Positions 1 to 32,181 of a stretch of 32,181 bases of DNA are shown piece by piece. The DNA lies in the NCBI RefSeq assembly GCF_003967355.1, contig NZ_BIFH01000058.1, positions 1,137 to 33,317 on the forward strand. The letters run 5' to 3'. Both the position numbers and the translations under genes were made by a program. The notes under the pieces are model-generated. The model was not told where the DNA came from and did not search any database. It was given only the letters and a program-made list of their open reading frames with translations. The DNA is from Embleya hyalina. Lineage in GTDB: Bacteria > Actinomycetota > Actinomycetes > Streptomycetales > Streptomycetaceae. Numbering within the stretch: the first letter of the stretch is position 1; each line of letters opens with the position of its first letter.

Positions 1-343
1 GGTGAGCAACACGGCCGTCTCACCGCAAGCCCGGAGTCTCGGAACCCCGCACGCCGCCGCCGGCCCACCCCGCGACCCGGACCAGCCCCGCACCGGCCAC
101 CCGCAACCCAAAGCCCAACGCCCGCCGAAAAAGACCCGACCCACCCGGAAACGCACGCCCGGCGAACCCGACCCGACCGCCCACCCCGCCCGCCGCTGCA
201 GGCCGCTTTTCAGTGAGCGACGCGCCCGTCTCGCCGAAAGCCCCCGCCCCGGAGCCCCGCACGCCGCCGGCGGCCCACCCCACGACCCTGGCCGGCCCCG
301 CTCCACCCCTCCCTCCCGCCCCCGTGCCAACCGTTCGCCTCCC
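1..343. other. Non-coding region with imperfect direct repeat
   Basis: I see no convincing gene here. The open frames on both strands are Pro/Arg/Gly-rich low-complexity translations without a ribosome binding site. The segment at about 2-91 recurs at about 213-301 with clear but imperfect identity. Both copies begin GTGAGC, share CCGTCTC and a long CCCCGCACGCCGCCG core, and end near CCCCGC. The copies lie in different reading frames relative to each other, which argues against a repeated protein segment. The region probably separates the amidohydrolase unit from a gene to the left of the window. Confidence 0.5.
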
Positions 344-379
344 TTGAATAGTTCACCAGGTTAAGTTACAACACGTAAC
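344..379 (+). promoter_or_regulatory. Candidate promoter with overlapping inverted repeat
   Basis: TTGAAT (344-349) and TACAAC (367-372) are separated by 17 bases and resemble -35 and -10 boxes of the main sigma factor, each matching about 4 of 6 positions. The inverted repeat GTTAC-aacac-GTAAC (365-379) overlaps the -10 box and probable start point, as a repressor operator would. It lies about 70 bases upstream of the amidohydrolase start at 446. The regulator is unknown. Confidence 0.4.
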
Positions 380-401
380 GTAAATCCACAGGGGCGCTGG
401 C

Positions 402-429
402 AATCCGGCACAGGTAATCCGGCACAAGT
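402..429 (+). repeat. Two tandem 14-bp repeats in the leader
   Basis: AATCCGGCACAGGT (402-415) is followed directly by AATCCGGCACAAGT (416-429), identical at 13 of 14 positions. The pair sits between the candidate promoter and the ribosome binding site of the amidohydrolase gene. It may be a regulator site with two direct half-sites or a simple small duplication. Confidence 0.6.
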
Positions 430-445
430 GATAGGGAGAAGGCCC

Positions 446-2146
446 ATGGCCGATCTGCTCGTACGCGGAGGCACTGTCGTCGACGGGACCGGAGCGCCTC
501 CTACCCCCGCCGACGTGCGGATCAGGGGCGGCGTGATCGTCGAGGTCGGGCCCGGGCTGGTCCCGGTCGGGAACGGTGAGCGGGTCGTCGAGGCGGACGG
601 GGCCTATGTCGCCCCCGGGTTCATCGAGGCGCATACGCACGTCGACGGGGCCATGTGGTGGAACCCGGATCTGGATCCGCTGCCCGCCTACGGCACCACC
701 ACCGTCGTGTTCGGCAACTGCGGGATGTCGGTGGCGCCGTTGCGGGAGAGTGCACGTGGGCCCGTGCTCGATCTGTTCTGCTTCCTGGAGGACCTTCCGC
801 TCTCCGCCTTCCAGGACAAGGTGCCGTGGACGTGGGAGCGCTGGCCGGAGTACCGCCGCGCGGTCGAGGGGCAGGCGGTATCGGTCAACGTGGCCGGGTT
901 CGTCGGGCATCTGACCCTGCGCACCACGGTGATGGGCGCGGAGGCGTCCTGGGCGCGTGCGGCGACCGCCGAGGAGATCGCCGAGATGGCCGCGCTGCTT
1001 GACGAGTCGTTGACTCATGGAGCTATCGGCTTGTCGACCAATGTCTTCGACAAGGACCGCTACCTCGAGCCCGTGCCCACGCGGCTCGCCGAGGACGCCG
1101 AGTTCGAGGCGCTGGCCGACGTACTCGCCCGGCACCCCGGGGCCACCCTCCAACTGATCACCCGGTTCAACGAACCGGACAACATCGACGCCGACGTGGA
1201 GCGCTTCGCCCGCATCTGCAAGCCGCGCGGGATCCGGGCCCAGTGGACCGCCATCCCGTCCACCGTTCGGGAGGACTACCTGCGCGAACAGACCATCGCG
1301 CTGCACCGCAGGCTGCGCGCCGAGGGCGTCGACTTCTGGCCCAACGTGCCGCACAAACCGCTGGAGCCGTTCTTCAATTTCGAGCGTGCGCTCACCTTCC
1401 AGCGGGTCGCCGCGTGGAACCACTGGATCAACGGTCCGGCCGAGACCAAGCTCGCCACCCTGGCCGATCCGCAGTGGCGGGCCCAGGCCCGCGAGGACTG
1501 GGACAACCGGGTCTCGTCGTCGACATCTCGACTGGATCGTCCCGAGTCGCTGATCCTGGCCATCTCGGAGACCGGGCACGGCCCGCTGGGCATCTCGCTC
1601 AAGGAGTACGCCGACCGGGAGGGGCTGCACATCTCCGACGCGCTGGCCACCTGGATCGGCCACAACGGGATCCTGTCCTGCCTGCGCGGCATCCCGGACG
1701 CGTTCGACGAGCCGGTCGTGGCCGGCCTGTTCGCCGAGCCGCACACGCTGACCAACATCAACGACTCCGGCGCGCACCTGCAACTGTTCTGCGGTTCCGG
1801 CGAGAACGTCTACCTGCTCACCCGCTACGTGCGCGACACCGGCCTGCTGAGCGTCGAGCAGGCGGTGCACAACCTCACCGGCAAGCTCGCCGGCTTCTTC
1901 GGCCTGGGCGACCGGGGCGTGATCGCCCCCGGCCTGGCCGGCGACCTCGTGGTGTTCGCGCTCGACGAGATCGAGGTGCGGCCCGAGGAGAAGCGCTACG
2001 ACAATCCGGACGGCTCGTGGCGCTTCACGCGCGGACCGGCCGGGGTACGGGCCACCATCGTGCGCGGCGTGCCCACCGTGCTCGACGCCGAGCCCACCGG
2101 GGAGCGGCCGGGCACGATGGTCGGACTTGTCTCGTTGCCCGACTGA
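446..2146 (+). CDS. Amidohydrolase, N-acyl-D-amino-acid deacylase-like
   Basis: A 566-aa protein of the amidohydrolase superfamily, family 3, probably cytoplasmic. Relatives hydrolyse N-acyl-D-amino acids or similar amides. ATG 446 is preferred over the in-frame GTG 428 because GGGAG (434-438) lies 7 bases before it. The N-terminal beta segment and the metal-binding HTH (residues 63-65, GFIEAHTHVDG) are clear. The Cys of GNCGMSVAP (C92) corresponds to the Cys metal ligand of D-aminoacylases. A GHLTLR motif lies near residue 155 and the late Asp is in NDSGAH (D440). By eye I cannot find the two mid-protein His ligands of characterised D-aminoacylases. The matching segments read LITRFNE and IRAQWTAIP, so the substrate and even the metal chemistry may differ. 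It appears to be a single-gene unit, with a candidate promoter and hairpins on either side. The family is secure and the substrate is not known. Confidence 0.8.
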   Translation: MADLLVRGGTVVDGTGAPPTPADVRIRGGVIVEVGPGLVPVGNGERVVEADGAYVAPGFIEAHTHVDGAMWWNPDLDPLPAYGTTTVVFGNCGMSVAPLRESARGPVLDLFCFLEDLPLSAFQDKVPWTWERWPEYRRAVEGQAVSVNVAGFVGHLTLRTTVMGAEASWARAATAEEIAEMAALLDESLTHGAIGLSTNVFDKDRYLEPVPTRLAEDAEFEALADVLARHPGATLQLITRFNEPDNIDADVERFARICKPRGIRAQWTAIPSTVREDYLREQTIALHRRLRAEGVDFWPNVPHKPLEPFFNFERALTFQRVAAWNHWINGPAETKLATLADPQWRAQAREDWDNRVSSSTSRLDRPESLILAISETGHGPLGISLKEYADREGLHISDALATWIGHNGILSCLRGIPDAFDEPVVAGLFAEPHTLTNINDSGAHLQLFCGSGENVYLLTRYVRDTGLLSVEQAVHNLTGKLAGFFGLGDRGVIAPGLAGDLVVFALDEIEVRPEEKRYDNPDGSWRFTRGPAGVRATIVRGVPTVLDAEPTGERPGTMVGLVSLPD

Positions 2147-2540
2147 CGGAACGTCACATAACTCCCCTTACCCTTGGAACACGGCGGCGGGTCACCGATC
2201 CTCCGCCGTGTCACGGTTTTGTGACGATCCGGCCTGGCCTTCACCATGGGGCAGGCGCCACAGGGACGCTACGGCCAACGTGATCGATGCCACGGACCGC
2301 GTACGGGGAGCGGGACCCGGGGCCTCTTCACAGCGGGCATGCGCGGAGGGCAACCTTGTGGATACGGGCAACCGGTTCCACGACCGAAAATGGCTCGATC
2401 AGCGTCCGAAATACGCTGGTTTGGGCAATGTCGGTACGTCGTGAGCAATCACCGCCGGAAGCGCGATGGCCCTCCGTCTAGGTAGCATCCGCCGAGTGCC
2501 GCCCGTTACCGACGGGCACGCCCCCCGACAAAGGTTCTCG
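2147..2540. other. Intergenic region before psd
   Basis: No gene is supported here. The small open frames lack a ribosome binding site and have poor third-position GC bias. The region contains the hairpin at 2180-2210 and, directly after it, the palindrome GTCAC-ggtttt-GTGAC (2210-2225). The psd promoter must lie in the remainder, but I see no clear -35/-10 pair. Confidence 0.5.
2180..2210 (+). terminator. Hairpin after the amidohydrolase gene
   Basis: CACGGCGG (2180-2187) pairs perfectly with CCGCCGTG (2203-2210) around a 15-base loop and is followed by TCACGGTTTTG. It starts about 34 bases after the stop codon and is a probable terminator, though the stem is short. Confidence 0.4.
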
Positions 2541-3203
2541 ATGAGTGACGATTCCCCCTCGCCGGCTTCGGCGGGGTTCGTGCCGACGCAACGGCCGCGC
2601 CTGGCCAAGGGAGCTTCTCCCTGGCTGGTGCCGACGGCCGTGACCGGCGCGTTGACCGGTTTGGCCGCACTGCGCAACCGGCGCTGGGCCCTCGCGGCCG
2701 TGCCGACGCTGGCGCTCACCGGTGGCATGCTGTGGTTCTTCCGTGACCCGGAGCGCGTCATCGGCGACGGCGTGATCGCCTCGGCCGACGGCGTGGTCCA
2801 GAGCATCGACCCCTGGCCCGACGGCCGCACCCGGGTCGCGACGTTCATGAGCCCGTTGAACGTGCACGTGAACCGTGCGCCGCTCGACGGCGTCGTGAAG
2901 TCCGTGGAGCACAAGGCCGGCGGATTCGTTCCGGCGTTCAACAAGGAAAGCGAACACAACGAGCGCGTTGTGTGGATCTTCGACACCGCGATCGGCGACG
3001 TGGAGCTGGTGCAGATCGCCGGCACCGTCGCACGGCGCATCGTGCCGTACCTGGAGCCGGGTACCGAGGTCGCCCGCGGCGACCGCATCGGCCTGATCCG
3101 GTTCGGCTCGCGCGTGGACGTGTACCTGCCGCCGGGCGTCGAGCCCGCGGTGACCGTGGGACAACGGACGACGGCGGGAGAGACACGTCTTGACCGGGAC
3201 TGA
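2541..3203 (+). CDS. psd: Phosphatidylserine decarboxylase proenzyme
   Basis: This 220-aa pyruvoyl-dependent enzyme converts phosphatidylserine to phosphatidylethanolamine at the membrane. Two hydrophobic N-terminal stretches (about 28-45 and 50-66) precede the catalytic domain. The ADG (82-84) and SPLNVHVNR (104-112, H109) motifs belong to the catalytic site. FGS (188-190) is the self-cleavage site, where Ser190 becomes the pyruvoyl group of the small alpha chain. The length fits the short bacterial/archaeal form, not the ~300-aa enterobacterial form. ATG 2541 has AAAGG (2530-2534) 6 bases upstream. The gene overlaps pssA by 14 bases, so the enzymes for the two successive steps are co-transcribed and probably translationally coupled. 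Confidence 0.93.
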   Translation: MSDDSPSPASAGFVPTQRPRLAKGASPWLVPTAVTGALTGLAALRNRRWALAAVPTLALTGGMLWFFRDPERVIGDGVIASADGVVQSIDPWPDGRTRVATFMSPLNVHVNRAPLDGVVKSVEHKAGGFVPAFNKESEHNERVVWIFDTAIGDVELVQIAGTVARRIVPYLEPGTEVARGDRIGLIRFGSRVDVYLPPGVEPAVTVGQRTTAGETRLDRD

Positions 3204-4038
3204 CTACGACGATACGGCCGACCTGGATGTCGCCGAGCTGAACATCCTGGGCACCCCGGTCGAGGACGATCCGCAGGCGTGCCTGTCCTCGCGGATCTCG
3301 GTCGCCGACGTGCTCACGCTGGGCAACGCGGCCTGCGGGTTCATGGCGATCTACTTCCTCGCCTGCTCGGTGATGGCGCAGCGCGGCGGCGACGTCGGCG
3401 TCTCGGCCGAGCGCGGCATGGCGGCGGCCGTCGTGCTGATGCTGGTCGGCGCGTTGTGCGACCTGTGTGACGGCATGGTCGCCCGCAAGCTGCGGATGTC
3501 CTCGCTCGGCGCGCAGCTGGACAACCTCGCGGACGTGATCACCTTCGGTGTCGCGCCGGCGTTCTTCGTGGTCACCTGGGCCGCCGTGCCGGTGAACGCG
3601 GGCCAGGCGCCGGCCGCGGTACTGGTGGCGCTGTCGGTACTGATCGCCGGTGTCCTGCGGCTGGCCAGATTCGCGACCACGCCGGGACGCCCGGGGGTGT
3701 TCCAGGGCATGCCCATCCCGATGGGCGCGATGACGGTCGTCTCGATCGTGCTGCTCGACCTGCCGTTCACGCCGGCCGCGGTGCTGATCGTGGCCGTGTC
3801 CGGGCTGATGGTCAGTCGGATCGAGTACCCCAAGCCGCAGGGCAACATGGCGATCCTGGTCATGGCCGGGATCGGGCTGAGCATGAGCTGCCTGATCGCC
3901 TGGGCGGCCGACGCGCCGGGCAGCGAGTGGATGCTCAACATGGGCGCGACCACCCAGGTCACCCTGGCCCTGCTCGTGCCCGCGATGGCGATGGCCCGCA
4001 AGGGCGTGGAGCGCATCGGCCTGCGGATGATCCGCTAG
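3190..4038 (+). CDS. pssA: CDP-diacylglycerol-serine O-phosphatidyltransferase
   Basis: This 282-aa integral membrane enzyme makes phosphatidylserine from CDP-diacylglycerol and serine, the substrate of the Psd encoded just upstream. The CDP-alcohol phosphotransferase signature is complete: D91, D94-G95, A98-R99, G107, D111 and D115 in LCDGMVARK...GAQLDNLAD. Several hydrophobic helices follow (about 120-145, 175-200, 210-235, 250-270). The N-terminal ~35 residues are acidic and cytoplasmic. The start is TTG 3190, inside the end of psd, with GGGAG (3176-3180) 9 bases before it. No other in-frame start precedes the first helix at a reasonable distance. Transcription probably ends at the hairpin at 4056-4089. 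Confidence 0.93.
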   Translation: MTGTDYDDTADLDVAELNILGTPVEDDPQACLSSRISVADVLTLGNAACGFMAIYFLACSVMAQRGGDVGVSAERGMAAAVVLMLVGALCDLCDGMVARKLRMSSLGAQLDNLADVITFGVAPAFFVVTWAAVPVNAGQAPAAVLVALSVLIAGVLRLARFATTPGRPGVFQGMPIPMGAMTVVSIVLLDLPFTPAAVLIVAVSGLMVSRIEYPKPQGNMAILVMAGIGLSMSCLIAWAADAPGSEWMLNMGATTQVTLALLVPAMAMARKGVERIGLRMIR

Positions 4039-4055
4039 CACCCGCACCACCGCTT

Positions 4056-4089
4056 CGGACGCCGTCACCCCTCGGGGTGGCGGCGTCCG
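4056..4089. terminator. Bidirectional terminator between pssA and recD2
   Basis: A 16-base left arm (4056-4071) pairs with the right arm (4074-4089) with a single T-G wobble and a minimal loop. It lies between the convergent pssA and recD2 genes and can serve both strands. No strong T-tract follows, as is usual in high-GC actinomycetes. Confidence 0.8.
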
Positions 4090-4133
4090 GCGTTTCCGGG
4101 CCCGGAGCCCGGCCACCGGGGCCCGGCCCACCC

Positions 4134-6389
4134 CTACCGCAACCGGTGCGCCAGCCCCGTGAACCGTTTGCCCGCCGACACCGTCCGCACCGCCTGGCCG
4201 AGCGCGCGCCGCGAGCCGACCAGGACCACCAGGCGCTTGGCGCGGGTGATCGCGGTATAGAGCAGATTGCGCTGGAGCATCATCCAGGCGCCCGTGGTCA
4301 CCGGCACCACCACCGCCGGATACTCGCTGCCCTGGGAGCGGTGGATGGTCACCGCGTACGCGTGCGACAGCTCGTCGAGTTCGGCGAAGTCGTAGTCGAC
4401 CTCCTCGTCCTCCTCGGTGCGCACCACCAGCTTCTGCTCTTCGGGGGACAGCGCGATCACCACCCCGCCGGTGCCGTTGAAGACGCCGTTGGCGCCCTTG
4501 TCGTAGTTGTTGCGGATCTGGGTGACCTTGTCGCCGACCCGGAAGACGCGCCCGCCGAACCGCTTCTCCGGCAGGCCCTCGCGCGAGGGGGTGAGCGCCT
4601 GCTGGAGCAGCAGGTTGAGCGCGCCGGCGCCGGCGGGGCCGCGGTGCATCGGGGCGAGCACCTGGATGTCGCGGCGCGGGTCCAGACCGAACTTGCGCGG
4701 GATGCGCCGGGCGACCACGTCCACGGTCAGCGTGGCCGCGTCCTCGGTCTCCTCGGCCGGGAACAGGAAGAAGTCGCTCAGCCCGTCGGTGAGCGGCGGG
4801 CGGCCGGCGTTGATCCGGTGTGCGTTGGTCACCACGCCCGACTGCTGGGCCTGGCGGAAGATCTGGGTCAACCGCACCCGGGGCACCCGCTCGGCCGCGA
4901 GCAAATCGCGGAGCACCTCGCCGGCGCCGACGCTGGGCAACTGGTCCACGTCGCCCACGAACAACACGTGCGCGCCGGCCGGTATCGCCTTGATCAGCTT
5001 GTTCGCGAGCAGCAGGTCCAGCATCGACGCCTCGTCGACCACCACGAGGTCGGCGTCGAGCGGCTTGTCCTGGTCGTAGGCCGCGTTGCCGCCGGGCTGG
5101 AGCTGCAACAGCCGGTGCACGGTGGCCGCTTCGCACCCGGTCAGCTCGGCGAGCCGCTTGGCGGCCCGGCCGGTGGGCGCGGCCAGGATCACCTTCGCGC
5201 CGCGCGCGCGGGCCAGTTCGACCACGGATCGTACGGTGAAGCTCTTGCCGCAGCCCGGGCCGCCGGTGAGCACCGCGACCTTGCCGGTCAGCGCGAGCCG
5301 TACGGCCTGCTCCTGCTCGGGCGCCAGCGCCGTGCCGGTCCGGCCGCGCAGCCAGGTCAGCGCCCGGGGCCAGTCCAGGTCGGCGAACGCGGCCAGCCGG
5401 TCCTCGCGCGCGCCCAGCAACGCGCGCACCCGCCCGGCGAGGGAGAGTTCGGCGCGGTGGAACGGCACCAGGTAGACCGCCTGGACCGGATCCCCCTGGG
5501 TGCCGGACACGGTGACCGGGCCGGGCAGTTCCTCGCAGACCACGCCCTCCTCCCCGATCAGGTCGTTCAGGCAGCGCACCACGAGGTCGGAGGGCACGTC
5601 GAGGATCTTCACCGCCTCGGCGACCAGGACGTCGGCGGGCAGGTAGCAGTGGCCGCTGTCGGAGCCCTCGGACAGCGTGTACTGCAGGCCGGCCTTGATC
5701 CGCTGCGGCGCGTCGTGCGGTATCCCGACCGCCTTGGCGATCGCGTCGGCGGTCTTGAAGCCGATCCCCCACACGTCGGCGGCGAGCCGGTAGGGCTCGG
5801 TGCGCACCACGGTGATCGACGCGTCGCCGTACTCCTTGAAGATCCGCACCGCCGGGGAGGTGGAGATGCCGATGCCCTGGAGGAAGACCATCACCTCCTT
5901 GATCGCCTTCTGCTCCTCCCACGCGGCGGCGATCAGCTTGGTGCGCTTGGGACCCAGGCCCGGGACCTGGATGAGTTGGCCGGCGTCCTCGTCGATCACG
6001 TCGAGCGAGCGCACCCCGAAGTGCTCGACGATCCGGTCGGCGGTCTTGGGGCCGATGCCCTTGATCAGCCCGGAGCCGAGATAGCGGCGGATGCCCTGCA
6101 CGGTGGCCGGCAGCACGGTGCTGAACGATTCGACCTGGAACTGCTTGCCGAACTGCGGATGACTGCCCCACCGGCCGCGCATCCGGATCGACTCGCCGGG
6201 CTGCGCGCCGAGCAGCGCACCGACCACGGTGAGCAGTTCGGTGCCGCCGCGGCCGGTGTCCACCCGGGCGACGGTCCAGCCGTTCTCGTCGTTCTGGTAC
6301 GTGATGCGCTCCAGCACGGCCTCGAGGACGGCCCCTCCTTCGGCCCCGGTTTCCGGGCCGGGCGGTATCCCCGGCAGCGTGCTCGTCAT
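4134..6389 (-). CDS. recD2: RecD2-type ATP-dependent DNA helicase
   Basis: A 751-aa SF1B 5'-3' DNA helicase of the RecD2 type, the stand-alone form not found in RecBCD. The N-terminal half holds an OB-like region (about 20-90) and helix-hairpin-helix motifs, LIKGIGPKTADRIV (108-121), VPGLGPKRT (142-150) and VWGIGFKTADAIA (206-218). The motor follows with Walker A GGPGCGKS (376-383), the APTGRAAKRL motif (404-413), Walker B VVVDEASM (449-456) and the GDVDQLPSVGAG motif. The C-terminal motor motifs include TIHRSQGSEYPAVVV and YTAITRAK near the end. The start ATG (complement of 6387-6389) gives the family's usual N-terminus. It converges with pssA and is divergent from the SRPBCC gene, with about 170 bp between starts. 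The likely role is DNA repair or replication-fork maintenance. Confidence 0.92.
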   Translation of the reverse strand: MTSTLPGIPPGPETGAEGGAVLEAVLERITYQNDENGWTVARVDTGRGGTELLTVVGALLGAQPGESIRMRGRWGSHPQFGKQFQVESFSTVLPATVQGIRRYLGSGLIKGIGPKTADRIVEHFGVRSLDVIDEDAGQLIQVPGLGPKRTKLIAAAWEEQKAIKEVMVFLQGIGISTSPAVRIFKEYGDASITVVRTEPYRLAADVWGIGFKTADAIAKAVGIPHDAPQRIKAGLQYTLSEGSDSGHCYLPADVLVAEAVKILDVPSDLVVRCLNDLIGEEGVVCEELPGPVTVSGTQGDPVQAVYLVPFHRAELSLAGRVRALLGAREDRLAAFADLDWPRALTWLRGRTGTALAPEQEQAVRLALTGKVAVLTGGPGCGKSFTVRSVVELARARGAKVILAAPTGRAAKRLAELTGCEAATVHRLLQLQPGGNAAYDQDKPLDADLVVVDEASMLDLLLANKLIKAIPAGAHVLFVGDVDQLPSVGAGEVLRDLLAAERVPRVRLTQIFRQAQQSGVVTNAHRINAGRPPLTDGLSDFFLFPAEETEDAATLTVDVVARRIPRKFGLDPRRDIQVLAPMHRGPAGAGALNLLLQQALTPSREGLPEKRFGGRVFRVGDKVTQIRNNYDKGANGVFNGTGGVVIALSPEEQKLVVRTEEDEEVDYDFAELDELSHAYAVTIHRSQGSEYPAVVVPVTTGAWMMLQRNLLYTAITRAKRLVVLVGSRRALGQAVRTVSAGKRFTGLAHRLR

Positions 6390-6426
6390 GCCGCCCGAGC
6401 GTAGTCAACGGGGGCGACATGAGAAC

Positions 6427-6440
6427 TAGAACACGTTCTC
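6427..6440. promoter_or_regulatory. KstR-like palindromic operator candidate
   Basis: TAGAACACGTTCTC contains the near-palindrome AGAAC-AC-GTTCT (6428-6439). It fits the TNNAACNNGTTNNA consensus of KstR, the TetR-family repressor of sterol and lipid catabolism in mycobacteria and rhodococci, except for the last base. It lies 20 bases upstream of the candidate promoter of the SRPBCC gene and about 38 bases upstream of the recD2 start codon, so it could act on either gene. Confidence 0.45.
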
Positions 6441-6459
6441 TTTTTGCTTCCCGACACCA

Positions 6460-6488
6460 TTGACTGTGTCACATATCGGCGGTACGTT
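6460..6488 (+). promoter_or_regulatory. Candidate promoter of the SRPBCC gene
   Basis: TTGACT (6460-6465) and TACGTT (6483-6488) are separated by exactly 17 bases, a good fit to a main-sigma-factor promoter. Transcription would begin near 6495, leaving a leader of about 65 bases before ATG 6560. Confidence 0.55.
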
Positions 6489-6559
6489 CCGTGCACTCCA
6501 TGCTCCGAGCCGCAAGCTCTCCGCAGATCGAAACAGATCGAAACCGTGAGGACACACGC

Positions 6560-6988
6560 ATGCCCGTCATCAACGAGCAGGTCGAGGTCGCTGCCAGTCC
6601 CGAGGCCGTGTGGGCGAAGCTGACCGACTACAGCGTCTTCGGCGAATGGATGGTCCCGCACGTCGAGTTCCCGAACGGCGCCCCGGAGAAGCTCGAAGCC
6701 GGCGTGGCGTACGACGAGAAGATGAAGCTGATGGGCTTCCCGGCGGACATCAAGTGGACGATCAAGGACGTCGAGGCGGGCAAGTCCCTCGCGCTCGACG
6801 GCAAGGGCCCGATGGGCGTGATCATGACCGAGATCTTCATCGTCGAGGCGTCCGGCGACGGTTCGATCCTGCGGATCGAGTCCGAGGTCAAGGGCGGCGC
6901 GGTGCAGATGATGGCCGGCAAGGTCACCAAGGCCACCCAGGAGGCGCTGATCGAGTCGCTGGCCAAGTTCGCCGCGCTCGTCAAGTAA
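6560..6988 (+). CDS. SRPBCC (START/polyketide-cyclase-like) family protein
   Basis: A 142-aa cytoplasmic protein of the SRPBCC helix-grip fold, which binds hydrophobic ligands in a deep pocket. The start of the fold is clear (INEQVEVAASPEAVWAKLTD, about 4-23), with the FGEWMVP turn and the long C-terminal helix VTKATQEALIESLAKFAAL. No catalytic residue can be assigned. ATG 6560 has GTGAGGA (6546-6552) 7 bases upstream. The in-frame GTG at 6491 would lie at the predicted transcription start and is rejected. It is transcribed alone, between a good promoter and a perfect terminator hairpin. The KstR-like site upstream suggests, by inference only, a link to lipid or sterol ligands. Confidence 0.8.
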   Translation: MPVINEQVEVAASPEAVWAKLTDYSVFGEWMVPHVEFPNGAPEKLEAGVAYDEKMKLMGFPADIKWTIKDVEAGKSLALDGKGPMGVIMTEIFIVEASGDGSILRIESEVKGGAVQMMAGKVTKATQEALIESLAKFAALVK

Positions 6989-7001
6989 CTCCCCGCACAC
7001 C

Positions 7002-7056
7002 ACGCACGACGACCACCCGCCCCGGACACGCACCCGGGCGGGTGGTCGTCGTGCGT
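7002..7056 (+). terminator. Strong terminator hairpin after the SRPBCC gene
   Basis: A perfect 21-bp stem (7002-7022 with 7036-7056) encloses a 13-base loop, starting 14 bases after the stop codon. It isolates the SRPBCC gene from the M16 peptidase pair. Confidence 0.85.
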
Positions 7057-7137
7057 CCTGGGTCGCGCCCGCTCGCGGCGCCCGCCTGGAACAATGGCGG
7101 TCCGTCGTCGATCGCCGCACCCCCGGAGGAACCTGAC

Positions 7138-8475
7138 GTGCCGTCAACTTCCGCCCACTTCCCGTGGGCCCTGCACCGGACCAGGCTCGCCAACGGTCTG
7201 CGTGTGGTGGTCTGCCCCGACACCACGGTGCCGCTCGCCGCGGTCAACCTCTGGTACGACGTGGGTTCGCGGCACGAGGTGGAGGGCAAGCACGGCTTCG
7301 CCCACCTCTTCGAGCACCTGATGTTCGAGGGCTCGGCACACGTCGACAAGGGCGGCCACTTCGCCGCCGTCGAGGGCTGCGGCGGCGACGGCATCAACGC
7401 CTCGACCAACCCGGACCGGACCAACTACTACCAGACGGTGCCCTCGGGCCGGCTCGACCTCGCGCTGTGGCTGGAGGCCGACCGGATGGGCTCGCTCGCG
7501 CTGACCCAGGAGACCCTGGACAACCAGCGCGAGGTGGTCAAGAACGAGCGCCGGCAGCGCTACGACAACGTGCCGTACGGGACCTGGAGCGAGGAGATGA
7601 CGGCCCTCGCCTACCCGGCGGGCCACCCCTACGCGACGTCCACGATCGGTTCGATGGAGGAGTTGGACAGCGCCGAACTGGCCGACTTCACCGCCTTCCA
7701 CGAGACCTACTACGCGCCGGACAACGCGGTGCTGACCGTGGTCGGGGACGTCGATCCGGAGCGGGTGGTCGCGCTCGCCGAACGCTACTTCGGCGGGATC
7801 GCCCCGCGCGGCTCCTTCCCGCAGCCCTCCCCCGACCCGCTGCCCGCCCGCTTCGGCGCCGGGCGGCACGTGACGGTGTATCGGGACGTACCCACACCGC
7901 GCCTGTTCCTGTGCCACCGGGCACCGCGCTTCGGCACCCCGGACGGGCCCGCCTCGACCGTGCTCGCGGCGGTCGTCGGGCGCGGCCGGGGCAGCCGGCT
8001 GTACCGCGAACTGGTCACCGCCCGCAACCTGGCCCAGTCCACCGGCGCGTTCCTGTCCGCGTGGGGCTACCTCAACCACGAGTCGGTCCTGATGGGCTCG
8101 TGCGCGCCGAGCGAGGGCACCGACCCCGGCGAACTCCTCGACGCGTATGTCGCGGTGTGCGACCGGGTGGCGGACGAGGGGGTGACCGAGGCCGAACTCG
8201 ACCGGGTCCGGGCGATGCTCGCCGGCGACTGGCTGCGCGAGTTGTCCACCGCCGGCGGCCGGGCCGACGCGATCGGCCGCTTCACCACACGATTCGGCGA
8301 CGCCGAGTCGATCCGCGACCACCTCGACCACCTGCTCGCGGTCACCACCGACGACGTGCGCCGCGTCGCCCGCGAGATCCTGCACGCGGACAACCGCATC
8401 GTGCTGGAGTTCCTGCCCGAGGCCGCCGAGGCGGGCGCCGGGATCGACACGGACGAGCCGGAGGCCGCCGCATGA
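7138..8475 (+). CDS. M16 family zinc metallopeptidase, catalytic subunit
   Basis: A 445-aa peptidase of the pitrilysin/processing-peptidase family. The inverted zinc motif HLFEH (56-60) is intact. The third zinc ligand is probably Glu137 in VVKNERRQ, 77 residues after His60, the distance seen in pitrilysin. The C-terminal M16 domain with GRGRGSRLYRELV follows at about 280-300. There is no signal peptide, so a cytoplasmic location is likely. GTG 7138 has GGAGGA (7125-7130) 7 bases upstream. The stop overlaps the start of the next gene as ATGA, so the two M16 subunits should be made in equal amounts and form the usual active/inactive pair. The acidic tail (about 425-445) is variable in this family. 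Confidence 0.92.
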   Translation: MPSTSAHFPWALHRTRLANGLRVVVCPDTTVPLAAVNLWYDVGSRHEVEGKHGFAHLFEHLMFEGSAHVDKGGHFAAVEGCGGDGINASTNPDRTNYYQTVPSGRLDLALWLEADRMGSLALTQETLDNQREVVKNERRQRYDNVPYGTWSEEMTALAYPAGHPYATSTIGSMEELDSAELADFTAFHETYYAPDNAVLTVVGDVDPERVVALAERYFGGIAPRGSFPQPSPDPLPARFGAGRHVTVYRDVPTPRLFLCHRAPRFGTPDGPASTVLAAVVGRGRGSRLYRELVTARNLAQSTGAFLSAWGYLNHESVLMGSCAPSEGTDPGELLDAYVAVCDRVADEGVTEAELDRVRAMLAGDWLRELSTAGGRADAIGRFTTRFGDAESIRDHLDHLLAVTTDDVRRVAREILHADNRIVLEFLPEAAEAGAGIDTDEPEAAA

Positions 8476-9839
8476 GCGCACACGTCGGGACCCGACACAC
8501 CCTGGTCGCCGAGCGGCCCACCGGCACCGAGCCGCGCCCGTACCGCTTCCCCGAGGTCCGCCGGGTCACCGTGGCCGGCGGCGAGGTGGTCGGCGCGCAC
8601 CTGCCCGGACACCGCCTGGCCTGGGCCAAGTCGGTCATGGAGAGCGGCGCGCTGCACGAACCGGTCGGCCTGGACGGGCTGGCCCGGATCACCTGCTCAC
8701 TGCTCGACGAGGGCAGCCTGGACCGCGACGCCGACGCGTTCGGCCTGGCCGTCGAGGCGCTGGGCGCGCAGTGGCGGATCGCCTGCGGGTGGGAGACCCA
8801 GGAGGTGGGCGTCGACCTGCCCGCCGACCGGCTCACCGCGGGCCTGGACCTGGTCGCCGAGGCGATCCGCCGCCCGGCCTTCACCGACGCCGACGTCGAG
8901 CGTTTCCTCGCCGACCACGTGCGCTCCCTGAAGACCGCCTGGGCGCAGCCCGGTACCCGCGCCCAACTCGCCTTCCGGCAGGCCCTGTTCGGGCCGGGAC
9001 ACCGGCTCGGCGGGGTGCTCGGCGGCACCCCGGACACCGCCGCCGCGCTGACCGCGGACGCGATCCGGGCCTTCCACGCGGACCGGATGACCGCGCCCGG
9101 CACCCTGGCGGTGGTCGGCGACCTGGACACGATCGACCTGGAGGCGCTGGGCACGATCGCCTTCACGGGCGCGACCGGCACCGGACGCCCCGCCGAACTC
9201 GCCGAGTTCACCGGTGCGCCCTCGACCCGGCAGGCGATCGTGGTGGACCGCCCCGGCGCGGTGCAGTCCGTGTTGCGGATCGGGCACACCGCGGCACCGC
9301 GCTCGACTCCGGACCTGATCGCCGTCGAGTTGTGCGCCGAGGTGCTGGGCGGCAGCTTCGGCTCCCGGCTCAACCACCTGCTGCGCGAGGTCAAGGGCTA
9401 CACCTACGGCGCGCACGCGAGCTTCGGACACGGTCGCCGCTCGGGCTCGTTCACGATGTCCGCCGCGGTGCACACCGAGGTCACCGCGGCGGCGGTGGTG
9501 GACACGATCGCCGAGATCCGCCGCATGCACTCCGACGGGGTCACCGCCGACGAACTCGCCGCGACGCGGGCCCACGCGCTCGGCAGCATGCCGATCAATC
9601 TGCAGACGCCGGGCGGCATCGGCGGCAGGTTGATCGAGGCGATCGTGCACGGCCTTCCGGACGACCATGTGACGCGTGAGTACGCGGAGATCGGGTCCAC
9701 GGACCGGGCCGCGGTCTCTCGTGCGGCGGCGACCCATCTGCGGCCCGACGAGCTTGCCGTCGTGGTCGAGGGCGACGCCTCGCGGGTGGTCCCGGACCTG
9801 GAGGCGGCCGGGTTCGAGGTGGTGCGCTCCGAGGTGTGA
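8472..9839 (+). CDS. M16 family peptidase-like protein, non-catalytic subunit
   Basis: A 455-aa protein with the two-domain M16 fold. The HXXEH motif is missing: the aligned region reads TCSLLDEGSLDRDAD. The C-terminal half keeps the family signature GGSFGSRLNHLLREVKGYTY (about 296-315), followed by the glycine-rich segment MPINLQTPGGIGG. In known M16 heterodimers the inactive subunit provides substrate-binding surfaces, and that role is likely here. It starts at ATG 8472, inside the stop codon of the catalytic subunit. The substrates of actinomycete M16 pairs are mostly unknown. Confidence 0.88.
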   Translation: MSAHVGTRHTLVAERPTGTEPRPYRFPEVRRVTVAGGEVVGAHLPGHRLAWAKSVMESGALHEPVGLDGLARITCSLLDEGSLDRDADAFGLAVEALGAQWRIACGWETQEVGVDLPADRLTAGLDLVAEAIRRPAFTDADVERFLADHVRSLKTAWAQPGTRAQLAFRQALFGPGHRLGGVLGGTPDTAAALTADAIRAFHADRMTAPGTLAVVGDLDTIDLEALGTIAFTGATGTGRPAELAEFTGAPSTRQAIVVDRPGAVQSVLRIGHTAAPRSTPDLIAVELCAEVLGGSFGSRLNHLLREVKGYTYGAHASFGHGRRSGSFTMSAAVHTEVTAAAVVDTIAEIRRMHSDGVTADELAATRAHALGSMPINLQTPGGIGGRLIEAIVHGLPDDHVTREYAEIGSTDRAAVSRAAATHLRPDELAVVVEGDASRVVPDLEAAGFEVVRSEV

Positions 9840-9879
9840 CGCCGGGTTTTCAGGGGGCTCGGCCGAGCGGGACCCTCGG

Positions 9880-10554
9880 TCAGGTGGGGGCGTCGGCCAG
9901 GTACACCTGGCGGTAGCCGCTCCATACCGCCGGGCCCAGGTCCTGTGGCACGTGCGGGGGGAGCGGCCACATCGGGCCGCTCACCTCGCACAGCAGCACG
10001 TGCAGACCGCTGCCCGCGTCGAACCAGCGCAGACCCACCGCGCCCGGTGAGCGCAGGAGTTCGGCCACCGCCTCCTCGTGCAACCAGCGGCCCATCGCGG
10101 TGCCGGAGCCGTGCGCGGTCAGGTGCAGCACCTTGTCGCCGGCCGGGAACAGCCGGCTCGCCGACACGTTGGGCCAGCGCCGCACCTCGCGGCAGTCCAG
10201 CCGGGACGAGGTGATCGCGCCGATCAGTTCGGGCGGCAGCGGGGTGCGGGCGGTGTCGTGTACGTCGTCGCCGGCGGCGGCGAGCACACCCACGTGCTTG
10301 AGGTCGTACACGGTCAGATACCGCGCGGCCGGCGGCCCGACCTCGGCCTCACCGTTGGTGAACGCGCCGCACAGCACGAAGCGGCGGGCGCGCCGAAAGC
10401 CGGGCACCTTGAGCAGGTCGTCGTGGTGTCGATCGCACCAAGGGGAAAACGTTCCGTCCAAGGCCTCGGGAAGATCCGATCGCAGGTGCAACAGCCCCGC
10501 ACCCGTGGGGAATCCGTCCAGCTCGAGTCGCGGTATCGCGGCCTGGTCGGACAT
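9880..10554 (-). CDS. Conserved-looking protein of unknown function
   Basis: A 224-aa soluble protein that I do not firmly recognise. The N-terminal part has the pattern FSPWCDRHHDDLLKVPGFRR (about 36-55), followed by a short beta-like segment (ARRFVLCGAF). This resembles ferredoxin-like alpha/beta-barrel (EthD-like) proteins, in which a Trp-x-x-[YC]-x-x-x-His stretch precedes LL-x-x-PGF. A second, similarly spaced half (about 125-220) may repeat the fold. ATG 10554 has GGGGAGG 8 bases upstream. The gene follows the ankyrin gene by 77 bp on the same strand and may share its transcript. It converges with the M16 pair, leaving only 40 bp between the stops. No enzymatic function can be assigned. 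Confidence 0.75.
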   Translation of the reverse strand: MSDQAAIPRLELDGFPTGAGLLHLRSDLPEALDGTFSPWCDRHHDDLLKVPGFRRARRFVLCGAFTNGEAEVGPPAARYLTVYDLKHVGVLAAAGDDVHDTARTPLPPELIGAITSSRLDCREVRRWPNVSASRLFPAGDKVLHLTAHGSGTAMGRWLHEEAVAELLRSPGAVGLRWFDAGSGLHVLLCEVSGPMWPLPPHVPQDLGPAVWSGYRQVYLADAPT

Positions 10555-10631
10555 CGTGTGCGCCTCCCCCGACTCCCTCGCGCCCGGCTGTCCCTGGCGC
10601 AGGCGGGAACTGACGGAGGGTCATGGTTTTG

Positions 10632-11057
10632 TTACCCACCGGTCGCCGAAAGCATGTCCTCCTTGCCGAACATCCGCGCGGTCTCGCGCGCGCTCGGCGT
10701 GCCCGCGTCCGGGTCGGCGCCGGCCGCCAACAGCGCCGCCGCCACCTCCGGCTCGTTCTTGAACACCGCGCCCGCGAGCGGCGTCTGGCCGCGGTCGTTG
10801 GCCCGGTCCGGATCCGCGCCGCGGTCCAGCAACGCGCGTACCGCGTCGGCGTGTCCGTGGTACGCGGCGAGCATCACCAGCGTGTCGCCCCGGTCGTTGG
10901 CCAGGTTCGCCGGCAACCCGCCGTCCACGTAGCCGGCCAGCGTCTCGGCGTCGCCGACCCGGGCCGCCTCGAACATCCGCCCGGCCAATTCCTCGATGGC
11001 GCGCTCGTCCGCCGCGGACGGCGACTCCGACCCCGACTCGGGCTGTTGCTCGCTCAT
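10632..11057 (-). CDS. Ankyrin-repeat protein
   Basis: A small acidic cytoplasmic protein of 141 aa built from ankyrin repeats. Two full repeats are clear: one around residues 53-85 (ANDRGDTLVMLAAYHGHADA followed by VRALLDRGADPD) and one around 86-118 (RANDRGQTPLAGAVFKNEPE followed by VAAALLAAGADPD). A degenerate repeat precedes them (MFEAARVGDAETLAGYVDGG) and a partial cap follows. ATG 11057 has GGAGG 5 bases upstream and is better than the upstream in-frame GTG near 11087. Ankyrin repeats mediate protein-protein contacts, so it may be a partner for another protein, possibly the product of the next gene downstream. Confidence 0.88.
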   Translation of the reverse strand: MSEQQPESGSESPSAADERAIEELAGRMFEAARVGDAETLAGYVDGGLPANLANDRGDTLVMLAAYHGHADAVRALLDRGADPDRANDRGQTPLAGAVFKNEPEVAAALLAAGADPDAGTPSARETARMFGKEDMLSATGG

Positions 11058-11225
11058 GACGACCTCCGTGCGCGTGACGGCCCGCACGGCGCGGGCCGGG
11101 CCGCCGTGCGACCCGATCCGAACCTATCGGGTGGCGCGCCGCGCGAGCCGTCCCACCCGCGTGGACACGCGTGTGAGAATCGGTCCACGCCCGGCCCCGG
11201 GCCCCGGATCCGAAGGAGGCGGCTC

Positions 11226-12071
11226 TTGCGCCGGCAACGCCATCAGCACCATCCGGACCTCGACGCGTACTTCGCCCGGATCGGCTGGTCCGGTGAGCGG
11301 GCGCCGACGTGGGCGACACTGCGTTCGCTGCATCTGGCGCACGTCGTCGGCATCCCGTTCGAGAACGTCGAGGTCGTCATGGGCGGCGTACCCTCGCTGG
11401 AGCCGGCCGACCTGGAGGACAAGCTGGTCCGGCAGGGCCGCGGCGGTTATTGCTTCGAGCACAACCTGCTGTTCGCGGGCGTGTTGGAGGCCCTGGGCTT
11501 CGAGGTGACCCGGCTGGCCGCGCGGGTGCGGATGGGCTCCGACGCGGTCCGCCCGCTGACCCACATACTGCTCGCGGTCGAGGTGCCCGGCGAGGCGCAC
11601 CCCTACATCGCCGACGTCGGCTTCGGCAGCGGCGGCCTGTTGGAGCCGCTGCCGTTGCTGCCGGGGGTGTCCAGCCCGCAGGGCGCGTGGCGCTACCGGC
11701 TGGTGCGCGAGCACGACCTGTGGCTGCTGCAGACCGTGTACGGCGACGACGGGTGGTTCACCGTCTACGAGTTCACGCTCCAGCGCCGGGAGTTGGTCGA
11801 CTACGAGGTGGCGAACTGGTACGTCGCCACCCATCCCGGCTCCCCGTTCCGGCACACCCTGCGGGTGCAGCGCAGCGGGCCGCACGAGCGCGCCTACGTG
11901 GTGGACCGGCTGCTGACCGTGGTGCGCAGCGACGGCTCCACCGAGGAGCGCCGGCTCGCGGACGATCACGAGGTGCTGCGACTCCTGGTCCGCGACTTCG
12001 GGCTGCTGCTGCCCTGGGACACGGCCTTCCCCGAACCGCCCGAGCGCCCGGAACGACCCGAGGAGAATTGA
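11226..12071 (+). CDS. nat: Arylamine N-acetyltransferase
   Basis: This 281-aa cytoplasmic enzyme transfers an acyl group from acetyl-CoA to arylamines and hydrazines. The complete Cys-His-Asp triad is visible: C76 in GRGGYCFEHN, H113 in LTHILLAVEV and D130 in YIADVGFG. The IPFENVEV motif (43-50) is also typical. The length agrees with bacterial NATs (about 270-290 aa). The start is TTG 11226, because AAGGAGG (11213-11219) is placed 6 bases before it and no other start codon near the N-terminus has such a site. The O-methyltransferase gene begins 3 bases after its stop, so the two form an operon. Members of this family also act as amide synthases in ansamycin biosynthesis, but no polyketide genes are nearby. 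Confidence 0.92.
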   Translation: MRRQRHQHHPDLDAYFARIGWSGERAPTWATLRSLHLAHVVGIPFENVEVVMGGVPSLEPADLEDKLVRQGRGGYCFEHNLLFAGVLEALGFEVTRLAARVRMGSDAVRPLTHILLAVEVPGEAHPYIADVGFGSGGLLEPLPLLPGVSSPQGAWRYRLVREHDLWLLQTVYGDDGWFTVYEFTLQRRELVDYEVANWYVATHPGSPFRHTLRVQRSGPHERAYVVDRLLTVVRSDGSTEERRLADDHEVLRLLVRDFGLLLPWDTAFPEPPERPERPEEN

Positions 12072-12074
12072 CCG

Positions 12075-12746
12075 ATGTCCTTCGACAAGCAGGTGCGCGT
12101 CACCCCGGAGCTGTACGACTACGTCCTGGACCACTCCCTGGCGCCCGACCCGGCGCAGCGCACGGTGATCGAACGCACCAGGGGCATGGGCGGGTTGGCC
12201 CAGTTGCAGGTGCCCGCCGAGCAGGGCGCGCTGTTGACGCTGCTCTCCGGTGTGGTCCGGCCGCGGGTCGCGGTCGAGGTCGGCACCTTCACCGGATACT
12301 CGGCGCTGTGCATCGCCAAGGGGTTGGCCGCGGACGGCCGGCTGCTGTGTTGCGACGTGTCCGAGGAGTGGACCGAGATCGCCCGCGAGACGTGGCGGGA
12401 GGCGGGCGTGGCCGATCGCATCGACCTGCGGATCGCACCGGCCCTGGAGACGCTGGACGCGCTGCCCTCGCATCCGCACATCGATCTGGCGTTCATCGAC
12501 GCGAACAAGGACGGCTACATCTCCTACTGGGAGGCGCTGGTCCCGCGGATGCGGCCGAACGGTCTGCTGATCGCGGACAACGTGCTCTACGACGGGCAGG
12601 TGCTCGCGCCGAACGGCGACCCGACGCCGGCGGCGGTGCACGCGTTCAACGAGCACGTGAAGGCCGACCGTCGGGTGGAGCCGGTGATGTTGCCGGTCGC
12701 GGACGGGATCACGCTGGCCCGGGTGAAGGCGCTCGACGAGGACTGA
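12075..12746 (+). CDS. SAM-dependent O-methyltransferase, class I
   Basis: A 223-aa enzyme of the metal-dependent, caffeoyl-CoA/catechol type O-methyltransferase family. The SAM-binding motif EVGTFTGYSA is at 68-77. The metal-binding residues are D142 in FIDANKDGY and D168-N169 in IADNV. The N-terminal helix includes QLQVPAEQG. Members typically methylate a hydroxyl of catechol-like small molecules. ATG 12075 has AGGAG (12061-12065) 9 bases upstream, within the end of nat. Together with NAT it may modify or detoxify aromatic compounds, which is an inference from the operon. Two strong hairpins follow the stop. Confidence 0.92.
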   Translation: MSFDKQVRVTPELYDYVLDHSLAPDPAQRTVIERTRGMGGLAQLQVPAEQGALLTLLSGVVRPRVAVEVGTFTGYSALCIAKGLAADGRLLCCDVSEEWTEIARETWREAGVADRIDLRIAPALETLDALPSHPHIDLAFIDANKDGYISYWEALVPRMRPNGLLIADNVLYDGQVLAPNGDPTPAAVHAFNEHVKADRRVEPVMLPVADGITLARVKALDED

Positions 12747-12758
12747 CCCGTCCCTGGC

Positions 12759-12784
12759 GCACGCCGGGCACCGGCCCGGCGTGC
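12759..12784. terminator. Hairpin after the O-methyltransferase gene
   Basis: GCACGCCGGGC (12759-12769) pairs perfectly with GCCCGGCGTGC (12774-12784) around a 4-base loop, 12 bases after the stop codon. It lies between convergent genes. Confidence 0.75.
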
Positions 12785-12792
12785 CGACGCCG

Positions 12793-12830
12793 CGGTGCCG
12801 GACGGATCGGGCCCGATCCGTCCGGCACCG
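12793..12830. terminator. 38-bp perfect palindrome between convergent genes
   Basis: A 19-base arm (12793-12811) is followed directly by its exact reverse complement (12812-12830) with no spacer. It lies 15 bases from the stop of the DUF6493-like gene and probably terminates that gene on the minus strand and the nat operon on the plus strand. Confidence 0.75.
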
Positions 12831-12845
12831 TGCGCCCGGCCCGGC

Positions 12846-15674
12846 TCAGCCCGGGTCGCCGCCGAGCACCTTGCGCAGCCGCCGTGCCTCCACCACGGCC
12901 CGGGACGAGCCCTTGCGGTCGGCGAGTTCGGCCAGGCCGGGGATGGACACCCCCCGCGCGCCCGAGCCGGCCGCGGTCTCCGCGGCGAGCGCGAGCACGT
13001 CGCCGAGCCCGGTGGCCTTGGTCCCGGCCAGCAGGTCCGGCAGGAAGCCGCTCAGCGTGCCCCACACGGTGCCCGTCGCGCCCGCCCGGGCCGCGTCGCG
13101 CAGCGAGGCGACCACGCGGGTGGTCTTGAGCCCGCGTGTGCGTACCGCCTCGCCCAGATCGCGGCCCAGCGCCGCGGTGTCCCACGCGTCGTCCCGGGCG
13201 CTCAACGTCACGAACGCGTCCACCGCGCCGGTGCGGTCCTCGGCGGCCTGCGCGCCCAGCGCGTAGGCCATGGCCAACGACATGCCCGGCCCCAGCGGAC
13301 CGAACGACTCGGCCAGCGCCGGCAGCACCTCCGCGCCCCGGCTCGTGCCGTCGATGCCGCGTTGGGTACAGATCGCCAGGTGCGCCGCGATCACGTCCCG
13401 GTCCCGGGGCAGCAGCAGCGGCCAGCAGTGCAGGTCGGGCCCGGAGTCCTCGGACCAGGCCGAGCTGCGGGCGGTGGCGCCCGGGTCGGCCAGGCCGTAC
13501 ACGGCGCGCGCGGTCTCCGGCACGGTGTCCGGGTCGCCGGGGACCACCGTGGCCAGGGGCCCGTCGCTGTGTACCCATCCGCCCTTCGGCGCGGAGTACG
13601 CGCGGTGGATCCGGTCGAATCGACCGCGTCCGACCAGCGCGGGCGCCGGGCCGCCGGCCGCCATCGTCCGGGCCACCCGCAGACCCGCCGGCGAGGCGAG
13701 TCGGTGGGCGCGGGCGATCGACGCGGGGTCGAGGTCGAACGGCAGCCGCAGCAGTGCCTGGTCGACGTCGCGCCGCCAGGGACTGTGCCCGGACGCCTCC
13801 CACGTCTCCAGGCCGGCCACCAGCGCCTCGGGATCCACGAAACCGCTCGCGTCGGCGATCTCGGCCAGGTAGGGGCCGGAGTGCGGCACTCGCAGCCGGG
13901 TGCCCACCTCGTACAACCGGGCGAGCAGGAAACGTTGGGGCGGGGCGATCCGCTCGATGTCGCGCTTCTCGCCGGGGATCAGGTCGTGCTCGGCCGCGTC
14001 GCCCTTGCCGAACAGGCTGCGGAACCAGCCCTGTCGGCCGCCGTGGCCGGTGGCGGCGGCCACCATGGCGCCGACCGCGCCCCGGACCTGCTGGGCGAAC
14101 CAGTCCTGGTGCACGATGTGCCCGTGCTGCTCGGTGAGCGGGAGCAGCGCGGTGTGCAACGCCTGGCGGTCCCGGGCGTGTTCGCGCAGCAGGGCGGCCA
14201 CGATCCGCTCCACCGCCAGCGGGTCGGTCGCCTGGCCGTGTGGGTTGACCCACGGGTTGGGGGTGCTCCCGAAGAACACCGCCAGTTCCTCGACCAGTTC
14301 GGCCATCGAGGCGATCGGCGGCGGCAGCTCGCGGGCCGGCGGCGGGCCGAGCGGGATCACGAACTCCGGCTCCGGCGCCCCGCTTTCGCCGATCAGCGCG
14401 GCCGCCTCCGGGCGGATCGCGTCGCCGAGCATCGGCAGCGCGTCGCGTACCTCGGTCAGCACGAGGTCGACCTGGTCGGGGGGCAGCGCGCGGACGTGTT
14501 TGGCGATCAACGCGACGGCGCGTTCCTGGAGGTCGCCGGCGGTCGAGCCGAACGTGGTGCAGGCGGTGGCGAGCAGGGTGCCGGCGTGCGCCGGGTGCCG
14601 CTTGATCGCCGTGCCCAACCAGGTGAGTTGGGCGCGTACCAGGGTCTTCTCGGCGCGGAAGAGCACGCTGCGACTCGCCTCGGCGATCCGCTCCGGATCC
14701 AGCCGATCCGCGGCGTCCACCCGGCGCAGCGCGGCCTGGGCGAGCGCGGCCACCGGGGAGGGCGCGTCGGGCAGCAGCCGGAGGTAGCCGTCGACGCGGG
14801 CGGCTAGTTCGTCGTCGGTGGGCGCCAGCGCCTCGTGCAGGCGGATGAATCCGCGCAGTGCGCCGGGTCGTTCGCCGCGCAGCAGCCTGGACAGGCAGCC
14901 GTCCAGGACCACGTCGCGCTCGATCGTCCCGGCGTCGGCGAGCGCGGCCAGCGCGGTGTCCCAGCCCGGCCGCAGGGCGTTCGGCCCGCCGGTCGGGGTG
15001 TCCAGGTTCTGCCCGACCCCGGCGACCTCGAACAGCGCGGGCAGCAGGTCCGGGAAGTAGCGGTCGGCGGCCAGGTGCTCGGCGAGCGGGCGCCCCGAGC
15101 CGCGCCACCGGCCGCCCACCTCGAACATCCACCGCAGGACGAAGCCCGGCGTGGTCGGCGTGGGCAACCCGGCGCCGCGCACCAGGGCGTCCACGACGTG
15201 CCACTGATTGCCCCAGGGATCCAGCGGCAGCCGCGCGGCCATGCGGGTGGCGATGTCGGGTGTCCAGGCCGGGTCGCGCTCGGCGAGGATCGTGTATATC
15301 GCCTCCTGGCCGAACTTCTCGGGCCAGGTCATGTCCTCGCGCAGCAGCCACTGGGCGATGCCGGCGGGGCCGCCCAGGAGCGCGACGCCGACGTGGCGCA
15401 GCGGCCGCAGCGGGCGTACCTCGGGCCTGCCGTCGCGGCGGGTGCGGACCGCCTCCTTGTAGGCGGGCAACAGCGCGCGGCGCTCGGCCTCGGTGCGGCC
15501 CGCGAACAGCGCCACGATCGGCGCGGGGTCGTCCACGTGCCGGCCCGGGTCGTCCACGACCGCGAGCACCCGCTCCCACGTCAGGGGCTCGCGCGCGGAC
15601 GCGCCGCCCGTCGGGCCGGCGCCGGTGGGGGGCGTGCCCGTGGGCCGGGTGCCGGTCGGGGTGGTGCCGGTCAT
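12846..15674 (-). CDS. Large DUF6493-like protein, partner of the SWIM protein
   Basis: A 942-aa soluble protein without signal peptide or membrane segment. It resembles proteins annotated DUF6493 that sit next to SWIM zinc-finger genes in actinomycetes; this name is from memory and not checked. The N-terminus carries a TGT/PTG-rich low-complexity stretch (about 2-25). The body is rich in amphipathic helices, many of them Ala/Leu-rich pairs such as AALAQAALRRVDAADRL and LVLTEVRDALPMLGDAI, suggesting a HEAT-like solenoid. A Trp-rich segment around residues 140-175 (DPWGNQWHVVDAL) is probably family-specific. No catalytic motif was recognised. ATG 15674 overlaps the SWIM gene stop as ATGA, with AGGAGG 8 bases upstream, so translation is coupled. 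The pair probably forms a complex whose function is unknown. Confidence 0.75.
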   Translation of the reverse strand: MTGTTPTGTRPTGTPPTGAGPTGGASAREPLTWERVLAVVDDPGRHVDDPAPIVALFAGRTEAERRALLPAYKEAVRTRRDGRPEVRPLRPLRHVGVALLGGPAGIAQWLLREDMTWPEKFGQEAIYTILAERDPAWTPDIATRMAARLPLDPWGNQWHVVDALVRGAGLPTPTTPGFVLRWMFEVGGRWRGSGRPLAEHLAADRYFPDLLPALFEVAGVGQNLDTPTGGPNALRPGWDTALAALADAGTIERDVVLDGCLSRLLRGERPGALRGFIRLHEALAPTDDELAARVDGYLRLLPDAPSPVAALAQAALRRVDAADRLDPERIAEASRSVLFRAEKTLVRAQLTWLGTAIKRHPAHAGTLLATACTTFGSTAGDLQERAVALIAKHVRALPPDQVDLVLTEVRDALPMLGDAIRPEAAALIGESGAPEPEFVIPLGPPPARELPPPIASMAELVEELAVFFGSTPNPWVNPHGQATDPLAVERIVAALLREHARDRQALHTALLPLTEQHGHIVHQDWFAQQVRGAVGAMVAAATGHGGRQGWFRSLFGKGDAAEHDLIPGEKRDIERIAPPQRFLLARLYEVGTRLRVPHSGPYLAEIADASGFVDPEALVAGLETWEASGHSPWRRDVDQALLRLPFDLDPASIARAHRLASPAGLRVARTMAAGGPAPALVGRGRFDRIHRAYSAPKGGWVHSDGPLATVVPGDPDTVPETARAVYGLADPGATARSSAWSEDSGPDLHCWPLLLPRDRDVIAAHLAICTQRGIDGTSRGAEVLPALAESFGPLGPGMSLAMAYALGAQAAEDRTGAVDAFVTLSARDDAWDTAALGRDLGEAVRTRGLKTTRVVASLRDAARAGATGTVWGTLSGFLPDLLAGTKATGLGDVLALAAETAAGSGARGVSIPGLAELADRKGSSRAVVEARRLRKVLGGDPG

Positions 15675-17119
15675 CGGTTCGCCTCCTGGGCTGCGTTCTC
15701 GGTCGCGCCGCCGTTCGCGGTGCCGGTGGTGATCGCGGAGCCGGTGCTCGTGCCGCCGCCCGCGTCGGCCCCGGCCCGGCCGCGCACGATCTGCGTGGCG
15801 AGCAGATGTTTGCAGGGCCCGCGCCCGCCCCGATACTCGGCCCACCACTGACACGTGCAGCTGCCGTCCCCGGCCAACCGCAGGCCGTAGGTACGGTCCC
15901 CGCTGCGCACCGCGGCCTCCTCGCCTCCGCCGGTGAGCGTGACGGCGCCGGCCGCGACCAGGGCGTGCGCGTCGCGCAGGCGCGGGTTCATCCGCTCCAC
16001 ACTGCCGGTGTCGTAGGGCAGCTCGCGGTGGTAGTAGGCCGCCTCGGCGACGTCGTAGCCGATCCGGCCCGAGGTGCCCAGGCGCACCAGCGCGGCCCGC
16101 ACCCGCTCGGTGTCCAGGCCCGAGCGGGCGGCCAACTCGCCGATCTCGACCCGGGGTTCCCAGGCCAGCAGGGCGGAGATCAGGTCCGCGTCCGCGCCGC
16201 TCGTCCGGGTCGCCAGGCCGGTGAGCACCGCGCCCTCGCCGGAGAAACCGCGGGCCGGGTCCGGGGACAGCGTCAACGTCAGCCGCATGCCCGGCAGTTC
16301 GACCTCCCAGGCGGACGAGACGGCCGCGCTGCGCGCCTGTACGGCGGGTCCGTATATACGGAGTGCCGACGCGTGCCGCAGCAGCCTGGTGAGCGCCTGG
16401 AGGCGATCGGGCCCGGGCAGGCACACCGCGCCCGGCACGGGGCGCGCGGTCAGCCGCAGCGAGCGCCCGGCCGGGACGGCCCACAGCGCCTGCCGGGAGC
16501 CGCGCGGCAGCGCCCGCAGGAAGCGCACCGCCTCGCCCGCGCCGACCTCGGCGCGCAGGTCGAACCCGCCCGAGATCACCTGGACTTCGGCGAAGCCGCG
16601 CAGCCAGCGCTCGGGCAGCGGCACCTTCTTCTCCACCACCGGGCCGTCGAAGGTGGTGACGGTGACGTCGTCGGGGCCGACCGCCAGGTGCAGCGGATCG
16701 GCGCCGCCGACCCGGGCCAGCGCCTCGCGCAGCGGCGCGTTGACGTCCACGTTGGTGGTGCCGGTGCCGAACATCTCGCCGTCGATGCCGGCCGGCAGCA
16801 CGTCCAGGCGCGCGTGCACCCCGCAGCAGGCGGAGAACGACTCGAAGCGCAGCCGGTCCCCGTTGCCGGTGACCACCGGGTCCAGCGAACCCGGTCGCAG
16901 CGGCTGGTAGTAGCGCGCCGCCGCGACGTCGGCGACCGCGAGCAGGCCGCCGGCCGCCGCCTCGGGCGCGGTCAGGAAGCCGGAGAAGAAGCGCGGGAAG
17001 GGGGTCAGGCCGCGCGAACCGAGCCCGCCGCAGGTCTGCAGGCCGAGGGAGGGGGAGCCGTCGACGGCGCCGAGCGCGGACGGCCGCAGATAGGTGAAGG
17101 AATGTACCGGGGAGGACAT
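15671..17119 (-). CDS. SWIM zinc-finger domain protein
   Basis: A 482-aa protein with a C-terminal SWIM zinc finger, C421-x-C423-x12-C436-x-H438 (CTCQWWAEYRGGRGPCKH). SWIM domains bind DNA or proteins. The first ~370 residues are a conserved-looking domain of unknown function. It contains a winged-helix-like stretch near 345-385 (EIGELAARSGLDTERVRAAL, then VRLGTSGRIGYDVAEAAYY), which could help bind nucleic acid. The C-terminal ~35 residues are Gly/Thr/Ala-rich and disordered. ATG 17119 is the first start in frame near the conserved N-terminus (SFTYLRPSAL). The downstream DUF6493-like gene overlaps it by 4 bases. In other bacteria SWIM proteins of this type lie near MoxR ATPase and VWA genes, but none are present in this window. 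Confidence 0.85.
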   Translation of the reverse strand: MSSPVHSFTYLRPSALGAVDGSPSLGLQTCGGLGSRGLTPFPRFFSGFLTAPEAAAGGLLAVADVAAARYYQPLRPGSLDPVVTGNGDRLRFESFSACCGVHARLDVLPAGIDGEMFGTGTTNVDVNAPLREALARVGGADPLHLAVGPDDVTVTTFDGPVVEKKVPLPERWLRGFAEVQVISGGFDLRAEVGAGEAVRFLRALPRGSRQALWAVPAGRSLRLTARPVPGAVCLPGPDRLQALTRLLRHASALRIYGPAVQARSAAVSSAWEVELPGMRLTLTLSPDPARGFSGEGAVLTGLATRTSGADADLISALLAWEPRVEIGELAARSGLDTERVRAALVRLGTSGRIGYDVAEAAYYHRELPYDTGSVERMNPRLRDAHALVAAGAVTLTGGGEEAAVRSGDRTYGLRLAGDGSCTCQWWAEYRGGRGPCKHLLATQIVRGRAGADAGGGTSTGSAITTGTANGGATENAAQEANR

Positions 17120-17618
17120 GTGAAGACCGTAGACAACCCGTCCGACAGCGGGAATCGGATGTTGTCGGGTCCTCTCGGGTGGTCTCCCGGGCGGTCTCGG
17201 CCCGGGCGCCGGGGCGCTTTCGTGCCGCCTTCGGCGGTGAGTTCGGCCGAAAGGAGGCGGACCGGTTCACCCGAGTGCACGAGTGCGCCCACGTCACTCG
17301 GTCGGCGCATGATGCGACGCGTGTCACCAACCGCGCGCGTAGCGTGCGTATCGGGCCGTCGGTTCGTCGGAAACTTCCGGATTACCCGGCAGTAGAGGGG
17401 GATTCGCGGTGCCGCGGCATCGATTAGGTGGTATCACCTGTGCGAGCATGGGCGGCTGGGGCTCGGAGCCCGAACATGACAAGCCGAGTGTGCGGCACAT
17501 GGTCGATCCGGGTGGGTGGTGGCACATCGTCAAGAGAGTGCTGTTGTAACCATGATCCGAGGACGCGTGGCAACGCGCCGGCATACTATGCGCTGGTCCA
17601 TTCAGCCGGAGGTAGCAG
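17120..17618. other. Intergenic region between the SWIM gene and the XRE regulator
   Basis: No gene is supported in these ~500 bp, which separate divergent genes. Visible elements are the inverted repeats CGGAA-AC-TTCCG (17368-17379), AGGTG-gtat-CACCT (17426-17439) and GGGCTC-g-GAGCCC (about 17459-17471). A weak -10-like TACTAT lies near 17584, about 30 bases before the XRE start. Both divergent promoters must lie here, but I cannot place them with confidence. The ATGCACGTGCAT palindrome found further right is absent. Confidence 0.5.
17426..17439. promoter_or_regulatory. Inverted repeat AGGTG-gtat-CACCT
   Basis: A 14-bp element with perfect 5-bp arms and a 4-bp centre, about 180 bases upstream of the XRE regulator start. 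It could be an operator for that gene. The evidence is symmetry and position only. Confidence 0.3.
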
Positions 17619-18485
17619 ATGCCCGCAACGCAGCCGGGGAGCGGCTCGACGGTTCGCCGTATTCTCCTCGGTTCCCAGCTTCGCCGTCTGCGCGAAGCGA
17701 AGGGCATTACGCGGGAGGAGGCCGGTTACGAGATCCGCGCCTCCGAATCGAAGATCAGCCGAATGGAACTGGGGCGCGTCAGCTTCAAGGAGCGAGACGT
17801 GGCTGATCTGCTGACCATGTACGGCGTGGGCGACGAGACCGAGCGGGCGGCCCTCCTGGGCCTCGCGGCGGAGGCCAACGCCCAGGGCTGGTGGCACAAC
17901 TACAACGACATCCTGCCGAGTTGGTTCCAGGTCTACGTGGGCCTGGAGGAGGCCGCCTCGGTGATCCGCACCTACGAGGTGCAGTTCGTCCCCGGCCTGC
18001 TCCAGACCCCGGAGTACGCGCGGGCCGTGGTGATCGCCGGACAACCCTCGGCGTCGGCGGCCGAGGTCGACCGGCGCGTCGGTCTGCGGATGCAGCGCCA
18101 GTCGATCCTCTACCGCGACAAGCCGCCCAGGCTCTGGGTGGTGCTGGACGAGGCGGCCCTGCGTCGCCCGATCGGCGGTCGGGACGTGATGCGCGATCAG
18201 GTCCGGCATCTGATCGAGATGGCCGCCCTGCCCAACGTGACGATCCAGATCATGCCGTTCAGGTTCGGCGCGCACGCGGCCGAGGGTGGTCCGTTCCTGC
18301 TGCTGCGCTTCCCGGAGAGCGACCTCCCCGACGTGGTCTACCTGGAGCAGCTCACCAGCGCGCTCTATCTGGACAAGCGGGACGAGGTGGACGCGTACAC
18401 CGAGGTGATGGACCGGTTGAGCGTGGACGGCATGCCGCCGGACAAGAGCGTGGATCTGCTCCAGCGCATCCTGAAGGAGAACTGA
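17619..18485 (+). CDS. XRE-family regulator with DUF5753 domain, WhiJ-like
   Basis: A 288-aa DNA-binding protein with an N-terminal XRE helix-turn-helix (about 15-70). The helices are visible in LGSQLRRLREAKGITREEAG and ASESKISRMELGRVSFK. A DUF5753 domain fills the rest (about 95-285), recognised by VGLEEAASVIRTYEVQFVPG, LLQTPEYARAV, VVLDEAALRRPIGG and the YLEQL motif. Proteins of this architecture (WhiJ/AbaA-type) occur in many copies in streptomycetes and affect development and antibiotic production. They are usually next to a DUF397 gene and a HATPase gene, as here. ATG 17619 has GGAGG (17608-17612) 6 bases upstream. Here it converges with the DUF397 gene. Its operator is unknown; the palindromes at 18897-18926 and 19786-19902 are candidates. 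Confidence 0.92.
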   Translation: MPATQPGSGSTVRRILLGSQLRRLREAKGITREEAGYEIRASESKISRMELGRVSFKERDVADLLTMYGVGDETERAALLGLAAEANAQGWWHNYNDILPSWFQVYVGLEEAASVIRTYEVQFVPGLLQTPEYARAVVIAGQPSASAAEVDRRVGLRMQRQSILYRDKPPRLWVVLDEAALRRPIGGRDVMRDQVRHLIEMAALPNVTIQIMPFRFGAHAAEGGPFLLLRFPESDLPDVVYLEQLTSALYLDKRDEVDAYTEVMDRLSVDGMPPDKSVDLLQRILKEN

Positions 18486-18505
18486 CCGACACACCGTCGG
18501 GTACG

Positions 18506-18533
18506 CCCACCCGGGTGAAGCACCCCGGGCGGG
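18506..18533. terminator. Imperfect hairpin between XRE and DUF397 genes
   Basis: CCCACCCGGGTG (18506-18517) pairs with CACCCCGGGCGGG (18521-18533), with one mismatch and one bulge. It lies within the 51 bp separating the convergent stops and could terminate either transcript. Confidence 0.5.
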
Positions 18534-18536
18534 TCG

Positions 18537-18773
18537 TCACGCCAGCAGGTTGTCGAAGTCCCCGTCCTTGACCCCGAGGATGAGCGCCTCGATCTCGGCG
18601 CGCGTATAGATCAGCGCCGGCCCGTCGGGGTGGCGCGAATTGCGGACCGCGACGTCGCCGTCCGGCAGCGCGGCCATTTCGACGCAATTTCCCTGCGAGT
18701 TGCTGCGGCGACTCTTCTGCCAGGTGACCCCGTCGAGCGCGGTCGCCGATACCCCGTTGTGCGTTGCCTGCAT
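18537..18773 (-). CDS. DUF397 small protein
   Basis: A 78-aa protein with the DUF397 pattern WQKSRRSNSQGNCVEMA (about 17-33), then VAVRNSRHPDGPALIYTRAE (about 41-60) and a closing FDNLL. DUF397 proteins accompany XRE/DUF5753 regulators and are thought to modulate them by direct contact, in a toxin-antitoxin-like or antagonist manner. ATG 18773 has AGGAGA 8 bases upstream. The longer frame to 18878 lacks a site and is rejected. It converges on the XRE gene instead of following it in the same direction. Its upstream region carries a perfect ATGCACGTGCAT palindrome at 18897-18908. Confidence 0.9.
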   Translation of the reverse strand: MQATHNGVSATALDGVTWQKSRRSNSQGNCVEMAALPDGDVAVRNSRHPDGPALIYTRAEIEALILGVKDGDFDNLLA

Positions 18774-18896
18774 GACGCTTCTCCTGGACCTCTCGCCGAG
18801 CGACCCGACGGCGGTCGCCCGCCCCCCGGTTGCGGCACGTGTCGTTCCTTCGTCCCGGTCCGTCGCAATTTCTTCCAAAACCGGTCCGACTTACGC

Positions 18897-18926
18897 ATGC
18901 ACGTGCATCTGACCATGCATTTGCAG
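18897..18926. promoter_or_regulatory. Palindrome ATGCACGTGCAT plus degenerate copy
   Basis: The perfect 12-bp palindrome ATGCACGTGCAT is at 18897-18908. A degenerate copy, ATGCATTTGCAG, is at 18915-18926, 18 bp further on. They lie 124-153 bases upstream of the DUF397 start. The same palindrome occurs twice more upstream of the HATPase gene, so a shared regulator is likely, the best candidate being the neighbouring XRE protein. Confidence 0.55.
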
Positions 18927-19056
18927 CGTACAACGGCGATGATAGCGCAGCCGGAGTTCACCCACACGGGAGGGCTCATGCATTCCTCAAGGTTTCAAAG
19001 GAAGCGTAAAAGCTGCTTAAGCCGCCGGGGACGAAACGGGCGTAAGAATGCAGAAA

Positions 19057-19079
19057 ACCCGTCGACGGGATCGACGGGT
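19057..19079 (-). terminator. Rho-independent terminator of the HATPase gene
   Basis: ACCCGTCGA (19057-19065) pairs perfectly with TCGACGGGT (19071-19079) around a 5-base loop. Read on the minus strand, TTTTCTGC follows, giving the classic stem plus T-tract. It lies about 130 bases after the HATPase stop. Confidence 0.7.
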
Positions 19080-19208
19080 AAACGCTTGGCGCCGTGACTC
19101 GGATACCGCCGCATTCGTTGCCGCCGGCGAATGTGAATTAAAACTCGCCGCTTCGCTGCAACACAATGTCGCCACGCAATGCGGTCCCCATATTGCGGAA
19201 CGTGTGGA

Positions 19209-19712
19209 TCAGCCGCGGATCTCGAACATGGCCCAGACGACCTTTCCGGTGCGTCGGCCCATACCGTTCAACGGGAACCAGCCCCAGGAATCACTGAAGC
19301 AGCCCACCAGATACAGCCCGCGGCCCGATTCCTCGTCCTCGCCGCCGGCCTGGGTCTCGGGCAGACTCTCGCCCGGATCCTGCACCGCGCACATGACGCG
19401 TTCGCCCTTGCGCAGAAGCGCCAGTTGGATGTTGTGCGCGACGTCCGTCGCGTCGTCGCGGCCCGCACCCAGACCGTGACACAGTGCGTTCGTGACGAGC
19501 TCGGACACGACCAGGGCGAGGTCGTCCTCGAGACAGGCGGCGCCCCAGCCGGCGAGCACCGACTGCGTGAAGTCACGGGCGGCCTTGACCGACTCGCGAC
19601 GTGCGGCGAGGGCTTGTATCGCGATATCGGATGTTGGGCCCATATCCCCGGCCAGAGGCTCCATCCACTGAAACGTCGACGTCCGGAACCCTGCGGGACT
19701 CGCGACGGTCAT
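19209..19712 (-). CDS. HATPase-domain regulatory protein (anti-sigma-factor-like)
   Basis: A 167-aa cytoplasmic protein with a GHKL ATPase/kinase fold of the RsbW/SpoIIAB-like type. The N box is ELVTNALCHG (71-80, with N75), the G1 box is DPGES (112-116) and the G2 box is SGRGLYLV (129-136). The N-terminal ~30 residues are variable. Relatives either phosphorylate anti-anti-sigma factors or act without kinase activity. Those next to XRE/DUF397 genes belong to the AbaA-type regulatory clusters of streptomycetes. ATG 19712 has GGAGG 5 bases upstream. The gene is monocistronic: a terminator follows it, and a candidate promoter surrounded by palindromic repeats precedes it. Confidence 0.9.
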   Translation of the reverse strand: MTVASPAGFRTSTFQWMEPLAGDMGPTSDIAIQALAARRESVKAARDFTQSVLAGWGAACLEDDLALVVSELVTNALCHGLGAGRDDATDVAHNIQLALLRKGERVMCAVQDPGESLPETQAGGEDEESGRGLYLVGCFSDSWGWFPLNGMGRRTGKVVWAMFEIRG

Positions 19713-19785
19713 CCGTGCCTCCGAGCGGGTACTGGTCCCCGGCCTGTTGGGAACGCCGCCAGAGGACTCGCCTCACAGAGCGTCC

Positions 19786-19902
19786 ATGCACATGCGCGTG
19801 CACATGCACACACTTCATTATGAGGATGCCGACCCCAACTGCAAGACCGGATGCACGTGCATCGACGATTTCTGCGTCTGCACCGCGCCGATGCACGTGC
19901 AT
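19786..19902. promoter_or_regulatory. Palindrome array upstream of the HATPase gene
   Basis: ATGCACGTGCAT is perfect at 19851-19862 and again at 19891-19902, exactly 40 bp apart. A cluster of overlapping related elements, ATGCACATGCGC, ATGCGCGTGCAC and GTGCACATGCAC, fills 19786-19809. These sites bracket the minus-strand promoter candidate at 19817-19844, as expected for the operators of a transcription regulator. Confidence 0.55.
19817..19844 (-). promoter_or_regulatory. Candidate promoter of the HATPase gene
   Basis: Read on the minus strand, TTGCAG (19844-19839) and CATAAT (19822-19817) are separated by 16 bases. The -10 box matches TATAAT at five of six positions; the -35 box is weaker. 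Transcription would start near 19810, about 100 bases before ATG 19712, in the middle of the palindrome cluster. Confidence 0.4.
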
Positions 19903-19931
19903 TTCGATCGACCAAGGGCCGCTTTACACCC

Positions 19932-19971
19932 GGTTCCCGGACATTCAGGGAACCAGTCTTTTCTTTCTTTT
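19932..19971 (+). terminator. Plus-strand rho-independent terminator without an obvious gene
   Basis: GGTTCCC (19932-19938) pairs with GGGAACC (19948-19954) around a 9-base loop and is followed by a T-rich run (AGTCTTTTCTTTCTTTT, 19955-19971). The flanking genes are both on the minus strand, so it should end an unannotated plus-strand transcript starting upstream, or be fortuitous. Confidence 0.5.
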
Positions 19972-20047
19972 GGTCCTACATCAGGAATAATCCGGACAAC
20001 CTAGACACACGGTTGACGGACGGTTCCGCTGTGTGGCCGTCGAGCGG

Positions 20048-21118
20048 TCAGACCGCCGCACCGGACGGTTGCCTCGGCGCCCCCGCGTTCGGGTCGGTGG
20101 AGCCGTTGCCGCGCCCTGTGAATTGGATCACCAGCGCGACGCCGGACAGCAGGAAGACCGCCGCGCCCGGGCCGAGCAGCAGCCACGGCATGACCGAGAC
20201 CTCGGTGTCCTTGTTGGGGATGCTGTCCGCCTTGTCGAAGGTGTCGATGTTGGCGCCGATGTTCTCCACCAGGGCGTTGAACTTGGCCAGGATGCGGTCG
20301 GTCTCCGCGAGGCCCTTGCCGACCTTGGGGTACTGCGTGGCCAACTCGGCGGTGAACTGCGGGACGGGCTTGCGCAGGAGCGCGGCCATCGACGGGATGG
20401 ACTTGGTCTTCATCCCGACGGCCATCTTGCCCAGCGTGTCCAGGTCGTCGTGCGCCTGCTTGTACCCGGCGTCGGTGAAGGTCGGCCGGAACGCGGTGAA
20501 CATCTTCTCGGAGGCCTTGGTCTTGCCGATCACGCCGGTGGCGAGGGTGCCCACCACCATGCCGAGGCCGACCACCGCGGCGAGCGCCAGGCACACCGTG
20601 CTCACCACGGCCCGCGATCCGACGAAGGAGAACAGCAGCCCGCCGGCGCCCACCACGAGCAGCACGATGCCCGGGATCAGATAGAGATAGGTGACCGCGG
20701 TGTTCGGCGCGTCCGCGGTGGGGATGTCGTCGGCCTGGCGGAAGTTCCCGGCCTGCGCGTCCATCGTGCCCGCGAGCTTGTTGAACCGCGGCATGATCGT
20801 CGGGATCTCCTTGAGCCCCTTGCCGACCTCGGGCGCGGTGGTGCCCATCAGGTTGATCAGCGAGGGGGTGGGAATCCCGGCCTGCTGGGCGAGTCCGGGC
20901 AGCGTCTCCGCCTGGAGCTGCTCCAGCATCTCGTTCATGGTCTTCAGGTCGGTGCGGCTCTGCTCGATGGCCTGCGGCGTGAAGGCGGGCCGGAAGGCAT
21001 TGGTCAGGTCGTCGACGGCCTGCGTCTTCTTCGGCAGGCCGGCGGCCAGCGGGAAGATGATCAGGGCCGCACCCAGCAAGGCGATCAACACCAGCGCCAC
21101 GTGGCGGTATGCACGCAC
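20048..21118 (-). CDS. Membrane protein with internal duplication, unknown function
   Basis: A 356-aa membrane protein that I do not recognise. Hydrophobic segments lie at about 7-27, 145-166, 172-193 and 311-332. Between them are two extracytoplasmic (or possibly cytoplasmic) modules of about 95 residues that are clearly related to each other: 41-132 and 210-301. Shared positions include AFRPAFT/AFRPTFT, VGKGLKE/VGKGLAE, a PRFNKL/AKFNAL motif and DDIP/DSIP before the next helix. The protein thus arose by duplication of a unit made of helix, module and helix. The start is GTG 21118, with GGGAG about 9 bases upstream. The C-terminal ~22 residues are disordered. It is probably transcribed alone, divergently from the acyl-CoA dehydrogenase pair. 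Confidence 0.8.
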   Translation of the reverse strand: MRAYRHVALVLIALLGAALIIFPLAAGLPKKTQAVDDLTNAFRPAFTPQAIEQSRTDLKTMNEMLEQLQAETLPGLAQQAGIPTPSLINLMGTTAPEVGKGLKEIPTIMPRFNKLAGTMDAQAGNFRQADDIPTADAPNTAVTYLYLIPGIVLLVVGAGGLLFSFVGSRAVVSTVCLALAAVVGLGMVVGTLATGVIGKTKASEKMFTAFRPTFTDAGYKQAHDDLDTLGKMAVGMKTKSIPSMAALLRKPVPQFTAELATQYPKVGKGLAETDRILAKFNALVENIGANIDTFDKADSIPNKDTEVSVMPWLLLGPGAAVFLLSGVALVIQFTGRGNGSTDPNAGAPRQPSGAAV

Positions 21119-21151
21119 AGCGGGCTCTCCCTTCGCTTTCCGTTATTCCTC

Positions 21152-21178
21152 GGATCGTATGGGTGATCGGCTCGATCC
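21152..21178. promoter_or_regulatory. Inverted repeat GGATCG...CGATCC in a divergent promoter region
   Basis: GGATCG (21152-21157) and CGATCC (21173-21178) flank a 15-base centre, just upstream of the membrane-protein start. It lies in the 289-bp divergent region shared with the acyl-CoA dehydrogenase operon and could be an operator. The arms are short and the evidence is weak. Confidence 0.25.
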
Positions 21179-21407
21179 CCCAGGACCCGCACGGCGGAAA
21201 GCAGCTGTTCTCGTCGGATGTCACTCGGGCAGCCGATCTTCGCAAAGAGCAACCCGCCAGTCAGCTACCGGCAAGTAATGTCATGGGATCGAGATCTCCG
21301 GCACATCGGTCACTTCGCCCCCGCGATGCCATGGAAGGGTGCGGCGACACCGGCTAGCGTGCGCCGGCCGGCTCGTGCGAGCGGTGAGGTGTGAACGGAG
21401 GTCGCCG

Positions 21408-22424
21408 GTGGATCTTGAACCGACGGAAGATCAAAAGGCGGTACGGAGCGCCTTTTCGGAGTTCTTCACGGACCGATGCCCGATTTCCGTGGTGCGCGCG
21501 GCCGAACCGCTCGGCTTCGCGGCCGATCTGTGGCGGCGCCTGGCCGCGATGGGCGTACCCGGAATGGCGCTGCCCGAAGATGCCGGCGGCGGTGCGAGCC
21601 GAGCCGATCTGATCCTGCTGTTGCACGAGGCCGGTCGGGTGCTGGCGCCGGTGCCGTTGAGCGCGCACCTGGCCGCGTCCCGACTGTTGCTCGACACGCC
21701 GTGGTGCGCGGGGGTCGCCGACGGCACGCTGATCGCGGCGCCGGCCCTGCGGCCGACCGTGGACGGCCTGGCCCGACTGGTGCCCGGCGGCGCGGTGGCC
21801 GATGTGGTGGTGGCGCTCGACGAGGACGAACTGGTCGCGGTACGGGGCGAGGCGCCGATGACCGCGCCGGTCAACCACGCGGCGGCGCCGCTGGCCGACC
21901 GATACGTGCGCGACGACCGGGGCGGGCGGGTGGTCCTGGCCCGGGGCGAGGACGCGGCCCGGCGACACGCCGCGCTGCGCCGGGAGTGGCAGTTGTATAC
22001 GGCCGCCACACTGACCGGGCTCGCCGAGCGGGCGCTGGAGTCGGCGGTCGCGTACACGCTGGAGCGCGAACAGTTCGGCAAGCCGATCGGCGCTTTCCAG
22101 GCGGTCCAGCAGGGGCTGGCCGATCTGGTCGGGCCGCTGGACGGGATCCGGCTGCTGACCGCGCGCGCCGCGTGGTGCGCCGACGAGGGCGACCCGGCCG
22201 AGGCGGGCCGGCTCGCGGTGATGGCGTTCCTGGCCGCGACGGAGGTGGCCCGGACCACGACCTATCGCGCGGTGCACTTCCACGGCGGATACGGCGTCAC
22301 CCTCGAATACGACATCCAGCTCTACTTCCGGCGCGCGCGGGGCTGGCCGCTGGTCCTGGGCGATCCGGACGAGGAGTACCGGGCGTTGGCCGACGATCTC
22401 TTCGGAGCGGTGGGAGGCGTCTGA
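21408..22424 (+). CDS. Acyl-CoA dehydrogenase, short subunit
   Basis: A 338-aa protein of the acyl-CoA dehydrogenase family, FadE28-like in its reduced middle region. The N-terminal helical domain (DLEPTEDQKAVRSAFSEFF, about 2-20) is normal. The beta-domain is short and degenerate (about 110-185). The C-terminal helical domain keeps ALESAVAYTLEREQFGKPIG (about 212-231) and FHGGYGVTLEYDIQLYFRRA (about 298-317). The usual substrate-binding SEPxxGSD motif is missing, so it may not bind FAD or substrate alone. GTG 21408 has ACGGAGG (21395-21401) 6 bases upstream. Its stop overlaps the next start by one base (TGATG), so it is probably the partner subunit of the downstream enzyme. Confidence 0.87.
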   Translation: MDLEPTEDQKAVRSAFSEFFTDRCPISVVRAAEPLGFAADLWRRLAAMGVPGMALPEDAGGGASRADLILLLHEAGRVLAPVPLSAHLAASRLLLDTPWCAGVADGTLIAAPALRPTVDGLARLVPGGAVADVVVALDEDELVAVRGEAPMTAPVNHAAAPLADRYVRDDRGGRVVLARGEDAARRHAALRREWQLYTAATLTGLAERALESAVAYTLEREQFGKPIGAFQAVQQGLADLVGPLDGIRLLTARAAWCADEGDPAEAGRLAVMAFLAATEVARTTTYRAVHFHGGYGVTLEYDIQLYFRRARGWPLVLGDPDEEYRALADDLFGAVGGV

Positions 22425-23581
22425 TGGACTTTCGACCCAAGGAATCGGTCGAGGAGTTCCGGCGATGGATCCGGGGCTTCGTCGCCGAACACCTGACCGA
22501 GGACATGATCGAGCGGGCCCGGCGCACCGGCACCTTCCACGACTGGGGGTTCCACCGCGCGCTGGCCGCGACCGGGGTGATCGCCGAGGGCATGGCCGGG
22601 CCCGGGCGGGCCGGGGGGCGCGACCCGTTGGAGCTGTACGTCTTCTTCGACGAACTGGGGCTGGCCGACGCGCCGTTCTACGGGCTGGCCAACACCATGC
22701 TGGTGGCGGGAGTCGTGGAGCAGATCGGCAGCGCGTTCCATCTCGCCGAGGTACTGCCCCGGTTCCATCGGGGCGAGGCGATCGCGGCGCTCGGCTACAG
22801 CGAACCCGGCTCGGGATCGGACGTCGCGGCGGCGGCCACCCGCGCGGAGCGGGTGCCCGGGGACCCGGAGGACGAGCCGGTGTGGCTGGTGAACGGGCAG
22901 AAGATGTTCACCACGCTCGTGCACGAGGCCGGCTACGTGATCCTGCTGACCCGCACCGACCCGGACGTGGCCAAACATCGCGGCCTGACCATGTTCCTGG
23001 TGCCGACCGACCTGCCCGGCATCTCCTTCCAGGCGGTGGAGACGATGGGCGGCGACCGCACCAACATCACCTACTTCGCCGACGTCCGCGTCCCCGACCG
23101 CTGGCGGCTGGGCGAGGTGCACGGCGGGTGGGACGTGATGAAGGTGGCGCTGGCCTACGAGCGGGGCGTGTTCGGCAACATGAACCAGGGCGTGTCGCTG
23201 CTGCGCCGGTTCACCCGGTGGGCGACCGAGACCGGGGCGATGGACGACACGGCGGTGCGCAAGCGGCTGGCCCGGATCGCGATCGACAACGAGATCACCG
23301 CGCTGCTGGCGCTGCGTCCGGCGCTGATCGCCAGTGCGGGCGGCCTGCCCACCACCGAGGGTTCGATCGCCAAGTTGTACGCGAGCGAGGCGTACAACCG
23401 GGCTGCCGAGGCGTGCCTGGACATGGCCGGACCCGAGGGACTATTGGGCGAGCCGGGCGACGCGTGGTTCGTCGACCACGCCGCGCGGGACGCGCCGGTG
23501 ACCACGATCTACGGCGGGACCAGCGAGATCCAGCGCAACAACATCGCGGAGCACCGGCTGGGGCTGCCCCGGTCGCGATAG
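22424..23581 (+). CDS. Acyl-CoA dehydrogenase, large subunit
   Basis: A 385-aa flavoprotein that oxidises acyl-CoA to 2-enoyl-CoA. The substrate/FAD segment GYSEPGSGSDVAAAATR (124-140) is intact, as is NGQKMFTT (157-164). The usual C-terminal catalytic Glu position reads YGGTSEIQR (363-371), with Gly instead of Glu. The base is therefore probably E246 in LAYERG, the alternative position used in isovaleryl-CoA dehydrogenase and in the ChsE1-ChsE2 heterotetramers of steroid degradation. The pair of unequal subunits with coupled translation fits an alpha2beta2 FadE complex. ATG 22424 lies on the stop of the short-subunit gene. A strong terminator follows. The substrate is not known; a sterol or bulky side-chain acyl-CoA is possible. 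Confidence 0.9.
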   Translation: MDFRPKESVEEFRRWIRGFVAEHLTEDMIERARRTGTFHDWGFHRALAATGVIAEGMAGPGRAGGRDPLELYVFFDELGLADAPFYGLANTMLVAGVVEQIGSAFHLAEVLPRFHRGEAIAALGYSEPGSGSDVAAAATRAERVPGDPEDEPVWLVNGQKMFTTLVHEAGYVILLTRTDPDVAKHRGLTMFLVPTDLPGISFQAVETMGGDRTNITYFADVRVPDRWRLGEVHGGWDVMKVALAYERGVFGNMNQGVSLLRRFTRWATETGAMDDTAVRKRLARIAIDNEITALLALRPALIASAGGLPTTEGSIAKLYASEAYNRAAEACLDMAGPEGLLGEPGDAWFVDHAARDAPVTTIYGGTSEIQRNNIAEHRLGLPRSR

Positions 23582-23587
23582 GTACGG

Positions 23588-23619
23588 CGGGACCCGCGCG
23601 CGGCGTCGCGCGGGTCCCG
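23588..23619 (+). terminator. Terminator of the acyl-CoA dehydrogenase operon
   Basis: CGGGACCCGCGCG (23588-23600) pairs perfectly with CGCGCGGGTCCCG (23607-23619) around a 6-base loop, directly after the stop codon. Confidence 0.85.
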
Positions 23620-23776
23620 TGCCGCGCGGGCGGGCCGCTCCGGGGGCGCGGCGCCCGGTGTTTTACGGATATGACGGGCTCGGCGGGGGTGCCGCCGAAC
23701 GGGTGGCCGGAAGCGGGCGCGCTTCATGGCAGACTTCGGCACCGTTCACACCGGTGAGCGAAACGGAGTTTCTGCC

Positions 23777-26275
23777 ATGCGGCCGCTGCACGACGAGGAC
23801 CCTTCGAGCGTTGGCGCCTACCGATTGGTGGGCCGGCTCGGCGAAGGGACCACGGCTCGGACCTATCTGGGCGCCGCGCCCGACGACGCCCCCGTCGTGG
23901 TGCGGGTGATCCGGGCCGACCTCGGGCGTGATCCCGCCTTCCGCGTCCGCTTCGGCGAAGAGGTGGACGCCGCTCGGCGGTTGCCCGGTCCGGGCACCGC
24001 CGTGGTCCTGGACGCCGACACCACCGGCCGGCAACTCTGGTACGCCACCACGCACGTGCCCGGTCCGACGCTGGCCGAGACGGTCCGTCGGCACGGTCTG
24101 CTCCCCGGTCACTCGCTGCGCACGCTGGCCGGTGAACTCGCCGCCTCGCTCGGCCTGTTGCACGCCGCCGGGCTGTACCACGGGCGGCTCGACCCCGGTG
24201 CGGTGCGGCTGGATCCGAACGGCCCCCGGCTGCCGCACGTCGGGATCGCGCACGCCTCGCTCGGCTCGTCGGTGACCGCCGACGGCGTGGTGATCGGCAC
24301 CGTGCTCGACTCCCCCGGCTTTCGTTCGCCGGAGCAGGTACGGGATCTGACGGTGGGTCCGGCGAGCGACGTGTTCTCGCTCGGGTCGGTGCTGGTGTTC
24401 GCCGCGACCGGCGCGGGCCCGTTCGACCGGGGCGACGAGCGCTCGCCCGCCGATCGGGTCGCCGAGGGCGAGCCGGAACTGGGCGACGTGCCCGCCTCGT
24501 TGCGCGACCTGATCGCGGCCTGCCTGGTCAAGGACCCGGACCGGCGGCCGAGTCCGGACGAGGTGGCCCGGGTCGCGGCCGGCACCGCCGGCCCGAGCTG
24601 GCTGCCCGCGGCCACCGCGACGTGGGTGGCCGAACGGGTGGCCAACCCGTGGGAGCCACCCGAGCCGATGCCCGGCAGCGAGCCGTACGCGGCCGACACC
24701 GTACCGGCCCCGCCGCCCGGCGCGACCCCGCCGCCGGAGCCGGAGCCCACGACCACGACCGTCGCCTCCCCCGCCGCGCCGCCCGTCCCCGAGCCGGAGT
24801 CCGCGCCGCCCGCCACCCCGGCCCGGACCCACCGCGCGGCCCGGGCCGAACCCGCCGTGCCGCCGGCCGGGGGCGAACCGCCCACCCGCGCGCACCGGGC
24901 CGCCGGCTCGTCCCGGGCCAAGTCCCGCCGCGGCTTCCTCGCCGTCGCGGCCGGTGCCGCCGTCCTGGGCGGCGGCGGTGCGGCATGGGCGCTGAGCCGG
25001 GGCGGCGACAAGACGCCCAAGGCCACCCCGAAGCCGTCGGCGCCGGCGTCGAGTTCGGCGGCACGCACGCCGGGACCGGCCGTGCCCGGCACGGTCCGCG
25101 AACTCACCGTGTGGACCACGGAGAGCCTGGTGCCCGCCGCGCTGCTGGGCGAACTGGGCCTGGAGTTCGGCAAAATGGGCACCTCCGGCGCCGGGGTGCG
25201 GATCGGCAGTCGGGTGCAGCCGAAGGCCGGCTACACCCAGGCCCTCGAACAGGCGCTGCGCGCGGGTCGCGGGCCCGACGTGTTCGAACTCGACCTGCTC
25301 GCCCTGGCCCGGTTCAAGGCCGCCGACCTGGTGATGGACCTGACCCCGTTGCAGAGCCGGTTCGACGGCGGCAGCTGGTTCCCCGCCGTGCGGGCCGCGG
25401 TCACCTCGGGGGGCCGGATCATGGCGCTGCCCCTGGGCGCCGGCGTGCCCGTGGTGCTCTACGACAAGGGGCTGTTCCAGGCCGCGCAGGTGGGCGTGCC
25501 GACCGACCGGGTGACCTGGGTCGCGGACCTGGAGAAGTTGCGCCAGGCCAACGCGACCAACCCCGACTACCGCGCGCTGTACGTACCCGGCGGGGCCTGG
25601 CCGGTGTTGGCCTCGTGCGTGTGGGAGGACGACGGGACCATCGCGGTGCAGGAGGGCGACGCCTGGCGCGGCACGCTCGACCTGCCCGGATCGGTCGAGG
25701 GGGCCCGGTTCTTCCGACACCTCCAGTCGTACGCGCCGGACGCGGTCGGGGTGGGCAACGACGACCCGGCGACCACGGCCCGCGTCGCCAAGGGCGGGGT
25801 CGCCTCGGTGATCGCCGACGCCTCGCTGTACGACGCGGTGGTGACCGCGAATCCGGCGCTGCGCCCGGTGCTGGGCGCGTTCGCGATCCCCGGCCGCACG
25901 GCGGGCAAGCCGGCCGCCGTCGGGGTGCACGGCACGGTCCTGGCGGTGTCGGCCGCCAGCCTGTTCAAGGAGGCGGCGATCGACCTGCTCTCCCTGGTCG
26001 CCACCGACCGCTGGCGGGCCCGGATCGCGACGGAGGCCCGGCTGGTCCCGGTCCGCAGCGGCCTGGATCGAGCGGTGCCGTCGGACAATCCGATGATCCA
26101 GGCCGCGCTCTCCGCGCTGCCCGTGGGCGGTCGGGCGTATCCGGTCGCCCCGGGGTGGTCGGAGCGTCCGCTGGCCGAACTCTCCCGGCAGACGCTGGCG
26201 GGCACCGATCCGCTGGTGGCGGCGGCCGCCGCGAACACGATCGTGGCCCGCGAGTTCGGCGTCGACCCCACCTGA
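23777..26275 (+). CDS. Pseudokinase fused to an extracytoplasmic solute-binding domain
   Basis: An 832-aa bitopic protein. Residues 15-270 have the serine/threonine-kinase fold, with the glycine loop LGEGTTARTYLG (21-32), SPGFRSPEQ (179-187) and SDVFSLGS (197-204). However, the catalytic Lys position reads R43 in VVVRVI, the HRDLKPxN loop reads HGRLDPGA (135-142) and DFG reads IAH, so it should be catalytically dead. A Pro-rich linker (about 290-380) leads to KSRRGFLAV, a twin-arginine-like motif before a Gly/Ala-rich membrane segment (about 386-406). Residues ~438-832 form a carbohydrate-type solute-binding domain (VRELTVWTT, GRGPDVFELD, ALPLGAGVPVVLYDKG). ATG 23777 has CGGAG (23764-23768) 8 bases upstream. 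No ABC permease or ATPase gene is nearby, so a receptor role is inferred. The next gene is a paralogue in its binding domain. Confidence 0.88.
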   Translation: MRPLHDEDPSSVGAYRLVGRLGEGTTARTYLGAAPDDAPVVVRVIRADLGRDPAFRVRFGEEVDAARRLPGPGTAVVLDADTTGRQLWYATTHVPGPTLAETVRRHGLLPGHSLRTLAGELAASLGLLHAAGLYHGRLDPGAVRLDPNGPRLPHVGIAHASLGSSVTADGVVIGTVLDSPGFRSPEQVRDLTVGPASDVFSLGSVLVFAATGAGPFDRGDERSPADRVAEGEPELGDVPASLRDLIAACLVKDPDRRPSPDEVARVAAGTAGPSWLPAATATWVAERVANPWEPPEPMPGSEPYAADTVPAPPPGATPPPEPEPTTTTVASPAAPPVPEPESAPPATPARTHRAARAEPAVPPAGGEPPTRAHRAAGSSRAKSRRGFLAVAAGAAVLGGGGAAWALSRGGDKTPKATPKPSAPASSSAARTPGPAVPGTVRELTVWTTESLVPAALLGELGLEFGKMGTSGAGVRIGSRVQPKAGYTQALEQALRAGRGPDVFELDLLALARFKAADLVMDLTPLQSRFDGGSWFPAVRAAVTSGGRIMALPLGAGVPVVLYDKGLFQAAQVGVPTDRVTWVADLEKLRQANATNPDYRALYVPGGAWPVLASCVWEDDGTIAVQEGDAWRGTLDLPGSVEGARFFRHLQSYAPDAVGVGNDDPATTARVAKGGVASVIADASLYDAVVTANPALRPVLGAFAIPGRTAGKPAAVGVHGTVLAVSAASLFKEAAIDLLSLVATDRWRARIATEARLVPVRSGLDRAVPSDNPMIQAALSALPVGGRAYPVAPGWSERPLAELSRQTLAGTDPLVAAAAANTIVAREFGVDPT

Positions 26276-26321
26276 CGGATCTCCCTGGCGGCAGAGATCA
26301 CCGCGCGGCCTAGGGTTTGCG

Positions 26322-26346
26322 CAGGCATGGCATCCGGCCATGCCTG
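26322..26346. promoter_or_regulatory. Perfect inverted repeat before the second solute-binding gene
   Basis: CAGGCATGGC (26322-26331) pairs with GCCATGCCTG (26337-26346) around a 5-base centre, 13 bases before the ribosome binding site of the next gene. It could be an operator, a terminator of the first gene, or a leader hairpin controlling translation. No T-tract follows. Confidence 0.45.
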
Positions 26347-26372
26347 TCGCCCACTCTCGGAGGAGCCGCACC

Positions 26373-28232
26373 GTGTCGTCGTGGAACGAGGAACCACCCG
26401 CGTCGAGGGACGACGACCCGTCGGCCGAACCACCGCCTCGGCCCACGTACGCCCCGATGGCCGTGCCGCCGCCCCCGGGACAGCCGGCCGGACCGCCCGC
26501 GCAGCACCGGCCGGCCGGACCGCCGCCGGGGTACCCGGCCGGGCAGCGGCCCGGACCACCCCCGGCGGGTGGGGCACCGCAGCCGCCGGCCGGTCCCGCG
26601 CCCGGCTACCCGGCCGGGCCGCCTCCGCAGTACGCGGCGGGCCAGGCCCCGCGATACTCGCCGGGGCAACCTCCCGGCCAGGCACCGCAATACCCGAACC
26701 AGGCACCGCAGTACCCGGCCGGCCAGGGGGCGCAATACGCGGCCGGCGGGCCGTATCCGGGTGCACCCGCCCAGTACCCGGGCGGGCCGCAGTACCCGAA
26801 CACGCCGCCGGGGAGCCGGGGTCCGCAACCCCCGCGGCCCGACGGCGGGACCTCCCGGCGCCGGGTGATCGTGGCCGGTTCGGTCGCGGCGGCCGTCGCG
26901 GCCGGCGGCGGGGTCGCGGCCTGGCTGCTCACCCGGGGCGACGACAAGAGCGCCGCCCCCTCGCCCAAGCCGAACCCGACCACCCCCGCGCCGGTACCGC
27001 CGGGGCCGCCGACCGACCCCGAACCGCCCACCACCGAGAGCGGTCCGTACACGCTCACCATGTGGCTGGACAAGCTCTACACCCCGGGCGTCGACCAGGC
27101 GAAGACCAACTCCGACCTGGCCGCCGCGCTGGTCAAGGTGGATCCACTCGGCACCGTGCGCGGTGAGGTCCAGGAGTACATCGACCAGACGAAGCTGGAC
27201 ACCGCGCTCGCCGCGGGCAACGGCCCCGACCTCTTCCAGGTGGACAGCCTGGGCCTGGCCCGCCGGGTCAAGCAGGGCACCCTGCTCGACCTGACCCCCT
27301 ACGCGAAGCGGTTGAACGCGGACGCGTGGCATCCGGCGGCCCGGGCCGCCTGCACCGTCGACGGCAAGCTCTACGCGCTGCCGATGGACGTGTACGCCCC
27401 GGTCGTGCTGTACGACAAGCGGCTGTGCGATCCGGCCGGGTTCGTGGTGCCCACCACGCGCGACGAGTGGATCACGCAGTTGGACAAGCTCAAGCAGCAC
27501 TACGCGAGCGACCCGAAGTTCGAGGCGCTGCACCTGGTCGGCCGGGCCTGGCAGACGATCGCCGCGTGCCTGTACGCGAACGGCTGCGAGATAGCGGTGC
27601 GGCAGAACGAGCGCTGGGTCGGGCGACTGAACACCGACGCGGGCCGCGCGGGCATCGCGTTCTTCCAAAAGCTCCAGTCCTATTCGAGCGCGCCGAAGAA
27701 CGTCGAGGAGTACAAGGACCCGGCCGGCAACATCACCGCCGTGCTCACCGCCGGCAAGGCGGCGATGGCGATCCAGCCGGACTGGGTGGTGGCCGAACTG
27801 CTGCGCACCTCCCCCGAGACGGCCCGCAACCTGGGCGCCTTCCCGATGCCCGGGACCACCGCCGGCAAGCCCGCGACGGTCGGCGTGTGGGCCGGTGTGC
27901 TGGCCGTGTCGGCGAAGACCGGGCATCCGGTGGGGGCGACCAACCTGCTGCGGGTGATGTCCTCGTCGGTGTGGCAGGAGCGCTGGGCGAACGAGAACGA
28001 GACGGTGCCGGCGCTCGGCGGGCTGACCACCACGTCGGGCGCCGCCAACCCGGCCCGGGCCGCGACGCTGACCGCGCTCGCCCAGGGCAAGCCGTACCCG
28101 GCCGCGCCGGGCTGGACGGCGGGTCCGCTCAAGGACTTCGCCGAGAACGTGCTGGGCGGCGCCGACCCGGTGGCCGTCGGCGCGGACCAGGACGCGAAGA
28201 TCGCGGGCACCTTCGTCCGTTACCAGCCCTGA
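26373..28232 (+). CDS. Membrane-anchored solute-binding protein with disordered N-terminus
   Basis: A 619-aa protein, paralogous in its C-terminal domain to the preceding gene product. Residues 1-160 are a proline/glycine-rich disordered region with repeats around QYP, AGQ and PPG (for example QAPQYPNQAPQYPAGQ). Then comes TSRRRVIVAG, a twin-arginine-like motif, and one membrane segment (about 165-187). Residues ~225-619 form the binding domain with GNGPDLFQVDSLGLARR, ALPMDVYAPVVLYDK and TTAGKPATVGVWAGVLAVS. The last aligns with RTAGKPAAVGVHGTVLAVS in the first protein. No lipobox Cys is present, so it is anchored by the helix. GTG 26373 has GGAGGAG (26359-26365) 7 bases upstream. It lies 97 bp after the pseudokinase gene and could be co-transcribed. 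A terminator follows at 28319-28348. Confidence 0.87.
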   Translation: MSSWNEEPPASRDDDPSAEPPPRPTYAPMAVPPPPGQPAGPPAQHRPAGPPPGYPAGQRPGPPPAGGAPQPPAGPAPGYPAGPPPQYAAGQAPRYSPGQPPGQAPQYPNQAPQYPAGQGAQYAAGGPYPGAPAQYPGGPQYPNTPPGSRGPQPPRPDGGTSRRRVIVAGSVAAAVAAGGGVAAWLLTRGDDKSAAPSPKPNPTTPAPVPPGPPTDPEPPTTESGPYTLTMWLDKLYTPGVDQAKTNSDLAAALVKVDPLGTVRGEVQEYIDQTKLDTALAAGNGPDLFQVDSLGLARRVKQGTLLDLTPYAKRLNADAWHPAARAACTVDGKLYALPMDVYAPVVLYDKRLCDPAGFVVPTTRDEWITQLDKLKQHYASDPKFEALHLVGRAWQTIAACLYANGCEIAVRQNERWVGRLNTDAGRAGIAFFQKLQSYSSAPKNVEEYKDPAGNITAVLTAGKAAMAIQPDWVVAELLRTSPETARNLGAFPMPGTTAGKPATVGVWAGVLAVSAKTGHPVGATNLLRVMSSSVWQERWANENETVPALGGLTTTSGAANPARAATLTALAQGKPYPAAPGWTAGPLKDFAENVLGGADPVAVGADQDAKIAGTFVRYQP

Positions 28233-28318
28233 CCCGTACCGGATCCCACCGCTCCTCGACCGGGCGGCCGGACGCCGGCCGTCGTGTCACCCACACGGCG
28301 TAAGAAATCCTCAAGCGT

Positions 28319-28348
28319 AAGCCCGTCGCGGTTCCCCGCGGCGGGCTT
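28319..28348 (+). terminator. Terminator after the solute-binding pair
   Basis: AAGCCCGTCGCGG (28319-28331) pairs with CCGCGGCGGGCTT (28336-28348), with one T-G wobble and a 4-base loop, about 87 bases after the stop codon. Confidence 0.75.
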
Positions 28349-28488
28349 ACCGCATTACCCACCCTCCGCAATCGGACCGGCGCATACCGTCGGGTCACTT
28401 CCCCTTCGGGCGACCGGCGGTTTCCGGCTTCGGTGGTACATGTCCGGCCGATCGGTCGCTCTCCGAGCACACGAGGATGCGGTCCGTC

Positions 28489-29652
28489 ATGTCCGGAAGT
28501 CCCGACCCCTCCCGGGCCGATCTGCTCCGCGGCAGCCTCGAGGCCGTCGCGCCCGTCGCGCACGATCTGGTCTCGCACTTCTACGCGCTGCTGTTCCTGC
28601 GCCGCCCCGACCTGCGCGCGTTGTTCCCGCCGGCCATGGACCACCAGCGCGACCGCCTCCTCGCCGCGCTGCTGCGGGTCGGCGCGGCCGGCGACGAACC
28701 GCACGAGTTGCGCCGCTATCTGCGCGGATTGGGCCGGGACCACCGCAAATACGGGGTACTGGACGAGCACTACGACGCGGTCGGCGGCGCGCTGATCGGC
28801 GCGCTGGCCCGCTACCTGGGCGAGCGCTGGACGCCCGAACTCCAGGCCGCCTGGGTGGAGGTGTACACGTGGGCGGCGGCGGTGATGATCGAGGCCGCCG
28901 CCGACGACGCCGAGGACGCGCCCGCGTGGTGGGACGCGGTGATCACCGCCCACGAGCCGCGCGGCCGGGACATCGCGGTGATCACCGTCGAGCCGGATCG
29001 CCCGCTGCCCTACCACCCCGGCCAGCACGTCACGGTGGAGACCCCCTGGTGGCCCCGGGTGTGGCGGCACTACTCGATCGCCAACGCCCCCCGCGTCGAC
29101 GGCCGGCTGGAGCTGCACGTGCGCGCGGTGCCGGCGGGGTGGGTGAGCAACGCGCTGGTACACCGGGCCCGGGTCGGCGACCGGATCCGGCTCGGCCCGG
29201 CGCGCGGCGGCCTGGTGTTGCGCGGCGAGACGCTGCGCCGGACGTTGTGCGTGGCCTACGGCACCGGCCTGGCGCCGATCAAGGCGCTGGTGGAGCACAT
29301 GGCGCAGCGTCAGCTGGCACACCGTGCGCACGTGTTCATCGGCGCCGAGTATCGGGCGGACCTGTACGACCTGGGCGCGCTGTCCGCCATGGCCGACGTG
29401 TACCCGTGGTTGAACGTGATCCCCGCGGTCACCCACGACCGCTCGTTCACGGGCGTCCGGGGCGCGCTGCCCGACGTGCTGGCCAGGTACGGCGACTGGG
29501 CGGACCACGACGTGTTCGTCAGCGGGTCGGCGGCGTTGGTCCGGGCCACCGCGCACCGGCTGACCGGCGAATTGGGGGTGGCCCCGCAGCGGCTGCACAC
29601 CGAGAGCCTGGACGGGTCCGCTCGCGGGACGGTACTGCTTCGGGGCCGCTGA
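28489..29652 (+). CDS. Flavohemoglobin-type globin/FAD/NAD oxidoreductase
   Basis: A 387-aa cytoplasmic protein of flavohemoglobin architecture. The N-terminal globin domain (about 1-135) has the B10 Tyr in SHFYALLF (Y32), the CD1 Phe in LFP (F46), the proximal His in RDHRKYGV (H85) and the Tyr in EHYDAV (Y95). The FAD domain follows with PGQHVTVE (177-184) and RHYSIAN (193-199). The NAD domain has YGTGLAPIKA (257-266) and FVSGSAALV. Flavohemoglobins use NADH to turn nitric oxide into nitrate. The start is uncertain: AGGA (28474-28477) is 11 bases before ATG 28489, while ATG 28477 would add four residues without a ribosome binding site. It is transcribed before the YdeP-type gene with a 96-bp gap. 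No NsrR-type site was found. Confidence 0.87.
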   Translation: MSGSPDPSRADLLRGSLEAVAPVAHDLVSHFYALLFLRRPDLRALFPPAMDHQRDRLLAALLRVGAAGDEPHELRRYLRGLGRDHRKYGVLDEHYDAVGGALIGALARYLGERWTPELQAAWVEVYTWAAAVMIEAAADDAEDAPAWWDAVITAHEPRGRDIAVITVEPDRPLPYHPGQHVTVETPWWPRVWRHYSIANAPRVDGRLELHVRAVPAGWVSNALVHRARVGDRIRLGPARGGLVLRGETLRRTLCVAYGTGLAPIKALVEHMAQRQLAHRAHVFIGAEYRADLYDLGALSAMADVYPWLNVIPAVTHDRSFTGVRGALPDVLARYGDWADHDVFVSGSAALVRATAHRLTGELGVAPQRLHTESLDGSARGTVLLRGR

Positions 29653-29697
29653 GCCGCGGCGCGTCGGAGCCGGGGGCGTAACGTACTGGTCATCAGG

Positions 29698-29717
29698 GTC
29701 GTGTCGAGTCGTGTCGA
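29698..29717 (+). repeat. Perfect tandem 10-bp repeat in an intergenic gap
   Basis: GTCGTGTCGA occurs twice without a spacer (29698-29707 and 29708-29717), about 30 bases before the start of the oxidoreductase gene. It may be a direct-repeat regulator site or a chance duplication. Confidence 0.5.
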
Positions 29718-29748
29718 TACGACCGCTTCGAGCCGCAGGAGCACCCGC

Positions 29749-32025
<2,277 letters not shown>

Positions 32026-32057
32026 TTGTTGGGCGCTTCGCGCCGGCTCGCGAGGGA

Positions 32058-32100
32058 CCACTTTTTCTTTCCCCCGCTTCGCTCCTCCAAGAAAAAGCGG
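32058..32100. terminator. Hairpin with A/T-rich stem after the oxidoreductase gene
   Basis: CCACTTTTTCTT (32058-32069) pairs with AAGAAAAAGCGG (32089-32100), with one mismatch, around a 19-base loop. It starts about 33 bases after the stop codon. Confidence 0.6.
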
Positions 32101-32117
32101 CCCCTCGCTCGGGGCCG
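32098..32117. terminator. Second hairpin downstream of the oxidoreductase gene
   Basis: CGGCCCC (32098-32104) pairs with GGGGCCG (32111-32117) around a 6-base loop and overlaps the foot of the previous hairpin. The rest of the window to 32181 shows no gene. Confidence 0.5.
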
Positions 32118-32181
32118 TGCGCCCCTCCGCTTCGCTCCGGGTCGCCCAGCCCACACTTCGCGGCTCCGCCGCTCTCCGCGC

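Follow-up and report, generated by a model that had tools for sequence, protein, structure and literature searches.

A pseudokinase joined to a solute-binding domain in Embleya hyalina, and the receptor pair from which it probably came

The soil actinomycete Embleya hyalina carries a gene, here called A (positions 23777-26275 of the window, the whole 32,181-nucleotide stretch of DNA that was analysed), whose 832-residue product consists of a kinase-fold domain, a Pro-rich linker, one membrane segment and a carbohydrate-type solute-binding domain (SBP), in that order. The kinase fold is recognized by homology and its key residues are replaced, which makes the domain a pseudokinase by sequence. 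The account that we favour, and which we hold with about as much doubt as confidence, is that A is a single-pass receptor signalling without phosphotransfer, the product of a receptor duplication that gave rise to a former kinase/pseudokinase pair, now non-catalytic in Embleya. Because one genome of a related genus has A next to a sister protein with an intact-looking kinase, A probably started out as the non-catalytic member of a receptor pair. Bacterial pseudokinases are described as largely unexplored experimentally and mostly of unknown function (PMC12599244). The protein combines two known kinds, the pseudokinase and the SBP-kinase, and its history is unusually readable, with an order of losses, a motif-intact sister, a putative extracellular sensor that may give the ligand and a linked redox gene; this readable history, the sensor and the redox link would make dead-kinase signalling testable in a soil actinomycete.

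The reading frame of A is open over 23726-26275, and the Met at 23777 is the start common to its orthologues. The parts of the gene are:

23777-26275, forward strand: gene A, pseudokinase, Pro-rich linker, membrane segment and SBP (832 aa; frame open from 23726)
23819-24568, forward strand: kinase-fold domain of A, residues 15-264 (Pfam; PknB by sequence; Foldseek on a weak model)
24926-24994, forward strand: membrane segment of A, residues 384-406, beginning RRGFL, resembling a Tat signal anchor (by the positive-inside rule its basic side would face inward)
25082-26272, forward strand: carbohydrate-type solute-binding domain of A, residues 436-832 (PDB sequence search; profile of eight relatives)

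This architecture had been proposed in an earlier, sequence-only reading of the window, and database searches confirm it. Residues 15-264 match Pfam Pkinase at 1.3e-15, and the nearest PDB entry to the kinase part by sequence is M. tuberculosis PknB (phmmer, 1.2e-21). Foldseek also pairs it with PknB at 2.7e-14, with a TM of 0.52 and an rmsd of 10.9 on a weak model. Both AlphaFold models of A are weak (mean pLDDT of 35.9 for the full length and 56.2 for the kinase part alone, with the N-lobe mostly below 50), and because the kinase-only model is so, nothing is drawn from it about occlusion of the pocket. The linker between the kinase domain and the membrane segment is about 115 residues long in Embleya, and the predicted topology places the kinase fold inside and the SBP outside. 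As a single sequence the SBP matches no Pfam SBP model; against the PDB it finds sugar SBPs at 4e-9 over residues 430-743, and a profile of eight relatives finds sugar-binding ABC proteins at 2.7e-23, matches which suggest the class of its ligand. A scan for promoters and terminators gave nothing useful.

The kinase part departs from a canonical kinase at these places:

23903-23905, forward strand: R43 where the ATP-binding beta3 Lys would stand (alignment)
24179-24202, forward strand: HGRLDPGA replacing HRDLKPSN, with loss of the catalytic Asp and Asn (alignment; HGR in all seven orthologues)
24233-24244, forward strand: PHVG replacing xDFG, with loss of the metal-binding Asp (alignment; Asp kept in three of seven orthologues, all of the sister genus)
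24302-24313, forward strand: VLDS, a four-residue insertion in the activation segment (all seven orthologues; absent from the three canonical kinases in the alignment)

Aligned with kinase domains of the same genome, A has R43 at the beta3 Lys, R137 at the HRD Asp, A142 at the Asn that follows and H154-V-G156 at DFG. The first two losses had been called correctly from the letters, as had the retention of the SPEQ and DVFSLG motifs. The loss of DFG also stands, although the site had been named as IAH and the true position is the PHVG just before it; the glycine loop GxGxxG, said to be kept, retains two glycines, but the third is Ala (A27). By our own assignment E62 is likely the alphaC Glu, which would then be kept. 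By definition a pseudokinase is without at least one of three residues, the beta3 Lys, the HRD Asp and the DFG Asp, and Lys-to-Arg alone does not exclude nucleotide binding (PMC12599244).

The triple loss has no match among the other comparable kinase domains examined in its genome. A search for kinase domains gave 67 matches, and 58 places were aligned with A, which is itself listed twice (on contigs C57 and C58); four weak matches (26.9-34.5 bits), a duplicate on C78 and two pieces neighbouring examined ones were left out. Three of the 58 rows have no letters at one or more key positions, and the most divergent rows are aligned with some uncertainty. Among the 55 with letters at all three positions, Lys, HRD Asp and DFG Asp are intact in 52, two lack Lys only, and one lacks Lys and the DFG Asp. 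A is thus the sole triple loss among the 56 comparable kinase domains examined (A and these 55).

Orthologues of A occur in all four genomes of the Embleya set (the window's own, Embleya scabrispora DSM 41855 or G004, G005, and Streptomyces sp. SID3343 or G006) and in all three sister-genus genomes searched (G007, G012 and G013). HGR in place of HRD and the four-residue insertion are present in all seven. The three sister-genus proteins retain Lys (LKAVR, LKAVR and VKAVR) and the DFG Asp (as DLG), whereas the four Embleya proteins have neither, the Asp position being occupied by H, H, G and T. Since these two residues persist in sister-genus A, the losses came in steps: both genera share the loss in the catalytic loop, and the nucleotide- and metal-binding residues were lost later, in Embleya. 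The pseudokinase claim, against which close homologues with intact motifs would count, stands as regards HRD (intact in none of the seven) and is qualified by the Lys and DFG Asp that the sister genus keeps.

Kinase folds with other activities exist, for example SelO and SidJ (PMC12599244). An activity of such a kind in A (AMPylation or glutamylation), or weak kinase activity through a displaced residue, could draw on the retained E62 and two loop glycines and on D139, two residues past the HRD Asp position. We consider this decidedly improbable, since in Embleya other residues stand at each of the three nucleotide- and metal-binding positions and the DFG Asp position varies by species, unlike a working active site.

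Is the kinase part of A a relic? Its dN/dS within Embleya is 0.107 (window/G005), 0.276 (window/G004) and 0.244 (window/G006, where the kinase part alone lies on the G006 contig), against 0.123 (window/G005) and 0.25 (window/G004) for the SBP part; the linker has higher values, 0.279 and 0.421 for the same two pairs. Wider pairs give higher kinase-part values, 0.359 and 0.417 for two pairs of sister-genus genomes and 0.451 for a comparison across the genera (where dS is near 1), at or below the corresponding SBP values of 0.484, 0.429 and 0.676. The kinase domain is under purifying selection, and we think that it is not a relic. A decaying gene, with its kinase part en route to loss as in gene B described below, might be read from the kinase-free B of Embleya and from the kinase tree, in which the A clade has support of 100/99 and the Embleya branch is long (0.55 versus 0.28 for the sister genus). 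Decay is nevertheless highly improbable in our judgement: the frame is open in seven of seven A orthologues, the SID3343 copy being cut by a contig end, the kinase-part dN/dS in Embleya stays at 0.11-0.28, and SPEQ and DVFSLG are still present. With the losses conserved and the domain under purifying selection, the reading first proposed, a receptor that binds ligand outside and has a non-catalytic kinase scaffold inside, is the best one left. Compared with the kinases of its own genome, the kinase part falls among the AfsK-like ones in the kinase tree. As a separate observation, the linker of A in G007 (L100:2940-7751) has grown to about 900 residues in a protein of 1604 aa, compared with the roughly 115 residues of Embleya.

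Searches of the family and of a phylum sample turned up no fusion of this SBP type beyond the two genera. Six of 54 other genomes in the family have SBP matches at E <= 1e-45, with open frames of 435-541 aa (up to 28 candidates per genome being scored). Nine of 245 other genomes in the phylum sample have them at E <= 1e-40, with frames of 421-595 aa; because no more than seven candidates per genome were scored there, fusions could be missed. Viral contigs were also scanned for further relatives and yielded none.

The second binder that had been noticed beside A is indeed there, 64 bases downstream:

26340-28232, forward strand: gene B, Pro-rich N-terminus, membrane segment and SBP, no kinase domain here (paralogue of the SBP of A)

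Its SBP matches Pfam SBP_bac_8 at 2.1e-18. In the three Embleya genomes with a readable B start, B has no kinase, and a Pro-rich stretch alone precedes the membrane segment. In G007 B carries a kinase (Pkinase, 1.2e-34) with VAIK, HRDLKPSN and DFG, joined to the SBP; this is the one genome in which a motif-intact kinase was seen on B. The nearest paralogue of A in this genome thus has a motif-intact kinase, which does not refute the pseudokinase claim but refines it to that of a former kinase/pseudokinase pair. In the other two sister-genus genomes no B was found at E <= 1e-40, a threshold that the A/B match in G007 (1.2e-71) passes easily.

In the SBP tree, five A and four B rows form one clade (100/100) set off from 25 SBPs that are unfused by frame length (421-595 aa); in this clade the A rows (100/99) and the B rows (92/79) each group across both genera. 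The tree is rooted at midpoint, carries a long-branch warning for the B clade and was built without A of G005, A of G006 and B of G005. Since each clade spans both genera, A and B appear to be paralogues that predate the separation of the genera. In the kinase-domain tree a grouping of A with B is neither supported nor rejected (AU p = 0.273). The simplest account would be that a kinase-membrane-SBP receptor was duplicated, that one kinase died and that the other was later removed in Embleya; a gain of the kinase by B in G007 alone would be less simple.

The SBPs of A and B are homologous to ABC sugar SBPs, and the two proteins could in principle be ordinary transport binding proteins that hand sugar to an ABC permease elsewhere, the kinase part being a passenger. 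We find this distinctly improbable. The SBP of A is preceded by a segment without Cys, which is unlike a lipoprotein, and constraint is as strong on the kinase part as on the SBP. The statement that no ABC permease or ATPase gene lies nearby also holds as far as the window was scanned: for A the SBP fold is found by homology, and no linked permease or ATPase appears among the 19 window ORFs scanned with Pfam, a part of all its ORFs; seven of the 19 had no match, at least one of these seven because it was read in the wrong frame, and a permease farther away or among the other ORFs may exist.

The neighbours of A and B in the window are:

21339-22424, forward strand: acyl-CoA dehydrogenase 1 (upstream of A in six of seven genomes)
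22427-23581, forward strand: acyl-CoA dehydrogenase 2 (upstream of A in six of seven genomes)
28477-29652, forward strand: globin with FAD/NAD reductase, flavohaemoglobin-like (in the cluster in five of seven genomes)
29701-32025, forward strand: molybdopterin oxidoreductase, FdhF/YdeP family (downstream of A in all six loci readable on that side)

The oxidoreductase scores 967 bits against a family cut-off of 582 and is clustered with A or B in all seven genomes; the globin-reductase is missing from two such loci. In the window and two other Embleya genomes the order is acyl-CoA dehydrogenase 1, acyl-CoA dehydrogenase 2, A, B, globin-reductase and molybdopterin oxidoreductase, and G007 has the same order except that B follows the oxidoreductase. 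The G012 locus has no B, that of G013 consists of A and the oxidoreductase alone, and that of SID3343 is split over two contig ends, with B adjoining the oxidoreductase and no globin between them. Linked globin-reductases of four other genomes are 70-97% identical to the window's, whereas all other matches (E <= 1e-40, 61 genomes) are at most 53% identical to it. We take this linkage to be a real functional link.

This linkage bears on another explanation, in which A is a decoy or brake: its SBP would bind ligand, or pair in trans with another SBP-kinase and keep it off, as a dominant negative with no scaffold output of its own. Candidate partners may be sought in the same genome, which has an intact kinase-SBP (L007, its SBP type assigned by eye) and 52 motif-intact kinase domains, and a conserved fold would suit any binding role. 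A stays with the same redox gene in six of six readable loci, however, which suggests a local role, and we rate the decoy as unlikely, though worth keeping in mind.

A second likely pseudokinase just past the window (L016:612-2441, on C58; R for Lys, HGD and GFG) was considered as part of the locus and is not counted in it, because C58 conflicts with C57 there. The first 2500 bases of contigs C57 and C58 are the same, as is the interval 33000-33317, and the window (C57:1137-33317) stops exactly at their divergence. Beyond it, C57 carries ORFs of 392, 438 and 274 aa whose strands agree with those in G005; in E. scabrispora the strands agree too, and the lengths differ. The shared start and later divergence of the two contigs could reflect a redundant assembly or a genuine duplication of some 33 kb. 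The L016 protein itself is likely a second pseudokinase of the same genome, with a shortened activation segment; its closeness to A rests on the conflicting contig C58.

How could a receptor of this kind have arisen and signalled? Returning to the favoured account of a former kinase/pseudokinase pair, we hypothesize that a kinase-membrane-SBP receptor was duplicated before Embleya and its sister genus split, and that copy A turned pseudokinase before that split, losing its HRD Asp and gaining the activation-segment insertion, with copy B keeping the motif-intact kinase that one sister-genus genome would still display. In the ancestral pair, ligand on the two SBPs would bring the inner domains together, and pseudokinase A would switch kinase B allosterically, much as HER3 acts on HER2; in a pair of the G007 type, kinase B would be the obvious target of A. 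Later, in Embleya, B would have dropped its kinase and A would have lost Lys and the DFG Asp. The SBP would close on its ligand outside, the membrane segment would pass the change inward, and the pseudokinase would act by binding. Neither half in Embleya can plausibly phosphorylate, so the pseudokinase would probably work as a scaffold or allosteric switch, and the non-catalytic A/B pair might recruit or release another kinase of the genome, an FHA-type protein or the linked redox enzymes. It is the pairing of A with B, the allostery and the output in Embleya that we infer here. More tentatively, and with doubt outweighing confidence, we suggest that these genomes hold an analogue of HER2/HER3, a transmembrane kinase/pseudokinase receptor pair seen at several stages, and that in Embleya scaffolding may have replaced phosphorylation, perhaps on the linked redox enzymes.

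Several known systems resemble A in part. AfsK-type kinases share with it a kinase-domain relationship and a linker and membrane segment after the domain; they have a PQQ-type C-terminal part and are active, in which A differs, and A scores 168.7 bits against the AfsK model NCBIfam NF053615, whose cut-off is 1300. Fusions of a kinase domain and a solute-binding domain in one polypeptide were rightly said to be known, and InterPro is stated to list a further 260 beside StpK7/MSMEG_1200 (PMC6069109). The StpK7-type members are discussed as kinases, whereas the kinase part of A is a pseudokinase by sequence and its SBP is of the carbohydrate type; A scores 44.7 bits against NCBIfam StpK7, below the equivalog cut-off of 900. 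The GlnH/GlnX-PknG system, in which an extracytoplasmic solute-binding protein is proposed to feed a Ser/Thr kinase, offers a precedent for an SBP as sensor, but it is described there as three separate proteins with an amino-acid ligand and an active kinase (PMC6069109).

Pseudokinases degraded in all three motifs are called 'relatively common in prokaryotes' (PMC12599244). The actinobacterial ActPs1 group of that source has the three catalytic residues substituted, as do four of four Embleya orthologues of A and none of the three from the sister genus; PQQ domains are found in many ActPs1 members and the G-helix is missing from about 60%, whereas A has an SBP instead and no deletion at the G-helix in the alignment. 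ActPs2 shares with A the Arg for beta3 Lys (R43), but has the HRD Asp changed to Asn, a DFG deletion and an activation-loop insertion of about 250 residues, against Arg, no deletion and four residues in A (same source). The pseudokinase domain of MviN (ActPs3) is likewise a triple-loss actinobacterial pseudokinase in a membrane protein, and is described as phosphorylated by PknB and recruiting FhaA, a model for non-catalytic output; it differs in an activation-loop deletion, and no SBP is described for it, whereas A has an activation-segment insertion and an SBP (PMC12599244). The sequence-only reading had called the combination in A unusual, which is half right. Its two ingredients, SBP-kinase fusions (PMC6069109) and triple-loss pseudokinases (PMC12599244), are both published, and for the pseudokinase-SBP combination no report was found among the titles listed in literature searches, whose reach mostly excluded subscription journals.

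The membrane segments of A and B begin with RRxPhiPhi (SRRGFL, for example) and are weakly hydrophobic, like a Tat signal placed after a kinase. Such a start was seen by eye in nine of nine A and B segments, compared with 11 of the 42 other kinases in which a crude prediction placed a membrane segment, and no report of a twin-arginine signal in such kinases was found in a literature search. Elsewhere in the E. hyalina genome, L007 (C21:324300) encodes a motif-intact kinase followed by an RRRLL membrane segment and then by what appears by eye to be an amino-acid-type SBP.
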